Source: Curtobacterium flaccumfaciens
GTDB lineage: Bacteria; Actinomycetota; Actinomycetes; Actinomycetales; Microbacteriaceae
Assembly: GCF_013359815.1 (NCBI RefSeq)
Contig: NZ_JABMCF010000035.1
Location: forward strand, 310,001 to 374,000
Direction of reading: 5' to 3'
DNA: 64,000 nucleotides
Part shown: positions 1 through 64,000 of the stretch, one piece after another
How the letters are laid out: each line of letters opens with the position of its first letter
How positions within the stretch are numbered: position 1 is the first letter of the stretch
Program-made: the position numbers and the translations under genes
Notes under the pieces: model-generated
What the model was told of the DNA's origin: nothing
Databases searched by the model: none
What the model saw: only the letters and a program-made list of their open reading frames with translations

Positions 1-248
1 AACACCATCGCGATGTCGCGGTCCTTCGGCGGGACGTCCGTGACGTCGCGGTCGCCGATGCGGATCTGACCGGAGTTGACCTCTTCGAGGCCGGCCAGCA
101 TGCGGAGCGAGGTGGACTTGCCGCAGCCCGAGGGGCCGACGAGGACGAGGAACTCGCCGTCGGCGACGTCCAGGTCGAGGGAGTCGACCGCGGGACGGTT
201 GCCTCCGGGGTAGAGACGGGTTGCCTTGTCATAGGTGACGGACGCCAT
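1..248 (-). CDS. Sugar ABC transporter ATP-binding protein (MsmX/UgpC type), partial
   Basis: This is the N-terminal 82 residues of an ABC ATPase running off the left edge. The translation starts MASVTYDKATRLYPGG and carries a Walker A motif GPSGCGKST at residues 38-46, followed by the LAGLEEV segment typical of multi-sugar ATPases. That family powers several carbohydrate importers at once by docking to different permease pairs at the inner face of the membrane. The Q-loop, signature and Walker B regions lie outside the window. The sugar importer at 55-58 kb has no ATPase beside it, so a shared ATPase of this kind could energise it; that link is inference. The start ATG at 246-248 is the only one in frame near the conserved N-terminus. 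Confidence 0.9.
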   Translation of the reverse strand, partial: MASVTYDKATRLYPGGNRPAVDSLDLDVADGEFLVLVGPSGCGKSTSLRMLAGLEEVNSGQIRIGDRDVTDVPPKDRDIAMV

Positions 249-491
249 GAGCGTTCGGTCCTTCCTTCACCGGCAGGTACGTGCCGGACGATCCGAGTGA
301 AGCGGTGTGCCCGTACGGGCCCCGGACAGTCGCCGTCGACTGTCGAGGTTCATACAACACGAGTTCACCCGGGTGCGCCAGTGTTTTCCCCCTTGGTCGG
401 CGGCTTCCCAGAGCGCCCCACTACAATCGCCGGGTCCGTCCGCCGAGCAGGGGAACGCCGAGCGGACACCGATCAGGAGGACGACGCACCG

Positions 492-1424
492 ATGAACAAC
501 CGCCCCGAGGGTGCCGCCCGCGCCGCGCGGAACGAGCGCCGTGAAGCCGCCCGCCAGCGAGCCCAGCGTGCCCGGACCCAGCAGAAGCGACGCCAGCGTG
601 GTGTCCGGCTCGGCCTGCAGATCGGGCTCGGGGTCGTGCTCCTCGCCGCCGCGACGATCGTCACGCTCGTGCTGGTCGACTCCGTGAAGCCCGCCGGCCC
701 CGGCCCGTCGACCATGTCGCAGGGCGGCATCACCATCGGACAGGGCCTGAAGCCCGTCACGGCGTCCGCGTCCGGATCGGCCTCCGCGTCGCCGAGCAGC
801 GCCGCGACCGACGGCGCCGGTACCGTCCGGATCACCCTGTACGTCGACTACCTCTGCCCGGGCTGCGGCCAGTTCGAGCAGGCGAACGGTGACTACATCA
901 AGGACCTCGTCGACTCCGGTGCGGCCACGGTGGACATCCACCCGGTCGCGGTCCTGTCGAACCGCTCGCAGGGCACGAAGTACTCCCTCCGCGCCGCGAA
1001 CGCCGCCGCCTGCGTCGCCGAGCACTCCCCGAACCAGTTCTACGCGGTGAACCAGGCGCTCTTCGCGAAGCAGCCGGACGAGGGCACCCCTGGTCTGACC
1101 GACGCCGAGCTCACCGACGTCGTCACGGGCGTGCAGGGGCTGCAGGAACGCAGCGCCGTCCGGAGCTGCATCGCCGACCAGGACTACGCCAAGTGGGTGG
1201 ACGAGCAGACGACGGCGGTGTCCGACGGCACGATCCCCGGGTCGACGCTCAAGGAGTTCCCCGGCACGCCGCTCGTGCTCGTGAACGGGCAGCGCTATGA
1301 GCTGACCTCGCCGGTCACGAACGACGACTTCCGCACCTTCGTGGTGACGGCCGCCGGGGCGACCGACGCCACCCCGACGCCCACGCCGACCCCGACCCCG
1401 ACGCCCACGCCGACCAAGCGCTGA
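492..1424 (+). CDS. Membrane-anchored DsbA-like thioredoxin-fold protein
   Basis: A 310-residue protein with a strongly basic, Arg/Gln-rich N-terminus (1-38), one membrane segment at about 39-62, a Ser/Ala-rich linker, then a thioredoxin fold whose active site is CPGC at residues 122-125. It probably sits outside the membrane and works in disulfide exchange of exported proteins; its redox direction cannot be read from sequence. The C-terminus is a short Thr-Pro repeat of about 18 residues. The ATG at 492 is chosen because AGGAGG lies at 475-480; longer upstream starts would add a tail unlike the family. The gene stands alone and converges on the metallopeptidase gene, with a palindromic terminator between them. 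Confidence 0.88.
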   Translation: MNNRPEGAARAARNERREAARQRAQRARTQQKRRQRGVRLGLQIGLGVVLLAAATIVTLVLVDSVKPAGPGPSTMSQGGITIGQGLKPVTASASGSASASPSSAATDGAGTVRITLYVDYLCPGCGQFEQANGDYIKDLVDSGAATVDIHPVAVLSNRSQGTKYSLRAANAAACVAEHSPNQFYAVNQALFAKQPDEGTPGLTDAELTDVVTGVQGLQERSAVRSCIADQDYAKWVDEQTTAVSDGTIPGSTLKEFPGTPLVLVNGQRYELTSPVTNDDFRTFVVTAAGATDATPTPTPTPTPTPTPTKR

Positions 1425-1495
1425 CGGCCGGACGAGCGCTGACGTCTGAACGAGCGCTGACGTCTCAACGAGCGCTGACGCGCTGACCACGGACT

Positions 1496-1527
1496 GGAGG
1501 CCCGGTGCCAGCTGGCACCGGGCCTCC
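1496..1527. terminator. Perfect palindrome between convergent genes (GGAGGC family)
   Basis: Two 16-base arms, GGAGGCCCGGTGCCAG and its exact complement, abut without spacer. It lies between the 3' ends of the DsbA-like gene and the metallopeptidase gene and can serve both as a factor-independent-like hairpin, though no T-run follows. The same core recurs at 42023, 43939 and other 3' ends in the window. Confidence 0.75.
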
Positions 1528-1545
1528 CGTGGTTCGACGGTGCGG

Positions 1546-2439
1546 CTACAGGGCCGAACCCGGGATGCTCAGGGTGTCGCAGCTCGTCGCGCCCTGCTGG
1601 TAGCCCCGCAGGAACCAGCGCTGTCGCTGCTCGCTCGACCCGTGCGTGAACGAGTCCGGGTCGACGCGGCCGGTCGCGCGCTCCTGGATGCTGTCGTCGC
1701 CCACGGCGCTCGCCGCCGACAGGGCGTCGGTGATCTGGGAGCGGGTGATCGGTTCGAAGAAGGTCTCGCCGTTCGCGTCCTTCGTCGTGGCGGCGTCGCC
1801 GACCCAGGCCCCGGCGTAGCAGTCAGCCTGCAGCTCGACGCGGACACTGCCCGACGACGCGCCCGTGCCGGAGCGGTCGGTGTTCGCGAACGACCCCTGC
1901 AGCTGCTGGATGTGGTGCCCCCACTCGTGGGCGACGACGTACATCTGCGCGAGCGGACCACTGGACGAGCCGTACTGCGACTGCAGGTCGTCGTAGAACG
2001 CGGTGTCCAGGAAGACCGCGCGGTCCGGCGGGCAGTAGAACGGGCCGGTCGCGGCCGAGGCCTGCCCGCACGAGGTGTCGGTGGAGTCCTGGAACAGGAA
2101 GAACTCCGGTGCCGTGTACGAGATGCCGAGCGATCGCGCCTCGGACGTCCAGTAGGCGTCGAGCGACTCGGCCGCGCCCTCCATCCGGCACTCGACGCGC
2201 AGGTTGGCGTCGCGCCCGGTCCGGCACTCGGGGGCGGCGTCGACGGACTCGCCCTCCTGCTGGATCGTCGTCAGGTCGTTGCCGCCGCCGACGATCCCGC
2301 TCAGGTCGAAGCCGGTGAACTGTGCGATCAGGAACACCACGATGGCGCCGACGCCCACGGCACCTCCGCCGATCGCCGTGGTGCGACCCCGCCGCTTGAC
2401 CTTGCCGCCCCGGAGTTGCGAGTCGTCGTTGAACGTCAT
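1546..2439 (-). CDS. Neutral zinc metallopeptidase (YpfJ/KPN_02809 family)
   Basis: A 297-residue protein starting MTFNDDSQLRGGKVKRRG. A membrane segment lies at about 22-42, and the zinc-binding, catalytic motif HEWGH is at 171-175 in the context VVAHEWGHHIQQLQG. Family members are predicted membrane-anchored peptidases facing outward, and substrates are unknown. Cys residues at about 71, 84, 124 and 136 could form disulfides. The start at 2439 gives the usual basic head before the membrane segment; an upstream ATG at 2574 would overlap the opposite promoter. It is divergent from glycerol dehydrogenase. Assignment to the family is secure, the biological role is not. Confidence 0.9.
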   Translation of the reverse strand: MTFNDDSQLRGGKVKRRGRTTAIGGGAVGVGAIVVFLIAQFTGFDLSGIVGGGNDLTTIQQEGESVDAAPECRTGRDANLRVECRMEGAAESLDAYWTSEARSLGISYTAPEFFLFQDSTDTSCGQASAATGPFYCPPDRAVFLDTAFYDDLQSQYGSSSGPLAQMYVVAHEWGHHIQQLQGSFANTDRSGTGASSGSVRVELQADCYAGAWVGDAATTKDANGETFFEPITRSQITDALSAASAVGDDSIQERATGRVDPDSFTHGSSEQRQRWFLRGYQQGATSCDTLSIPGSAL

Positions 2440-2515
2440 GATCCCGAACCTACCGATCAGCACCTCCCGATCAGCGGCCGCGCGTACCGTCGGCGGCGTC
2501 GGCCACCCCGACACC

Positions 2516-2535
2516 TGTCGTACACATGTCGTACA
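2516..2535. promoter_or_regulatory. Direct repeat TGTCGTACA x2 before gldA
   Basis: TGTCGTACA occurs at 2516-2524 and again at 2527-2535, one helical turn apart, about 20 bases before the gldA start and 77 bases before the divergent metallopeptidase start. The position and 11-bp period fit a regulator binding site. The regulator is unknown. Confidence 0.35.
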
Positions 2536-2554
2536 ACCGGAAGGAACCCGCACG

Positions 2555-3697
2555 ATGGCCACTCCCATCAGCACCGTGATGAGCCCCGCCCGCTACGTCC
2601 AGGGCAAGGACGCGATCACCCGCGTCGGCGAGTTCATCGCCCCGATCGGCAAGCGGCCCCTGATCGTCGCCGACGACGTGGTCCGGGGCATCGTCGAGAC
2701 CGCCGTCTCCGAGAGCTTCCGGTCCGCCGACCTGGCCGTGGAGCGTGTCGGGTTCGGCCGCTTCGCCACCCCAGAAGCCGTCGACGAGCTCGTCGAGCAG
2801 ATCCGCGCGACGGACGCCGACGTCATCGTGGGGCTCGGCGGCGGCTCCGCCATCGACGCCGCGAAGGCCGCTGGGCACCTCGCCGGCATCCGGTGGGCCA
2901 GCGTGCCGACGGCTGCGTCCACCGACGCCCCGACCTCGGCGCTCGCCGTCATCTACACCGCCGAGGGCGAGTTCATCGAGTACCGCTTCTTCCCGCACAA
3001 CCCGGACCTGGTGCTCATCGACACCAGGCTCGTCGCCAACGCGCCGGTGCAGTTCCTGGTCGCGGGCATCGGCGACGCGCTGGCGACCTGGGTCGAGGCC
3101 CGTGCCGCGAAGCGCGCCAACGCCGACACCATGGCCGGCGGCCTGCAGACCCAGACCGGCGTCGCGCTCGCCGAACTGTCGTGGAAGCTCCTGCACGAGA
3201 ACGCCCTGCAGGCCATCGAGGCCGTCAAGGCCAAGGTCGTCACCCCGGCGCTCGAGAAGGTCGTCGAGGCGAACACGCTGCTGTCCGGCCTGGGCTTCGA
3301 GTCCGGCGGGCTCGCCGCCGCCCACGCGATCCACAACGGGCTGACCGCGGCTCCGCAGGCACACGGCCTGGCGCACGGGCAGAAAGTGAACATCGGGACG
3401 ATCGCGCAGCTGGTGCTCGAGGGCGCCCCGGCCGAGGAGATCGAGGACTTCGTCGTCTTCACCACGAAGGTCGGCCTGCCGAACACCCTGACCGAGATCG
3501 GCCTGACGGTGGACGACCGTGACGTGCTGCGCGCCGTGGCCGAGGCCGCGACGGTGGAGGGCGAGACCATCCACAACATGCCGTTCCCGGTGACGCCGGA
3601 GCTCGTGGTCGACGCCCTGGTCGCCATCGAGGGCATCGCACGCAGCATCCGCGCCGAGCACGGTCTGCCGGAGCCTGTGCTGTACGAGTACCACTGA
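2555..3697 (+). CDS. gldA: Glycerol dehydrogenase (iron/zinc-containing alcohol dehydrogenase family)
   Basis: A 380-residue protein matching GldA in length and motifs. The nucleotide-binding GLGGGSAIDAAK lies at about 93-104. Metal ligands are expected at the Asp in AGIGDALATW and the two His in AAAHAIHNGL and AHGLAHGQKV. The family oxidises glycerol to dihydroxyacetone with NAD in the cytoplasm. Two related iron-dependent dehydrogenases (glycerol-1-phosphate and hydroxyacetone types) share the fold, but the overall order of motifs fits GldA best. GGAAGG lies just before the ATG at 2555. The gene is monocistronic and runs toward the epimerase gene with only 28 bases between their ends. A direct repeat sits in its promoter region. 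Confidence 0.85.
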   Translation: MATPISTVMSPARYVQGKDAITRVGEFIAPIGKRPLIVADDVVRGIVETAVSESFRSADLAVERVGFGRFATPEAVDELVEQIRATDADVIVGLGGGSAIDAAKAAGHLAGIRWASVPTAASTDAPTSALAVIYTAEGEFIEYRFFPHNPDLVLIDTRLVANAPVQFLVAGIGDALATWVEARAAKRANADTMAGGLQTQTGVALAELSWKLLHENALQAIEAVKAKVVTPALEKVVEANTLLSGLGFESGGLAAAHAIHNGLTAAPQAHGLAHGQKVNIGTIAQLVLEGAPAEEIEDFVVFTTKVGLPNTLTEIGLTVDDRDVLRAVAEAATVEGETIHNMPFPVTPELVVDALVAIEGIARSIRAEHGLPEPVLYEYH

Positions 3698-3725
3698 CGT
3701 TCGAGCAGCACTGACGGGCGAGGGG

Positions 3726-4493
3726 TCAGGTGCGGATCAGCGGCTCCATCGTCGCCAGGTCCGCGCCGATCCCGACGTCGACGAGTTCGATCCGCCCGGC
3801 GAGGGTGGCGGCGGGTCCGGTCAGCACGCCGGCCTTCACACCGCCGAAGGTGACGGTGACGTCGGCGTGCAGGACGTGGTCGTCCGCGACGCCGCCGGTG
3901 TCCACGTCGATGCCGCTCGGCACGTCCACCGCGACGACGAACGGCGCACGCTGGTCGCGGGCGAGCTCACGGATGGCGTCCACGACCTCCCGCGCGGGGG
4001 ACCGCAGCGCGTTCGCGCCGTGCACCCCGATGCCGAGGATGCCGTCGAGCACCAGGTCAGCCTCGAGTGCCGCCTCGGTCGCGACGTCCGCCAGGCGTTC
4101 GCCGTCGCTCCGGCCGGCGGCCCGCAGGATGTCCGCCGCCCCGCCCGCGTTCGGTCCCGAGGCGCCGGACGGGCCGTCCAGCAGACGCGCGCCGGCGTCC
4201 AGCGCCGCTGCCAGGCCGGCCTCGTGGACACGGGAGCCGACGCGCAGGACCGCCACGTGCCTCCCGGCCGCTGCCAGGCGCGCGCCCGCGAACAGGGCGT
4301 CACCGCCGTTGTCGCCGCTGCCGGCGAGCACGAGGACGGATCCCGGCCCGTCGACCGGCCGCACGGCCGGGTCGTCCAGCAGGTCGCCCACGATGCGCGC
4401 GAGCCCATCGGCGGCCCGTTGCATCAGGGGTTCCCCCGCGTCGAGGTGGGGGCGTTCCGCCGCCCGGATCTGATCGCCGCCGTAGCCGTCCAT
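3726..4493 (-). CDS. NAD(P)H-hydrate epimerase (YjeF N-terminal domain)
   Basis: About 255 residues from MDGYGGDQIRAAERP, a typical head for this family. The core motif LVLAGSGDNGGDALFAG is the phosphate-binding loop of YjeF_N proteins. Such enzymes epimerise damaged NAD(P)HX so that the ADP/ATP-dependent dehydratase can repair it. Here only the epimerase domain is present; many bacteria have it fused to the dehydratase, so a separate NnrD is expected elsewhere. An alternative ATG at 4529 would add 12 residues and overlap the divergent hydrolase start at 4528, so the internal ATG is preferred. Its 3' end faces gldA. Confidence 0.82.
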   Translation of the reverse strand: MDGYGGDQIRAAERPHLDAGEPLMQRAADGLARIVGDLLDDPAVRPVDGPGSVLVLAGSGDNGGDALFAGARLAAAGRHVAVLRVGSRVHEAGLAAALDAGARLLDGPSGASGPNAGGAADILRAAGRSDGERLADVATEAALEADLVLDGILGIGVHGANALRSPAREVVDAIRELARDQRAPFVVAVDVPSGIDVDTGGVADDHVLHADVTVTFGGVKAGVLTGPAATLAGRIELVDVGIGADLATMEPLIRT

Positions 4494-4527
4494 GGCCACC
4501 ACACTGCCCCGATACGCTTGAGAGGAC

Positions 4528-5313
4528 ATGTCACTCGTCCCCGAAGCGCCCCGCCCCCGGTTCGTGATGTCGCCCGACGGGCTGCGACTCGCGACCTACG
4601 ACTTCGGCGACCCCGACGCCCCGGCCGTGATCGCGGTGCACGGCTTCGCGTCCGGTGCGGTGCTCAACTGGCACGCCTCGGGCTGGACGCGGCACCTGGT
4701 CCGTGCCGGCTACCGGGTCGTGGCACTCGACCAGCGCGGGCACGGCGCGAGCGCGAAGCCGCACGACCCGGGTGCCTACTCGATGGACCTGCTCGTCGCC
4801 GACGTCACCACGGTCATCGACACGTACCTGCTCGACGACGTCGCGTACCTCGGGTACTCGCTCGGCGCACGGGTCGGCTGGCACACCGCCGAACGCCTGC
4901 CCGGCCGGATCTCGCGAGCGGTGTTCGGCGGGATCCCGGACGCCGACCCGATGCGTCGCGTCCGCGTCGACCAGGCGAAGGCGTACATCGCCGACGGCAC
5001 CCCCATCGAGGACCGCGTCACGAACGGCTACCTGACGATGGCGGGCAACGTCGAGGGCAACGACCTCGGCGCGCTCGTGGCCATGGTCGAGGGGATGCGG
5101 AACAGCATCGAGCCGACCCCGGAGAACGCCCCGGCGCAGCCGCTCCTGATCGCCGCCGGCAGCGAGGACGGCATCCGCGACAGCGCGGTCCGGCTCGCCG
5201 AGGCCGCGCCGGACGCCACCTTCTTCGAGATCCCCGGGCGCAACCACTTCAACGCCCCGACCTCCCGGCCCTTCCGCGAAGCGGCGCTGCGGTTCCTGTC
5301 CGCCCCGCGCTGA
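4528..5313 (+). CDS. Alpha/beta-fold hydrolase
   Basis: A 261-residue protein with VIAVHGF at 34-40 (oxyanion region), nucleophile elbow GYSLG with Ser111, a likely acid in AAGSEDG and catalytic His in PGRNHF near the C-terminus. There is no signal peptide, so it is cytoplasmic. The substrate cannot be told; the compact cap resembles small esterases and haloperoxidase-like hydrolases. The start codon at 4528 lies 34 bases from the divergent epimerase start, so the two share a control region. Downstream, 53 bases separate it from an aldo/keto reductase, and they could be co-transcribed. Confidence 0.85.
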   Translation: MSLVPEAPRPRFVMSPDGLRLATYDFGDPDAPAVIAVHGFASGAVLNWHASGWTRHLVRAGYRVVALDQRGHGASAKPHDPGAYSMDLLVADVTTVIDTYLLDDVAYLGYSLGARVGWHTAERLPGRISRAVFGGIPDADPMRRVRVDQAKAYIADGTPIEDRVTNGYLTMAGNVEGNDLGALVAMVEGMRNSIEPTPENAPAQPLLIAAGSEDGIRDSAVRLAEAAPDATFFEIPGRNHFNAPTSRPFREAALRFLSAPR

Positions 5314-5366
5314 GGGGTACTCGTGGGTCCCCTCGGTCGGGCGGCACCGGGCGTACCGTCCCCGCC

Positions 5367-6398
5367 ATGGACTACAGACTCCTCGGCAACAGCGGGACAT
5401 CGGTGTCGACGCTGACCCTCGGCACCATGACGTTCGGCAGCGAAGCCGACGAACCCACCTCACACGCCATCCTCGACGCCTTCGTGGCCGCCGGTGGCAC
5501 GCTCGTCGACACGGCGGACGTCTACTCCGGCAACGAGTCCGAGCGGATCATCGGCCGCTGGCTCGCAGCACACCCCACCGAGGCCGCGCAGGTCGTCCTC
5601 GCCACCAAGGGCCGGTTCCCGCAGGGCGACGGCCCGAACGACCTCGGCCTGTCCCGACGACACCTGCGCGTGGCCCTCGACGCCTCGCTCGAGCGGCTCG
5701 GCGTCGACCACATCGACCTGTACCAGATGCACGCGTGGGACGCCCTGACCCCCATCGACGAGACCCTGCGGTTCCTCGACGACGCCGTGTCCGCCGGCAA
5801 GATCGGCTCCTACGGGTTCTCGAACTACCTCGGCTACCAGGTCACCACGGCCGTCTACGAGGCGAAGGCCCACGGCTGGGCACCGCCCGTCACCCTGCAG
5901 CCGCAGTACAACCTGCTCGTCCGCGACATCGAGCACGAGGTCGTGCCCGCCTGCCTCGACGCCGGCATCGGCCTGCTGCCCTGGTCGCCCCTGGCCGGCG
6001 GCTGGCTCTCCGGCAAGTACCAGCGCGACGAGGCCCCGTCCGGCGCCACCCGCCTGGGTGAGAACCCGCAGCGTGGCATGGAGGCGTGGGAGGCCCGCAA
6101 CGGTGACGAGCGCACGTGGGAGGTGCTCGACGCCGTCTCCGAGGTGGCCGACGCCCACGACGCGTCGAAGTCGCAGGTCGCACTGGCCTGGCTGCTGGCC
6201 CGGCCCGCGGTCACGAGCGTGATCCTCGGCGTCCGCACCCTGTCGCAGCTCGAGGACAACCTCGGTGCCGCCGACCTGGTGCTCACCGACGACGAGCTCG
6301 CCCGGCTGACCGACGCCAGCGCTCCCCGCATCGACGACTACCCCTACGGCACCGCCGGCGTCGCGCAGCGGGAGCGGAAGATCACCGGCGGGCGCTGA
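5367..6398 (+). CDS. Aldo/keto reductase
   Basis: A 343-residue TIM-barrel oxidoreductase starting MDYRLLGNSGTSVSTL. The catalytic set is visible: Asp and Tyr in DTADVYS, Lys in LATKGRF, and His in IDLYQMHAWD. The C-terminal NADPH-binding region is near SVILGVRTLSQLEDNL. Length and motifs match the YajO/Tas-like subgroup that reduces small aldehydes and ketones with NADPH. A shorter reading is unlikely because LGNSGTSVSTLTLG is the conserved first strand. No specific substrate is indicated by neighbours. The next feature is a tRNA on the opposite strand. Confidence 0.88.
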   Translation: MDYRLLGNSGTSVSTLTLGTMTFGSEADEPTSHAILDAFVAAGGTLVDTADVYSGNESERIIGRWLAAHPTEAAQVVLATKGRFPQGDGPNDLGLSRRHLRVALDASLERLGVDHIDLYQMHAWDALTPIDETLRFLDDAVSAGKIGSYGFSNYLGYQVTTAVYEAKAHGWAPPVTLQPQYNLLVRDIEHEVVPACLDAGIGLLPWSPLAGGWLSGKYQRDEAPSGATRLGENPQRGMEAWEARNGDERTWEVLDAVSEVADAHDASKSQVALAWLLARPAVTSVILGVRTLSQLEDNLGAADLVLTDDELARLTDASAPRIDDYPYGTAGVAQRERKITGGR

Positions 6399-6559
6399 CC
6401 GGACAGGACCCCGGCGCGTTCGTGCACATCGTGCGGATTTCCGCGGATGTGGGGTCAGGGTGTGGACGCGCGGGTCGGTGAGGTGTCATCCTCGTCGCAC
6501 GACCGGCTGGTTACCGCGTCCAGCGCCCGGAACGCCCCCTGATCCGCGTTCCGTGTGCC

Positions 6560-6591
6560 GATGCCCCGGGCGAGACTTCGCCCGGGGCATC
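6560..6591 (-). terminator. Terminator of tRNA-Thr
   Basis: Arms GATGCCCCGGGCG (6560-6572) and its complement (6579-6591) enclose a 6-base loop. It starts 9 bases beyond the encoded CCA of tRNA-Thr on the minus strand and could also end transcripts of the plus-strand reductase. The remaining spacer 6399-6559 shows nothing else I can support. Confidence 0.7.
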
Positions 6592-6599
6592 GCTTCGTC

Positions 6600-6675
6600 T
6601 GGGGCCGGCAGCGGGACTTGAACCCGCAACCCCCGTATTACAAGTACGGTGCGCTACCAATTGCGCCATGCCGGC
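6600..6675 (-). tRNA. tRNA-Thr(TGT)
   Basis: On the minus strand the cloverleaf reads acceptor GCCGGCA paired with TGCCGGC, D-arm GGCGCAATTGGTAGCGC, and anticodon stem CCGTA/TACGG with loop CTTGTAA, giving anticodon TGT. The T-arm contains GCGGGTTCAAGTCCCGC. The 3' CCA is encoded at 6600-6602, after a discriminator C. It reads ACA, and by wobble other ACN codons. Confidence 0.95.
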
Positions 6676-6712
6676 TGACGCCGCTCATCTTACCGGTGAG
6701 GGCGTCCGGGGC

Positions 6713-7120
6713 TCACTCGCCCGACTTCTCCGAGAAGTTCAGCGAGATCGAGTTCATGCAGTACCGGTCACCCGTGGGGGTGCCGAACCCGTCCGGGAAC
6801 ACGTGGCCCAGGTGCGAACCGCAGTTCGCACAACGGACCTCGGTGCGGGCCATGCCGAGGGAGTTGTCCTCGATGAGCTGCACGGCGTCCGGGTTCACCG
6901 ACTCGTAGAACGACGGCCAGCCGCAGCCGGAGTCGAACTTCGTGCCGCTCTTGAACAGCTCCGCGTTGCAGGCCGCACAGGTGTAGACGCCGGCGCGCTC
7001 CTCGTCGAGGAGTTCACCGGTCCACGGTCGTTCGGTCCCCGCCTGGCGGAGGACGGCGTACTGGTCCGGGGAGAGCTCCTCGCGCCACTGGGCGTCGGAC
7101 TTGTCGACGTTGTATGCCAT
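6713..7120 (-). CDS. msrB: Peptide-methionine (R)-S-oxide reductase
   Basis: A 135-residue MsrB domain alone, with no MsrA fusion. Two zinc-binding pairs are present, CAAC in VYTCAACNAELF and CANC in EVRCANCGSHLG, and the resolving catalytic Cys is in GDRYCMNSISL near the C-terminus. It reduces R-methionine sulfoxide in proteins using thioredoxin in the cytoplasm. The start MAYNVDKSDAQWREEL is preceded on the minus strand by AGGAGG. It is divergent from the GNAT gene with 65 bases between starts, and its 3' end lies 37 bases from tRNA-Thr. Confidence 0.95.
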   Translation of the reverse strand: MAYNVDKSDAQWREELSPDQYAVLRQAGTERPWTGELLDEERAGVYTCAACNAELFKSGTKFDSGCGWPSFYESVNPDAVQLIEDNSLGMARTEVRCANCGSHLGHVFPDGFGTPTGDRYCMNSISLNFSEKSGE

Positions 7121-7185
7121 TGGTTCCTCCTGCTTCCGGCCGGGCTCTTCCGGGCACTCCCGACCACTTCACTAAACTCGCCACG

Positions 7186-7659
7186 ATGTCCGAGCATTCC
7201 GTGCACCACGCCCGCTGGACCCGTCTGACGACGGACGAACTGTACGGCATCGTCGTCCTGCGCAACCGCGTGTTCGCGCTCGAGCAGCGGGTCACCGCCG
7301 AGGACTTCGACGGCCGTGACCGCGAGCCCGACACCGAGCACTGGTGGTTCGGCACGGACACGGATGCGGTTGGGTACCTGCGGCTCATCCGCCCGGCGGC
7401 CGACGAGGTCCACCCCGACGGCTCGGAGCCGCCGGCGTGGGTGATCGGCCGTGTCGCGACCGACCCCGGACACCGCGGGCAGGGGATCGCCGGCCGGCTC
7501 GTCGCCGCCGTCCTCGACGAACACGGACACGACCCGTTCGTCCTGCACGCCCAGGAGTACGTCGCCGCCCTGTACGAGCGGTACGGCTTCGTGCGGTTCG
7601 GGGAGCCGTACGACGAGGCCGGCATCCGACACGTCGGCATGCACCGGCCCGGACGCTGA
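7186..7659 (+). CDS. GNAT family N-acetyltransferase (ElaA-like)
   Basis: A 157-residue acetyltransferase starting MSEHSVHHARWTRL. The segment VVLRNRVFALEQRV is the ElaA signature, and VGRVATDPGHRGQGIAGRL-type motif A (acetyl-CoA pyrophosphate loop, R/Q-x-x-G-x-G/A as HRGQGIAGR) is clear. C-terminal YERYGFVRFGEPYDEAGIRH completes the fold. The acceptor is unknown. An upstream ATG at 7114 would overlap the divergent msrB start and adds no conserved residues. The stop overlaps the ATG of the DUF2332 gene by one base (TGATG), so the two are translationally coupled. Confidence 0.85.
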   Translation: MSEHSVHHARWTRLTTDELYGIVVLRNRVFALEQRVTAEDFDGRDREPDTEHWWFGTDTDAVGYLRLIRPAADEVHPDGSEPPAWVIGRVATDPGHRGQGIAGRLVAAVLDEHGHDPFVLHAQEYVAALYERYGFVRFGEPYDEAGIRHVGMHRPGR

Positions 7660-8660
7660 TGGACACCCGCGCCCGGTACGACGCGTACGCCGACCGCATC
7701 CAGGCGGTCTCCCCGTCGTACGCGGCCTGGGCACGGTCGCTCGACGACTCGCTGGTCGCGCTCCTCGCCGAGGTCCCCGAGCAGCAGCGGCAGCCGGAAC
7801 TGTTCTTCGCGGTCGCGCGACGGCTGGGCGCGGACCCGTCGGACCCGGGTGCGCTGCGCGCGCTCGGCCTGGAGGCCCGCCCCGCGCTGGTCGCGGCCCT
7901 CGCCTCCGCCACGGTGCAGGCCAACGACCCGCAACGGCTCGCACCGGTCGTCCCGCTGTTCGCCGCGCTCGCCGAACGGTCCGCGCGTCCGCTCGGCCTG
8001 GTCGACGCCGGGGCCGCCGCCGGGCTGTGCTCGATCCCGGACCGGGTGACCCTGGACTACCGCGTCGGTTCCGGGGCCGCGGTCCTCCGGATGCACACGG
8101 CGGTCGCCGAGCCCTCGGTCCGGCTCGTCGCGGATGCAACCGGGGCCGTCCCCACACCCGCGACCGTCCCGATCAGGGTCGGCGCCCGGGTGGCCCTCGA
8201 CCCGAACCCGATCGACCTGTCGGTCCCCGGTGCGTTCGACCGGCTGGTCGAGGCCGTCCCGCCCGAGGCGTCGGACCGGACCGCCCTGATGCGGGCGGCG
8301 GCGTCCGCGACGCTCACCGTGCCTCCAGTCCGGATCCGGGGCGCGCTGCCCGGCGACCTCGACCGTGCACTGGACGCCCTGCCGGACGACGTCGAACCGG
8401 TCGTCCTGACCACCGGGACGCTGGTCTACGTGCCGGGCGCGGACCGGCAGCGGTTCGTCGACCGGATCCGTGCGCGCGGCGTGCACTGGATCGCCCTCGA
8501 ACGCACCGGGATCCTGCGCGGGGTGGCGGCGACGCTGCCCGACGACGTCGACGCGGCCGACCCGGACGCGTTCGCGACGGTCTCGCTCGACGGGGTCGCG
8601 GTGGCCGTCTCCGACCCGTTCGGGACACGAGTGCGCTGGTTCCGCGCGCCGAACCTGTGA
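7659..8660 (+). CDS. DUF2332 domain-containing protein
   Basis: A 333-residue protein beginning MDTRARYDAYADRIQAVSPS that matches the DUF2332 family, common in actinobacteria. The function is unknown. A Gly/Ala-rich segment GLVDAGAAAGLC resembles a methyl-donor or nucleotide loop, but no catalytic claim can be made from it. It is read as the second gene after the acetyltransferase, overlapping by one base. Nothing suggests membrane association or secretion. Confidence 0.8.
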   Translation: MDTRARYDAYADRIQAVSPSYAAWARSLDDSLVALLAEVPEQQRQPELFFAVARRLGADPSDPGALRALGLEARPALVAALASATVQANDPQRLAPVVPLFAALAERSARPLGLVDAGAAAGLCSIPDRVTLDYRVGSGAAVLRMHTAVAEPSVRLVADATGAVPTPATVPIRVGARVALDPNPIDLSVPGAFDRLVEAVPPEASDRTALMRAAASATLTVPPVRIRGALPGDLDRALDALPDDVEPVVLTTGTLVYVPGADRQRFVDRIRARGVHWIALERTGILRGVAATLPDDVDAADPDAFATVSLDGVAVAVSDPFGTRVRWFRAPNL

Positions 8661-8756
8661 CCGGTGTTCGCGACAGTCCAGCGCCGTGCCAGGGTCCGGA
8701 TCGACTCCACCCCTACGATGTGCGAGACCCGTTACCCGACCGTGATCGGAACCGCC

Positions 8757-9068
8757 GTGACCAGCCCCACCGACGAACGCAGCACTGAGCAGCTCAGCGA
8801 GCTCGCCCAGCGCGTGCTGTCGTTCGAGCAGGACCGGGCACGGCACGACCGCACGAAGGAAGCGGAGATCCGGGTCGAGTTCGAGATGTCGGCGGCGCGC
8901 TACTACCAGGTGCTGAACCGCGTGATCGACTCGCCCGCGGCACTCGCGTACGACCCGCAGCTCGTCAGCCGGCTGCAGCGGCTCCGTCACGCGCGCACCA
9001 GCGCCCGGGCGACGCGCAGCTTCGTCGCGCCCGGTGCGGCTCCCGAAGGACGTGAAGAGGAACGATGA
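8757..9068 (+). CDS. DUF3263 domain-containing protein
   Basis: A small protein of about 103 residues from GTG at 8757; ATG at 8718 would add 13 residues and is possible. The core runs LSFEQDRARHDRTKEAEIR to LNRVIDSPAALAYDPQLVSRL, characteristic of DUF3263, an actinobacterial family with a predicted helix-turn-helix-like fold. It ends in ATGA overlap with the LytR_C protein, a pairing often seen in Micrococcales. Its function is unknown; coupling with an envelope protein suggests a regulatory partner, which is inference. Confidence 0.8.
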   Translation: MTSPTDERSTEQLSELAQRVLSFEQDRARHDRTKEAEIRVEFEMSAARYYQVLNRVIDSPAALAYDPQLVSRLQRLRHARTSARATRSFVAPGAAPEGREEER

Positions 9069-9676
9069 GCACGAGATTCCCCCGAGACCGGTTCGACGAC
9101 GTCGCCGACGGCCCGCGGGTCGGTGCGCACCGCGGTGCCCAGCGTCGCGGCCGCGGCTGGATCGCCTTCGCCTGGGCGGCGCTCGCCACCGGTGTGCTCG
9201 TCGGCATCGGGGTGCTCGTCCTCGCGCTGCTGAACGGCAGCTACTCCTTCAACAGCTCGGATTCCCCCTCGGCCTCCACGTCGGCGTCCGCCACCGCGAA
9301 GCCCTCGGCGACGTCCAAGCCGTCCGCGTCCTCGTCGGCCGGTTCGGGTTCGTCGGGGTCGGGGTCGGGCAGTGCTGCGGCCGCGACGCCGGCGCAGCAG
9401 GGCACCACCACCGTCGTCGTCCTGAACGGCACGACCACCACGGGCCTCGCCAGCCGAGCGAGCGCTGCGCTGACCGGTGCCGGCTGGCAGGTCGCCTCCA
9501 CCGGTGACGCCGGCACGACGGGCTCCACGTCGACGATCGTCTACTACCAGCAGGCGTCGCAGGCGGCGGTCGCCCAGGGCATCGCGAAGCAGCTCGGCGT
9601 CACGGCCGTGCAGCAGTCGGCGGCGTTCCCGAACGCCGACGTGAGCGTCGTCCTCGGCGCCGACTACACCGGCTGA
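9065..9676 (+). CDS. LytR C-terminal domain-containing membrane protein
   Basis: A 203-residue protein with a cytoplasmic head of about 30 residues, one membrane segment near 31-56 (WIAFAWAALATGVLVGIGVL), a Ser/Ala/Gly-rich linker at about 65-112, and a LytR_C domain beginning TVVVLNGTTTTGLASRAS. That domain follows the catalytic part in LytR-CpsA-Psr enzymes, but here it stands alone without the LCP catalytic domain. It likely faces outward and takes part in cell-wall assembly; the exact role is not established. It overlaps the DUF3263 stop by four bases. Confidence 0.85.
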   Translation: MSTRFPRDRFDDVADGPRVGAHRGAQRRGRGWIAFAWAALATGVLVGIGVLVLALLNGSYSFNSSDSPSASTSASATAKPSATSKPSASSSAGSGSSGSGSGSAAAATPAQQGTTTVVVLNGTTTTGLASRASAALTGAGWQVASTGDAGTTGSTSTIVYYQQASQAAVAQGIAKQLGVTAVQQSAAFPNADVSVVLGADYTG

Positions 9677-9859
9677 TCGGTCGTTCTGCGGGTCGTCGAG
9701 CCGCGTTTTCCGCGCATTGTGTGACGGCCGTGTTTCGGGCACGTTGATTTCTGACGGAATCGACGTCACACCTCTTGCCTGATCGGACGGGTTCGGTCAG
9801 AGTCCCATGCAGACGACGATCACGTCGTTCCGCACTGCAGTACCAGGGAGCAAGAGATC

Positions 9860-10063
9860 ATGGCCAACGGAACCGTGAAGTGGTTCAACGCTGAAAAGGG
9901 CTTCGGCTTCATCACCGTGGATGGAGGGGGCCAGGACGTGTTCGTGCACTACTCGGCCATCGACATGTCGGGTTACAAGGTCCTCGAGGAGGGCCAGGCC
10001 GTCGTGTTCGACGTCGGTACCGGGTCGAAGGGCCCGCAGGCAGAGTCCGTCCGCCCCGCCTGA
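9860..10063 (+). CDS. Cold shock protein CspA family
   Basis: A 67-residue single cold-shock domain: [18 protein letters not shown] carries RNP1 (KGFGFI), followed by DVFVHYSAI (RNP2 region). It binds single-stranded nucleic acid and acts as an RNA chaperone. The ATG is preceded by GGGAGCAAGA. The 183-base upstream spacer is AT-richer than its surroundings, as expected for a long regulated leader, but no defined thermosensor can be assigned. Confidence 0.95.
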
Positions 10064-10079
10064 GCAGCACCACTTCCAG

Positions 10080-10109
10080 AACGCGCCGTCCCGTCAGGGG
10101 CGGCGCGTT
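10080..10109 (+). terminator. Terminator after the cold shock gene
   Basis: Stem AACGCGCCGTCCC with GGGGCGGCGCGTT around a GTCA loop, 17 bases past the stop. One unpaired position occurs in the stem. The trailing bases TCGTCGTG include few Ts. Confidence 0.7.
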
Positions 10110-10217
10110 CGTCGTGTGCCGGGACGGTGACCGGCGCGGGGAGCGCGACCGCGGCGGTGGTGCGGGGTCCACCGGACGCGACGTGTCCTGGGAAGTCGTC
10201 ACGAGCCTCCCGACTGT

Positions 10218-10243
10218 GTTGCACTCACACCCGGCGAGTGCCA
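10218..10243. promoter_or_regulatory. CIRCE operator 1
   Basis: TTGCACTC and GAGTGCCA are separated by exactly 9 bases (ACACCCGGC), matching the TTAGCACTC-N9-GAGTGCTAA consensus bound by HrcA. It is the upstream one of two operators before groEL. Confidence 0.85.
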
Positions 10244-10252
10244 GAATCGGCG

Positions 10253-11943
<1,691 letters not shown>

Positions 11944-11954
11944 GTCCGCCTGAC

Positions 11955-11991
11955 AGAAGGGCCCCGCACGCTGCGCGTGTGGGGCCCTTCT
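11955..11991 (+). terminator. Terminator after groEL
   Basis: AGAAGGGCCCC pairs with GGGGCCCTTCT around an inner GC-rich helix (GCACGC/GCGTGT), followed by TGCGTG. It starts 12 bases after the stop. Confidence 0.8.
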
Positions 11992-12021
11992 GCGTGTGCG
12001 GGAGGCGGTGCGGGGCCGGGA

Positions 12022-12114
12022 GGTCACAACACCCCGCTCAGGTCCGCCGAGCGGTCACGATTGGTCGGTTGGGCCCGTTCCAGTCGACACTTCGTGACCG
12101 TCCGGCGGCGCAGG
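12022..12114 (+). repeat. 93-bp inverted repeat, left copy
   Basis: This copy begins GGTCACAACACCCCG and pairs in inverted orientation with 13211-13303. By hand count 63 of 93 positions match without gaps, the outermost 15 perfectly. Inside, GGTCACG (12053-12059) and CGTGACC can form a hairpin. It lies between groEL and the endonuclease-fold gene; nothing else is seen in the 314-base gap apart from the groEL terminator. Confidence 0.75.
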
Positions 12115-12258
12115 AGCGGGGAGTCGTGGCCCGCTCGTGCGTGCGCCTTGCGCGTGTCCGGGGTCGTCTCTCCCGCACAGGAGGCCCGGCTCACCTCGTT
12201 CTCCACAGGTTGCGAGTGCGCGTGGCCGGCTAGCGTGCCCCGCAACGACCATGACGGC

Positions 12259-13155
12259 ATGCCAGCTGCCCGTCGCCTCCCTGCTCCGTTCGACCGATCC
12301 ACCTTCCGCGTGGCCGACGCGGTGGGGAACGGCGTCGATCCGGAACGACTCCGACGCACCGATCTGGCAGCCCCGGTCCACGGTGTCCGTGCCCCGATCG
12401 ACTCGGCGGACTTCATCGCGGCCGTCGCCCTGGTCATGCGTCCCGACCAGTTCTTCAGCCACACGACCGCCGCCGCGATCTGGGGTGCGCCACTGCCGCA
12501 GTCGGTGCGCTCGGTCGGGCCGGTGCACGTCTCGACCGCGAGGGACGGGAGCCGGATGCGTCGGCCCGGCGTGATCGCGCACCGCCTGGACCGGCCGAGG
12601 ACCGTCGAACACCGCGGGTTCCTGGTCAGTGTCCCGGCGCAGATGTGGTTCGAGTGCGCCGGCGTGCTCGGACGTGACGCGCTGGTCGCGATCGGGGACC
12701 ACCTCGTCGGACCGGCCGGGCTGGCGACGGCGGACGACCTCCGTGTGTCGATCCGCCCCGGTACACGCTTCGCGCTCGCGGCTCGGCGCGCGCTTGACCT
12801 CGTCCGGGCCGGGGCGGAGTCGCCGCAGGAGACCTGGCTCCGTCTGGCCGTGTTCGAAGCGGGGTTCCCCGAGCCGGAGCTGAACGTCGACGTGCACGAC
12901 GGTGCGGGGCGGTTCCTCGGACGCGTCGACATGGCGTGGCCGGAGTTCGGCATCGCGTTGGAGTACGACGGCGATCACCACCGGGAGCGCGACACCTTCC
13001 GACACGATCAACGACGGGACAACGGGTTCGTCGTGAACAACTGGCTCGTGATCCACGCGACGGCATCGGACGCACACCGACCCGCGGTGTTGTTCGAGCG
13101 ACTCCGCCAGGCGTTCGAGGTCCGAGCGGTCGGAAGTCGTCGGCGGTCAGCGTGA
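12259..13155 (+). CDS. Endonuclease-fold protein (DUF559/Vsr-like C-terminus)
   Basis: A 298-residue protein from ATG at 12259, MPAARRLPAPFDRS. The N-terminal half resembles the AbiEi-like winged-helix proteins of actinobacteria (FFSHTTAAAIWGAPLP). The C-terminal part has the restriction-endonuclease-like pattern PELNVDVHDGAGRFLGRVDM, then ALEYDGDHHRE, as in DUF559/Vsr-like nucleases (putative Asp and Glu metal ligands). It has no partner antitoxin or methylase nearby. The gene is enclosed by two inverted 93-bp repeats, which is odd for a housekeeping gene and suggests mobility or a structured repeat pair. Function unknown. The start is not certain because no strong SD is visible. Confidence 0.65.
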   Translation: MPAARRLPAPFDRSTFRVADAVGNGVDPERLRRTDLAAPVHGVRAPIDSADFIAAVALVMRPDQFFSHTTAAAIWGAPLPQSVRSVGPVHVSTARDGSRMRRPGVIAHRLDRPRTVEHRGFLVSVPAQMWFECAGVLGRDALVAIGDHLVGPAGLATADDLRVSIRPGTRFALAARRALDLVRAGAESPQETWLRLAVFEAGFPEPELNVDVHDGAGRFLGRVDMAWPEFGIALEYDGDHHRERDTFRHDQRRDNGFVVNNWLVIHATASDAHRPAVLFERLRQAFEVRAVGSRRRSA

Positions 13156-13210
13156 CGGCTGTGACCGCCACGCTGAAGATGTCGTCCCCGGGCGGTCAGA
13201 ACGTGTCGTC

Positions 13211-13303
13211 GGCCCTGCGCCGGCCGGTCACGAACTGTCGGTCAGCGGGCGCGCAGACGACAGACCGTGACCATTCGGCGGCGTCGGACGGGGTGTTGTG
13301 ACC
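13211..13303 (-). repeat. 93-bp inverted repeat, right copy
   Basis: Reverse-complement partner of 12022-12114, ending CGGGGTGTTGTGACC on the plus strand. An internal stem pairs GTCACGAACTGTCG with CGACAGACCGTGAC (12 of 14). No clear target-site duplication flanks the pair. Confidence 0.75.
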
Positions 13304-13377
13304 GCCCGGGACGCCGCGGGACGGGACAGCCGGGCCGCGGGACGGCAGGGACGCGAAACCCGCGCCGGTCAGGCGGG

Positions 13378-15072
13378 TCAGGCGGCGAAGTCGCGGGGGA
13401 GCAGGGGGAGCCAGACGCGGAAGGTGGCGCCGCCGCCCTCGGTGTCGAAGACCTCGACGGAGCCGTGGTGCGCCGCGACGATGCCGGACACGATGGCGAG
13501 CCCGAGGCCCGAGCCGCCGGTGTCCCGGGCGCGCGAGGTGTCCGCACGCCAGAAGCGCTGGAAGATCTTCTCGCGCAGCTGCGGCGGGATGCCCTCACCG
13601 TGGTCGATCACGTCGAGGTGTGCCATGCCGCGCTCGTCGTCCACGCCGATGCCGATCTCGATCGGGTCGTCGTTCGCCGTGAACCGCATGGCGTTGCCCA
13701 TCAGGTTCGTGACGATCTGGCGGATCTTGTTCTCTTCCGCCAGGACGATCGGCGGGCGCTTCGGCAGCACGACCGTGGGCAGCGGTGTGGTCTCGTCGGT
13801 CGGTGCGGCACCGGCGTCGATGTTCATGGCGCGGGTGCGACGGGCCCGCAGGCGCGCGATGGTCTGGCGCGAGAACGCGATCGGCCCGGTGGTGTTCGCC
13901 GAGGTGGGCGACACGGGCGGTGCTTCGCCGGAGTCCGGAGAGCCGATGGACGAGGACGCCGATGGGCGCACGGCCTGGGGCACGCTCTCACCGGTCAGGG
14001 AGTCCTCGACGAGGACCTGGATCTCGCGGTCGGGGTTGGAGGCCATCGTGTCGAGCGCCGAGTCACGGGCGATGGCGACGAGGTCGACCGGGCCGAGCTC
14101 GAGCGGCTTCGACTCGTCGATGCGGGCGAGCTGCAGCAGGTCCTGCACGAGCAGGCCCATCCGCTGCGCTTCCTTCTCGATGCGCTCCATCGCCTGGGCG
14201 ACGTCCTCTTCCTTGCGCAGGGCACCCATCCGGTACAGCTCGGCGTACCCGCGCAGGGACACGAGCGGCGTGCGGAGCTCGTGCGAGGCGTCCCCGACGA
14301 ACCGGCGCATCTGGGCGATGGTGCGCTCGCGGTCCTCGAACGCGGAGTCGATCCGCTCGAGCATGACGTTGAGGGAGCGGTTGAGGCGGCCGACCTCGGT
14401 GTTCGGGGTGTCGGCCTCGAGGCGCTGGTTGAAGTCGCCCGCGGCGAACCGTGCGGCGGTGTCCTCGACGTCGCGCAGCGGGTCGAAGGTCGCGGTGACG
14501 AGCAGCCGGGTGAGCATGGCGCCGAGCAGGATGACCGAGGCACCGAACCCGAGGAAGATCGCGGTGAACTTGCCGATGGTCTCGTCGGTGCCGGCGCTGG
14601 AGACCGCGATGAGCACGTAGCCGGTCTCGGTGGTGCCGTCGGACTGGTTCTGCAGCGACGCCGGGATGATCTGCGCACGCCATTCGTGGTTGTGCTGGCT
14701 GTCGTAGAGCGAGATGCGCTGGTTCGCTTGCGAGGCCTCGACCAGGGTGGCTTCGCGGACGTCGGGCCGGCTCGACGCCTTCGTCTGGCAGATCCGGTCA
14801 CCGTCGGCGTCGTACGCGGCGACGTAGGCGCTCTGCGAGACGACGACGGACAGCTTGCAGTACTGCTCGCCGTCGCTGATGTTCTGGCCCTCGAGCTGCT
14901 CGGTCGTCTGCTTGACCGTGTTGTCGAGCTGCTGCATGAGGTAGGTGGACAGCACGGTCATCGTGCCGAGTCCGGCGACGAGCAATCCGAGCGCGACGAG
15001 CAGCACCGTGATCCCGGTGATCTTGGTGCGCAGGGAGATCCCGTCCCACCAGTGGTTCATTCGCGTGTGCAT
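13378..15072 (-). CDS. Sensor histidine kinase with long insertion
   Basis: A 564-residue kinase: membrane segment near 18-40, an outward sensor region to about 168, second membrane segment 169-190, HAMP, HisKA with H264 in DASHELRTPL, and an ATP-binding domain with N box around N460 (LMGNAMRF) and G boxes DHGEGIP and GGSGLGLAIV. Between strands of the ATP domain, about residues 357-440 form a Ser/Pro/Ala/Thr-rich stretch absent from typical kinases. It phosphorylates the regulator encoded just upstream (79-base gap). MprB/TcrY-like kinases are the nearest type I recognise. The start could also be ATG four codons later. The signal is unknown. Confidence 0.9.
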   Translation of the reverse strand: MHTRMNHWWDGISLRTKITGITVLLVALGLLVAGLGTMTVLSTYLMQQLDNTVKQTTEQLEGQNISDGEQYCKLSVVVSQSAYVAAYDADGDRICQTKASSRPDVREATLVEASQANQRISLYDSQHNHEWRAQIIPASLQNQSDGTTETGYVLIAVSSAGTDETIGKFTAIFLGFGASVILLGAMLTRLLVTATFDPLRDVEDTAARFAAGDFNQRLEADTPNTEVGRLNRSLNVMLERIDSAFEDRERTIAQMRRFVGDASHELRTPLVSLRGYAELYRMGALRKEEDVAQAMERIEKEAQRMGLLVQDLLQLARIDESKPLELGPVDLVAIARDSALDTMASNPDREIQVLVEDSLTGESVPQAVRPSASSSIGSPDSGEAPPVSPTSANTTGPIAFSRQTIARLRARRTRAMNIDAGAAPTDETTPLPTVVLPKRPPIVLAEENKIRQIVTNLMGNAMRFTANDDPIEIGIGVDDERGMAHLDVIDHGEGIPPQLREKIFQRFWRADTSRARDTGGSGLGLAIVSGIVAAHHGSVEVFDTEGGGATFRVWLPLLPRDFAA

Positions 15073-15151
15073 GCTGCCCCAACGATAGACAGCGGCCGCC
15101 CGGTGAAACCGGACGACCGCCGTGAAGTCGAGCCCCGTGGGACTCCTGCTC

Positions 15152-15847
15152 CTACGAAGCCTTGGACGCCTTCAGCATGTAGCCGAATCCGCGCTTGGTC
15201 TGGATGATCGGCTCGGCGGAGTACTGGTCGAGCTTGCGGCGCAGGTACGAGATGTAGCTCTCGACGATGCCCGCGTCACCGTTGAAGTCGTACTCCCACA
15301 CGTGGTCGAGGATCTGCGCCTTCGACAGCACGCGGTTCGGGTTGAGCATCAGGTAGCGGAGCAGCTTGAACTCGGTGGGCGAGAGCTCGATCTGCGCGTC
15401 GCCGATCGTGACCTCGTGCGTGTCCTGGTCCATCGTGAGCTCGCCGGCGCGGATGATCGCGTCTTCCTCGTCGTTCATGGTGCGACGGAGGATGGCCTTG
15501 ATGCGGGCGACGATCTCGTCGAGCGAGAACGGCTTGGTGACGTAGTCGTCGCCGCCGACGGTGAGGCCGGTGATCTTGTCCTCGGTGTCGTCCTTCGCCG
15601 TCAGGAACAGGATCGGCGAGGTGTAGCCCGAGGAACGCAGGCGCTTGGTGACACCGAAGCCGTTCATGTCGGGCAGCATCACGTCGAGGATGATGAGGTC
15701 CGGCTCTTCTTCCAGCACGGCGGAGATCGCCTGTGCTCCGTTGCCCACCGCACGCACGGCGAAGCCGGCGAAGCGCAACGAGGTCGTCAGGAGGTCGCGG
15801 ATGTTCGGCTCGTCGTCGACGATCAGGATCTTGGGGCCATCGCTCAT
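15152..15847 (-). CDS. OmpR-family response regulator
   Basis: A 231-residue regulator with receiver domain (acidic DDE at 11-13, phospho-acceptor D55 in LIILDVMLPD, Lys in YVTKPFS) and a C-terminal winged helix (LSPTEFKLLRYL ... VVESYISYLRRKLD-like). It is the first gene of a two-gene minus-strand operon with the kinase and probably activates or represses envelope-linked genes. It is close to MprA/TcrX types by layout, but the regulon is not known. The XPB gene upstream is separated by 51 bases. Confidence 0.95.
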   Translation of the reverse strand: MSDGPKILIVDDEPNIRDLLTTSLRFAGFAVRAVGNGAQAISAVLEEEPDLIILDVMLPDMNGFGVTKRLRSSGYTSPILFLTAKDDTEDKITGLTVGGDDYVTKPFSLDEIVARIKAILRRTMNDEEDAIIRAGELTMDQDTHEVTIGDAQIELSPTEFKLLRYLMLNPNRVLSKAQILDHVWEYDFNGDAGIVESYISYLRRKLDQYSAEPIIQTKRGFGYMLKASKAS

Positions 15848-15898
15848 GGTCTTATCTTCTGACTGTTCCCTCGGGGTTTCCTGAGAGCGGTTCGTACG

Positions 15899-17596
15899 TC
15901 AGCCCACGGGCGTCTGGACCTGGTCGGCGTCGAGGATCGTGTACGAGTACCCCTGCTCCGCCAGGAACCGCTGCCGGTTCTGCGCGAAGTCCTGGTCGAC
16001 GGTGTCCCGGGCCACGAGCGTGTAGAACGACGCGGGCAGGCCGTCCTTGTTCGGGCGGAGGAGTCGGCCGAGCCGCTGCGCCTCTTCCTGCCGGGACCCG
16101 AACGAGCCGGAGACCTGGATGGCGACGGTCGCATCGGGCAGGTCGATCGAGAAGTTCGCGACCTTCGAGACGACGAGCACGTCGACCTCGCCGGACCGGA
16201 ACGCGTCGTACAGCCGCTCCCGTTCGTCGACCGGGGTCGCCCCCGTGATCTCCGCGGCGTCCAGCGACGCAGCCAGTTCGTCGAGCTGGTCGATGTACTG
16301 CCCGATCACCAGGATCTGCTCACCGCGGTGCTTCTCGATGAGTTCCCGCACCACCGGGGTCTTGGCCGGGGACGTCGCGGCGAGCCGGTAGCGCTCGTCG
16401 TCGCTCGACGCCGCGTACTCCAGGCGGTCCTGGTGCGGCAGGTCGATGCGGACCTCGTAGCAGGAGGCCGGCGAGATGTAGCCCTGCGCCTCGATCTCCT
16501 TCCACGGGGCGTCGTACCGCTTCGGCCCGATGAGCGAGAAGACGTCGCCCTCGCGGCCGTCCTCGCGCACGAGCGTCGCGGTGAGGCCCAGGCGTCGGCG
16601 GGCCTGCAGGTCGGCGGTCAGCTTGAACACCGGCGCCGGCAGCAGGTGCACCTCGTCGTAGACGATGAGGCCCCAGTCGAGGGCGTCGAGGAGCGACAGG
16701 TGCGTGTACTCGCCCTTCCGGCGGGCGGTGAGGATCTGGTAGGTCGCGATCGTGACCGGCCGGATCTCCTTGACGCTGCCCGAGTACTCGCCGATGTCCT
16801 CCGGCGTCAGGGTCGTGCGCTTGAGGAGCTCGGTGCGCCACTGCCGCGCCGAGACGGTGTTCGTCACGAGGATGAGCGTGGTCGCCTTGACGGTCGCCAT
16901 CGCACCAGCGCCGACGAGCGTCTTGCCCGCACCACAGGGCAGCACGACGACGCCGGAGCCCTGGGCGAAGAACGTGTCGACCGCCTGCTCCTGGTACGGC
17001 CGCATGTGCCACTCGGCCGTGTCCAGGTCGATCGAGTGCGGCTGGCCCGGGGTGTAGCCCGCCAGGTCCTCCGCCGGCCAGCCGAGCTTCACGAGCTCCT
17101 GCTTGATCTGCCCCCGCGCCCACGGCTGCAGCTCGACCTCGGTCGAGGACCGCATGTCACCGAGCAACGGCTTGATGCGCTTCGACCGGATGACCTCGGC
17201 CAGCACCGACGGGTCCTCGGCGGTGAGGAGCAGGAGCGGTAGCCGCTCGAGTTCCTCGGTGGGGGAGTTCGCGATCACGGGCGCGTCGGGCCGTTCCTCG
17301 CGACGGATCACGAGTCGCCCGTAGCGCGAGACCGTGTCGCGGATGTCGACCGTGACGCTCTGCGGCACGGGGAACTTCGCGAAGCGTTCCAGGGTGTCGA
17401 TCATCGCCTCGGCGTCGTGGCCCGCGGCGCGCGCGTTCCAGAGTCCGAGGCGGGTGATCCGGTAGGTGTGCACGTGCTCGGGAGCGCGTTCGAGCTCGGC
17501 GAAGGCCGCGAGCTCGTGGCGTGCGTCCTCGGCGTCGGGGTGCGCGACCTCGAGGAGCACGGTGCGGTCGCTCTGCACGATCAGCGGTCCGTTCAT
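15899..17596 (-). CDS. DNA repair helicase XPB (ERCC3-like)
   Basis: A 565-residue SF2 helicase beginning MNGPLIVQSDRTVLLEV. An N-terminal damage-recognition-like domain (about 1-190) precedes the motor: Walker A PCGAGKT at 220-226, Walker B DEVH at 314-317, motif III TATL, and motif VI QRLGRLLRP. The bacterial XPB family, conserved in actinobacteria, unwinds 3'-5' and partners with a Bax1-like nuclease in some taxa; none is seen here. The start is the only one with the conserved head. The upstream gene (helicase-associated protein) runs the same way with 48 bases between, so the pair probably works together. Confidence 0.93.
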   Translation of the reverse strand: MNGPLIVQSDRTVLLEVAHPDAEDARHELAAFAELERAPEHVHTYRITRLGLWNARAAGHDAEAMIDTLERFAKFPVPQSVTVDIRDTVSRYGRLVIRREERPDAPVIANSPTEELERLPLLLLTAEDPSVLAEVIRSKRIKPLLGDMRSSTEVELQPWARGQIKQELVKLGWPAEDLAGYTPGQPHSIDLDTAEWHMRPYQEQAVDTFFAQGSGVVVLPCGAGKTLVGAGAMATVKATTLILVTNTVSARQWRTELLKRTTLTPEDIGEYSGSVKEIRPVTIATYQILTARRKGEYTHLSLLDALDWGLIVYDEVHLLPAPVFKLTADLQARRRLGLTATLVREDGREGDVFSLIGPKRYDAPWKEIEAQGYISPASCYEVRIDLPHQDRLEYAASSDDERYRLAATSPAKTPVVRELIEKHRGEQILVIGQYIDQLDELAASLDAAEITGATPVDERERLYDAFRSGEVDVLVVSKVANFSIDLPDATVAIQVSGSFGSRQEEAQRLGRLLRPNKDGLPASFYTLVARDTVDQDFAQNRQRFLAEQGYSYTILDADQVQTPVG

Positions 17597-17644
17597 GACC
17601 TGCCAGCCTAGCCGTCGGCACCTGCGTGCGGGTGACCGCGCGGG

Positions 17645-19411
17645 TCAGGCGTCGCTCTCGACCGACACGACGAGCGACAGCGGCAGGGTGCGCTCGACGT
17701 CGACGGCCGTGTCCCGCCCACGGACGCGTCCGGCCGCGACCGAGGTCGGCACGATCGAGAACGGCCGCTCCGAGCCGTCCGGCATCCGGACGGTCACACG
17801 GATCGGCGTGCGTCCGCGCACGGCCAGGTCGATCTGCCGACCGAGCCACTCCTGCTCCGGCTCCGCGTCGCCGCGCTGCGTCGTCAGGCGGAGCCGTTCG
17901 ACGAGTGCGTGCGCCGACTGTTCCGGCGAGCGTCCGGTGGGGCTGCGCCGGCCGGGAGGCCCGTGGTGCGCCTCGGGGCGGGCTGCGGTCGTCAGGACGG
18001 CCGGGTAGCGCTGGTCCTCGAGCGCGGTGTGCACGACGTGCGGCGGGTAGCGCGTGGTCAGCGTCGTCAGGTCGGGCCGCTCCCAAGCCAGTTGCCGGAG
18101 CTCGGCGTCCACCCCGACGAGGTCGAGCTGGTCGGCGGTGCCGCGGACCTCGGTCCCGACGCCGCCCGGCCCCCGGTCGACGACGATGCTGCCGTCGCGT
18201 CCGGCCACCTGGTCGATCAGGTAGGCGAGGGGCTGCGGGATCCCGGTGGCCGACAGCCGTCCGAGCAGGGACAGCAGGTCGTCGCGGGAGTGTCCGGCCC
18301 GGAACGCCGCGCGCAGGGTGTCCTCGGAGATGCGGTAGCGCGCCGCGAGTCCCGGTGCCTCGAGCACGGCGACGGTGCGCAGGGCGTCGTCGTCCGCCGG
18401 CGCGAGCGGCCCCGGTGCGATGACGGTGAGGTCGTGCTGCAGGTAGACCCGTTCGACGGTGCCCGGCAGGTCGTCGGCGGCCGGCTCGGCGTCGCCGTCG
18501 AGGAGTGCCCGGCCGGTGCTCGTCACGATGCCGTCGACGGCCAGGCCGAGCGACGCCGCGGTGCCGGCGACGTCGAGCAGCAGGGCGTCGAGCCAACGGG
18601 ACCCCGCCGGGTAGGCCCAGCGCCCGAGCGGCACGAGATCGCGCAGGTCCCCGTCGGCCAGCTCGAGCACCTGGTGCACGGCGGGCGGGAGCGTGTCCGA
18701 CCACGCGGCCACCAGCGACACCCAGCGCTCCGGCCAGCCGGCGAGCAACCACGCGTGCCCGGGGTCGGTGACGATCCAGCGTCCGGTGTCCGGGTCGGCG
18801 AACCCGATGTCGTCGAGCAGCGCCAGGCGACCGGCGACGAGCTCGGCGTCGGTGCCGATGCGCTCGGCGAGGGTGCGGGCGAGCGGCATGCCGATCCCGC
18901 CCTTGACGAGTTCGCGGACCGCGCCGGCGTCGACCGCCCGCAGCAGCTCGGCGAGCACCGTCATCGTCGCGAACGCCTGCTCCGCGCCGGTGGTGCGCGC
19001 ACGCTCGAGGGCCGCGTCGTCGAGGGCGGGAGCGGCGGGGCGGACCTGCTCCGGGCCTCCCGGCTGCTCGTCGAGCGAGGTGAGGTCGGGGTGGGCGGCC
19101 ACGCGTGCGGCGACCGCGTCGTCGACAGCGCCGTCCTCGTCGGCGAGGCCGAGCTCGATCGCGGGGCCGAGTGCGTCGACGGCGCCGCCGTCACGCAGCG
19201 CGAGGATCGTGGCGCGCGGCAGGTGCTCGACGGCGGCGTCCACCGCGTCGGCGCTCCGGAGCGCCTCGGCGAGGTCGAAGAAGTCGGTGATGCGCTGCGG
19301 GCCGGTCTCGGCGAGTGCAGCGGTGGGGAGTCGCCTCGCCGCGACGAGGCGCTCGAGCGCATCGTCCGGCATCGCCCGGAGTCGGGCGGCGAGGTCGGCG
19401 GTGGTCGTCAT
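17645..19411 (-). CDS. Helicase-associated domain-containing protein (XPB partner)
   Basis: A 588-residue protein beginning MTTTADLAARLRAMPDDAL. It contains the Helicase_C_3-type domain seen in actinobacterial proteins always next to XPB, with winged-helix-like blocks and a late segment YLIDQVAGRDGSIVVDRGPG. No Walker motifs are present, so it is not itself a motor. The ORF could open further upstream (to 19567) but ATG at 19411 gives the family N-terminus. It probably loads or regulates XPB; this is inference from conserved neighbourhood. Confidence 0.85.
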   Translation of the reverse strand: MTTTADLAARLRAMPDDALERLVAARRLPTAALAETGPQRITDFFDLAEALRSADAVDAAVEHLPRATILALRDGGAVDALGPAIELGLADEDGAVDDAVAARVAAHPDLTSLDEQPGGPEQVRPAAPALDDAALERARTTGAEQAFATMTVLAELLRAVDAGAVRELVKGGIGMPLARTLAERIGTDAELVAGRLALLDDIGFADPDTGRWIVTDPGHAWLLAGWPERWVSLVAAWSDTLPPAVHQVLELADGDLRDLVPLGRWAYPAGSRWLDALLLDVAGTAASLGLAVDGIVTSTGRALLDGDAEPAADDLPGTVERVYLQHDLTVIAPGPLAPADDDALRTVAVLEAPGLAARYRISEDTLRAAFRAGHSRDDLLSLLGRLSATGIPQPLAYLIDQVAGRDGSIVVDRGPGGVGTEVRGTADQLDLVGVDAELRQLAWERPDLTTLTTRYPPHVVHTALEDQRYPAVLTTAARPEAHHGPPGRRSPTGRSPEQSAHALVERLRLTTQRGDAEPEQEWLGRQIDLAVRGRTPIRVTVRMPDGSERPFSIVPTSVAAGRVRGRDTAVDVERTLPLSLVVSVESDA

Positions 19412-19439
19412 CGTCCGGTGCCAGCGTCCGGGGCGGACG

Positions 19440-19739
19440 TCAGCGAGCCGTCCGGTTCGCTCGTGCGCGACGTGTCCAGGTGATGCCGAGGAGCGTGAAG
19501 ACCAGCACCATGGCGATCGGGAAGCCGTAGAGCGGGATCGCCATGACCACCGGCCACGGCATCGCACCCTGGGCGCTGGGAGCGGTGAGCCACATGATGA
19601 TCATCGCGACGAAGCAGAGCAGGCCGAGGATGATGATCCCACCGATCATGAACGCCAGAGCGCGTTCGGTACGATTGAACGTCACCGGGGGTTCTGCGGA
19701 GTCCTGCGGGTTCCCGGTTGATCGGGTCGGCTTGGCCAT
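19440..19739 (-). CDS. Small membrane protein, two predicted transmembrane helices
   Basis: A 99-residue protein from MAKPTRSTGNPQDSAEPP with two hydrophobic segments, AFMIGGIIILGLLCFVAMI (about 30-50) and WPVVMAIPLYGFPIAMVL (about 63-85), and a basic tail. The family is found widely in Micrococcales without known role. It is the first gene of the minus-strand run leading into the XPB pair, 28 bases before the helicase-associated gene, and is divergent from the second cold-shock gene. Confidence 0.8.
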   Translation of the reverse strand: MAKPTRSTGNPQDSAEPPVTFNRTERALAFMIGGIIILGLLCFVAMIIMWLTAPSAQGAMPWPVVMAIPLYGFPIAMVLVFTLLGITWTRRARANRTAR

Positions 19740-19794
19740 CGACCCAGGATATCCGACGCACCACGGCCGTACCACGACCTCGAGGAGTCCACGC

Positions 19795-20172
19795 ATGCCC
19801 ACCGGCAAGGTCAAGTTCTACGACGACGACAAGGGCTTCGGCTTCATCACCGGAGACGACGGCGACCAGGTGTTCCTGCACGCGTCCTCGCTGCCCGACG
19901 GCGTCGTGACCGTCAAGGCCGGCACGCGGCTCGAGTACGGCGTCGTCCAGGGCAAGAAGGGGTCGCAGGCGTTGTCCGTGCGGCTGCTCGAGCCGCAGCC
20001 GTCGCTGTCGCGGATGACCCGTCGCTCCGCGGACGACATGGCCGTGATCGTCGAGGACCTGGTGAAGGAACTCGACCGGATCAGCGGAGACCTCCGCCAC
20101 GGCCGCTACCCGAAGAACGGCGATCGCATCGCCGCCATCCTGCGGCACGTCGCAGACCAGTTGGAGGCGTGA
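19795..20172 (+). CDS. Cold shock protein with C-terminal extension
   Basis: A 125-residue protein. Residues 1-67 form a cold-shock domain (MPTGKVKFYDDDKGFGFITG; then QVFLHASSLP), and 68-125 form a helical tail (DDMAVIVEDLVKELDRISGDL) not present in CspA. RNA-chaperone activity is expected; the tail may bind a partner. CGAGGAG precedes the ATG. It lies four bases before the DUF3027 gene, an order common in actinobacteria. Confidence 0.92.
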   Translation: MPTGKVKFYDDDKGFGFITGDDGDQVFLHASSLPDGVVTVKAGTRLEYGVVQGKKGSQALSVRLLEPQPSLSRMTRRSADDMAVIVEDLVKELDRISGDLRHGRYPKNGDRIAAILRHVADQLEA

Positions 20173-20176
20173 CCCC

Positions 20177-20938
20177 ATGACCGAGTCCGAGACAGCAGGG
20201 GCCGAGACGGCTCCCGACGCAGCGTCCGTCGATGCAGCGTCCATCAACTACACCGACCTGGCGCGCGAGGCGTTGCTCGAGGTCACCCCGGAGTCGACCG
20301 TCGGCGCACCCGTCGGCACCGTGGACGAAGGGGACGGCGTCGTGTCCGTCCTGTTCGCCAACCGCCTGCCCGGGTACCCCGGGTGGCGCTGGACCGTCAG
20401 CGTTGCGAAGATCGGCGACGACGAACCCACCGTGCTCGAGGTCGAGCTGATGCCCGGGGACGGCTCGCTCGTCGCGCCGGAGTGGGTGCCGTGGTCCGAG
20501 CGACTGGCCGAGTACCGGGCCGCGCAGGAGCACGAGGGCGAGGACGCGGCGGACGAGGACTCAGACGACGAGGACTACGACGACGAGTCGGATGAGGACG
20601 ACGACGAGGACTCGGACGAGGACGACGACTACGATGACTCGGATGACGACGAGGACGACGACGAGTCGGACGACGACGATGACGACGAGTTCGACGCCGA
20701 CGAGGACGACCTCGACGAGTCGGACGACGACGACATCGAGGGTGTGGACGTCGATGCGCTCGCCGATGTGAGCGACACCGACAGCAACACCGACAGCGAC
20801 ACCGACACCGAGGACGAGGCCCCGCAGCCGACCCGTCGTCGCCGTGCCCGCCGCGTGCAGCCGTTCGAGCCCGACGCCGATCTCGAGGTCGACCAGCTCG
20901 ACGCCGGCGAGGCCGACCCGGGCTTCCACCGCGCCTGA
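20177..20938 (+). CDS. DUF3027 domain-containing protein with acidic tail
   Basis: A 253-residue protein. The N-terminal 115 residues match DUF3027 (LAREALLEVTPESTVG, RLPGYPGWRWTVSVAKI). From about residue 118 to 200 the chain is almost pure Asp/Glu with some Ser and Tyr, encoded by GAC/GAG repeats, then a basic patch TRRRRARRVQP and a final acidic stretch. Function unknown. The acidic block may mimic nucleic acid or bind basic proteins. It is probably co-transcribed with the cold-shock gene. Confidence 0.85.
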   Translation: MTESETAGAETAPDAASVDAASINYTDLAREALLEVTPESTVGAPVGTVDEGDGVVSVLFANRLPGYPGWRWTVSVAKIGDDEPTVLEVELMPGDGSLVAPEWVPWSERLAEYRAAQEHEGEDAADEDSDDEDYDDESDEDDDEDSDEDDDYDDSDDDEDDDESDDDDDDEFDADEDDLDESDDDDIEGVDVDALADVSDTDSNTDSDTDTEDEAPQPTRRRRARRVQPFEPDADLEVDQLDAGEADPGFHRA

Positions 20939-20955
20939 CCCACCCGGACCGACGA

Positions 20956-20994
20956 ACGGGCCCGGCACCACCGATCCGGTGGGGCCGGGCCCGT
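20956..20994. terminator. Bidirectional terminator between DUF3027 and serC
   Basis: Arms of 17 bases, starting ACGGGCCCGGCACCACC, pair 16 of 17 across the loop GATCC. It lies in the 82-base convergent gap. Confidence 0.75.
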
Positions 20995-21020
20995 CCTCGT
21001 TCCGGCGGGTGTCCCCGACG

Positions 21021-22136
21021 TCAGCGCAGGGCGTCGACCGTGAAGTCGATCGCGCGCACGAGCTTCGCGACGTCGTCCGGGTCGATCGCGGTGAACGTCG
21101 CGACGCGCAGCTGGTTGCGGCCGAGCTTCCGGTACGGCTCGGTGTCGACGATGCCGTTCGCGCGCAGGGTCGCGGCCACGGCCTTGGCGTCGATCGAGTC
21201 GTCGAGGTCGATCGTGGCGACGACCTGGGACCGAGCGGCGGGGTCGGAGACGAACGGGGTCGCGGAGTCGCTGGCCTCGGCCCAGTCGTAGATCGTCGAC
21301 GACGAGGTCTTCGTGCGGAGGTCCGCCCACGCCAGGCCGCCGGACTCGTTCATCCACCGCACCTGTTCGTCGAGGAGCAGCAGCGTGGAGATCGCCGGGG
21401 TGTTCAGGGTCTGGTTCAGGCGCGAGTTGTCGACGGCGTTCTTGAGCGACAGGAACTCCGGGATGTACCGGTCGGAGGCGGCGATCCGCTCGATCCGCTC
21501 GATCGCGGCGGGGGAGAGCAGCGCGAGCCAGAGCCCGCCGTCCGAGGCGAAGTTCTTCTGCGGGGCGAAGTAGTAGACGTCGGTGGCGCTGACGTCGAAC
21601 AGGGCACCACCGGCGGCGCTGGTCGCGTCGACGACGGTGAGGGCGCCGGAGTCACCGGTCGCGCGGACGACCGGGGCCATGACGCCCGTCGAGGTCTCGT
21701 TGTGCGGGTAGGCGTAGACGTCCACGCCCTCCACCGGCTCGAGTGCGGCGAGGGAGCCACCCGGCGCCTCGACGACGTGCGGCGCCTCGAGCCACGGGGC
21801 CGCTGCGGCCTTGGCGAACTTCGACCCGAACTCGCCGAAGGACAGGTTCTCGGCACGGCGCTCGATGAGGCCGAAGGCAGCGGCGTCCCAGAACGCGGTC
21901 GAGCCGCCGTTGCCGAGGACGACCTCGTAGCCCTCGGGGATCTGGAACAGGTCTGCGAGGCCGGAGCGGACGCTGCCGACCAGGTCCTTCACGGGCTTCT
22001 GGCGGTGCGAGGTGCCGAGGATCGTGGCGCCCCGCGTCACGAGGGACTCGAGCTGGGCGCCGCGGATCTTCGACGGACCGCAGCCGAAGCGACCGTCGGT
22101 GGGGAGGAGTTCGGCCGGGATGACGATGTCTGCCAT
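21021..22136 (-). CDS. serC: Phosphoserine transaminase
   Basis: A 371-residue class-V aminotransferase of the SerC type, starting MADIVIPAELLPTDGRFGCG. The PLP lysine is K194 in YYFAPQKNFASDGG; FGCGPSKIR near the N-terminus is diagnostic of the actinobacterial form. It converts 3-phosphohydroxypyruvate and glutamate to phosphoserine in serine synthesis, in the cytoplasm. Single gene, with its promoter region shared in part with the divergent IdeR gene (184 bases between starts). Confidence 0.95.
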   Translation of the reverse strand: MADIVIPAELLPTDGRFGCGPSKIRGAQLESLVTRGATILGTSHRQKPVKDLVGSVRSGLADLFQIPEGYEVVLGNGGSTAFWDAAAFGLIERRAENLSFGEFGSKFAKAAAAPWLEAPHVVEAPGGSLAALEPVEGVDVYAYPHNETSTGVMAPVVRATGDSGALTVVDATSAAGGALFDVSATDVYYFAPQKNFASDGGLWLALLSPAAIERIERIAASDRYIPEFLSLKNAVDNSRLNQTLNTPAISTLLLLDEQVRWMNESGGLAWADLRTKTSSSTIYDWAEASDSATPFVSDPAARSQVVATIDLDDSIDAKAVAATLRANGIVDTEPYRKLGRNQLRVATFTAIDPDDVAKLVRAIDFTVDALR

Positions 22137-22260
22137 GCACCGATCCTACCGACGACGATCCGCCCGCCCGAGCCCGTGTACCGGCCGGACGGGGAGGGTT
22201 CGGCCCGCCCGTCCACCGCGTCGGATGACCCTTTCTCACGTGCACCCGGGCGCCGGTCGG

Positions 22261-22278
22261 TGTTCGTCGGTGCGAACA
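22261..22278. promoter_or_regulatory. Inverted repeat TGTTCG-N6-CGAACA before the IdeR gene
   Basis: A perfect 6+6 inverted repeat with spacer TCGGTG, directly before a TAGTGT hexamer and 43 bases before the GTG. It could be an operator. It does not look like an IdeR/DtxR box. Confidence 0.35.
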
Positions 22279-22320
22279 AGTAGTGTGGTCGGCGCTGGGC
22301 CCAGACATGAGAGGCGGACC

Positions 22321-23016
22321 GTGACCGATCTCGTCGACACCACGGAGATGTACCTTCGCACCATCCTCGACCTCGAGGAAGAGGCGATCGTGCCGCTGCG
22401 CGCGCGCATCTCCGAGCGCCTCGGACACTCGGGCCCGACGGTCTCGCAGACAATCGCCCGCATGGAGCGCGACGGCCTGGTCGTCGTCTCCGGCGACCGG
22501 CACCTGGAGCTCACCGACGAGGGGCGTTCCCGCGCCACGCACGTGATGCGCAAGCACCGTCTGGCCGAACGCCTGCTGGCCGACGTCATCGGACTCGACT
22601 GGGCCTTCGTGCACGACGAGGCCTGCCGGTGGGAGCACGTCATGAGCGAGCAGGTCGAGGTCCGCCTGCTCGAGATGCTCGGCAACCCGACGGAATCTCC
22701 GTACGGCAACCCGATCCCGGGGCTGGCCGAGATCGGTGGCCCCGCGGCCGCCGGGTTCCTCGACGGCGTCCAGAACATCGTCGCCGCGACCGAGGGCACC
22801 GACGCCGTCACGACCGGGGTTGTCCGACGCCTGGGCGAGCCCGTGCAGTTCGAACCGGAACTCCTGCACCAGCTCCGCACCGCCGGCGTCATGCCCGGGC
22901 GCGTGGCGAGCGTGCAGCGCGCTGGCGCCTACGTCGCGGTCCGCGTCGAGGGTGAGGACTCGGGCATCGAGCTGCCGATGGAGGTCGCGCAGCACGTCTA
23001 CATCGAACGCGGCTGA
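22321..23016 (+). CDS. Iron-dependent repressor, DtxR/IdeR family
   Basis: A 231-residue regulator from GTG at 22321 (SD GAGAGGCGGA). Counting from this start, the metal ligands of DtxR fall exactly in register: M10, C102, E105 and H106 for one site, H79, E83 and H98 for the other. The winged helix reads HSGPTVSQTIARMERDGL and a C-terminal SH3-like domain follows. With Fe2+ bound it represses siderophore and iron uptake genes. The residue match argues for the iron-responsive IdeR/DtxR side of the family, not the manganese (MntR) side. Confidence 0.95.
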   Translation: MTDLVDTTEMYLRTILDLEEEAIVPLRARISERLGHSGPTVSQTIARMERDGLVVVSGDRHLELTDEGRSRATHVMRKHRLAERLLADVIGLDWAFVHDEACRWEHVMSEQVEVRLLEMLGNPTESPYGNPIPGLAEIGGPAAAGFLDGVQNIVAATEGTDAVTTGVVRRLGEPVQFEPELLHQLRTAGVMPGRVASVQRAGAYVAVRVEGEDSGIELPMEVAQHVYIERG

Positions 23017-23041
23017 CCGTTCCTGGTCGTCCCTGAGAGTG

Positions 23042-23087
23042 TTTACCGTTTCGTTACCTCCGGGGCGTTTGGTCTCGACTCGGTAAC
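23042..23087 (+). promoter_or_regulatory. MtrA-like boxes before the NlpC/P60 gene
   Basis: TTTACC at 23042-23047 and GTTACC at 23053-23058 form a direct repeat with 11-bp period; GGTAAC at 23082-23087 is an inverted third copy. MtrA boxes before actinobacterial cell-wall hydrolase genes are direct repeats of GTTAC/GTAAC-type hexamers. The regulator assignment is inference. Confidence 0.4.
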
Positions 23088-23258
23088 GACGCTTCCGTAC
23101 ACTCGTCCGAGTCGCCGCGCTGCCCCTGAGCCGGAGACCCGTGGCAGGACGTCTCGAACCCGTCTCCTGCCTCGATCGGAAACGATGACGAACGGATGGG
23201 GTTGCACACCGCCGGACACCCACGGCGGCGTGATGACGAGACGTTGGAGACACACCTC

Positions 23259-24230
23259 TTGACGCAGACCGGTACCGCCGCGGACGACCAGACGCCCGCG
23301 AACCCGACGAACACCGAGAACGCCACCACCGCCCCGCTCACCCGGCGGGCCGTGCGCGAGACCGAGGGCCGCCCGGTCCGCAGGGTCGTGCCGGTGCGCT
23401 CCGCCCCGCTGCCCGGTGGTCGTCGTGCCGCGCAGGCCGCGGCCGCAGCGAACACCGCGAAGGCCAGCTCGTCGTCGCGCAAGCGCAAGTTCCTCGCGCC
23501 GGTCGTCCTCACCGTGGCCGCCGGCATGTTCGGCACCGTCGCGGTCGCCCCGGCCTTCGCCGCGACGACCTCCAGCAACTCGACCGCCGTCGCCGACGCC
23601 CAGCGTCAGGTCCGGGCCACGCAGAGCCAGGAACTGTCGGTCTCCGACGCCGTGGCGCTCGCCGACACGAGCCGTGACGGCTTCGGCGCGACGTCCACCG
23701 CGACGCTCGACGCCGAGAAGGCCGCGAAGCAGGCCGCCGCCGACCAGGCCGCCGCGGCGAAGGAAGCCGCCGAGCAGGCCGAGCAGACCCAGACCGCCCG
23801 TGCCGCGACCGCGAAGCAGTACTCCTCGTACACCGGGCCCACCGCCGCCGAGTACGCGGCCAGCTCGTCCGCCGCCGACACCCCGTTCTCGCTGCCGGCC
23901 GTGGTCGCCACGGGCAAGCAGTACATCGGCACCCCGTACGTCTTCGGTGGCGCGGACCCGTCGGGCTTCGACTGCTCCGGCTTCATCATGTTCGTGTACG
24001 CCCAGTACGGCATCAACCTCGCGCACTCCGTGCCGCTGCAGGACCAGGCCGGCACCACGATCCCCGAGTCCGAGGCGCAGCCCGGTGACGTCGTCATCTT
24101 CAACAACGAGGCGCACGACGGCTTCTACATGGGGAACGGCATGATCATGGACGCCCCGAAGCCCGGCGGCACCGTGCAGATCCGTCCGATCTGGACCAGC
24201 GACTACCACATCGTCCGCTTCGGCATCTAG
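23259..24230 (+). CDS. Secreted NlpC/P60 family peptidoglycan hydrolase
   Basis: About 323 residues if TTG at 23259 is used (GGAGA lies 8 bases before); ATG at 23196 is the alternative. An unusual 73-residue cytoplasmic head precedes a signal segment RKRKFLAPVVLTVAAGMFGT ending in AFA-A near residue 101. An Ala/Lys/Gln-rich coiled linker spans about 110-188, and the NlpC/P60 domain follows with catalytic C239 in PSGFDCSGFI, and His in EAHDGFYMG. It cleaves D-Glu-diaminoacid bonds in wall peptides. The 240-base leader is long and carries MtrA-like boxes. Confidence 0.88.
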   Translation: MTQTGTAADDQTPANPTNTENATTAPLTRRAVRETEGRPVRRVVPVRSAPLPGGRRAAQAAAAANTAKASSSSRKRKFLAPVVLTVAAGMFGTVAVAPAFAATTSSNSTAVADAQRQVRATQSQELSVSDAVALADTSRDGFGATSTATLDAEKAAKQAAADQAAAAKEAAEQAEQTQTARAATAKQYSSYTGPTAAEYAASSSAADTPFSLPAVVATGKQYIGTPYVFGGADPSGFDCSGFIMFVYAQYGINLAHSVPLQDQAGTTIPESEAQPGDVVIFNNEAHDGFYMGNGMIMDAPKPGGTVQIRPIWTSDYHIVRFGI

Positions 24231-24262
24231 CGAACACTGCCCCCGGGGGAGTGTGAACTTCT

Positions 24263-24304
24263 CCAGAACCGGCCCGCACACCCTCGTGCCGGGCCGGTTT
24301 CTGG
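24263..24304 (+). terminator. Terminator after the NlpC/P60 gene
   Basis: CCAGAACCGGCCCG pairs with CGGGCCGGTTTCTGG (one bulged T), with an inner GCAC/GTGC helix. It lies 33 bases past the stop. Confidence 0.75.
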
Positions 24305-24353
24305 GTTAACCTGACGCTGCACCGGTCCGCACCGGCGCGAACAGGAGACCCTC

Positions 24354-24449
24354 ATGTCGATGTTCCGCACGACCCGCACCATGGGTCGGCGCGCGCGCGT
24401 CGACATATGGTCGAGCACAGCCTGCGTGCACGAGCACGCCCCTGCATGA
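24354..24449 (+). CDS. Small ORF, 31 residues, possible leader peptide
   Basis: AGGAG precedes ATG at 24354 by a normal spacing. The product ends RVDIWSSTACVHEHAPA after a basic RTTRTMGRRA head. Short actinobacterial leader peptides of the Ms5788A type share a basic head, a VD(L/I) step and a late (S/T)A-x-C or similar Cys, and govern cysteine-responsive attenuators; the match here is loose. A hairpin overlaps the stop codon, and the next gene is an HNH nuclease at 24584. The gap 24231-24583 otherwise holds only the upstream terminator. Confidence 0.5.
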   Translation: MSMFRTTRTMGRRARVDIWSSTACVHEHAPA

Positions 24450-24483
24450 CGAGAGCACTGCCCATCCGGGTGGTGCTCTTCGT
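24448..24483 (+). terminator. Hairpin overlapping the small ORF stop (attenuator-like)
   Basis: GAGCAC pairs with GTGCTC and CCC with GGG inside, flanked by ACGA/TCGT. It starts at the TGA of the 31-codon ORF, the position expected for translation-coupled attenuation. Confidence 0.55.
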
Positions 24484-24583
24484 GGTTCCAGGGGTGTGAA
24501 CAGGTCGTCCTCACCCGTTCGCGTCGTCGGTCCGACGCACCCGCAGCGCCTGGAAGCCGTCCAGGCACGTCGGAAGGGAACCC

Positions 24584-25078
24584 ATGCGCACTCTCGTCCT
24601 CAACGCCGGTTACGAGCCCCTCGCGGTGATCTCGTTCCGACGAGCCCTCGTGCTGGTCATGAACCAGAAGGCCGCCATCGTCGCCGCCGACGTCGAACAC
24701 CCGGTCACCGGGTCGACGTCGAGCTACGACCGTCCGTCCGTCATCATCCTCACCCGCTACGTGCGCATCCCGCACTCCAGGCTCGTGCCGGTGTCCCGTC
24801 GCGGTGTGCTGCGTCGGGACGGCAACCACTGTGCCTACTGCGGCCGGCACGCCACCACCATCGACCACGTGCAGCCGCGGTCGCGCGGTGGGCAGGACTC
24901 GTGGGAGAACCTCGTCGCCTGCTGCCTGGCCTGCAACAACACCAAGGGCGACCGCACCCCGCAGGAGATGGGGTGGCGCCTCCGGTTCCCGCCGAAGGTG
25001 CCGCACGGGTCCTCGTGGGTCGTGCGCGGCATCGAGCGTCCGCAGGCGGAGTGGGACGAGTACCTCGTGGCCGCGTAG
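24584..25078 (+). CDS. HNH endonuclease
   Basis: A 164-residue protein with an N-terminal strand-rich region (MRTLVLNAGYEPLAVISFRR) and an HNH motif framed by zinc pairs: HCAYCGRH, then TIDHVQPRSRGG (catalytic His), and CCLACNNTKGD. This stand-alone family is widespread in actinobacteria and its cellular role is not defined. GGAAGGGA precedes the ATG. It ends at a perfect 22-base inverted repeat. It is not in a recognisable restriction or phage setting. Confidence 0.92.
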   Translation: MRTLVLNAGYEPLAVISFRRALVLVMNQKAAIVAADVEHPVTGSTSSYDRPSVIILTRYVRIPHSRLVPVSRRGVLRRDGNHCAYCGRHATTIDHVQPRSRGGQDSWENLVACCLACNNTKGDRTPQEMGWRLRFPPKVPHGSSWVVRGIERPQAEWDEYLVAA

Positions 25079-25100
25079 CGGCCGTCGGTCCGCACCACCA

Positions 25101-25148
25101 GACGGACGGGAGGCCCGTGGCGACGCCGCCACGGGCCTCCCGTCCGTC
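25101..25148 (+). terminator. Terminator after HNH gene (GGAGGC family)
   Basis: Perfect 22-base arms, starting GACGGACGGGAGGCCCGTGG, around loop ACGC. Member of the recurring hairpin family. Confidence 0.8.
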
Positions 25149-25274
25149 GCCCGCCGCGACCAGTGCCCGACCCGCCCTTGGCAGGTCGCGCCGCGTCCGC
25201 CATCCTGGGCTCGACGCCAGCGGCGTCGGTCGGAGCCCCGACCGACGGTCCGGCGAAACGAGGGAAGAGCAACG

Positions 25275-25979
25275 ATGCGCAGCGAGATCTCCGGAACGAC
25301 CATGCCCGTCCTGACGCTCGCGCTCGACGCGGGTGAACGCATCGTGGCCGAGGGCGGTGACGTGGCCTGGCTGACCCCCGGGTTCGGCATGGACACCTCG
25401 ACCGCGCACGGTGGCAGCGGCGGGTTCCTCGGGGGCCTCAAGCGTGCGCTCGGCGGCGGGCAGCTGTTCCTCACCGAGTACACGGCGTCGGCCGCGGGCG
25501 GACGGATCACGTTCGCCGCGAGCCTCCCCGGCACGATCCGCGAGATCACGGTGGACCCGGCGGACCAGTTCCTGGTGCAGTCGGGTTCGTACATGGCGAG
25601 CACCGCCGACGTCGACGTGTCCGTCGGGTTCCAGAAGCGTCTGGGAGCAGGGATCTTCGGCGGCGCGGGCGTGGTGTTCCAGGCGCTGTCGGGCTCGGGG
25701 ACGGCGTGGGTGCAGCTCGCCGGCGAACTCACCGAGGTCGAACTCGCCGCGGGGGAGTCGCTGCTGGTCCACCCGGGGCACCTGGCGATGTACCGCGCGG
25801 GCACGTCGGTCGAGTTCGCCACGGTGAAGGGCATCAAGAACAAGGTGTTCGGTGACTCGATGTTCCTCGCCGAGGTGCACGGTCCGGGCAGGATCTGGCT
25901 GCAGTCGATGACGCCGGCGGCCCTCGCTGCGGCCATCCAGCCGTACCTGCCGAAGCCGCAGGGCAGCGATCGCGACTGA
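25275..25979 (+). CDS. AIM24 family protein
   Basis: A 234-residue all-beta protein matching the TIGR00266/AIM24 family (MPVLTLALDAGERIVAEGG, GLKRALGGGQLFLTEY, GQKRLGAGIFGG-like FQKRLGAGIFGG). The bacterial members have no proven biochemical role; the mitochondrial relative affects inner-membrane organisation. No signal peptide. GGGAAGAG precedes the ATG. It stands alone between a terminator and the protease operon. Confidence 0.88.
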   Translation: MRSEISGTTMPVLTLALDAGERIVAEGGDVAWLTPGFGMDTSTAHGGSGGFLGGLKRALGGGQLFLTEYTASAAGGRITFAASLPGTIREITVDPADQFLVQSGSYMASTADVDVSVGFQKRLGAGIFGGAGVVFQALSGSGTAWVQLAGELTEVELAAGESLLVHPGHLAMYRAGTSVEFATVKGIKNKVFGDSMFLAEVHGPGRIWLQSMTPAALAAAIQPYLPKPQGSDRD

Positions 25980-26149
25980 ACCCGCCACGCCCGGCCGCAC
26001 CCGGTCTGGCCGGAGAACGCGGCGGCCGGGCATACTTCCCCTGAGACCTGAGGGGGCTTCATTCCCTGTACGGTGCCGACCTGGATCTCATCGTCCGGTG
26101 CCGGCGAACAGCCCCGCCCCGCAGCCAAGCCGACTCGAGAGCAGGACCC

Positions 26150-26977
26150 GTGACCGACATCCGCAGCATCCGGACGATCCCGAAGAGGATCTGGGTCGGC
26201 CTCGCTGCCGTGGCGTTCTACGTCCTGCTCGCCGCCGTGGGCGGGAACCTGCTGAGCGCCTTCGCGCACGGTGACGACACCCTCGACTTCGTCCTCGGCC
26301 ACTACATCGTGGTCCCGGTCCTCATCGTGGTCGGCCTGCTCTTCACCCGGCAGGCTGGTTGGACAGCCGAGGCGTGGACCGCTCCGTCACCGTTCACGGA
26401 GCGTCGTCGGTGGTGGTTGCTCGCCATCCCGATCGTCCTCGTTGTGCAGCTCGTCGGGCTCCTCGTGGAGGTCACGTGGTCCGAGCAGACGGTGTCCGTG
26501 GTGCTCATCTACCTGGTCGGTTCGTTGCTGATCGGGTTCGGCGAGGAGCTGTACTTCCGCGGGATCCTCCGTGTCAGCGTGCTGGGGCACCACCGCGAGA
26601 TCACCGCGCTGCTGATCACCTCGTTCGCCTTCGGGTTCGCCCACACGGTCGGCTACCTCTTCGACGGGACCGGACTCGCCTCGATCCTCTTCAACACGCT
26701 CTACCTCGCAGTCGACGGGGCGCTCTTCTACGGTGCGCTCCGTGCGACGGGGACGCTGTGGGTGCCGATCCTCCTGCACGGGCTCGGCGACTTCGCCCGC
26801 TTCCTGCAGTCCGGCGACAACGACTCCAACCGGTCGGACATGTCCGGCGCCGACATCATCTCGTCCCTGTCGGTGTTCGTCACCGCGGCGCTCGCGATCG
26901 CCCTCGTGGTGAGCATCGCCCGGCAGGACCGGAAGACCCGACGAGCAGCGCAGCCCGGATCGGCGGACGTCGCATGA
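26150..26977 (+). CDS. CPBP family intramembrane metalloprotease
   Basis: A 275-residue membrane protein with about seven helices. The CPBP/Abi motifs are complete: EE-x-x-x-R as E132-E133...R137 in GEELYFRGIL, FxxxH as FGFAH (H165), and a third motif H210-x-x-x-D in LLHGLGDF. Such proteases cut membrane or prenylated substrates and, in bacteria, often serve bacteriocin maturation or immunity. GTG at 26150 has GAGAGCAGGA upstream. The stop overlaps the next ATG by four bases (ATGA), starting a three-gene operon with a membrane protein and PrsW. Confidence 0.9.
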   Translation: MTDIRSIRTIPKRIWVGLAAVAFYVLLAAVGGNLLSAFAHGDDTLDFVLGHYIVVPVLIVVGLLFTRQAGWTAEAWTAPSPFTERRRWWLLAIPIVLVVQLVGLLVEVTWSEQTVSVVLIYLVGSLLIGFGEELYFRGILRVSVLGHHREITALLITSFAFGFAHTVGYLFDGTGLASILFNTLYLAVDGALFYGALRATGTLWVPILLHGLGDFARFLQSGDNDSNRSDMSGADIISSLSVFVTAALAIALVVSIARQDRKTRRAAQPGSADVA

Positions 26978-27606
26978 CGCCCACGGTGGAGACCACCGGT
27001 CGGCGGCATCGGTGGGTGCCGGCCGACCGACGGTGGTGGGGGCTAGACCGACGAACGGTCCTGCCAGCGGTGATCGTGCTGGCGACCGCCGCGATCATGC
27101 ACTGGGGCGTGCCGTGGCTGAACGACCAGGTGTCGTTCCGCGAGACGGTCCCGGCGGGGAGCACGATGTCGCTGAAGGAGGACGTCGAGTTCACGCCGCC
27201 AGCCGGGTGGGGCATCAGCGACGGTGTCCTCACCGGGGATGCCGAGGCGGGCGGCACCTACCCGGCATCCGCGACCGTGTTCGACGGCACGACGTCGATC
27301 ACGCTCCGGACCGGCACCTTCGAGGGGACACCGCGCGCACTGCTGCGGCAGATCGAGTCCACCAACGCGGCCACCGGCACGGGAGCGCTCCGGTCGACGG
27401 TGACCCCGGTCACGACGGCCTCCGGGGTGCGCGGGGTGATCAGCGAGTTCCGTGACGTCCGGAACGACGGTGCCATCGCCGCGTTCGTCGCGGACGGCGT
27501 CGGTGTCGAAGTCGTCATCAGCACACCGAACAGCACACCGTCGAGGACGGCCACCTTGATCGGACGGACCCTGTCGTCGATCACCGTCGAAGGAGCCGGA
27601 TCATGA
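26974..27606 (+). CDS. Single-pass membrane protein between two intramembrane proteases
   Basis: A 210-residue protein with a short basic, Trp-rich cytoplasmic head, one membrane segment at about 30-47 (VLPAVIVLATAAIMHWGV), and an outward domain of about 160 residues (VEFTPPAGWGISDGVLTG; TSITLRTGTFEGTPRALLRQ). No family is recognised with confidence; the outer part resembles lipoprotein-like ligand domains in actinobacteria. Overlap with both neighbours (ATGA on each side) shows tight coupling. It may be a substrate, adaptor or sensor of the proteases; that is inference. Confidence 0.75.
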   Translation: MTPTVETTGRRHRWVPADRRWWGLDRRTVLPAVIVLATAAIMHWGVPWLNDQVSFRETVPAGSTMSLKEDVEFTPPAGWGISDGVLTGDAEAGGTYPASATVFDGTTSITLRTGTFEGTPRALLRQIESTNAATGTGALRSTVTPVTTASGVRGVISEFRDVRNDGAIAAFVADGVGVEVVISTPNSTPSRTATLIGRTLSSITVEGAGS

Positions 27607-28832
27607 GGCTGAACCTGTTCCGACGGGATCCCGAGCGCACCACCGGGACGGTCGCCGCGTCGTCGGTCCCGACCGAGCTGGAGCAGGCACGGACGGCGGT
27701 CTTCGAACGGTCCGGGTGGGGCCTGCGGATGGAACTCTTCCAGCCGCGGAACGCCGCGTTCTGGGTGTTCTGGGGGCTGGTGATCGCCGGCGCCTGGAAC
27801 GCGGTCACGATCCTGCAGTCCGCTGTGGCGCCGTTCGCCTCGGCGGTCGCCACCAACAGTCTGGTCCTGGTCCTGTACGCGGCCCTGTTCTGGTGGGCGA
27901 CCCGTGCCATGGACCGGTACTCGACCCTGCCGATCAGCCTGGTGGTCCACGCGTTCCTGTGGGGTGCCACCGCGGCGACGTTCTTCATGGCGATCTACGC
28001 CAACGACGCGATCCTCGGCCTGTACGGCAAGACCTTCGGGCAACGCTGGGCCGCCGACTGGGCAGCCGGGCTCACCGCGCCCTTCACCGAAGAGGTGTCG
28101 AAGGGCATCGGTCTGGTGCTCCTGATCACCCTGGCACCGCGGATCGTCCGGACCACGTTCGACGCGTTCATCCTGGGTGCGTTCCTCGGGCTCGGGTTCC
28201 AGGTCGTCGAGGACGTGCTCTACGTCGCGCAGACCTCCGGTGCGAACTTCGGCGCGCACCCCTTCCTCGCAGGAGCGGAGACCCTCGTGGTGCGGATGAC
28301 GACCGGGGTCGCGGGGCACATCGCGTACTCCGCGATCTTCGCGACGGGGCTGTTCCTGCTCGCCGGCAGCCCCGTCCAGCGCCGACGGGTCGGGTTGGGT
28401 GTCGGGTTGATGGTCCTCGCGATGGCCATGCACGGCCTCTGGGACGACCTCGGTGCGCTCGTCGGACCGCTGCAGGCCTTCAACCTGGTGTTCATCGCGA
28501 TCCTGACGGTGATCGTCGTGTTCGTGGTGTTCCGGGTCTTCCGGTTCGCGGTCCGCCCCGAGCAGGAGGACCTCCGCACGGTGCTCGCGCCCGAGGTGGC
28601 GGCGGGGCTGCTCTCGACGGACGAACTCGATGCCGTCGTCGGTACCCGGAAGGCGCGACGGCGGTACGTCAAGGCGGCCGGATCCCGGCAGGAGCGCCGC
28701 CGACGCCGCGTGCTGCTGACCGCGATCCACGATCTCGCCGAAGCGCTCCCGCACGTCGACGACCCGGACCACATCGCGTTCACCCGACAGGAGGTCACCC
28801 GGGTGCGGAACGGCGGTCAGCAGACCGCGTAG
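27603..28832 (+). CDS. PrsW family intramembrane metalloprotease
   Basis: A 409-residue membrane protein. Motifs of PrsW: EE163-164-x-x-K167 in FTEEVSKGIG, E203 in FQVVEDVLY, H239 in AGHIAYSAIF, and H277 in AMAMHGLWD. About eight membrane helices are followed by a basic cytoplasmic tail of about 90 residues. In Bacillus, PrsW performs site-1 cleavage of the RsiW anti-sigma factor; no anti-sigma gene is adjacent here, so the small protein upstream is the natural candidate partner. The start ATG overlaps the previous stop by four bases. Confidence 0.92.
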   Translation: MRLNLFRRDPERTTGTVAASSVPTELEQARTAVFERSGWGLRMELFQPRNAAFWVFWGLVIAGAWNAVTILQSAVAPFASAVATNSLVLVLYAALFWWATRAMDRYSTLPISLVVHAFLWGATAATFFMAIYANDAILGLYGKTFGQRWAADWAAGLTAPFTEEVSKGIGLVLLITLAPRIVRTTFDAFILGAFLGLGFQVVEDVLYVAQTSGANFGAHPFLAGAETLVVRMTTGVAGHIAYSAIFATGLFLLAGSPVQRRRVGLGVGLMVLAMAMHGLWDDLGALVGPLQAFNLVFIAILTVIVVFVVFRVFRFAVRPEQEDLRTVLAPEVAAGLLSTDELDAVVGTRKARRRYVKAAGSRQERRRRRVLLTAIHDLAEALPHVDDPDHIAFTRQEVTRVRNGGQQTA

Positions 28833-28866
28833 GTCTGCCGTCTCGCGCGTGAGCGTGATCAGCAAC

Positions 28867-28908
28867 GGACAGGAGGCCCGTGGCGGGCCCGCCACGGGCC
28901 TCCCGTCC
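28867..28908 (+). terminator. Terminator after the protease operon (GGAGGC family)
   Basis: Two 21-base arms abut with one mismatch; the core is AGGAGGCCCGTGGCGGG. The remaining gap to 29186 holds an operator and a riboswitch, listed separately. Confidence 0.75.
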
Positions 28909-28990
28909 GCTTGCCTGCCACTTCCGGACCGGACACGATCTGACGACGCCGGGGAACGTCCGCCGAACGGCGCGTGAACGCGCGTCAGCG

Positions 28991-29004
28991 CCTGTCCGGA
29001 CAGG
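28991..29004. promoter_or_regulatory. Palindromic operator CCTGTCCGGACAGG (copy 1)
   Basis: A perfect 14-bp palindrome that abuts a putative -35 TTGGCG (29005-29010), with TGTTAG (29027-29032) as -10. Identical copies lie at 30102 and 37928. It places the EamA transporter under the same control as the phosphonate genes, likely through the GntR regulator at 37978. Confidence 0.75.
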
Positions 29005-29047
29005 TTGGCGGCGGCCGCCTCGGCGGTGTTAGCGTCCCCGTCGACAG

Positions 29048-29183
29048 CGCCTAGGGTTCCGGGACTCCCCGTCCGACTGGTCCGAGCGGCGCCACGGTCC
29101 GCCGCCGAACGCGGGCCGTCATCTGAACGGACAAAAGCCTGGAGGACCTCGCCCGTCGCGCCGCGCGCCGGGCAGAAGGTCCT
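29048..29183 (+). ncRNA. ykkC-class riboswitch with RBS-sequestering hairpin
   Basis: Three conserved blocks of ykkC RNA occur in order: CTAGGGTTCCG at 29051-29061, ACTGGTCCGAG at 29076-29086, and GGACAAAAGCCTGGAGGA at 29129-29146. A GCGGCG/CGCCGC helix (29086-29105) fits P3. AGGACC (29143-29148) can pair with GGTCCT (29178-29183), and GCCCG with CGGGC, burying the AGAAGG SD before GTG at 29187. Ligand binding would hold the AGGACC arm and free the SD, an ON switch. Subtype 1 binds guanidine, subtypes 2 bind ppGpp, PRPP or nucleotides; which applies here is not settled by eye. Confidence 0.88.
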
Positions 29184-29186
29184 GCC

Positions 29187-30059
29187 GTGACACCGCTCGC
29201 CGTCCTCCTCGTCCTGTCCGCCGCCGTCGCCCACGCGGGGTGGAACGTCATCGCCCACGGGGTGAGCCGGATCGGGATGCCGTTCCTGTGGCTCGGCGCG
29301 GTGTCGAGCGTGGTGGTCTGGGTCGGTGTGGTCCCGTTCACCGGGAGCCTCGGCGACGCGGACCCCGGCGGGTTCGTGCTCGGCGTTGCCGCGTCCGGGG
29401 TGCTGCACGTCCTGTACATGCTGGTGCTGCAGCGGGGGTACCGGGTCGGGCGGCTGTCGACGGTGTACGCCACGGCGCGGGGGACCGGGCCGACGATCAG
29501 CGTCGTCCTGGCGATCGTGCTCCTGGGGGAGCGCCCGCACTGGATCGCCCTGGTCGGCGGGCTGCTGGTGTTGATCGGCGTGGTCGCCGTCGGGCTCGCC
29601 GACCGTGGGACGACGTCGACGGAGCTCCCGAGGCGGCGGATCGACCCAGGGCTCGTCGCGGGTCTGCTCACCGGGGTGGCCATCGCCGCGTACACGATCT
29701 GGGACGCGTACGTCGTCCGCGACCTGGGTGTCGCGCCGGTCGCGTTCATGGTCGGGTGCACGGCGGTCGAGGTCGTGTTCTTCGGACTGGCCCTCGGGTC
29801 GCGGCGGCGCGAGGTCCTGCCCGTGCTGCGGGAGCACTGGCCGCGGGTGCTCGCGTTCGGGGTGCTGTCGCCGCTGTCGTACATCCTCGTGCTGGTCGCG
29901 ATCGGCATCGCCCCCGTGGCGCTCGTCGCACCGATGCGCGAGGTGAGTGTCGTGCTCGTCAGCCTGTTCGGGGTGCTGGTGCTCCGCGAAGGCCGTGCGC
30001 TCGCCCGGGTCGGTGCCGCGGTGGTGGTGCTCGGCGGCATCGCGCTGCTCGCGCTCTGA
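29187..30059 (+). CDS. EamA/DMT family transporter
   Basis: A 290-residue protein with ten predicted helices and two EamA repeats, starting VTPLAVLLVLSAAVAHAGWNV from GTG. DMT exporters move small metabolites across the cytoplasmic membrane. A ykkC-class riboswitch and a palindromic operator control it. If the riboswitch is the guanidine type, export of guanidinium or a similar cation is plausible; shared operator with phosphonate genes instead hints at a phosphonate-derived amine or metabolite. GTG has the SD AGAAGG inside the switch hairpin. Its substrate is not shown by sequence. Confidence 0.9.
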   Translation: MTPLAVLLVLSAAVAHAGWNVIAHGVSRIGMPFLWLGAVSSVVVWVGVVPFTGSLGDADPGGFVLGVAASGVLHVLYMLVLQRGYRVGRLSTVYATARGTGPTISVVLAIVLLGERPHWIALVGGLLVLIGVVAVGLADRGTTSTELPRRRIDPGLVAGLLTGVAIAAYTIWDAYVVRDLGVAPVAFMVGCTAVEVVFFGLALGSRRREVLPVLREHWPRVLAFGVLSPLSYILVLVAIGIAPVALVAPMREVSVVLVSLFGVLVLREGRALARVGAAVVVLGGIALLAL

Positions 30060-30101
30060 CGACGGCGACGGCAACGGCGACGGCGGCGTCGTCGTCGGCG
30101 G

Positions 30102-30115
30102 CCTGTCCGGACAGG
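30102..30115. promoter_or_regulatory. Palindromic operator CCTGTCCGGACAGG (copy 2)
   Basis: Identical to copies at 28991 and 37928. It lies 142 bases before phnD. TTCACC (30127-30132) and TGTACC (30149-30154) with a 16-base spacer form a possible promoter just downstream. Confidence 0.75.
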
Positions 30116-30214
30116 TGCCAACCGAGTTCACCTGCCGTCCACGCCGCGTGTACCGGGACGGAACTCCGCTCCACCGGTCGGCTGCGACAGTTGCGGTCGT
30201 CCGCACCGGACCCG

Positions 30215-30223
30215 CCCCCCCCC
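30215..30223 (+). repeat. C9 homopolymer in the phnD leader
   Basis: Nine consecutive C residues lie 10 bases before the phnD SD (GAAAGG). Such tracts are prone to slippage. Confidence 0.6.
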
Positions 30224-30243
30224 GAACCGCCTGAAAGGTCATC

Positions 30244-31185
30244 ATGCCCATCTCCGCACGCAAGTCGCTCGTCGCGCTGGCCGGCGCCCTGGCCCTCGTC
30301 GCCACGCTCAGCTCCTGCTCCGCAGGCTCCACCGCCGCGACCGGTGACGGCAGCCCCGCAGGCGGCTCCGACGCCGTGCAGTACGCCGCGGACGAGAACA
30401 CCATCGTGTTCGGCGTGGTCCCCGACTCCGTGGACACCGAGACGAACTACCAGCCGCTGATGGACTACATCGCGAAGGAGACCGGCAAGAAGGTCGAGTA
30501 CCACGAGTCGACCGACTACGCCGCGCTCATCGAGGCGTCCGTCGCGGGCAAGATCGACGTCGCGTCGTTCTCCGGGTTCACCTACGTCACGGCGAAGAAC
30601 AACGGCGCGAAGATCACCCCGATCTCCTCCATCATCACCGCCGAGGGGCAGAAGCCCGGGTACTACTCCGAGGCCATCGTGCCGAAGGACAGTGACATCG
30701 ACTCGCTCAAGGACTTCGCTGGCAAGAAGGTCTGCTTCGTCGACCCCTCGTCGACCTCGGGCTACCTGTTCCCGAGCTACAACCTGCTCAAGGCGGGCGT
30801 CGACCCGAAGACCGACGTCACCCCGGTGTTCGCCGGCAAGCACGACGTCAGCGTCCAGAAGGTCGCGGCGGGCACCGAGTGCGACGCCGGGTTCGCCGAG
30901 GACAGCGAGGTCGAGAAGAACGACGACGTGCGCGTCGTCGCGAAGACGATGGTCCCCGGCGCCCCGATCGTCGTCTCGGACACCCTGCCGTCGGCCGAGA
31001 AGGAGACGCTGACGAAGGCGCTGTCCGACGTCACCATCGACCAGATCATCGACGCCGGTGTCGACAGCGCCGACAGCGACGGCTTCCGCAGCGTCTTCTA
31101 CGGCACCAAGCCCGTCGACGACGAGTACTACGACCTGATCCGCGACATCTGCGAGACGACGAAGTCGACCACCTGCCAGGCCTGA
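30244..31185 (+). CDS. phnD: Phosphonate/phosphite ABC transporter substrate-binding lipoprotein
   Basis: A 313-residue lipoprotein: signal peptide with lipobox ATLSSC and acylated Cys25, then a type-2 periplasmic binding fold as in PhnD/PhnD-like proteins (IVFGVVPDSVDTETNYQPLM, VDPSSTSGYLFPSY). The STSGY loop is the usual phosphonate-oxyanion binding site. It hands ligand to the PhnE/PhnC transporter encoded next. The SD GAAAGG precedes the ATG. An operator palindrome and a C9 tract lie in its leader. Confidence 0.93.
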   Translation: MPISARKSLVALAGALALVATLSSCSAGSTAATGDGSPAGGSDAVQYAADENTIVFGVVPDSVDTETNYQPLMDYIAKETGKKVEYHESTDYAALIEASVAGKIDVASFSGFTYVTAKNNGAKITPISSIITAEGQKPGYYSEAIVPKDSDIDSLKDFAGKKVCFVDPSSTSGYLFPSYNLLKAGVDPKTDVTPVFAGKHDVSVQKVAAGTECDAGFAEDSEVEKNDDVRVVAKTMVPGAPIVVSDTLPSAEKETLTKALSDVTIDQIIDAGVDSADSDGFRSVFYGTKPVDDEYYDLIRDICETTKSTTCQA

Positions 31186-31220
31186 CCCGGCGACCGCGAG
31201 ACGGCAGCCCGAGGAGCACC

Positions 31221-32057
31221 ATGACGAACCACGCACCGGTCGGTACCCCGGCCGTCGAGATCACCGGCCTGACGAAGCGCTTCGGCGACACGACGGCGTT
31301 GCGCGACGTGTCGCTGCGCGTCGGGCAGGGCGAGGTCGTCGTGCTGCTCGGGCTGTCGGGCTCCGGCAAGAGCACCCTGCTCCGGCACGTCGACGCACTC
31401 GAGCTCCCGACGTCCGGCAGCGTCCAGGTGGACGGGACCGAGGTGCACCGTCTGACCGGGCGCCGTCTGCGCGAGCTGCGGAGTCGCGTCGGGTTCGTGT
31501 TCCAGCAGTTCGAACTCGTGCCGGCGCTCACCGTGCTCGAGAACGTGCTCACCGGAGCGCTCGCGACCCTCCGCGGCCCGCGGCTCGGCCTCTGGTCGTA
31601 CCCGCGCGGCCTCCGTCGCACCGCACTCGGGCACCTCGACCGCGTCGGGCTGCTCGACCGCGCGTACCAGCGTGCCGACACCCTGTCGGGCGGGCAGCAG
31701 CAACGCGTCGCGATCGCGCGGGCCCTCATGCAGGACCCGACGGTGCTCCTGGCCGACGAACCGGTCGCCTCGCTCGACCCGGAGTCCAGCGGGCAGGTCA
31801 TGCGCCTCATCCGCGAGATCGCCGCCGACCGCGGGCTGACGGTGCTCTGCAGCCTGCACCAGGTCGACCTGGCCCTGTCGTGGGCGGACCGGATCATCGG
31901 GCTCCGGCACGGCGAGGTCGTGCTCGACACCCGGACCGACGGCCTCGGCAAGGCGGAGGTCATGGAGATCTACGGGCAGGTCGCGACGAGCACCGACGAG
32001 TTCGCCACGATCGAGGCCGAGCTGCACGCACTCGACACGGGGGAGCGGACCTCGTGA
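31221..32057 (+). CDS. phnC: Phosphonate ABC transporter ATP-binding protein
   Basis: A 278-residue ABC ATPase from ATG at 31221 (SD GAGGAG). Walker A GLSGSGKST at 44-52, Q-loop VFQQFELVP, signature LSGGQQQRVAIARAL, Walker B VLLADEPVASLDP and H-loop SLHQVDLA are intact. The PhnC type is indicated by its length and context. Energises uptake through the fused permease, which it overlaps by four bases (GTGA). Confidence 0.95.
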   Translation: MTNHAPVGTPAVEITGLTKRFGDTTALRDVSLRVGQGEVVVLLGLSGSGKSTLLRHVDALELPTSGSVQVDGTEVHRLTGRRLRELRSRVGFVFQQFELVPALTVLENVLTGALATLRGPRLGLWSYPRGLRRTALGHLDRVGLLDRAYQRADTLSGGQQQRVAIARALMQDPTVLLADEPVASLDPESSGQVMRLIREIAADRGLTVLCSLHQVDLALSWADRIIGLRHGEVVLDTRTDGLGKAEVMEIYGQVATSTDEFATIEAELHALDTGERTS

Positions 32058-33799
32058 CGACGCTCGACACCCGACCCGGGACCGTGGCGGCGCTCGCCGA
32101 GGACGTGGCCCGTCGGGCACCCCGCCGCCGGGTCTCGCCGGAGCGCACGGCGGCGGTGCTGACCCTCGTCGCCCTCGGCGTGCTGGCGTGCGTCGCGGTC
32201 GCGCGGGTCGACATCTCGATCCCGAACATCATCGCGTCGTGGTCGAACGCCGAGCACTTCTTCCAGCGTGTGGGGACCGTCCGGTTCCCGGCCGCCCCGG
32301 TGCTGCTGCAGCAGACCGCGCTCACCGTCGGGCTCGTCCTGCTCGGCACCCTGCTCGCCGCCGCGCTGAGCGTCCCTGTCGCGTACTTGGCGGCAGCGAA
32401 CACCAGTCCGGGCCGCGGGTGTGTGGCCGCAGCGCGGTTCGTCAGCGTCCTGACCCGGGCCGTGCCGGACGTCGTCCTCGCGATGGTGTTCGTCCTGGTC
32501 TTCACGATCGGTCCGCTGCCCGGGATCCTGGCGATCGGCATCCACTCCGTCGGGATGATCTCGAAGCTCTTCGCCGACGCCATCGAGCAGATCGACGAAG
32601 GGCCGCGCGACGCGATCCGGGCAGCCGGGGGGAGCCGTGCGCAGCAGTTCACCGCCGGGGTGCTCCCGCAGGTGCTGCCGTCGTGGGTCGCGACGATCCT
32701 GCACCGCAACGACATCAACCTGCGCGGGTCGGTCATCCTCGGGTACGTCGGCATCGTCGGCCTCGGCCGCGAGATGTCCTTCGCGTTCAAGTCGCTCGAC
32801 TACTCACTCGGCATCGGGTACGCGATCGTCATCTTCGGCCTGTGCGTCCTGATGGAGATCGTCTCCAGCTCGGTGCGCGCCGCCATGCTCGGCGTGGCCC
32901 CGGCCGGGCGCGGCATCGGTGCCACGGCTGCCCGTCGATGGATGCGTCGACGGGACCGGCAGCGAGTTGAGGCCGCACCGTCCACGCGGCGACCGGTCGC
33001 CGCGACGGTCGAGGGCACCCTCCGCCGCCCGTGGACCCCCGTCCGGGTCCGGAACGCGATCTGGTGCTGGGTCGCCCTGGCCGTCGTCGTCGGCAGTGTC
33101 GTGGTCTGCGACATCGCCTGGGGTGACCTGGTCACCGTGTGGGGCAAGATCCCCGCCGTCGCCGTGCAGTTCTGGCCGCCGTCCTTCGGCAGCTACGGTG
33201 CCGGCATCATGTTCAGCGCGATGTTCGACACCGTCGCGATCTCCCTCGCCGCGACCGTGCTCGCGCTGCTGCTCTCGCTCGTCATCGGGTCCCTGGCCGC
33301 CCGCAACGTCGCTCCCGGGCGCGGGGTCCGGGGCGGCGCACGGCTGCTGCTCGTCGTCGTCCGCGGGATCCCGGAGACGATCCTCGCGGTCGTGCTCATC
33401 GTCGTGACGGGGCTCGGTGCGCAGGCGGGCACCCTCGCCCTGGCCTTCGGTGGCATCGGGCTCCTCGGCAAGCTGATCGCGGACTCGCTCGAAGAGGTCG
33501 CTCCCGGACCGGAGCGCGCCGTCACGGCCACCGGCGCGGGTCGCCTGCAGCGCTACGCCTCGGCGACGGTGCCGCAGGGGTTCCGCGCGATGCTCGGGCA
33601 CACCTTCTACCTGCTCGACACGAACATCCGTGCGGCGACGATCCTCGGCATCGTCGGAGGTGGCGGCATCGGCTACTACCTGCTCAACGCGGCGCAGGGT
33701 TCGAACTACGCGTCCGTCACCGCGATCGTCCTGCTCATCCTGGTCACGGTGCTCGTCACCGAGGGCCTGGCCATGTGGCTGCGGCGGGTGTTCCGGTGA
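32054..33799 (+). CDS. phnE: Phosphonate ABC permease, two PhnE domains fused
   Basis: A 581-residue protein made of two PhnE-type permease domains in tandem, each with about six helices: roughly residues 30-300 and 335-575. Each carries its own EAA-like coupling motif, ADAIEQIDEGPRDAIRAAGG and ADSLEEVAPGPERAVTATGA. The basic linker near 296-325 joins them in the cytoplasm. Most PhnE proteins are about 260-290 residues and dimerise, or are encoded as PhnE1 and PhnE2. GTG at 32054 overlaps phnC. The next gene overlaps its stop (GTGA), showing one operon. Confidence 0.92.
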   Translation: MTTLDTRPGTVAALAEDVARRAPRRRVSPERTAAVLTLVALGVLACVAVARVDISIPNIIASWSNAEHFFQRVGTVRFPAAPVLLQQTALTVGLVLLGTLLAAALSVPVAYLAAANTSPGRGCVAAARFVSVLTRAVPDVVLAMVFVLVFTIGPLPGILAIGIHSVGMISKLFADAIEQIDEGPRDAIRAAGGSRAQQFTAGVLPQVLPSWVATILHRNDINLRGSVILGYVGIVGLGREMSFAFKSLDYSLGIGYAIVIFGLCVLMEIVSSSVRAAMLGVAPAGRGIGATAARRWMRRRDRQRVEAAPSTRRPVAATVEGTLRRPWTPVRVRNAIWCWVALAVVVGSVVVCDIAWGDLVTVWGKIPAVAVQFWPPSFGSYGAGIMFSAMFDTVAISLAATVLALLLSLVIGSLAARNVAPGRGVRGGARLLLVVVRGIPETILAVVLIVVTGLGAQAGTLALAFGGIGLLGKLIADSLEEVAPGPERAVTATGAGRLQRYASATVPQGFRAMLGHTFYLLDTNIRAATILGIVGGGGIGYYLLNAAQGSNYASVTAIVLLILVTVLVTEGLAMWLRRVFR

Positions 33800-34896
33800 G
33801 CGCGACGGAACGGTACGACGTCGTCGTGGTCGGCGCGGGCATCGTCGGGCTCGGCATGGCCTACGAGGCACTCCGGCAGGGCGCCCGCGTCGCGGTGGTC
33901 GACCGTGCGGCCGCGGTCGTCGGTGCGAGTGTCCGGAACTTCGGGCACGCCTGCGTCACCCCGCAGACCGGGGAGGCGGCCGGGTACGCGCAGGAGGCAC
34001 GCCGCCGCTGGCTCGAACTCGCGCAGCTCGCCGGGTTCACGGCGCGCGAACGCGGTGCACACGTCGTCGCCCGTCGCCCCGAGGAGCTGGCGGTGCTCGA
34101 GGAGTACCGCGACTCCGGCGCGGACCTGCGGCTGGCCGACGCGGCCGAGATCGCCGCGGCGGTTCCGGTCGACCCCGGCTCGGCCCTCGGCGGCGCGCAC
34201 CTCGCGCACGACCTGCAGGTCGACCCCCGCGAGGCAGCTCCCGCGATCGCGCGCTGGCTCGCCGGGCAGGGGGTCACCTTCCACTGGCGCACCCCCGCGC
34301 TCGAGGTCACCACCGGCGCCGTCCGCACCGGTCGCGGCGTCGTGGAGGGGACCCGGATCGTCGTCTGCACCAACCACGACCTCGACCAGCTCTTCCCGGA
34401 GCTCGCCGAGTCGATCGGCCTGGTCCGCTGCCGGCTCCACATGCTGCGTGCGACGATCCCCCTCGCCTTCCCGCTCGCCACACCGCTGCTGACCGGGTGG
34501 TCGCTGCTGCGCTACTCGGGGTTCGCCGCGATGCCCGGAGCGGGTGCCCTGCGGGACCGGCTCGCCGCCGACCTGCCCGAGGGGATCCGCTGGGACCTCA
34601 ACCAGATGTACACGTCGCCGCCGGACGGCAGCGTCATCGTCGGCGACACCCACGAGCGCGGGGTCGATGCGCCGCCGTTCCAGGACGAGGACGGCTTCCG
34701 GCTGCTCGTCACCGAGACCGAGCGGCTGTTCGGTGCGCCGGTCTCCGTCGTCGACCGGTGGCAGGGCGTCTACGCCTCGGCCCCGGGGCGGGAGTTCCTC
34801 ATCGACCAGCCGGTCCCCGGGGTCGACGTCGTGACGGTCACCACGGGCATCGGCATGACCACCGGCCTCGGCATCGCGCCGACGGTCCTCGGCTGA
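33796..34896 (+). CDS. FAD-dependent oxidoreductase, phosphonate-associated (TIGR03364 type)
   Basis: A 366-residue flavoprotein of the DAO superfamily. The dinucleotide fold is VVVGAGIVGLGMAYEAL at 10-26, followed by GASVRNFGHACVTPQTGE, typical of the TIGR03364 set found beside phosphonate genes. A C-terminal ATP-grasp-free segment VTVTTGIGMTTGLGIAPT binds FAD phosphate. Related enzymes oxidise N-substituted aminophosphonates, releasing phosphonoacetaldehyde; that substrate is an analogy, not shown here. It is coupled to phnE and converges on the PhnM-like gene. Confidence 0.85.
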   Translation: MSATERYDVVVVGAGIVGLGMAYEALRQGARVAVVDRAAAVVGASVRNFGHACVTPQTGEAAGYAQEARRRWLELAQLAGFTARERGAHVVARRPEELAVLEEYRDSGADLRLADAAEIAAAVPVDPGSALGGAHLAHDLQVDPREAAPAIARWLAGQGVTFHWRTPALEVTTGAVRTGRGVVEGTRIVVCTNHDLDQLFPELAESIGLVRCRLHMLRATIPLAFPLATPLLTGWSLLRYSGFAAMPGAGALRDRLAADLPEGIRWDLNQMYTSPPDGSVIVGDTHERGVDAPPFQDEDGFRLLVTETERLFGAPVSVVDRWQGVYASAPGREFLIDQPVPGVDVVTVTTGIGMTTGLGIAPTVLG

Positions 34897-34925
34897 CCCC
34901 GGCCGTCCTCGATCGAGGGGGATCG

Positions 34926-36035
34926 TCAGTCGCGGAACAGCCGCTGCCGGCCGTCACGCCAGACACCGACCACACGGTCCTCGCGCACGGCGACGAAGTC
35001 CGCACGGCGACCCGGTGCGAGGAACCCCCGGTCCGGAAGTCCGACGTGTTCCGCGGGGTTCCGGGTGACCGTCGCGACGAGCTCGGCGAACGGTGCGACC
35101 CCGGCGGTGGCGGCCGCTCGCAGCCCCGGCAGCAGCGACCCGAGCTGGTAGTCCGACGCCACCACGTCGGCCCGACCGGCCGCGATCGCCGCGCGAGCGG
35201 ACAGCCCGGAGCCGTGCGACCCGCCCCGCCAGAGGTTCGGGGCACCGACGACGACCCCGAGCCCGGCGTCGATCGCCGCGGCCGCAGCGCGCTCGGTGAC
35301 CGGGAACTCCGAGATCCGGGCGCCGAGCCGCCGGGCCTCGAGGACGGCTTCGGGTGTCTCGTCGTCGTGTGCTGCGACGACCACACCGGCCCGGTCCGCG
35401 AGCTCGGCGACGGCCGCTCGTCGCCGGCCGATGCCCTCGGCGCCGGCGTGGAACGCCGCGAGGCGGGCATCGAGCACCTCGTCGTCGGCGCGGTCGAGTG
35501 CGCGGTAGGCCCGTCTCCAGGCGGCGACGGTCGAGTACTGGCCGCGGCCGGGGGTGTGGTCCATGTACGAGACCAGGGCGACGCGATCCGGATGCGCCGC
35601 CACGAGCCTCCCGGCCGCTGCCACGGCCTCGTCGTGGGTGACGTCGACGCGCAGGTGCACGCGGACGTCGACCGGCAGGTCGGACGCGGCGACCGCGTCG
35701 AGGACGGCGGCGGCGTGCTCGGCGCTGCGCGCCGGAGCCGTCGCGTGCTCCACCGAGCAGCACAGCAGCGCGGTCGTCACGCCGGCGAGCAGGGCGTCGG
35801 CCGCGAAGGACTCGAGCGCGTGCCCGAGCGGGACCGGCACACCGGGGCGCGGCTGCTCGAAGCGGGACAACGAGTCGGCGTGCAGGTCGACCAGCCCCGG
35901 CAGGACGTCGACGTCGCCGAGGTCGACCGCCGGTCCGGCCGACGCCTCGACGACCACGCCGTCGCGCACGGCGAAGGACGAGCCCGGCGTCCCGCCGTCC
36001 CCGCGGTGGACACGGGCAGCGGTGAAGGTCGTCAC
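34926..36035 (-). CDS. PhnM-like amidohydrolase
   Basis: A 369-residue metal-dependent hydrolase. DLHADSLSRFE gives the first metal motif (His-x-Asp), SYMDHTPGRGQYS and VVAAHDDETPEAV match PhnM, and GAPNLWRGGSHGSG and the late ASDYQL complete the site. PhnM removes pyrophosphate from ribose-1-methylphosphonate 5-triphosphate in the C-P lyase route, but the lyase core genes phnG-L are absent in this window, so its role here may be different. It is the last gene of a three-gene minus-strand operon, 7 bases after the dehydrogenase. Confidence 0.88.
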   Translation of the reverse strand: MTTFTAARVHRGDGGTPGSSFAVRDGVVVEASAGPAVDLGDVDVLPGLVDLHADSLSRFEQPRPGVPVPLGHALESFAADALLAGVTTALLCCSVEHATAPARSAEHAAAVLDAVAASDLPVDVRVHLRVDVTHDEAVAAAGRLVAAHPDRVALVSYMDHTPGRGQYSTVAAWRRAYRALDRADDEVLDARLAAFHAGAEGIGRRRAAVAELADRAGVVVAAHDDETPEAVLEARRLGARISEFPVTERAAAAAIDAGLGVVVGAPNLWRGGSHGSGLSARAAIAAGRADVVASDYQLGSLLPGLRAAATAGVAPFAELVATVTRNPAEHVGLPDRGFLAPGRRADFVAVREDRVVGVWRDGRQRLFRD

Positions 36036-36042
36036 GCAGCCA

Positions 36043-37110
36043 TCACACCACGGCGACCGCGGGGGCGACCCCGCGGCGCAGGAACCCGTCCGACGGCGGT
36101 GTCGTGACGGCGTGCCCGACCGCGTCGAGGCCGACCGGCCGCTCGACCAGGTCCGCGAAGGGCAGCTCGCTGCGCGCGAGGAAGGCCACGGCGGTCGCGA
36201 GGTGCCGGGGCGCGTAGTTGTGGACCCCGACGATCCGGTTCAGCCGCCGCACGATCTGCTCCGGGTCGATGGTCACCGGACGGCTGGTCGAGACCGCTCC
36301 GACGAGCACGGCGACGCCGTCGACGTCGAGGGAGTCCACCGCCGCCTCGACCGCGTCGGGGTAGCCGGACAGCTCGACCGCGACGTCGAAGGACCCGATC
36401 GCGTCACCCGGGGCAGCGGCCCGCGCCGCGCCGAAGCAGACCGCCCGGGCACGTCGGCCGGCGTTCGGGTCGGAGACGGTCACGCTGGCACCCGCATCGA
36501 CGGCCATCGCGACGGCGGTGATCCCGAGCATGCCGGCACCGGTGACCAGGACCCGTGCACCGTCGAGCGGTCGCTGCACCGCGTCGAGCGCCGCGGCCAC
36601 GGTCGCCGTGGCGCAGGCCGCCGGCGCGGCGACGGCTGCCGGCACGTGCGCGGGGACGACCGCGATCGCCGTGCCGGGGAGCAGGACGCAGTGCGTGGCG
36701 AAGCCGCCGTTCAGCGTCCAGTCCGCGGTGACGGCCTCGTGGCCGTACTTCCGCAGGGAGCGGCACTTCTGCGGGATGCCCGACGCGCACCGGTCGCAGT
36801 CACCGCACGACGCGGCGACCGACCACACGACGCGGTCACCGACCCGGACCGGCTGTCCCTGGACGGTGGTCGGCGGCACGGCGTCGACCGCGACGACGCG
36901 GCCGACCTGTTCGTGGCCGAGGACACTCGGCGTCGGACCCGGACGGTGGCCGAGCGCGGTGTGCAGGTCGCTGCCGCACACGGTGGCCAGCTCGACCTCG
37001 ACGAGCACACCGCCGTCCGGCAGCGTCGTCGACGGCAGCGTCTCGACGGTGACCGGGGCGCCGACGCCGTGCCACAGGGCGTAGCGGGCGTCGGCGCGCA
37101 CCGGCGTCAC
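36043..37110 (-). CDS. Zinc-dependent alcohol dehydrogenase, phosphonate-associated (TIGR03366 type)
   Basis: A 355-residue MDR dehydrogenase. Catalytic zinc ligands are in TVCGSDLHTA and LGHEQVG; structural zinc Cys residues are in CGDCDRCASG and PQKC. The NAD-binding loop VLVTGAGMLGITAVA follows. Its head YALWHGVGAPVTVE resembles the family seen with phosphonate catabolism. It may oxidise a hydroxyphosphonate or the aldehyde made by the flavoenzyme. It overlaps the phosphonatase-like gene by four bases, so the two are coupled. Confidence 0.88.
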   Translation of the reverse strand: MTPVRADARYALWHGVGAPVTVETLPSTTLPDGGVLVEVELATVCGSDLHTALGHRPGPTPSVLGHEQVGRVVAVDAVPPTTVQGQPVRVGDRVVWSVAASCGDCDRCASGIPQKCRSLRKYGHEAVTADWTLNGGFATHCVLLPGTAIAVVPAHVPAAVAAPAACATATVAAALDAVQRPLDGARVLVTGAGMLGITAVAMAVDAGASVTVSDPNAGRRARAVCFGAARAAAPGDAIGSFDVAVELSGYPDAVEAAVDSLDVDGVAVLVGAVSTSRPVTIDPEQIVRRLNRIVGVHNYAPRHLATAVAFLARSELPFADLVERPVGLDAVGHAVTTPPSDGFLRRGVAPAVAVV

Positions 37111-37802
37111 GCCAGGACCCGGGCGGCGTCCTCGACCTCGGCGAGCACCGACGGCAACTCGGCGACCGAGTCGAGGACGTGGGTGTGCTGGACGGTCGCG
37201 AAGTCGGCGTCCTGGTGCGTCCCGGTCCGCACGCCCGCCACGACGGAGGCACCGGCGCGGTGTCCCGTGAGCAGGTCGGCGACGGTGTCCCCGACGACCG
37301 CCACGTCACGGACGTCGTCGGTGCCGGTCCGGAGCACGGCGGTGAGCACCATGTCCGGGAACGGGCGCCCGCGGCCGGCGTCGGCGGGGGAGAGCGCGAG
37401 GTCGATCAGCGGCCGCCAGCCGAGCAGGTCGAGCACCGCGTCGCGCGTCGCGGGCGAGAACCCGGTGGTCAGCGCGATCCGTCGCCCCGCTGCGCGGAGT
37501 GCGACGAGTGTCTCGACGGCGCCGTCCACCGGACGCACGCCGCGGTCGAGGGTCCGGCCGTACGCACGCTCGAACGCGGTGTTGGCCGCCTCGGCGCGGA
37601 CGCCGTCCCCGTCGAAGAGCGCCGTGAACACGGCGATCTTCGACTGGCCCATGGTGTCGACCGCGTACTGCACCGCGCGGTCGTGCTCCGAGCTGCCGTG
37701 CTCGAGGCCGACGTCGGTGAGTGCGGTGCGGAAGGCGTCGAGGACGACGCCACCGTCGTCGACGGTGGTTCCTGCCATGTCGAGGCAGACGAGCGAGATC
37801 AT
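37107..37802 (-). CDS. Phosphonatase-like HAD hydrolase (TIGR03351 type)
   Basis: A 231-residue HAD hydrolase starting MISLVCLDMAGTTVDDGGVV. The nucleophile D8 with DMAGTTVD and the cap residue K55 in MGQSKIAVF match phosphonoacetaldehyde hydrolase, whose Lys forms a Schiff base in MGLLKIDHVR. TTGFSP and VGDTVADLLTGHRAG form the other motifs. If K55 is the Schiff base, the enzyme could split phosphonoacetaldehyde or a near analogue. It is the first gene of the minus-strand operon. Confidence 0.85.
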   Translation of the reverse strand: MISLVCLDMAGTTVDDGGVVLDAFRTALTDVGLEHGSSEHDRAVQYAVDTMGQSKIAVFTALFDGDGVRAEAANTAFERAYGRTLDRGVRPVDGAVETLVALRAAGRRIALTTGFSPATRDAVLDLLGWRPLIDLALSPADAGRGRPFPDMVLTAVLRTGTDDVRDVAVVGDTVADLLTGHRAGASVVAGVRTGTHQDADFATVQHTHVLDSVAELPSVLAEVEDAARVLA

Positions 37803-37927
37803 GGGACTCCTGGGTTCGTGCCGTCACGCCGGGACCGGCGCGGTCCGACCAGCGTCGGAGTGCGCCGTGGCGGGCAGACGGTGCGCAGGTGTCCGCCAGG
37901 TGAACGACGCCGGGAGGCTCGTGGCGG

Positions 37928-37941
37928 CCTGTCCGGACAGG
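37928..37941. promoter_or_regulatory. Palindromic operator CCTGTCCGGACAGG (copy 3)
   Basis: Identical to copies at 28991 and 30102. It lies 37 bases before the GntR start and 126 bases before the divergent phosphonatase-like gene, so it can serve autoregulation and both directions. Confidence 0.8.
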
Positions 37942-37977
37942 CATGCGGTCCGCCAGGGGACCGGCTACAGTCCGAGC

Positions 37978-38703
37978 GTGCCGGAGACCCGATACCTCGA
38001 CATCGCCGCCGCCCTGGAGGGCGAGTTGGCCGATCTGCCGATCGGCTCGCGGGTGGCCAGCGAGGCGGAGCTGGCGGCGCGGTTCGGCGTCGGGCGGTCC
38101 GCCGCCCGGGCGGCGCTGCAGCACCTGCAGCGGCGCAACCGCATCCGCCGGGTGAAGGGCGTCGGCAGTTTCGTCGCACGCCGCATCGACTACCTGATCG
38201 GTTCGCGTGCGGCACCGTCGTGGAGCCACACCGTCCGCGCGGCCGGAGGCAAGCCGTCCAGCGTGACGCTGTCGTGCGCACTCGTCCCCGTCCCGCCGCG
38301 CATCGCGGAGTCCCTCGACCTGGAGCCGGGAGCGCCCGTGCACCGCCTGACCCGGCGCTCACTGGTCGACGGCCTGCCAGCGGCGTGGGGCGTGGAGTGG
38401 GTCCCGCCGGCGATCGTGCCCGAGCTCGCCGAGGCGCTGCAGGTCAGTGACTCGCTGTACGAGGTGCTCCGGCAGGTGGGACGTTCCACGCCGCACCGCC
38501 GCTGGGTCCGTGCGACCGCCGACGTGGTGTCCGAGGACGTCGCCCGGCACCTGGACCTCGACGAGGTCACGCTCGGCTGGTTCATCGAGAGCCTGACGTC
38601 GGACCGCGACGACGAGCGACCGCTCTGCCTGAGCGAGCGGTGGATCCGGGCGGACGCCATCCGGGTGCTGTTCGAGGCCGGTCGGGACGCACCGCTGACC
38701 TGA
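37978..38703 (+). CDS. GntR family regulator of the phosphonate genes (UTRA type)
   Basis: A 241-residue protein from GTG at 37978. The winged helix ASEAELAARFGVGRSAARAAL is followed by a UTRA-type ligand domain (LEPGAPVHRLTRRSLVDGLPA ... RPLCLSERWIRAD), as in phosphonate-associated GntR proteins. It is the best candidate to bind the three CCTGTCCGGACAGG palindromes. The leader is very short, so it may be close to leaderless. Effector unknown. Divergent from the phosphonatase operon. Confidence 0.88.
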   Translation: MPETRYLDIAAALEGELADLPIGSRVASEAELAARFGVGRSAARAALQHLQRRNRIRRVKGVGSFVARRIDYLIGSRAAPSWSHTVRAAGGKPSSVTLSCALVPVPPRIAESLDLEPGAPVHRLTRRSLVDGLPAAWGVEWVPPAIVPELAEALQVSDSLYEVLRQVGRSTPHRRWVRATADVVSEDVARHLDLDEVTLGWFIESLTSDRDDERPLCLSERWIRADAIRVLFEAGRDAPLT

Positions 38704-38751
38704 TCGGCTGCGGGCTTCCGTTCGTCGGTGGCGCTGACTAGCGTCGCCGGC

Positions 38752-39855
38752 ATGGGCGAGACACCGCACATCGAAGACGCGACCATCGACGACCTGCGCG
38801 CTCGGCTGCGTGCCACGCGCTGGCCGGACGCGCCCGCCGGGGTCGGCTGGTCGCTCGGCGTGGACCTCGACGTCCTGCGCCCGCTCGTCGAGTACTGGGC
38901 CGACGGGTTCGACTTCGACGCACACCGAGCCGAGCTCGCCGCGCTGCCCTCGCGCCGTGTCGTCGTCGACGGCATCGGCATCCACGTCCTGCACGCCCGT
39001 GCCGAGCGGTCCGACGCCCTGCCGGTCCTGCTCGCGCACGGCTGGCCGGACTCCGGCTGGCGGTACCGCAAGGTGCTGCCGATGCTCGTCGACGCCGGGT
39101 ACGACGTCGTCGTGCCGGACATGCCCGGGTACGGCTTCTCGGACGCACCGCCGCAGGTCCTCGATGCCCGGCAGGTGGCCGGCATGTGGGCGACGCTGAT
39201 GACGGACCTCGGGTACGAACGGTTCGCGGTGTCCGGCGGCGACATCGGCACGCACGTCGCCCGCTACCTGGCGCTCGACCACCCCGACCGGGTCGTCGCC
39301 GTGCACCGCATCGACGGCGGGCTCGCCTGGCCGGGGCTGGACCCGTCGACGCTGTCCGCCGCCGAGCGGGAGTTCGTCGCCGCGACCGACCGGTGGCGCA
39401 CCGCCGAGGGCGCCTACGCGATGCTGCACCGGACGAAGCCGCAGACCGCGGCCGTCGGGCTGAACGACTCACCCGCGGGTCTCGCGGCCTGGATCGTCGA
39501 GAAGCTCCGGGCGTGGAGCGACTGCGGCGGGGACCTGTGGTCGGTCTACACGCGCGACGAGGTCCTGGCGCTGCTGACCGAGTACTGGGCCACCGCCACG
39601 ATCGGTTCGGCGATGCGGATGTACCACGCGAACGCGGCGATCCCGGCGGACCAGCTGGAGCGACGGGTCGAGGTGCCGTCCGGGTTCTCGATCTTCCCCG
39701 GCGACATCGTGCGGGCGCCGCGCGAGTGGCTCGAGCGCACCACGAACCTCGTGTTCCACCACGAACTCGACCGCGGCGGGCACTTCGCGCCGTTCGAGCA
39801 GCCCGACCTGTTCGTCGACGAACTGCACGCGTTCCTGCAGGGCTTCCGCCGCTAG
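38752..39855 (+). CDS. Epoxide hydrolase (EHN N-terminal domain)
   Basis: A 367-residue protein with N-terminal epoxide hydrolase domain (DATIDDLRARLRATRWPDAP) and an alpha/beta core. HGWPDSGW is the oxyanion loop, SGGDIGTHVARY carries the nucleophile Asp, and HHELDRGGHFAPFEQP the catalytic His. It opens epoxides to diols; physiological substrates unknown. ATG at 38752 is preferred; ATG at 38728 adds eight residues. Adjacent to tRNA-Arg and not part of the phosphonate operon by orientation alone. Confidence 0.9.
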   Translation: MGETPHIEDATIDDLRARLRATRWPDAPAGVGWSLGVDLDVLRPLVEYWADGFDFDAHRAELAALPSRRVVVDGIGIHVLHARAERSDALPVLLAHGWPDSGWRYRKVLPMLVDAGYDVVVPDMPGYGFSDAPPQVLDARQVAGMWATLMTDLGYERFAVSGGDIGTHVARYLALDHPDRVVAVHRIDGGLAWPGLDPSTLSAAEREFVAATDRWRTAEGAYAMLHRTKPQTAAVGLNDSPAGLAAWIVEKLRAWSDCGGDLWSVYTRDEVLALLTEYWATATIGSAMRMYHANAAIPADQLERRVEVPSGFSIFPGDIVRAPREWLERTTNLVFHHELDRGGHFAPFEQPDLFVDELHAFLQGFRR

Positions 39856-39868
39856 AGTGGACGGGCCA

Positions 39869-39943
39869 GCCTCTGTAGCTCAATGGAAGAGCAGTTCCGT
39901 CCTAAGGAAACGGTTGGGGGTTCGAGTCCCTCCAGGGGCACCA
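39869..39943 (+). tRNA. tRNA-Arg(CCT)
   Basis: Acceptor GCCTCTG pairs with CAGGGGC (one G-U), D-arm GCTCAATGGAAGAGC, anticodon loop GTCCTAA giving CCT, T-arm GGGGGTTCGAGTCCCTC, CCA encoded at 39941-39943. The stem base 27-43 is a mismatch. It reads AGG. tRNA genes of this type are frequent integration sites. Confidence 0.92.
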
Positions 39944-39955
39944 GCAGGTCGAAGT

Positions 39956-39968
39956 GGTTCGAGTCCCT
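39956..39968 (+). repeat. T-arm fragment of tRNA-Arg repeated downstream
   Basis: GGTTCGAGTCCCT at 39919-39931 inside the tRNA recurs at 39956-39968, 37 bases later, without acceptor stem. It may be an old integration scar. Confidence 0.55.
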
Positions 39969-39986
39969 GCCGCGCGTTGATGCCGC

Positions 39987-41986
<2,000 letters not shown>

Positions 41987-42022
41987 TCGGGCGGACCCGC
42001 GCCCTGGGCGCGAACCCCTGAT

Positions 42023-42062
42023 GACGGGAGGCCCGGTGCCAGCTGGCACCGGGCCTCCCGTC
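42023..42062. terminator. Bidirectional terminator, perfect palindrome (GGAGGC family)
   Basis: Twenty-base arms with core GGAGGCCCGGTGCCAG abut exactly; 32 bases of it are identical to the palindrome at 1496. It lies between convergent argG and a hydrolase gene. Confidence 0.8.
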
Positions 42063-42077
42063 CGTCGTCGTGACGTC

Positions 42078-42791
42078 TCAAGCCGCGGTGCTCCCGAGCA
42101 GCAGCTCGAGCTGCTCGACGACCAGGTCGGGCCGGGTGATGAAGGGATGGTGCCCGGTGGGGACGTCGACGCTCCGCGTCGCCCGTGCCGCGTGCGCTCG
42201 CTGGAGGCCGACGGTGGTGCTCCGGTCCTCGGTGCAGACCAGGTAGGTGGAGTCGACGCCCTGCCAGCCCGCCGCGGTGGTCGGCGTGACGAACGCGGCA
42301 GCGGACTGGGCGGTGACGCGGTCCCACGCAGCTCGCTGCACCTCCGGGTCGGCGTCCTGCAGGAACCGCGCGCCGAACGACGAGGCGTCGTACCCGACCA
42401 CTGCCAGGGCTCCGTCCCCGGCATCACCGATCGCCACCGGATCGGGCTCGTCCGACATGATCCCGGCCTGGGCCGATCCGACGTCGGGCAGGTAGGACGA
42501 CGCGTAGACCAGGTGCTCGACGGCATCGTGCGGGCCGGCCTCGGCGACGACCGTGCCGCCGTACGAGTGCCCGACGACGATCGCGCCGTCGCTGCGGTCG
42601 AGTGCGGCCCGGAGTGCTGCCGCGTCCTCGACGAGCCCGCCTTCGGGGCGGCCGGACGGGCCCTCGCCGCAGGACGGCAGTGTCACCGATCGACTGCGGA
42701 CACCGGCGCGTTCGAACAGCAGGTCGGCGGTGGGCTGCCACCACCAGTCGCCGTCGCGGACGAGCGCGCCGTGGACGAAGAGGATCTCCAT
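42078..42791 (-). CDS. Alpha/beta hydrolase
   Basis: A 237-residue small hydrolase starting MEILFVHGALVRDGDWWWQP. Nucleophile elbow GHSYGG, likely Asp in YLVCTEDRST, His in VDVPTGHHPFI. The short cap and FVHGA resemble the EstC/MenH-like esterase set in actinobacteria. Substrate unknown. Its promoter faces the 55-residue gene at 43014. Confidence 0.85.
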   Translation of the reverse strand: MEILFVHGALVRDGDWWWQPTADLLFERAGVRSRSVTLPSCGEGPSGRPEGGLVEDAAALRAALDRSDGAIVVGHSYGGTVVAEAGPHDAVEHLVYASSYLPDVGSAQAGIMSDEPDPVAIGDAGDGALAVVGYDASSFGARFLQDADPEVQRAAWDRVTAQSAAAFVTPTTAAGWQGVDSTYLVCTEDRSTTVGLQRAHAARATRSVDVPTGHHPFITRPDLVVEQLELLLGSTAA

Positions 42792-42981
42792 GGGCCGACG
42801 CTACAGCGCACCCGCCTCGCCGGTCCGTCGCGTCCGTCAGCCGCGAAACGCATCCATCTCGACGGCGATCGGGCGCGACCGTATCGTTGCGGTACCGGGT
42901 CAGTCATCAGGGACTCGTCGTCACGATGCTCCTCACGATCTGTGAGGTCTGGCACAGCGGGTCGGCCCGGACGGATCCGAG

Positions 42982-43017
42982 ATGCGCATCATCTCGACGA
43001 AGGGCAGGTCGCCATGA
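42982..43017 (+). CDS. Possible 11-residue upstream ORF
   Basis: ATG at 42982 encodes MRIISTKGRSP and ends in ATGA overlap with the 55-residue gene at 43014. A CCTCAC-GATCT-GTGAGG hairpin lies at 42929-42945 just before. No SD is strong enough to prove translation. Confidence 0.25.
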   Translation: MRIISTKGRSP

Positions 43018-43181
43018 CCGCCACCATCCAGAACGCCTGGCACCGCCACGGCCTCCGTTCGCCCGAGGACCTCGCCGCCCTCGTCGCCGAACGCCTCGAA
43101 GGAACCGGCCACCAGCTCGTCAGCGTCAGCGAAGCGCGCTACGAGCCCACCTACGCTGACTTCCTCGGCGAGCAGCTCTGA
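43014..43181 (+). CDS. Hypothetical small protein, 55 residues
   Basis: Starts MTATIQNAWHRHGLRSPEDL with AGGGCAGG before the ATG and ends YADFLGEQL. It reads as a compact amphipathic helix protein with no signal or membrane segment. The frame has normal high-GC codon use, and the SD supports translation. It lies between two unrelated genes and was likely too short for automatic calling. Function unknown. Confidence 0.6.
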   Translation: MTATIQNAWHRHGLRSPEDLAALVAERLEGTGHQLVSVSEARYEPTYADFLGEQL

Positions 43182-43222
43182 CCCCCAGCGGGCTGCCGCT
43201 CGGCCGTCGGTAGAGTCTGCGC

Positions 43223-43822
43223 ATGCGCACAGCCCGAACCACGGCGGCGGCACTGGCGATCGTCGCGGCGGGACTGCTGACGCTCGTCGGTGTCCAGCCC
43301 GCGTCGGCCCACTCGGCCCTGACCAGCAGTACCCCGGCGGACGGGGCGGTCGTCACCGAACCGCTCGAGTCCGTCGACCTGACCTTCTCGGAAGCGCCGC
43401 TCGCCAGCCTCGACGCCGGACTCCGGATCCAGGTGACCGACGCCTCCGGCGCCGACGTCGCCACGGGTGACGTGACCGTCTCCGGGACGACCATGCGCCG
43501 CGCGGTCGACCTCGACCAGGGCAGCTACACCGTGCTCTGGCGGTACGTGTCGCCGGACGGCCACCCGATCGAGGGCACGCTCGCGTTCGAGTACCGGGCC
43601 GCAGCCCCGGCGTCGACCCCGAGCGCGAGTGCCACCCCGACCCCGACGGCGAGCACCGCTCCGACGTCGAGTGCCACCGCGACGGCCACCGGAGCCTCGG
43701 ACGGTGCTCCGTCCTCGTCGCCGGGCATCGCGCCGGGCGTGTGGATCGGCCTCGGCGCCGGAGCCGTCCTGGTGGCCGGCGCGGTCGTCGTGCTGCTGCT
43801 GCGCCGCGGCCGCAGCGCGTAG
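43223..43822 (+). CDS. Copper resistance protein CopC/YobA-like
   Basis: A 199-residue exported protein: signal peptide to about residue 29 ending ASA-H, leaving His as the mature N-terminus, as in CopC. The CopC domain reads HSALTSSTPADGAVV to YVSPDGHPIEGTLAFEY, with further His. A Thr/Pro/Ala linker (about 130-172) leads to a C-terminal membrane helix at about 174-195 and basic end. It binds copper outside the cell. CopD is not adjacent. Confidence 0.9.
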   Translation: MRTARTTAAALAIVAAGLLTLVGVQPASAHSALTSSTPADGAVVTEPLESVDLTFSEAPLASLDAGLRIQVTDASGADVATGDVTVSGTTMRRAVDLDQGSYTVLWRYVSPDGHPIEGTLAFEYRAAAPASTPSASATPTPTASTAPTSSATATATGASDGAPSSSPGIAPGVWIGLGAGAVLVAGAVVVLLLRRGRSA

Positions 43823-43852
43823 CGCGGAGTGCGCGTAGCGCCAGCCCACTTC

Positions 43853-43903
43853 GTGAGCAGGAACGGTCGGGTCGCACGCGCGCACCCGACCATTTCTGCT
43901 CAC
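43853..43903. terminator. Long imperfect hairpin after copC
   Basis: GTGAGCAGGAACGGTCGGGT pairs with its near complement at 43884-43903 (18 of 20), loop of 11. It differs from the GGAGGC family and might be a dispersed palindrome. Confidence 0.5.
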
Positions 43904-43938
43904 CAAGCGCACGCGGCGCACGTCACGCGACCACGCGA

Positions 43939-43983
43939 CGGACGGGAGGCCCGGCGCCGGACCGGCACCGGGCCTCCCGTCCG
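43939..43983. terminator. Bidirectional terminator (GGAGGC family)
   Basis: 22-base arms with one G-T mismatch around a single A; core GGGAGGCCCGG. Between convergent copC and the MATE gene. Confidence 0.75.
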
Positions 43984-44015
43984 CACGTGGTACGCGACGC
44001 CGGGGGCGACGCGCC

Positions 44016-45443
44016 TCACGCCACGGGGGCGGCCTCCAGCGCGGCGTCGGCGCGCGCCGCGCTGCCCTCGGCCAGGCCTCGGGCGATGCGGCCCCGCGTC
44101 GCCAGCCAGAGGACGACCGCGGCGACGAACACGATGCCCTCGGTGACGGTGAGTGCCCAGATGATCCCGGCGAGCCCGAACCACACGTTGCCGGCGATCA
44201 CGATCGGGATGAACAGCACGCCCTGCGCCATCGACAGCACCATCGCGGGCATGACCATCCCGGTCGCTTGGAACAGCGAGGTGAGCAGCCCCGTGAACCC
44301 GTTGACGACGGCGGCGACGAGCTGTGCCGTCAGGATCGTCATGCCGATCGCGAGCACCGAGTGGTCACCGGAGAAGATCGTGAAGACCTGCTCGCGGAAC
44401 ACGAACACGGTCCCGGAGAAGACGAGCACGATGCCGCCGACGGTCAGGGCCGCAGCGCGCAGGCCGGAGCGCAGTCGAGCTGCGTCACCCGCTCCGAACG
44501 CGTAGGCGAGCAGCGGCAGCACGCCGATGGTCACGCCCATCACCAGGAACTCCGGCACCTGGGCGATGCGGACCGCGACGCCCATCGCCGCCAGCGGGTC
44601 GTCACCGTAGGCGGCGGCGAGGTTGTTGAGGACGAGTGTCGTGACGATGAGGAACGCGGACTGCAGCAGCTCGCCGACGCCGATGCCGAACACGGGCTTC
44701 AGGATGTCCGCACGCAGGGTGAACCACTTCGGCGCGAAGCTGACGTTCTCGCTGTTCCGCTGCAGCCACGTCACCCAGTAGGCGATCGACACCACGTTGG
44801 CCAGGCCCACCGCGAGTGCGGCGCCGCCGACACCCCAGTGCAGCCCCAGGATGAACAGGACGTCGAACACCAGGTTGCCGACCGTGGACAGGACCAGGCC
44901 GATCATCGCCTGCCTCGCGGCGCCTTCCGAGCGGACGATCTGCTCGAGCGCGAAGGACGCGGCGAGGACGGGGACGAACGCGAGCATCACGGCGACGTAC
45001 TCGCTCGTGGCGGGTACGGCTGCCGCGTCGGCACCGAGGACGGCGACGAGCGGGCGGAGCAGCAGGAGTCCGACGACGCCGAGCACGGCGCCGGTCACGA
45101 CGGCTCCCCACAGGGCGAACGAGGCGACGTGCTTGATGTCCCGCGCCTTGTCGGGATCGTGTTCCGAGGCGCCGAGCAGCCGGGACATCAACGCGCTGCC
45201 GCCGACGCCGAACACCCCGCCCACGGCCATCACGAGGCCGAGCAGCGGCGTGCCGAAGGTGATCGCGGCGAGCAGGGATGTGTCGTGCTGGGCGCCGATG
45301 AAGCCCGCGTTGATGACGTTGTACAGGGCGCTGACGACCATCGCGGCGGCCATCGGCACGCACAGGTGCACCAGGGCTCGGGCGATCGGGGCAGCGGAGA
45401 GGTACCAGCGGTTCGTCGCCGCAGCGGTGGTGGTGGAGGACAT
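44016..45443 (-). CDS. MATE family efflux transporter
   Basis: A 475-residue protein with 12 predicted helices in two halves, starting after a short head (LCVPMAAAMVVSALYNVINA). The polarity and internal duplication match MATE transporters, which export cationic drugs with Na+ or H+. The MarR gene upstream on the same strand probably controls it. The 208-base spacer is GC-rich with GGTGGCG-type repeats on the plus strand and shows no gene. Confidence 0.9.
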   Translation of the reverse strand: MSSTTTAAATNRWYLSAAPIARALVHLCVPMAAAMVVSALYNVINAGFIGAQHDTSLLAAITFGTPLLGLVMAVGGVFGVGGSALMSRLLGASEHDPDKARDIKHVASFALWGAVVTGAVLGVVGLLLLRPLVAVLGADAAAVPATSEYVAVMLAFVPVLAASFALEQIVRSEGAARQAMIGLVLSTVGNLVFDVLFILGLHWGVGGAALAVGLANVVSIAYWVTWLQRNSENVSFAPKWFTLRADILKPVFGIGVGELLQSAFLIVTTLVLNNLAAAYGDDPLAAMGVAVRIAQVPEFLVMGVTIGVLPLLAYAFGAGDAARLRSGLRAAALTVGGIVLVFSGTVFVFREQVFTIFSGDHSVLAIGMTILTAQLVAAVVNGFTGLLTSLFQATGMVMPAMVLSMAQGVLFIPIVIAGNVWFGLAGIIWALTVTEGIVFVAAVVLWLATRGRIARGLAEGSAARADAALEAAPVA

Positions 45444-45651
45444 GACGGTTCCCTTCCGGGCATGACGGTGGGCGCGCCGACGGACGCCGGCACGGCAGGG
45501 GGGAGCGCGCGACCGGTGGGGTCGCGGGATCGCGGGTTCGCGAGGGCGCGCCGGCGGATCCGGCCGGGAGGCGCGTGGTGCGTGGAGCGGGTCGGTGCGG
45601 TGGCGCGGGTGGTGCGCGTGGCGCCGGTGGCGCGGTGGTGCGGTGGTGCGG
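45444..45651. other. GC-rich spacer with short repeats
   Basis: The 3' part (about 45590-45655) consists of slipped GGTGGCGCG/GTGGTGCG units. No ORF with SD, operator or terminator can be supported. Confidence 0.4.
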
Positions 45652-46089
45652 CTAGCGGGTCGGCGGCGCGAGTTCCGCGGTCACCTTCTGCAGCAGTCGC
45701 CGCAGGGTTTCGCGTTCGTCCTCGTCGAGGGGTGCGAGCAGGGAGTCGTCGAGGGCGACCATCGCGTCGGTGAACCCGGCGATGAGGTCGATGCCCGCCT
45801 GGGTGGCGTGCACCGTCTTCGTCCGCCCGTTCGTGGCGTCCGGTCGTCGTTCGATCAGGCCACGCCGCTCGAGCCCCTGCAGGAGACTCGAGACGCTGGC
45901 CGCGCTGGTCCGGGTGGCCTCGGCGACGTCCCGCTGGATGGCGCCGGGGTGTTCCTGCAGGTACCCGAGCACGAAGGACTGCTCGTGGGTGAGGTCGCGT
46001 TCACGGACCCACTCCTCGGCGCCCTTGCGCTGTGCCCATCCGATCCACCGCATGAGCTGGAGCGGTGTCGTGAAGTCCGGTGCCTGCAT
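45652..46089 (-). CDS. MarR family transcriptional regulator
   Basis: A 145-residue winged helix protein from ATG at 46089. The recognition part is RDVAEATRTSAASVSSLLQG and the wing follows in RRPDATNGRTKTVHA. It dimerises and represses the downstream MATE gene or itself. CTAACTGTTAG lies 11 bases upstream of its start. The upstream longer reading is unlikely. Ligand unknown. Confidence 0.9.
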   Translation of the reverse strand: MQAPDFTTPLQLMRWIGWAQRKGAEEWVRERDLTHEQSFVLGYLQEHPGAIQRDVAEATRTSAASVSSLLQGLERRGLIERRPDATNGRTKTVHATQAGIDLIAGFTDAMVALDDSLLAPLDEDERETLRRLLQKVTAELAPPTR

Positions 46090-46099
46090 GATCAGGACT

Positions 46100-46110
46100 C
46101 TAACTGTTAG
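46100..46110. promoter_or_regulatory. Palindrome CTAACTGTTAG before marR
   Basis: Perfect 5+1+5 palindrome 11 bases before the marR start, a normal place for an autoregulatory site. A half-like AACTGTC follows. Confidence 0.5.
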
Positions 46111-46542
46111 CCATCGAACTGTCAACGAAGGCAGTCCCGGTCATGACCCCACAACGGGGGTGTGGAGTCCTGCCCGGACCCTGATACCTTCCACAGCAAG
46201 CGGCCTCACCAGCCGCCCTCGGCCCGTTCGACGGGTCCCACACCCCCTGGGTCACCACCGGGGGCGGATCAGCGGCGGAGACCCCGTCGGGGGAGGAGGC
46301 ACCGTGCCACACCACGGACCACCCACCGCGATCCCGGTGCGACGAGTTCGTCGCGCCTGACCAGGACGGGCGCCGGCGGGTACCGGCGTTCGCCTCACCG
46401 GGTCCGCGACGCGTTCGGGTCGTCGCGGATCCCCGGGGCGGTGGTGATCGGGTCACCGCCGCCCCGGACCTCCCGGTCGCTCCGATCGACGTCTTCGGGA
46501 ACCCGCCGGTCCACGGAGCCGGATCGGCGTGATACTGGGGTG
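46111..46542 (+). other. Structured 430-bp region before nadE with possible 18-residue peptide
   Basis: A strong SD (GGGAGGAGG, 46291-46299) precedes GTG at 46304, which would encode [18 protein letters not shown], ending at 46360. Three hairpins follow: CGCCGG/CCGGCG (46371-46388), CCGCGACG/CGTCGCGG (46404-46428) and a 15-bp arm stem at 46433-46467. No known RNA family was recognised. The pattern of peptide plus successive stems suggests a cis-acting leader or an independent small RNA. Confidence 0.4.
46433..46467 (+). terminator. Strong hairpin before nadE
   Basis: CCGGGGCGGTGGTGA pairs with TCACCGCCGCCCCGG around TCGGG (one mismatch). It ends 75 bases before nadE and could terminate the leader transcript. 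Confidence 0.6.
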
Positions 46543-47370
46543 GTGCGTGAACTCCAAGCCGCCATCGCAGCGGACCTCAACGTCCAGCCGACCATCGACC
46601 CGGAGCAGGAGGTCGCCCGTCGTGTCGGGTTCCTGCGCGACTACCTGCTGACGACCGGGGCGAAGGGGTACCTCCTCGCCATCAGCGGCGGGCAGGACTC
46701 CACCCTGGCCGGCCGCCTGACCCAGCTCGCGGTCGAGTCGCTCCGCGCCGAGGGGCACCCGGCCGAGTTCACGACCGTCCGCATGCCCTACCGCGTGCAG
46801 GCCGACGAGGACGACGCCCAGCTCGCCCTGCAGTTCATCGCGGCCGACCCGGGCGTCACCGTGAACATCGAGCACGGCGTCGACGGGGTCATGCAGGACA
46901 CCGCGGCCTCGGGCGTCGAACTGAGCGACTTCGTCAAGGGCAACGTCAAGGCGCGCATGCGCATGGTCGCCCAGTACGCGATCGCCGGGCAGCGCGGCCT
47001 GCTGGTGGTCGGCACGGACCACGCGGCAGAGGCGGTGACGGGCTTCTTCACCAAGTACGGCGACGGCGGCGTCGACCTCACCCCGCTCACCGGGCTCTCG
47101 AAGAGCCAGGGGCGGCAGCTGCTCGAGCACCTCGGCGCACCGGCCCGCCTGTACGAGAAGGCACCCACCGCCGACCTGCTCGACGAACTGCCCGGGCAGA
47201 CCGACGAGGCGAACCTCGGTCTCACCTACGCCGAGATCGACGCCTACCTGCAGGGCCACGACGTGCCGGTCGAGGTCGCCGAGGCGATCGAGTCGCGCTA
47301 CCGCGCTACCGAGCACAAGCGCCAGGTGCCGGCGACGCCCTTCGACGACTGGTGGCGTGCGGGCGCGTAG
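46543..47370 (+). CDS. nadE: NH3-dependent NAD synthetase
   Basis: 275 residues from GTG at 46543, giving the family head [18 protein letters not shown]-loop SGGQDST at 48-54, and [18 protein letters not shown] with EKAPTADL. It is the short, ammonia-using form, without a glutaminase domain, with the same length as the E. coli enzyme. Makes NAD from nicotinate adenine dinucleotide. GTG at 46540 is an alternative. A structured region precedes it, and a GGAGGC-type hairpin follows. Confidence 0.95.
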
Positions 47371-47390
47371 GCGCTGACGCGACACGGCCG

Positions 47391-47426
47391 GGAGGCGCGG
47401 TGCAGGTGAACCTGCACCGCGCCTCC
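47391..47426 (+). terminator. Terminator after nadE (GGAGGC family)
   Basis: GGAGGCGCGGTGCAGG pairs perfectly with its complement around TGAA, then TTCCTG. Confidence 0.85.
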
Positions 47427-47545
47427 TTCCTGTTGTCCCCAACCCTTCCCTGCGCGCCCCGGCTGTCCGCGTGCGCTCCTAGGATGGGAGCCAACGGAAC
47501 AACAGATGCGGAATCCAGGCTGGCGCCTGGTCCGGAGGGGGAGTC

Positions 47546-49003
47546 ATGGAAGTCCTGTTCGCGCTCGGAGCCGTCCCGCTGATCATCGTGGGGATCATCG
47601 TCCTCGCCGTGATCGCGCTGATCTACGCCAAGGTCGTGTACCGCAACGCCGGTGCCGACGAGGCGCTCATCATCACCGGCAAGCGCTCTCGCAAGGTCAA
47701 GAACGCCGACGGCACCGAGACCGTCGAGTCCGGCATCAAGGTCGTGCTCGGCGCCGGTGTGCTCGTCCGCCCCTTCTTCGAGAAGGTCGCGAAGCTGTCG
47801 CTCAGCTCGCGTGCGATCGACATCAACGTCAACGCGCAGGACTCCCGCGGCGTCACCATCGACGTCGAGGCCGTGGCGCTCGTCAAGGTCGGCGAGGCCG
47901 ACGCGTCCATCCGGGCGGCAGCGCAGCGGTTCCTCGGCCAGGAGAAGAAGATCGACGACTTCGCGCGCGAGGTCCTGTCCGGCTCGCTCCGTGCCTCGAT
48001 CGGCGCGACCGACGTCTCGACGATCATCCGGAACCGTGATCAGCTCACCGTCGCGGTCCTCACCGTCGCGCAGGACGCCCTGCACAGCCAGGGGCTCGAC
48101 GTCGACTCGTTCGAGATCAAGGGCATCTCGGACCGCAACGAGTACATCAGCGACCTCGGCCGTGCCGAGCGTGCACGCGTGCGACTCGAGGCCGAGAACG
48201 CCGAGGCCCAGGCCGACCGTGAAGCGCGAGAAGCCCGCGCGACCGCCGACCAGGCGATCGCCGAGGCCGAGAACACCCTGGCCATCCGCCGTGCCGCGCT
48301 GCAGCTCGACGCCGACCGTGCGTCCGCCGAGGCCGCTGCCGCCGGCCCGCTCGCCCAGGCGCGTGCGTCCCAGGGCGTCGTCGAGCAGGAGCAGATCACC
48401 GCGCAGAAGCGTGCCGAACTGCGCCGTGCTGAGCTCGAGTCCGAGGTCTCCGCCGTCGCCGAGGCCCAGGCGCGCAAGACCCGCGTCGAGGCCGAAGCCG
48501 CCGCTGGGGCCCAGGTCGAGACCGCCCGCGCCCAGGCCGAGGCCCGCCGGATCTCCGCCGAGGCCGTCGCGGCCGAGGCGAAGGCCGAGGCGGATGCCCG
48601 CAAGCTCGCCGCTGACGCCTCACGCGCCGAAGGTGAAGCCGCCGCCGACGCGATCCGTGCGAAGGGTCAGGCCGAGGCCGATGCGACCAAGGCGCAGGCC
48701 GACGCGCTCGCCCAGCACTCCGAGGCCGTCCTGCGGGTCAAGGCGATCGAGACGCTGCCGAGCATCGCTCGCGAACTCGCCGCTCCGATGAGCAACATCG
48801 ACTCGCTCACCGTGGTGTCCTCCGACGGCGCCGGTGCACTGTCGAAGAGCGTCGTGAGCCAGTTCAGCGAGGTGGACGCGCTGCTCGGTGCCACCGCCGG
48901 GTTCACCCTGAGTGACATCGTGAAGAGCACCACGACGGGTCAGGCGGCTGCCCGTGCCGTCGTGCGCGGGCAGTCGGTGCCGCAGGTCGAACCGGCCGAG
49001 TAA
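47546..49003 (+). CDS. Flotillin-like SPFH protein
   Basis: A 485-residue protein with an N-terminal membrane segment at about 5-27, SPFH (band-7) domain from about 28 to 200 (DEALIITGKRS, SRAIDINVNAQDSRGVTIDVEA), and long Ala/Glu-rich coiled coil from about 208 to 400, then flotillin tail (IETLPSIARELAAPMSNIDS). It likely scaffolds membrane microdomains. GGAGGGGG precedes the ATG. Single gene; no NfeD partner is adjacent. Confidence 0.93.
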   Translation: MEVLFALGAVPLIIVGIIVLAVIALIYAKVVYRNAGADEALIITGKRSRKVKNADGTETVESGIKVVLGAGVLVRPFFEKVAKLSLSSRAIDINVNAQDSRGVTIDVEAVALVKVGEADASIRAAAQRFLGQEKKIDDFAREVLSGSLRASIGATDVSTIIRNRDQLTVAVLTVAQDALHSQGLDVDSFEIKGISDRNEYISDLGRAERARVRLEAENAEAQADREAREARATADQAIAEAENTLAIRRAALQLDADRASAEAAAAGPLAQARASQGVVEQEQITAQKRAELRRAELESEVSAVAEAQARKTRVEAEAAAGAQVETARAQAEARRISAEAVAAEAKAEADARKLAADASRAEGEAAADAIRAKGQAEADATKAQADALAQHSEAVLRVKAIETLPSIARELAAPMSNIDSLTVVSSDGAGALSKSVVSQFSEVDALLGATAGFTLSDIVKSTTTGQAAARAVVRGQSVPQVEPAE

Positions 49004-49037
49004 CCGAGCGGGTGCCTGCAGCGGGCGCGACGGGGGA

Positions 49038-49427
49038 TCAGCCCTCGTCGCGCCCGTTCTCGTTCTGCGGGTCGCGCTGCTGTGCGCCGGCGTCCTCACG
49101 CTCGTCGGCGAGCCGCTGCTGCCAGACGACGCTGCGAGCCGCACCCTCGAGCACGTCGTCGACACTGCGACCGCTCTGGGCGGCGAGGGCGCCGCTGAGT
49201 CCGGCGGTCAGGGTGCCGCCGGCCGAGGCGAGTCGCTCGACGACCTCCTCCTGCCGCGGGGTCAGGGGCTCGTCGACCAGTTCGTCGATCGTGTCGCGGA
49301 TGTTCTGCTCGCTCGCGTCCAGTGCTGCCTCGTCGCCGGACTGCAGGGCTGCTGCTTCGCCGACGACGACGAGACCGAGGCGCGCGGCGTCGTCTTCGGG
49401 ACGCGGGGTGCGGTGCTCGTCAGTCAT
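49038..49427 (-). CDS. Hypothetical acidic protein
   Basis: A 129-residue, Glu/Asp-rich soluble protein from MTDEHRTPRPEDDAARLGL with one helical core (TIDELVDEPLTPRQEEVVER) and a disordered acidic tail. No family recognised. It faces the flotillin gene tail-to-tail and is 71 bases from the kinase gene. Codon use is ordinary for the window. Confidence 0.6.
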   Translation of the reverse strand: MTDEHRTPRPEDDAARLGLVVVGEAAALQSGDEAALDASEQNIRDTIDELVDEPLTPRQEEVVERLASAGGTLTAGLSGALAAQSGRSVDDVLEGAARSVVWQQRLADEREDAGAQQRDPQNENGRDEG

Positions 49428-49498
49428 GCGGTGGACCGTACGCTCCGGTGCGCTGCGCTCCCTGGACAGATGCGTCCCCCGCTCGGGCGGGCGCGCTG

Positions 49499-50449
49499 TC
49501 AGTCGGCCCAGCGGTGGAGCATCCACTCGGCGGCGGCCACGCCCTCGCGCCGCTGGAAGTCGCGGATCGTGGGCATGTTCGGCGGCGCCGGGGGCAGGGC
49601 GTGCTCGAAGAACAGCCCGGCGAGCCCGGCCAGCACGGCGTCGATCGTGTCGGCCGGCACCTCGGCGAAGACCGGGTGCGTGGCGAGGTGGTGTTCGACG
49701 TCGGCGTCCTCACCGCGGACGAGCGTGTCGAGCAGGTAGGTCAGCGGATCGAGCCAGTGCGCGCCCACGCTCGCCCAGGGCCAGTCGACCACCCAGACGA
49801 GCCCGGCGTCGTCGACGAGCAGGTTGTCCGCTCGGCAGTCGGCGTGCACGAGGTGCTCGCCGTCGACGAGTGCAGCGGCTCCCGCTGCCGCGCGGGCGAT
49901 CGCGGGCCCGGCGTCGAGGACGTGCGGCGGGACGACCTCGGCGACACGGACGGCGTCCGCGTCGTCGGCCAGCATCCGGTCCCAGGCTCCGAACTCACCG
50001 CGCAGGTCCTCGGCGATGCGGGGGAGCGTCGCCAGCCCACCGGTCGCGGGCGGCAGCGTGTGGAGTGCGTCGAGCACGGCCGTCGTGTCCGATCCGTCGA
50101 GGTGCCGCCCCGGGTGCTGGCCTGCGACGTCGTCGAGCACGAGCGCGACCCAGTCGTCGCCGTCGACCGTGGCATGCAGCGCGTCGAGCAGCCGTGGCGC
50201 CTGCACGGTGGTCGGCAGCTGGGCCATGACGGCGGCCTCGCGGCGGTGCAGCTCGAGGGCTGCCTCGTTGCGCGAGCGCGACACGGTCTTCACGAACGCC
50301 CGTCGTCCCGCCGCGGTCGACACCCGGTCGGCGCTGCCGGGAGACCACCCGCTCGCCTGGGACTCGGCGGTCACGACCGGACCGCCCAGCACCCCCTCCA
50401 CCTGCTGCCGCAGCGTCGTCGGTACATCGGTCCAGGTGGTTCGCCCCAT
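49499..50449 (-). CDS. Aminoglycoside phosphotransferase-type kinase
   Basis: A 316-residue APH/ChoK-fold protein, start MGRTTWTDVPTTLRQQ. Nucleotide-binding Lys in AFVKTVSRS, catalytic HADCRADNLL (Asp and Asn), and metal-binding Asp in WVVDWPWAS. The sugar or aminoglycoside substrate is unknown; many such genes in environmental actinobacteria phosphorylate non-drug substrates. Divergent from the DHA2 exporter, sharing a 169-base control region. Confidence 0.85.
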   Translation of the reverse strand: MGRTTWTDVPTTLRQQVEGVLGGPVVTAESQASGWSPGSADRVSTAAGRRAFVKTVSRSRNEAALELHRREAAVMAQLPTTVQAPRLLDALHATVDGDDWVALVLDDVAGQHPGRHLDGSDTTAVLDALHTLPPATGGLATLPRIAEDLRGEFGAWDRMLADDADAVRVAEVVPPHVLDAGPAIARAAAGAAALVDGEHLVHADCRADNLLVDDAGLVWVVDWPWASVGAHWLDPLTYLLDTLVRGEDADVEHHLATHPVFAEVPADTIDAVLAGLAGLFFEHALPPAPPNMPTIRDFQRREGVAAAEWMLHRWAD

Positions 50450-50498
50450 GCGCCGACGCTACCTGAGAACCCGTACACGAACGTGCATGCTCGGCAAC

Positions 50499-50548
50499 TT
50501 TGCGTTGGCAGCAAAGGTGCCTGCGGTGTAAAGTTGCAGAGCCTGCAA
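50499..50548. promoter_or_regulatory. Two palindromes in the exporter promoter
   Basis: TTTGC-GTTGGCA-GCAAA (50499-50515) and TTGCAG-AGC-CTGCAA (50534-50548) lie 70-120 bases before the MFS start. The second is a perfect 6+3+6 palindrome. Likely TetR sites for the regulator at 52757. Confidence 0.5.
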
Positions 50549-50618
50549 GGTTGATACCCGTTCGGGGTCCCGACCAGGCCGACGACCACCACGCCACATC
50601 CCCTGTGAGGAACTCCGC

Positions 50619-52679
50619 ATGTCCACTGCCACCGCACCCGTCGAGGTGTCGCGCGGACGACAGGACTCCCCGGCGAACACGCCGGGCAAGCCGATCATGT
50701 CGCACCGCCAGATCCTGCTCGTCATCTACGGCCTGATGGCGGGCATGTTCCTGTCGTCGCTCGACCAGACCATCGTCGGCACGGCGATCCGCACGATCGG
50801 CGACGACCTGCACGGCCTCGACCAGCAGGCCTGGGTCACGACGGCCTACCTGATCGCGTCGACCATCACCACGCCGATCTACGGCAAGCTCTCCGACGTC
50901 TTCGGCCGTCGCCCGCTCTACATCTTCGGCATCGCGGTCTTCATCCTCGGGTCGCTGCTCTCGACCCTGTCGACGTCGATCACCATGCTCGCCGCCTTCC
51001 GCGCGTTCCAGGGCATCGGTGCGGGTGCGCTGATGTCGCTGCCGCTCGCGATCATGGGCGACATCCTCGCGCCCCGTGAGCGCGCGAAGTACCAGGGCTA
51101 CTTCCTGGCGGTCTTCGGCATCTCGTCCGTGATCGGCCCGCTCATCGGCGGCCTGTTCGCCGGTGCGAGCTCGATCGTCGGCATCACTGGCTGGCGCTGG
51201 GTGTTCCTGATCAACGTGCCGATCGGCGTCGCCGCGCTCCTCATGGTGATCGCGTTCCTGCACCTGCCGAAGTTCGGCGAGGCCAAGGCCAAGCCGCGCA
51301 TCGACTGGTGGGGCGCGACCTCGGTCATCGTCACGCTCGCCCCGCTGCTCCTCGTCGCGGAGCAGGGCCGCACGTGGGGCTGGGGTTCGGCCAGCGCGAT
51401 CGCCTGCTACGTCATCGGTGCGCTCGGCCTCGTCGCCTTCCTGGCGATCGAGACCCGCATGCAGGACGACGCGATCATCCCGCTCAAGCTCTTCCGCTCG
51501 AGCACGTTCTCGATGGCGACCATCCTGGGCTTCCTGGTCGGCTTCGCGATGTTCGGCGCGATGCTCACCATCCCGCTCTACCTGCAGATCGTCACCGGCC
51601 TGACGCCGACCGAGTCCGGGTTCGCGACGCTGCCGATGATCGGTGGCCTGATGATCGCCTCGATCGCTTCGGGGCAGATCGTGGCCCGCACCGGCCGCTA
51701 CCGGATCTTCCCGGTCATCGGCACGGCCCTGGTGTCGCTCGGCTACGTCGTCCTGACGTTCATGACGATCGACAAGCCGCTGTGGTTCCTGATGATCGGC
51801 ATGTTCCTGATCGGCCTCGGGCTCGGCCAGCTCATGCAGAGCATCACCCTGGCATCGCAGAACTCGGTGGAGCCGCGTGACATGGGTGTGGCGACGTCGT
51901 CCGCTACGTTCTTCCGCCAGATCGGTGGCACGCTCGGCACCGCCGTCCTGCTGTCCGTCCTGTTCTCGCTCATGCCGACGAACATCCTGCACGCCACGGC
52001 GGACGAGTCGAACCTGAAGCCCGCCCTCAGCGCGGCGCTCGACCCGGAGGTCGCCAGCGCCAAGGCGAACCAGGGCGTCATGGACCAGATCTGGAACCCG
52101 ATCGTCACCCCGCTCCAGCAGCAGGTGCAGTCCGGACTCGACACCGCCACCGACCAGGTGACCCAGGCCACTGCCGGGGCTCCCGATGCCGTGCAGCAGC
52201 AGGCGCTCACCGCCGCCGCCGACAAGGCGCAGGCGAGCGTGCAGGACGGCCGACTCGTCGTCGACTGGTCGGACTCGGGGCAGCGCACCTACTGGGTGGA
52301 CCAGCTCGCACCGGAACTGTCGAAGCAGATCGACAAGGGCGCGAACGACTCGAGCGACTCGAACGCCGAGACGAGCGACACGTCGTACCTCAACGGTGCG
52401 GACTCGGCCCTGACCCGGCCGTTCATGTCCGGGTTCAACGCCTCGGCCGTGACCGTCTACTGGGTCGGCTTCGCGGTGATCCTGCTCGCGTTCGTCCTGA
52501 GCTTCTTCTTCAAGGCGCCGCCGCTCCGCAAGAGCTCGGCCCTGCAGGAACAGGCGGACGACGCCGGCACCGCCGACGACCTCGAGGCGCAGGCCGTGCG
52601 GGCCGCGGACACGATGGGCTCGCCCACCGCTCCGGTCACCGGTTCGATCCCCGTCCAGGGCGGTCGGTCGCAGGTCTGA
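50619..52679 (+). CDS. DHA2 family multidrug exporter (MFS, 14 helices)
   Basis: A 686-residue MFS protein. Helices 1-13 occupy about 35-465 (LDQTIVGTAIRTIGDDL, motif A-type GKLSDVFGRRP, motif C-like AVFGISSVIGPLIGGLF), then an unusually long extracytoplasmic segment of about 130 residues (Asn/Gln/Ser-rich with LTAAADKAQASVQ) before the last helix. The loop is larger than in EmrB/QacA. It exports drugs with H+. TetR gene follows in the same direction, after a terminator. Confidence 0.92.
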   Translation: MSTATAPVEVSRGRQDSPANTPGKPIMSHRQILLVIYGLMAGMFLSSLDQTIVGTAIRTIGDDLHGLDQQAWVTTAYLIASTITTPIYGKLSDVFGRRPLYIFGIAVFILGSLLSTLSTSITMLAAFRAFQGIGAGALMSLPLAIMGDILAPRERAKYQGYFLAVFGISSVIGPLIGGLFAGASSIVGITGWRWVFLINVPIGVAALLMVIAFLHLPKFGEAKAKPRIDWWGATSVIVTLAPLLLVAEQGRTWGWGSASAIACYVIGALGLVAFLAIETRMQDDAIIPLKLFRSSTFSMATILGFLVGFAMFGAMLTIPLYLQIVTGLTPTESGFATLPMIGGLMIASIASGQIVARTGRYRIFPVIGTALVSLGYVVLTFMTIDKPLWFLMIGMFLIGLGLGQLMQSITLASQNSVEPRDMGVATSSATFFRQIGGTLGTAVLLSVLFSLMPTNILHATADESNLKPALSAALDPEVASAKANQGVMDQIWNPIVTPLQQQVQSGLDTATDQVTQATAGAPDAVQQQALTAAADKAQASVQDGRLVVDWSDSGQRTYWVDQLAPELSKQIDKGANDSSDSNAETSDTSYLNGADSALTRPFMSGFNASAVTVYWVGFAVILLAFVLSFFFKAPPLRKSSALQEQADDAGTADDLEAQAVRAADTMGSPTAPVTGSIPVQGGRSQV

Positions 52680-52682
52680 ACC

Positions 52683-52722
52683 ACGCCGGGCCTCCCCGTC
52701 ACACGACGCGGAGGCCCGGCGT
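52683..52722 (+). terminator. Hairpin after the MFS gene (GGAGGC family, inverted)
   Basis: ACGCCGGGCCTCC pairs perfectly with GGAGGCCCGGCGT around a 14-base loop; the arms occur in reverse order compared with the others. Confidence 0.7.
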
Positions 52723-52756
52723 CGCACGGACCCGAGAGCAGGACGGAGCGCAGCAC

Positions 52757-53350
52757 GTGCACCAGCCCACCACCACCGAGGACCTCGTCGCGAGCGACTG
52801 CGGCCTGCGGGAACGCAAGAAGCAGCAGACCCGGTCGGCCATCCACCGGTCGGCACTCGCCCTGGTCACCGACCACGGGCTCGCCGGGGTGACGGTCGAG
52901 CAGATCTGCGCGGACGCCGGGGTCTCCCCGCGGACGTTCTTCAACTACTTCCCGTCGAAGGCCGAGGCAGCCCTCGGACTGCCGGCGACGACGGTCCCGG
53001 ACGCGGCGCGCGCTGCGTTCCTCGGTTCCACGGGGCCGCTCGTGTCGGACCTCTGCGACCTCGTCGCGCACACGGTCACCCTGCCGCAGGATCGCCGGCG
53101 CATGAAGGAGCTCGTCCGAGCCCGCCCCGAGATGGTCCCGGCGATGATGCAGTGGATGGCGCACGCGCGGCAGACCGTGCTGGCGGTCGCCGCCGAGCGC
53201 GTCGATGAGGACACCGCGCGGACCGCGACCACCCTCGTGATGGCCGCCGTGATCGAGTCCGCCCACCGGTCGGCGGACGGCTCCCGCGACGAGCTCGCGG
53301 CGCGGCTGCGCGCGGTCGTCGCCGAGATGGGGCGGCTCGCCACCGCCTGA
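52757..53350 (+). CDS. TetR family transcriptional regulator
   Basis: A 197-residue regulator, GTG at 52757. HTH at about 28-66 (VTVEQICADAGVSPRTFFNYF). The C-terminal ligand domain has no close match. It probably represses the DHA2 exporter gene upstream, whose promoter has two palindromes, and possibly the divergent kinase. Ends at a 23-base-arm hairpin. Confidence 0.88.
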   Translation: MHQPTTTEDLVASDCGLRERKKQQTRSAIHRSALALVTDHGLAGVTVEQICADAGVSPRTFFNYFPSKAEAALGLPATTVPDAARAAFLGSTGPLVSDLCDLVAHTVTLPQDRRRMKELVRARPEMVPAMMQWMAHARQTVLAVAAERVDEDTARTATTLVMAAVIESAHRSADGSRDELAARLRAVVAEMGRLATA

Positions 53351-53391
53351 CCAGCGTGACCATCGTGTCGCCCCCGGCGCGGGGCGACCAC

Positions 53392-53438
53392 GGCCTGGAG
53401 GCGCGGTGTGGGTCGGACCCGCACCGCGCCTCCAGGCC
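53392..53438 (+). terminator. Terminator after tetR (GGAGGC family)
   Basis: GGCCTGGAGGCGCGGTG with further pairing to a 23-base arm, one mismatch, single-base loop. Confidence 0.85.
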
Positions 53439-53529
53439 GTTGTCGCGTCCACGCCGTCGGTCGCGCAGTCATCGGACGGTTGGGCGACCACTTTCGCCAA
53501 AATCGCAAGAACAAGGCTCTTGACGCGCG

Positions 53530-53544
53530 AGACATCGGATGTTT
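53530..53544. promoter_or_regulatory. Operator AGACAT-CGG-ATGTTT before fuconate dehydratase
   Basis: An imperfect palindrome 46 bases before the fuconate dehydratase start. It matches AGACAT-CCT-ATGTCT at 63773 at nearly all arm positions. The FCD-type GntR at 61326 is the likely ligand-responsive binder. Confidence 0.65.
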
Positions 53545-53590
53545 TGATTGCACCGTTCGGTCGACGGAGACCGGACGGCAGGAGACACAG

Positions 53591-54928
53591 ATGAGCCGCA
53601 TCACCGGTCTGCACGTGCACGACATCCGGTTCCCGACCTCGCGAGAGCACGACGGGTCCGACGCCATGAACCCCGCACCCGACTACTCCGCCGCCTACGT
53701 CGAGCTCACCACCGACGCGCTCGACGGCCTGGTCGGCACCGGCTTCGTCTTCACCATCGGCCGCGGCAACGAGGTGCAGGAGTCGGCGATCGCAGCCCTC
53801 CGTGGGCACGTCGTCGGCGCCGATGCCGAGGCGGTCCTCGCCGACATGGGCGGCACCTGGCGCGCGATGGTGCACGACTCGCAGCTGCGGTGGCTCGGCC
53901 CGGAGAAGGGCGTCATGCACATGGCGATCGGCGCCGTGGTGAACGCCCTGTGGGACCTGCGTGCGAAGCGTGCGGGGCAGCCGCTGTGGGCCCTGCTCGC
54001 CGACCTGCGCCCCGAGGAGCTCGTCGACCTGGTGGACTTCCGGTACCTGACCGACGCGATCACCCCGGCCGAGGCGCTCGAACTGTTCCGCGCCGCCGAA
54101 CCGATGCGTGCCGAACGTCGAGCGCGCCTGGAGCGTGCGGGCTACCGTGCCTACACGACGACCCCGGGCTGGCTCGGCTACGACGACGAGAAGCTCGCGC
54201 GGCTGTGCCGGGAAGCCGTGGACGACGGGTTCACCCAGATCAAGCTGAAGGTCGGCGGCGACGTCGACGAGGACGTCCGACGGATGGGCATCGCCCGTGC
54301 CACCGTCGGCCCGGACGTCCGGATCGCGATCGATGCGAACCAGCGCTGGGACGTCGACGAGGCCGTGGCGTGGATCGACCGGCTCCGCCCCTTCGACGTC
54401 GCGTGGGTCGAGGAGCCGACGAGCCCGGACGACATCCTCGCCCACGCCGAGATCGCCCGGCGCATCGCCCCGATCCCGGTCGCGACGGGGGAGCACATGG
54501 CGAACCGGGTGATCGCGAAGCAGCTGATCCAGGCCGGGTCGATGTCGGTGCTGCAGATCGACGCCACCCGGGTCGCCGGGGTGAACGAGAACCTGGCGAT
54601 CCTGCTCCTCGCCGCCAAGCACGGCGTCCGTGTGTGCCCGCACGCCGGCGGCGTCGGCCTGTGCGAGGCGGTGCAGCACCTGTCGATGTTCGACGCGGTC
54701 GCCCTGACCGGTGACCTCGACACCCGGTGCATCGAGTTCGTCGACCACCTGCACGAGCACTTCGTGACACCGGTCGACGTCCACGACGGCCGCTACTGGC
54801 CGCCGACCACGCCCGGCGCCGGCACCGAGATGCTCGCCGACACCCTGACCACCCACGCGTTCCCGGACGGCCCGGTCTGGGCCGAGTCCGATCCCGATCG
54901 GGTCCCGGACGCCGTCCGGGTCGCCTGA
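53591..54928 (+). CDS. L-fuconate dehydratase (enolase superfamily)
   Basis: A 445-residue protein. In this numbering the catalytic residues match the fuconate dehydratase pattern: K218 and K220 in IKLKVG, metal ligands D248, E274 and E301, and H351 in CPHAGG. It removes water from L-fuconate giving 2-keto-3-deoxy-L-fuconate. First gene of the plus-strand fucose operon with the ABC importer and enzymes. ATG 53591 has GGAGACAC upstream. Confidence 0.93.
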
Positions 54929-54973
54929 ACACCCCACCGCACACCCCATCACCACGACGAAGTGGAGACACCG

Positions 54974-56209
54974 ATGCAACGACGACGCACCGCCGGGCTG
55001 GCGGCAGCAGCAGCTGCCGTGCTCGTGCTCACCGGCTGTTCCGCTGGCAGCAACGCCAGCGACGGTCAGTCCGAGGACTCCCTCACCTGGGCCATGTGGA
55101 TCGCCGGGAAGGAGGACAAGGCCGCGTGGCAGAAGGTCGCCGACACCGTCAAGACCGACGACGACGTGGACGTGTCGATCCAGGGCTCCCCGTTCAACGA
55201 CTACTGGACGAAGCTCCGCACGCAGCTGTCGACCGGCACCGCCCCGTGCATCGTGAGCATCCAGTCGCTCCGCGCCGCGAACTACACGGACGTGCTCGTG
55301 CCGATCGACGACATGGCGAAGCAGGCCGACCTCGACCTGAGCGAGTACGACCAGACCGGGCTCGACGGCATGAAGGTCGACGGCAAGCTCTACGGGCTGC
55401 CGTACGACACCGGCCCCATGGTCATGTTCTACAACAAGGACATCTTCGACAAGGCGGGCGTCCCCGAGCCGAAGCCGGGCTGGACGGTCGACGAGTTCGA
55501 GGACGCCGCGAAGCAACTCAAGGCCGCCGGCACACCGATCTGGGGCACGAGCGTCGAGGACATCCCCCTCGAGTCGATGATCCTCGGCTACAACGGCGGT
55601 CGGGTCATCGGGGCCGACGGCACGCTCGACGCCTCGAACACGGAGTTCGCCGAGGGGCTCGACTGGATCGGCGGTCTGGTGAAGGACGGCTACGCCACAC
55701 AGGCGAGCACCGACGGTTCCACCGACGACAACGCGTTCGTGTCCGGTGACGTCGCCATGTACAGCGATGGCCCCTGGTCGATCATCAGCCAGAAGGCCAA
55801 GGTCAAGTTCGACCTCGGCATCACGACGATCCCCTCGGGCACGGACGGCCCCAGCTCGTTCGCCGCCGGGTCGGGCTTCGGCATCTCGAAGCAGTGCAAG
55901 TACCCCGAGCAGGCGTTCAAGGCCATCACCACGATGACGAACGAGGCCACGCTCACCTCCCTCGCCGAGCAGGGTCGCGCCTTCCCGGCACGCACCGCGG
56001 CGCAGCAGGCCTGGTACGACAACGCCGGCATCGACGGGGTCGAGGACGCCCTGAAGACCGGGCTCGAGAACGCCACCCCGTTGCCCGGCAACAAGCAGAG
56101 CGACCAGCTCAACCAGCTCTTCGCGCAGTACGCCCTGCAGGCGGTGAACGGACAGACCTCCGGCAAGGAGACGATGTCGTCCATCGCGAGCCAGCTCGGC
56201 TCGCAGTGA
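54974..56209 (+). CDS. Sugar ABC transporter substrate-binding lipoprotein
   Basis: A 411-residue type-1 binding protein. Lipobox LVLTGC places the acylated Cys near residue 21. The CUT1-type fold has DTGPMVMFYNKDIFDKAG as a recognisable block. Start ATG 54974 follows GTGGAG. Context suggests fucosides or fucose-containing oligosaccharides. A hairpin after its stop probably adjusts the level of the downstream permeases. Confidence 0.9.
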   Translation: MQRRRTAGLAAAAAAVLVLTGCSAGSNASDGQSEDSLTWAMWIAGKEDKAAWQKVADTVKTDDDVDVSIQGSPFNDYWTKLRTQLSTGTAPCIVSIQSLRAANYTDVLVPIDDMAKQADLDLSEYDQTGLDGMKVDGKLYGLPYDTGPMVMFYNKDIFDKAGVPEPKPGWTVDEFEDAAKQLKAAGTPIWGTSVEDIPLESMILGYNGGRVIGADGTLDASNTEFAEGLDWIGGLVKDGYATQASTDGSTDDNAFVSGDVAMYSDGPWSIISQKAKVKFDLGITTIPSGTDGPSSFAAGSGFGISKQCKYPEQAFKAITTMTNEATLTSLAEQGRAFPARTAAQQAWYDNAGIDGVEDALKTGLENATPLPGNKQSDQLNQLFAQYALQAVNGQTSGKETMSSIASQLGSQ

Positions 56210-56231
56210 CGGGCGTCACCCCCTGACGGAC

Positions 56232-56265
56232 GGAAGGCGCGGGTGGACCCCGCCCCGCGCCTCCC
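56232..56265 (+). terminator. Intra-operon hairpin between binding protein and permeases
   Basis: AGGCGCGGG pairs with CCCGCGCCT plus outer G-C pairs (one mismatch). GGAGGC family, weaker than the others. It lies inside the importer operon. Confidence 0.6.
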
Positions 56266-56317
56266 GGCCTGTCCCATCCCCTGACCAGGACCGCGCGAAC
56301 GACGAGGAGGTCGTCGC

Positions 56318-57292
56318 ATGACCACCATCCAGGACCCACCCGCCGAGGCGGCGCTGCCCGCCCCCGCGGTCGCGGTCGCGACCGGCGCAGCTCCGCGCCG
56401 GAAGGACAGCGGCGCCGACGCCGAGCTCGGCCGCCGCTCCTGGTGGGGCGCCGCCTTCGCCGCTCCGCACTCGATCGGCCTCGTCGTGTTCACGGCGTTC
56501 CCGATCCTCGCGTCGCTCGTCGTGAGCTTCATGAACTGGCCGATGCTCGGCGAACGCTCGTGGGCCGGCCTGTCGAACTACGCGCAGCTCTTCTCCGACC
56601 CCATCTTCCGCACCGTGACGCTGAACACCGTGCTGTTCGTCGTGCTCTACGTGCCGCTCAACCTGGTCGTGTCCCTCGGGCTCGCGGCCTGGCTCACGCC
56701 GAAGATCCGCCACCGGCACGTCTTCCGCGTGCTGTTCTTCATCCCGACCATCACGCCGATCGTCGCGAACGTCGTCGTCTGGCGGATGCTGTACCAGCCG
56801 GGCGGTGCCATCGACGCGACGCTGCAGTCGACCGTCGGCGTGAACGCACCGAACTTCCTGGCCGACGACAACTGGGCCATGCTCGCCGTCGTCGCGATGA
56901 GCGTCTGGCAGGGGTTCGGCTACAACATGCTGATCTTCTCGGCAGCGCTCGACTCGGTGCCGGAGAACCAGATCGAGGCTGCGCAGCTCGACGGGGCGAA
57001 CGCCTGGCAGATGTTCTGGCGGATCAAGTTCCCGCTCATCTCGCCGTCGATCTTCTTCGCGACGATGATGACCCTGATCACCTCGTTCCAGGTGTTCGTG
57101 CAGCCGTTCGTCCTGACGAAGGGCGGCCCCGGCACCGCCACCGAGACCCTGGTGCAGTACATCTACAACACGGGGTTCCAGACCCAGCAGCTCGGACTCG
57201 CATCGGCCGGAGCGTGGGTGCTGTTCGTCATCATCCTCGGCATCACGGCCATCCAGTTCCTCGGACAGAAGCGGTGGGTGCACTATGAGTGA
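56318..57292 (+). CDS. Sugar ABC transporter permease 1
   Basis: A 324-residue permease with a 45-residue cytoplasmic head, six helices, and EAA motif in VPENQIEAAQLDGANAWQMF. MalF-like half. GAGGAGG precedes the ATG. It overlaps permease 2 by 8 bases. No ATPase gene follows; a MsmX-type ATPase at the left edge of the window or elsewhere may serve it. Confidence 0.93.
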   Translation: MTTIQDPPAEAALPAPAVAVATGAAPRRKDSGADAELGRRSWWGAAFAAPHSIGLVVFTAFPILASLVVSFMNWPMLGERSWAGLSNYAQLFSDPIFRTVTLNTVLFVVLYVPLNLVVSLGLAAWLTPKIRHRHVFRVLFFIPTITPIVANVVVWRMLYQPGGAIDATLQSTVGVNAPNFLADDNWAMLAVVAMSVWQGFGYNMLIFSAALDSVPENQIEAAQLDGANAWQMFWRIKFPLISPSIFFATMMTLITSFQVFVQPFVLTKGGPGTATETLVQYIYNTGFQTQQLGLASAGAWVLFVIILGITAIQFLGQKRWVHYE

Positions 57293-58175
57293 GCTGACCT
57301 CGTCCAACCGGACGATCAACCCGCGGGCGCTGCCCCGCACGCACCGGCAGACCGGCCGGGTGCGCCACGCGGTGGGCTACGTGCTGCTCTGCCTGGTGGC
57401 CCTGCTGTTCGTCTCGCCGCTCATCTACATGGTGGCGACGAGCCTGAAGCCGTCGGCCGACGTGTTCACGACCCCGCCGACGCTCTGGGGCTCGTCCATC
57501 GAGTGGGGCAACTACGCACAGGCGTTCACGTACCTGCCGTTCGCCCGGTTCATCCTGAACGGCGTCTTCGTCGCCGCGGCCGGCACGGCGATCAACGTCG
57601 CCGTCGCGGTGCTGTCCGGCTACGCGTTCTCACGACTGCGGTGGCGCGGCCGGAACACGGTGTTCGTCCTGTTCCTGGCGACGCTGATGATCCCGCAGGA
57701 CGTCCTCGTCATCCCGATGTACGTGATGATGCAGGGCTTCGGGTGGGTCGACACGTTCCAGGCGCTCATCATCCCGTGGGCGTTCACGGCACTCGGCGCG
57801 TTCCTGGTGCGGCAGTTCTTCCTCACCGTGCCGCAGGAGCTCGACGACGCCGCCCGGGTGGACGGTGCCGGAGCGATCCGGACGTTCTTCTCGGTGATGC
57901 TCCCGCTGGCCCGACCGACGATGGCGGTCCTCGCCGTCTTCTCGTTCATCGCGTACTGGAACTCGTTCCTCTGGCCGCTCGTCATCGTCAACGACGTCGA
58001 GGCCCGTGGCACCATCCCGCTCGGCCTGCAGCAGTTCTTCGGGCAGCAGGGCTCCGAGTGGAACCTCGTGATGGCGGCGTCGGTGATCTCGATGCTGCCC
58101 ACGGTGGTCCTGCTGATCCTGCTCCAGAAGCACCTCGTCAAGGGGATCGTCACCAGCGGTCTCGGCGGCCGGTGA
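57285..58175 (+). CDS. Sugar ABC transporter permease 2
   Basis: A 296-residue MalG-like permease with six helices and EAA motif VPQELDDAARVDGAGAIRTF. It overlaps permease 1 by 8 bases. Functions as the heterodimer partner in the cytoplasmic membrane; typical of CUT1 importers for oligosaccharides. Confidence 0.93.
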   Translation: MSELTSSNRTINPRALPRTHRQTGRVRHAVGYVLLCLVALLFVSPLIYMVATSLKPSADVFTTPPTLWGSSIEWGNYAQAFTYLPFARFILNGVFVAAAGTAINVAVAVLSGYAFSRLRWRGRNTVFVLFLATLMIPQDVLVIPMYVMMQGFGWVDTFQALIIPWAFTALGAFLVRQFFLTVPQELDDAARVDGAGAIRTFFSVMLPLARPTMAVLAVFSFIAYWNSFLWPLVIVNDVEARGTIPLGLQQFFGQQGSEWNLVMAASVISMLPTVVLLILLQKHLVKGIVTSGLGGR

Positions 58176-58225
58176 CACCGCCGACCGGCCCTCTCTCGTC
58201 CTCCACTGAAAGGAACACTGGCCTC

Positions 58226-59551
58226 ATGACCATCACCGCACCTGCCGAGCCGCAGACCGCGACCGACTCCGCGGGGTTCCCCGCGTGGTTCTCCCACGAC
58301 CGGTTCGGCATGTTCATCCACTGGGGGCTGTACGCCCTGCCGGCACGGCACGAGTGGGTGAAGAACCGCGAACGGATCACCGACGAGGACTACCAGAAGT
58401 ACTTCGACCACTTCGACCCGGACCTGTTCGACGCCGCGGACTGGGCACGTCGGGCACGGCAGGCGGGGATGAAGTACGTCGTCCTCACCACGAAGCACCA
58501 CGAGGGCTTCTGCCTGTGGGACACCGCCCTGACCGACTACAAGTCCACGAACACCCCGTTCGGCCGTGACATCGTGCGCGAGTTCGTCGACGCCGTCCGT
58601 GCCGAAGGGCTGCGGGTCGGCTTCTACCACTCGCTCATCGACTGGCACCACCCGGACTTCACCGTCGACGGCGTGCACCCCCGGCGCGACGACTCGCCGG
58701 AGGAGATCGAGGCGTTCAACGAGGGCCGCGACATGTCGCGCTACCGCGAGTACCTCCACGGTCAGGTCGAGGAGCTGCTCACCGACTACGGGCAGATCGA
58801 CTACCTGTTCTACGACTTCTCGTACCGGGACAACGACCACGAGGACATCTGGGGCGGCAAGGGCCGGGACGAGTGGGGGTCCGAGGAGCTCATGGCGCTG
58901 ACGAAGCGGCTGCAGCCCGGCATCATCGTGAACGACCGGCTCGACATCCCCGGTGACCTGGTCACCCCCGAGCAGTACCAGCCCGACAAGCCGATGGAGG
59001 TCGACGGCGTCCCGGTGCCGTGGGAGGCCTGCCAGACGCTGAACGGCTCGTGGGGCTACGACCGCGACAACCTGAACCTGAAGCCGGTCGACCTGCTCGT
59101 CCGCATGCTCGTCGACGGCGTCTCGAACAACGGGAACATGCTGCTCAACATCGGCCCGACCGGTCGCGGTGAGTTCGACGGGGTCTCGCGGCAGACGCTC
59201 GACGGCATCGGGACGTGGATGCACCAGCACGCTCGCTCGGTGTACGGGGCGGGGCCGTCGCGGTTCGTCGCCCCGCGGAACACCGTCTACACGCAGAACG
59301 GCAACCGCCTGTACCTGCACCTGTTCGCGTGGCCGTTCGAGCACGTGCACCTGCCCGACCTCGCCGGCCGGGTGGCGTACGCGCAGCTGCTCAACGACGC
59401 ATCGGAGATCCACTTCCGCGAGATCCCGCCGGGCACCCGGGCGCAGAACACCGGGCTCGGCGGCCAGCCCGCCGGCACGCTCACCCTGACGCTGCCCATC
59501 GTGCGACCCGACGTCGCCGTGCCCGTCGTCGAGCTGTTCCTGCGCGACTGA
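58226..59551 (+). CDS. Alpha-L-fucosidase, GH29
   Basis: A 441-residue GH29 enzyme without signal peptide, so it probably acts in the cytoplasm on imported fucosides. FGMFIHWGLYALPAR is the family head, TTKHHEGFCLWD the fucose-binding loop, D197 in YLFYDFSY the likely nucleophile. No carbohydrate-binding module. SD AAAGGAAC before ATG. The next gene starts in TGATG overlap. Confidence 0.93.
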   Translation: MTITAPAEPQTATDSAGFPAWFSHDRFGMFIHWGLYALPARHEWVKNRERITDEDYQKYFDHFDPDLFDAADWARRARQAGMKYVVLTTKHHEGFCLWDTALTDYKSTNTPFGRDIVREFVDAVRAEGLRVGFYHSLIDWHHPDFTVDGVHPRRDDSPEEIEAFNEGRDMSRYREYLHGQVEELLTDYGQIDYLFYDFSYRDNDHEDIWGGKGRDEWGSEELMALTKRLQPGIIVNDRLDIPGDLVTPEQYQPDKPMEVDGVPVPWEACQTLNGSWGYDRDNLNLKPVDLLVRMLVDGVSNNGNMLLNIGPTGRGEFDGVSRQTLDGIGTWMHQHARSVYGAGPSRFVAPRNTVYTQNGNRLYLHLFAWPFEHVHLPDLAGRVAYAQLLNDASEIHFREIPPGTRAQNTGLGGQPAGTLTLTLPIVRPDVAVPVVELFLRD

Positions 59552-59895
59552 TGCAGCGGATCCTGACGCGGACGCGACTGCGGGCCGGGAACGAGGCGGC
59601 GTACGACGCCGTGCACGCCTCGGTCCCGCCCGCGCTCGCGGCGCGACTGCGCGAGGCCGGCGTGCACGACTGGACGATCTGGCGGGACGGGCTCGACCTG
59701 GTCCACCTGATCGAGGTCGAGGACCACCGGGCGATGCGCCGGGCGCTCGCCGACGACCCGGTCAACGCCGAGTGGCAGGAGACGATCAACCCGCTGCTCG
59801 AGGCGGACGACGACTACTCGGGCGACGACGACGGGGTCCCACGGGTCTGGTCGCTGGCGGACCAGGTGCACCACGCGGACCAGGTGGACCCGTGA
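59551..59895 (+). CDS. L-fucose/L-rhamnose mutarotase family protein
   Basis: A 114-residue RhaM/DUF718-type protein (RTRLRAGNEAAYDAVHASVP, HDWTIWRDGLDLVHLIEVED). It equilibrates sugar anomers, probably feeding beta-L-fucose to the dehydrogenase encoded next. Overlaps the fucosidase stop by one base and the next start by four. The C-terminal 25 residues are an acidic extension. Confidence 0.85.
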   Translation: MQRILTRTRLRAGNEAAYDAVHASVPPALAARLREAGVHDWTIWRDGLDLVHLIEVEDHRAMRRALADDPVNAEWQETINPLLEADDDYSGDDDGVPRVWSLADQVHHADQVDP

Positions 59896-60860
59896 CGGCC
59901 CTCGACCTGGACCTGGACCTCGACCGCGGTCCGTTCTGGTTCGGCGGGGCCGGCATCGGCAACCTGCTCCGTCCGGTGTCCGACGACGACGCCCGCGCTA
60001 CGGTCGACGCCGCGTGGGACGCCGGGGTCCGCGGGTTCGACACCGCCCCGCACTACGGCCTGGGCCTGTCCGAACGGCGGCTCGGGGCGGCGCTCGCCGG
60101 ACGCCCCCGGAGGGAGTTCCTCATGTCGACGAAGGTCGGGCGGGTGCTCGTGCCCGGGCGCGGTGACGGCGACGACCTGGCGTCCGGGGGCTTCGCGGTG
60201 CCGGACGACACCGTGCGGCAGTGGGACCCGTCGCCGTTGGGCGTGCGCCGCTCGCTCGACGAGTCGCTCGGCCGGCTCGGGCTCGACCACGTCGACGTCG
60301 CCTACCTGCACGACCCGGACGTGTACTCACTCACCGACGGTCTGACCCAGGCGCTGCCGACGCTCGCCGAGCTCCGCGACGAGGGCGTCGTGCGGGCGGT
60401 CGGCGTCGGGTCGAACTCCGTCGAGGCGCTGTCGGCGGCCGTCGACACCGGGCTCTGCGACGTCGTCATGCTCGCCGGGCGGTACACCCTGCTCGAGCAA
60501 CCGGCGGCGGCGCTCGTCGACCGGTGTGCGTCGCTGGGCGTCGCGGTCGTGGCGGTCGGGGTCTACAACTCGGGGCTGCTCGGGCAGGAGCGCCCTTCGG
60601 CGGGTGCGACCTACGACTACGCCGAGGCCTCCGCGCAGCTGCTCGCGCGGGCGAATTCCATCGCCGACGTCTGCGAGCGCCACGGGGTCACGCTGCCCGA
60701 GGCCGCGCTGGCGTTCCCGCGTCGGGCCCCGGCGGTCGCGGCGATCGCCCTCGGGGTGCAGTCCGCCGACCAGGTGCGCTCGAACGTCGCCCGGGCCGCC
60801 GCCGTCGTGCCCGAGGCGCTCTGGGACGACCTGCGTGCAGCGGGCCTGCTCGCGATGTGA
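59892..60860 (+). CDS. L-fucose dehydrogenase (aldo/keto reductase family)
   Basis: A 322-residue AKR from GTG at 59892. Catalytic DTAPHYG (Asp, Tyr), STKVGRVL (Lys) and YLHDPD (His). It resembles D-threo-aldose 1-dehydrogenases that oxidise L-fucose to L-fuconolactone, first step of the route. Translationally coupled (GTGA). The operon ends at a strong hairpin. Confidence 0.88.
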   Translation: MTALDLDLDLDRGPFWFGGAGIGNLLRPVSDDDARATVDAAWDAGVRGFDTAPHYGLGLSERRLGAALAGRPRREFLMSTKVGRVLVPGRGDGDDLASGGFAVPDDTVRQWDPSPLGVRRSLDESLGRLGLDHVDVAYLHDPDVYSLTDGLTQALPTLAELRDEGVVRAVGVGSNSVEALSAAVDTGLCDVVMLAGRYTLLEQPAAALVDRCASLGVAVVAVGVYNSGLLGQERPSAGATYDYAEASAQLLARANSIADVCERHGVTLPEAALAFPRRAPAVAAIALGVQSADQVRSNVARAAAVVPEALWDDLRAAGLLAM

Positions 60861-60876
60861 CGCCACGTACGACGAA

Positions 60877-60916
60877 AGTCACCCCGAACCACGCGTCTGC
60901 GTGGTTCGGGGTGACT
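60877..60916. terminator. Bidirectional terminator after the fucose operon
   Basis: AGTCACCCCGAACCACGC pairs perfectly (18 bases) with its complement around GTCT. Convergent with the GlsB gene. Confidence 0.85.
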
Positions 60917-60953
60917 TCGGTGGTGCGCCGGTCGGACCGGCAACACGTGGTGC

Positions 60954-61229
60954 CTAGCGGCGCGAACCGCGGCCGGCGACGCGCGTGTAGATGAACAGCA
61001 CGATGATGGCGCCGATGATCGAGCCGATGATGCCGGCGGGCTGGAAGAAGCCGTCGTTCCCGTCGTGGTTGAAGATCAGGTAGCCGAGGAACCCGCCGAC
61101 GAACGAGCCGACGATGCCCAGGACGATCGTCATGAGGATGCCGATGTTCTGCTTGCCGGGGATGATGAGCCGGGCGAGAGCGCCGGCGATGAGTCCGATG
61201 ATGATCAAGCTGATGATGAGACCGAGCAC
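60954..61229 (-). CDS. GlsB/YeaQ/YmgE family stress membrane protein
   Basis: A 91-residue protein with three hydrophobic segments and Gly-rich turns (LIISLIIIGLIAGALARLI, GQNIGILMTIVLGIVGSFVG-like, GIIGSIIGAIIVLFIYTRV). Family members respond to acid or osmotic stress; mechanism unknown. It is unrelated to the fucose genes by function and interrupts the two arms of that locus. Confidence 0.92.
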   Translation of the reverse strand: MLGLIISLIIIGLIAGALARLIIPGKQNIGILMTIVLGIVGSFVGGFLGYLIFNHDGNDGFFQPAGIIGSIIGAIIVLFIYTRVAGRGSRR

Positions 61230-61325
61230 GGTGTCCTCCTCGTGGGTGCGGTTGCCGCGGCATGGTTGCCGGAGTCAGGGCCGAGGACCGACACAACTCC
61301 GAGGTTCCTGGGAGGATTGTCGGGT

Positions 61326-62003
61326 TCAGTCGAGGGAGCGCCGCAACCAGCGCTCGACACCTTCGACGTGGGACACGACGAGGGCCTGCACGAGCTGCGG
61401 ATCCCGGCGCCGGATGGCGTCGACGATGGCCGCGTGCTCGTCGAGCGTGCGCTGCACCGACCCGTTCTGCGTCAGTCCGCGCCACACCCGCACCCGCACC
61501 GTCTTGCTCGACAGGGCGTCGAGCAGCCCGGACAGGTACTGGTTGCCGCCGATGCCCGCGATGGTCGAGTGGAACAGCAGGTCGTGGGCGACGAGGTCCT
61601 CGACGCCGGTGTCCTCGCCGACGGACTGCATCAGGGTCGCGAGTTCGTCGATCTGCTGCTCCGTGGCACGGGCCGTCGCCAGGACGGCGGACGCCGGTTC
61701 CAGGATGCGGCGCACCTCGAGCAGGTCGACGAGCGACCGGTCGTGGTGCATGTCGACGACGAACGACACCGCCTCGAGCAGGACGCCCGGTTCGAGCGAC
61801 GTCACGTAGGTGCCGTCGCCGCGTCGGACGTCGAGCACGCGGATCAGCTCGAGCGCCTTCACCGCTTCACGGAGGCTGTTGCGGGACAGCCCGAGCGACT
61901 CGCTCAGTTCCTTCTCGGGCGGGAGGCGCTGGCCGGGTTGGAGCTCGCCGCTCACGATCATCTGCTGGATGCGTGCGATCGCATCGTCGGTCAACGACGC
62001 CAC
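61326..62003 (-). CDS. GntR family regulator, FCD type
   Basis: A 225-residue protein. Winged helix LPPEKELSESLGLSRNSLREA; FCD all-helical domain with conserved metal/ligand His and Asp (AHDLLFHSTIAG, VSHVEGVERWL). It probably binds AGACAT-N3-ATGTYT sites before both fucose arms and responds to a pathway acid such as fuconate. It is read toward GlsB. Confidence 0.9.
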   Translation of the reverse strand: MASLTDDAIARIQQMIVSGELQPGQRLPPEKELSESLGLSRNSLREAVKALELIRVLDVRRGDGTYVTSLEPGVLLEAVSFVVDMHHDRSLVDLLEVRRILEPASAVLATARATEQQIDELATLMQSVGEDTGVEDLVAHDLLFHSTIAGIGGNQYLSGLLDALSSKTVRVRVWRGLTQNGSVQRTLDEHAAIVDAIRRRDPQLVQALVVSHVEGVERWLRRSLD

Positions 62004-62103
62004 GTCACCACCTCCTGTGGACCCGGCCGCGTGCGCGACGGGACGTCCCGACGATACCCGGGACGGGCCTCCAGGCCGGTGCGGCGGAGCCGCGGGACGA
62101 CCA

Positions 62104-62889
62104 TCAGGCCGGCCGCAGCCGGAGTGCCTGCATCCCGCCGTCGACCGCCAGCTCGACGCCCGTCGTCGACCGGGCGAGCGGGCTCGTCAGGTAGGCGACC
62201 GCCTCGGCGACCTCCGCCGCCTGCACCAGACGTCCGTGCGGCTGGCGTGCCTCGAGTGCGGCGCGTTCGGCGGCCGGGTCGTCCGCGGACGACAGGAGTC
62301 GCGCGATCCACGGGGTGTCGGCGGTGCCGGGGTTGACGGCGTTGACGCGGATGCCCTCGCGGACGTGGTCGGCGGCCATCGCGCGGGTGAGTGCGGAGAT
62401 CGCCCCCTTCGTGGCGGAGTAGAGCGCCCGCTGGGGCAGCCCGGCGGTGGCCGCGACGGAGCACGTGTTGACGATGCTCGCGCTGTCCGACGCTCGGAGG
62501 TGGGGGAGTGCGGCGCGGGACAGGCGCACGGCGCCGAGCACGTTGACCTCGTACACGCGGCGCCACTCGTCGTCGGTGTTGTCCTCGACCGTCCCCTGGG
62601 CGCCGATGCCGGCGTTGTTCACGAGCACGTCGAGACCGCCGAGCTGGTCGACGGCCGACGCGACGGCGGCACGGACGGACTCGTCGGACGACACGTCGCA
62701 GGTGACGGAGACGAGTCCCTCGGCGGCGGACGGCTGCAGGTCGAGCACGGCGACCGCTGCGCCGCGCTCCTGCAGTGCGGCCGCGATGGCCGCGCCGATG
62801 CCGGAGGCGCCGCCGGTGACGATCGCGCGGAGACCCGCGTGGGTGCCGGGCGTCCCCGTCGTGCCGGTCTGGGCGGTCGTGTCGTCCAT
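62104..62889 (-). CDS. SDR oxidoreductase, probable 2-keto-3-deoxy-L-fuconate dehydrogenase
   Basis: A 261-residue short-chain dehydrogenase. TGGASGIGAA cofactor loop, NNAG, Ser in CSVAATAG and YSATKGAI (Tyr-Lys). NAD is favoured by Asp in VLDLQ. The context of fuconate dehydratase and FAH hydrolase fits oxidation of 2-keto-3-deoxy-L-fuconate to the 2,4-diketo acid. It starts in TGATG overlap with the hydrolase stop. Confidence 0.88.
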   Translation of the reverse strand: MDDTTAQTGTTGTPGTHAGLRAIVTGGASGIGAAIAAALQERGAAVAVLDLQPSAAEGLVSVTCDVSSDESVRAAVASAVDQLGGLDVLVNNAGIGAQGTVEDNTDDEWRRVYEVNVLGAVRLSRAALPHLRASDSASIVNTCSVAATAGLPQRALYSATKGAISALTRAMAADHVREGIRVNAVNPGTADTPWIARLLSSADDPAAERAALEARQPHGRLVQAAEVAEAVAYLTSPLARSTTGVELAVDGGMQALRLRPA

Positions 62890-63737
62890 CAGGCTGCTCC
62901 CACTGTCTGGCGCTGCGAGCCGAGCCCGTCGGCGGTGAGCTCGACCACGTCGCCGGGCTGCAGGTACGGCGCGTGTCCGGCCAGGGCGACCCCGGCCGGG
63001 GTGCCGGTGCTGATGACGTCGCCCGGGTACAGCACCATGAACTGCGACAGGTACCGGACGATCTCGACGGGTCGGAAGATCATGTCGGCGGTGGTGCCGT
63101 CCTGCCGCACCTCGCCGTTGACGGCGAGCCGGAGTGCGAGCGCCGCCGGGTCGACCTGGTCGGGGGTGACCAGCCACGGGCCGAGCGGGTTGAACGTCTC
63201 GCAGGACTTCCCCTTGTCCCACTGCCCGCCGCGCTCGAGCTGGAATGCCCGTTCGGAGACGTCGTTGGCGATGGCGTAGCCGGCGATGCAGGCGCTCGCG
63301 GCCTCGTCGGAGTCGCAGTAGCGGGCGGTCTGCCCGATGACGACGGCGAGTTCGATCTCCCAGTCGGTCTTCTCGCTGCCGCGGGGGATCAGGACCTCGT
63401 CGTCCGGGCCGATCACCGTCATCGGGTCCTTCATGAACACGATCGGCTCGGTCGGGATCTCGGCGCCGGTCTCGGCGGCGTGGTCGCGGTAGTTCAGGCC
63501 GATGCAGACGACCTTGCCGGGACGGGCCACCGGTGCTCCGCGGCGGAGACCCTCGGCGTCGGGCAGCGCTCGGAGGTCTCCGGCGCTCCGCGCGTGCTGG
63601 ACGCGGGCGACCGGGTCGGACGCCAGGAAGGCCCCGCCGATGTCGGTCGTGATCGGGCGGAGGTCGAGGACCTCGCCGTCGGTGTCGACCGCGACGGGGA
63701 TCTCGCCGCCCGCGGGGCCGAGTCGTGCGAACTGCAT
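62889..63737 (-). CDS. FAH family hydrolase, probable 2,4-diketo-3-deoxy-L-fuconate hydrolase
   Basis: A 282-residue fumarylacetoacetate hydrolase fold. CIGLNYRDHAAETG, FMKDP, and metal Glu/Asp in EIELAVVIG and YAIANDVSERAFQ. In the L-fucose route it splits 2,4-diketo-3-deoxy-L-fuconate to pyruvate and L-lactate. SD AGGAA before the ATG. An operator at 63773 lies just upstream of its promoter. Confidence 0.9.
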   Translation of the reverse strand: MQFARLGPAGGEIPVAVDTDGEVLDLRPITTDIGGAFLASDPVARVQHARSAGDLRALPDAEGLRRGAPVARPGKVVCIGLNYRDHAAETGAEIPTEPIVFMKDPMTVIGPDDEVLIPRGSEKTDWEIELAVVIGQTARYCDSDEAASACIAGYAIANDVSERAFQLERGGQWDKGKSCETFNPLGPWLVTPDQVDPAALALRLAVNGEVRQDGTTADMIFRPVEIVRYLSQFMVLYPGDVISTGTPAGVALAGHAPYLQPGDVVELTADGLGSQRQTVGAA

Positions 63738-63772
63738 CGTTCCTCGCTCTCCGGCTGCACCGGCGCAACCAG

Positions 63773-63787
63773 AGACATCCTATGTCT
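63773..63787. promoter_or_regulatory. Operator AGACAT-CCT-ATGTCT before the FAH/SDR arm
   Basis: Perfect 6+3+6 palindrome, 36 bases before the hydrolase start, overlapping the last codons of the amidohydrolase gene. Same as 53530 except arm ends. Confidence 0.7.
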
Positions 63788-64000
63788 GCTCCGGGTTGCC
63801 GACAAGGTCGTCGGTGCTGAGGGTCCTTCCATGCAGGTACGTGCGCTCCGCCGTCCCGCTCAGCACCGACTGCCGTTCGTCCGCGGTCAGGTCGGCCAGC
63901 GCGTCGGTGGTCCGCCGCACCACGTCGTCGTAGGTCGTGGCGAGCGTCGAGACGGGCCAGTCCGACCCGAACAGCGACCGGTCCGGGCCGAACCGCTCGA
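63780..64000 (-). CDS. Amidohydrolase, probable L-fuconolactonase, partial
   Basis: The C-terminal 72 residues of an amidohydrolase_2 protein cut by the window edge. ERFGPDRSLFGSDWPVST has the family's final metal Asp (GSDWP). This family includes fuconolactone hydrolases, and the pathway otherwise lacks a lactonase. Ends at TAG within the operator. Assignment to lactonase is by context. Confidence 0.75.
   Translation of the reverse strand, partial: ERFGPDRSLFGSDWPVSTLATTYDDVVRRTTDALADLTADERQSVLSGTAERTYLHGRTLSTDDLVGNPEQT

Follow-up and report, generated by a model that had tools for sequence, protein, structure and literature searches.

Riboswitches of the ykkC class are sorted by one base, which is an A (A46) in guanidine-I and a pyrimidine in subtypes 2a and 2b (PMC6031431). 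Subtype 2d is described as the one most similar to guanidine-I (PMC5912903) and as an orphan preceding EamA (phn_DUF6) genes (review PMC7266159, research paper PMC5912903). TauE/SafE, below called TauE, is named as a further 2d target in the review (PMC7266159), and the 2d ligand was stated to be undetermined in 2018 and in 2020 (PMC5912903, PMC7266159). A paper naming a 2d ligand was not found in the open-licence part of PubMed Central, which omits most subscription papers. PbfC and PbfD enzymes convert N-methyl-AEP, and in some cases also AEP, to phosphonoacetaldehyde, and TIGR03364 has been linked to PbfD1 (PMC10590968); the words EamA and permease are absent from the main text of that study.

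Here we analysed a window of 64,000 nucleotides from Curtobacterium flaccumfaciens, in which the leader of an EamA gene is accompanied by a phosphonate gene cluster. The explanation that we consider very likely as a whole is that the EamA mRNA opens with a ykkC subtype 2d riboswitch, which exerts ON-type control over the ribosome binding site (RBS), that a PhnF-like repressor is a likely second lock, and that EamA acts as an exporter. The ykkC 2d class itself is already known; new are the co-occurrence with PbfD and a palindrome common to the leader, phnD and the PhnF-like gene. Together with a covarying translational platform, these are the features added here to what is described for 2d. The cluster surroundings make the question of the 2d ligand testable.

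Aptamer and subtype

Three ykkC blocks had been proposed upstream of the EamA gene by an initial annotation made from the letters alone, and CTAGGGTTCCG (29051-29061), ACTGGTCCGAG (29076-29086) and GGACAAAAGCCTGGAGGA (29129-29146) were indeed present in that order and at those places. The Rfam covariance search it had suggested, run with the Guanidine-I model RF00442, gave a plus-strand match over the full length of the model (29040-29146, model positions 1-107 of 107) with an E-value of 2.9e-7 in a 5-kb search and a score of 51.1 bits, which falls below the gathering score of 63 bits. Searched against the whole 3.83-Mb genome, the same match (E 5.2e-8) was the sole one at E ≤ 0.001. RF00442 matches were obtained in 6 of 66 genomes of the genus and in 40 of 398 genomes of the family sample; all were under the cut-off, which fits a diverged subtype better than guanidine-I. 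Our own model R1, built from close relatives and with the window in its training set, scored 114 bits at 29039-29148. Matches to microRNA and Acido-1 families in the Rfam search were below the cut-offs and taken as chance. The source of the microRNA matches was a near-perfect long hairpin (28861-28911) after a PrsW-family gene, probably a terminator.

By energy folding the aptamer alone did not stand out from its shuffles in stability (z 0.73), and the minimum free energy fold of the whole leader kept part of P1 and lacked P2-P3 as modelled. The support for the aptamer comes from the covariance model and from conservation, not from folding energy. In 41 leaders whose detection did not depend on a sequence pattern, the aptamer core was near-invariant, with variation in loops and helices. 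Conservation at the 5' and 3' ends of the leader may be explained in part by the start site and the expression platform.

At the sorting position the RNA carries a C (29087, plus strand), as do all 41 family and genus loci of the RF00442 search, in which this base was not required. Guanidine-I membership was rejected on account of this C. The RNA was filed under 2d because of the published gene association, EamA/phn_DUF6 or TauE downstream and here EamA, and because of the non-A sorting base, the published criterion for excluding guanidine-I. It is a real and typical member of this orphan class and not a new kind of system, the subtype label being putative in so far as it is drawn from gene association and sorting base and not from the published 2d consensus. 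With 2d as published it shares the fold, the altered sorting base, the targets EamA here and TauE in relatives, and the phosphonate association of the transporter.

It is very improbable that the leader is a standard subtype 1 (guanidine-I) riboswitch whose target just happens to be a guanidine exporter of the EamA type. Such a reading could draw on the E-value of 2.9e-7 with the Guanidine-I model, on the described nearness of 2d to guanidine-I (PMC5912903) and on the same fold with many common bases, the overall architecture, CTAGGGTTCCG, CTGGTCCGAG and AAAGCC being alike; the differences, however, include a sorting base that is C instead of A in all 41 relatives, two exchanged sequence blocks and different genes downstream. 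The block CACGG of guanidine-I is replaced in the window type by ATCTGA (29121-29126, plus strand; columns 168-173 of alignment A2) and GGGAG by GGAGG (29141-29145), with AG instead of GA at 29143-29144. Near-fixed differences at ten positions separated 30 close relatives, 14 of them from a pattern fixing some bases, from 11 guanidine-I-like leaders of the same class in an alignment fitted to R1; these 11 were picked by eye for GAGA and CACGG, so that the A at their sorting base is there by selection. The genes after the guanidine-I-like leaders L226, L227 and L218 were, judged by eye, one ureohydrolase-like and two permease-like genes. The ykkC fold of the initial annotation stands, its reading against the usual guanidine-I targets was incomplete, as the sorting base is C and not A, and its view of EamA as a less usual target has to be dropped, since EamA (phn_DUF6) is, with TauE, a named target of 2d (PMC7266159, PMC5912903).

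A pyrimidine at the sorting base is shared with the PRPP (2b) and ppGpp (2a) riboswitches. Conserved bases directly before P1 and directly after P3 are a feature also of subtypes 2a-2c as described in PMC5912903. Unlike in PRPP and ppGpp riboswitches, purine or amino-acid genes do not lie downstream here and no P0 helix is shown; the transcription start may account for the 5' conservation in this case.

Expression platform and start of the mRNA

The first reading of the sequence had also proposed that AGGACC pairs with GGTCCT, hides the Shine-Dalgarno sequence and overlaps the 3' end of the aptamer. Both points were borne out. AGGACC (29143-29148, plus strand) overlaps the GGAGGA end of the aptamer and forms the 5' arm of an anti-RBS stem with GGTCCT (29178-29183, plus strand) as the 3' arm; AGAAGG (29174-29179, plus strand) is by its sequence the likely Shine-Dalgarno element, with GTG 7 nt downstream. 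RNAfold pairs the two arms in a hairpin at 29141-29190 with -30.9 kcal/mol (z -3.1; 3 of 200 shuffles equal). Pairing of GGANNN at the aptamer end with the six nucleotides that immediately precede the start codon was followed in 96 distinct leaders, drawn from 118, with three more excluded for which no open start was found. All six pairs were formed in 82 leaders, five in 12 and four in 2. Re-dealt partners gave a mean of 45 and a maximum of 53 full stems of 96 in 500 trials, with the best offset chosen for real and re-dealt leaders alike. The covariation of the stem exceeds chance; at its fourth pair the 94 leaders with at least five of six pairs had C-G (56), A-T (17), T-G (12), G-C (6) or T-A (3). 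The chosen start codon was 0-6 nt past the stem, with the single exception of L107 (21 nt).

The anti-RBS stem overlaps the GGAGGA end of the aptamer and the two are mutually exclusive, so that the ribosome site is expected to become accessible once the ligand binds. Ligand being absent, GGACCU would fold onto AGGUCC and bury the Shine-Dalgarno sequence together with the start codon; once ligand is bound, the aptamer would retain its GGAGGA end and translation of EamA would begin. Of the ON switch in the initial annotation, the overlapping, RBS-hiding stem is established and a translational ON switch is the natural reading, the direction of which we infer from the overlap. As the RBS hairpin is very stable, switching would have to be co-transcriptional or to need factors outside the model. 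The same stability, next to the ordinary stability of the aptamer alone, might be expected of an RNA thermometer or a structural RBS hairpin that takes no ligand, but the near-invariant core amid variable loops and helices in the 41 leaders is as expected of a ligand pocket, and we regard a ligand-free leader as extremely improbable.

Upstream of the aptamer, TAGCGT (29030-29035, plus strand) is the -10 element, a TANNNT motif at a fixed place in related leaders. All 114 leaders had the motif, between 22 and 33 nt upstream of AGGGTTCCG (for 113 of them the distance was 22 or 23 nt), compared with 12 of 1332 control windows; 115 leaders were taken from both sets, which derive partly from the same genomes, and one was skipped for too little sequence. 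Transcription probably starts near 29042, the 5' end of the aptamer, as the promoter motif predicts. With the -10 position fixed, the aptamer apparently forms the start of the mRNA, and thus the conserved GAYAG before P1 may be the start site rather than part of the pocket.

Phosphonate gene cluster and candidate operator

The gene controlled by the leader codes for an EamA-family transporter (29187-30059, plus strand; PF00892, E 7e-17). It is phn_DUF6-like and related to TIGR03340, with 95 bits against a cut-off of 288 and hence outside formal membership. The initial annotation had recognized this target correctly and left out the phosphonate genes that follow. These are, on the plus strand, a PhnD-like substrate-binding protein (30244-31185; PF12974, E 3e-52; TIGR01098, 175 bits, over the cut-off; TIGR03431 PhnD, 158 bits, under the cut-off), the ATPase PhnC (31197-32057; TIGR02315, 288 bits, over the cut-off), a fused PhnE1-PhnE2 permease (32051-33799; TIGR01097, 418 bits in two stretches) and a PbfD-type FAD-dependent aminophosphonate oxidoreductase (33796-34896; TIGR03364, 397 bits, over the cut-off of 285). 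On the minus strand follow a PhnM-like amidohydrolase (34926-36035; TIGR02318, 270 bits, cut-off 391; NF011990, 268 bits, cut-off 233), a phosphonate-associated alcohol dehydrogenase (ADH; 36043-37110; TIGR03366, 389 bits, over the cut-off) and a phosphonatase-like HAD hydrolase (PhnX-like; 37107-37802; TIGR03351, 210 bits, cut-off 219). A GntR/UTRA repressor (37978-38703, plus strand) has both domains (PF00392, PF07702) and is called PhnF-like here, its TIGR02325 score of 94 bits being below the PhnF cut-off of 157. In 28 of the 41 loci phnD, phnC, phnE, PbfD and the PhnX-like gene were near the leader, in 27 of these also the ADH gene.

The cluster resembles the described PbfD-PhnX clusters (PMC10590968) in having a TIGR03364 oxidoreductase and a phosphonatase-like hydrolase; PhnW was not seen in the scan of nine cluster proteins. 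In addition it holds phnDCE, the PhnM-like gene, the TIGR03366 ADH, the PhnF-like repressor and the riboswitch-controlled EamA. Besides the PhnM-like amidohydrolase, these nine proteins included no product of a C-P lyase core gene.

A 14-bp palindrome, CCTGTCCGGACAGG, is present in exactly three copies in the 3.83-Mb genome, all within this cluster. The first (28991-29004, exact) is just upstream of the leader promoter and ends 35 bases before the aptamer, the second (30102-30115) is upstream of phnD and the third (37928-37941) upstream of the repressor gene. It is a candidate operator of the PhnF-like repressor, and one repressor shared by the three sites is the simplest reading of a binding that is predicted from the sequence. 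Transcription of the EamA mRNA would then probably be locked as well, through an operator common to phnD and the repressor's own gene. In the genus, the RF00442 search gave five EamA-type genomes, and in each of them the palindrome preceded the leader, starting 47-49 nt before the RNA in the window, L061, L068 and L004, and in L003 just upstream of the RNA, which is there on the other strand. It was missing before the leader of the TauE-type locus of the genus (L074) and, by pattern check, in L035, L037, L039 and L041 from other genera; nor did it turn up when the vicinity of the RNA in the other loci was searched for perfect palindromes.

Targets of the leaders and co-occurrence with PbfD

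Counting the window together with 40 relatives, 39 of the 41 loci had EamA directly downstream of the leader and 2 had TauE. A pattern scan of named genomes, a set that partly overlaps with these loci, returned at least 118 stretches, of which at least 106 passed a stricter filter; among the 106 matches listed were 83 EamA, 18 TauE and one MFS target (Kribbella), and the sequence ended too soon to see the target in L120, L143, L152 and L184. The stricter filter excluded L078, L086, L094, L135, L140 and L144 from the first 80 stretches, and L165, L169, L175, L177, L186 and L190 from the other 38, the last two ending within 9 bases. Pfam was used to check the EamA of the window, TauE in L035 and L074 (window's family) and in L236 (another family), EamA in L144 and L216, and the target in L142; the other identities rest on tblastn. 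In L079 and L145 no open frame extended from the TauE start; these TauE genes may be broken and were kept in the counts. In the class sample R1 matched 39 of 394 genomes. Thirteen of them scored 85 bits or more, G834 with an EamA leader reached 68.8 bits, and 25 lay at 31-55 bits. Among the last, ten genomes hold the eleven guanidine-I-like leaders or close ones, and L220 and L225 are diverged leaders.

Some leaders departed from the common type. The Kribbella RNA (L142:5493-5594) has a 2d-like core, a GGTAGGG end and an MFS transporter downstream. A probably real, diverged 2d-like ykkC RNA precedes EamA in Anaerolineales (L144:2614-2722; R1 67 bits, with L144 in the R1 training set). In other actinobacterial families, L216:1501-1624 and L225:1501-1655 are diverged 2d-like leaders (CAGCTGA, CACCTGA) with EamA-like genes.

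PbfD over the cut-off was detected in 40 of 40 RNA-carrying genomes of the family sample (15 genera), as against 112 of all 398; the hypergeometric probability of 2.5e-25 is not corrected for kinship. In 12 of the 40 the RNA was located away from the PbfD cluster (L035, L036, L038, L041, L052, L053, L054, L057, L064, L067, L070, L072). At 85 R1 bits or more in the class sample, PbfD was found in 9 of 9 EamA-type genomes, 8 of which belong to the window's family, and in 0 of 4 TauE-type genomes. Among the named genomes outside the family, 8 of 15 had PbfD: the EamA-type L089, L102, L107 and L118, the TauE-type L109 and L128, L120 with its target not seen, and L142 (MFS). Absent it was from the TauE-type L079, L097, L145, L147 and L149 and from L143 and L144. 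G834 (EamA) had PbfD and G668, with a diverged EamA leader, had none.

For the TauE-type genomes as a whole, PbfD was present in 3 of the 12 tested (G345, L109, L128) and absent in 9, though the aptamer core is alike; the count covers TauE-type genomes other than G023 and those among the other 38 stretches of the pattern scan. A factor common to the TauE-type genomes was not obtained with either of two candidates: PhnE occurred in 1 of the 9 PbfD-negative genomes, compared with 4 of 11 genomes without a 2d leader, all from one mycobacterial-type family, and a PhnX-like hydrolase was over the cut-off in 5 of 13 TauE-type genomes, G467 being the one case among the nine without PbfD. In the loci compared, no conserved gene was seen beside the TauE-type leaders from which the ligand could have been read. 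Beside the TauE-type leader of L109 (L109:1-4900), genes of a sulfonate-type ABC transporter and of a flavin-monooxygenase-like protein were noticed by eye on the other strand, a possible hint at sulfonate.

Candidate ligands

An operator-like palindrome, a riboswitch and a catabolic pathway come together in one cluster, and all 40 RNA-carrying genomes of the family sample have PbfD; the open ligand screen is thereby narrowed to a few candidate compounds. Tentatively, and as a rather unlikely reading, 2d would be the first organophosphonate riboswitch, sensing AEP, N-methyl-AEP or phosphonoacetaldehyde as a small compound of the PbfD-PhnX pathway and forming with the PhnF-like repressor a two-lock gate, by which the EamA exporter would be made only when the pathway is both on and overloaded. 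In the overall explanation given at the outset, EamA would export, import being less likely, a small compound accumulating during aminophosphonate use. What holds the phosphonate ligand at this level is that most TauE-type genomes are without PbfD. PbfD in only 3 of 12 such genomes despite a like core means that the ligand has several origins, or that the link to PbfD belongs to the EamA branch only.

Transport in the opposite direction, with EamA importing the substrate of the pathway and the riboswitch sensing that substrate (AEP or N-methyl-AEP) as inducer of uptake, is unlikely. The palindrome common to EamA and phnD would suit an importer, as would L075 and L111, where PbfD, PhnX-like and ADH genes come right after EamA and phnDCE is not adjacent, and L141, where EamA and PbfD precede the contig end. 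Yet two of these three genomes encode a PhnE elsewhere, over the cut-off of 217 bits in G845 (218 bits) and just under it in G846 (214 bits), with none in G847; phnDCE is already at hand in 28 of the 41 loci, and the alternative target TauE is named for anion export.

A ligand unrelated to phosphonates, i.e., a general toxic metabolite or anion (sulfonate, a sulfite-like anion, an amine), with the PbfD link due to shared ancestry within the family, is a real possibility, if short of an even chance. It would explain why PbfD is missing in 9 of 12 tested TauE-type genomes and PhnE in 8 of those nine, and why TauE has no conserved neighbour gene in the loci compared; with PhnE in 4 of 11 mycobacterial-type genomes lacking a 2d leader, the TauE-type genomes are not enriched in PhnE. 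The count of 40 of 40, uncorrected for kinship, is open to this explanation, and genomes outside the family with EamA or a diverged EamA leader can be without PbfD (L144, L225/G668), as is L143, whose sequence ends before the target. Shared ancestry is countered, however, by the 15 genera that the count spans, by its 12 genomes with a leader unlinked to the PbfD cluster, and by the presence of PbfD in EamA-type genomes from other families (L089, L102, L107, L118, G834).

An overlooked riboswitch beside the PbfD clusters of RNA-negative genomes was not detected in 20 such loci of 72 genomes, the rest of the 72 being searched with stricter filters only. An EamA homologue (E ≤ 1e-40) was encoded in 10 of these 72 PbfD-positive, RNA-negative genomes, three of the homologues being 57-62 % identical, and the RNA was in none of the ten. 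Two of the homologues (L278 and L279, 62 % identical) have no riboswitch and are apparently leaderless, with a -10-like TANNNT, recognized by eye, right before the ATG, which suggests a loss of the switch.
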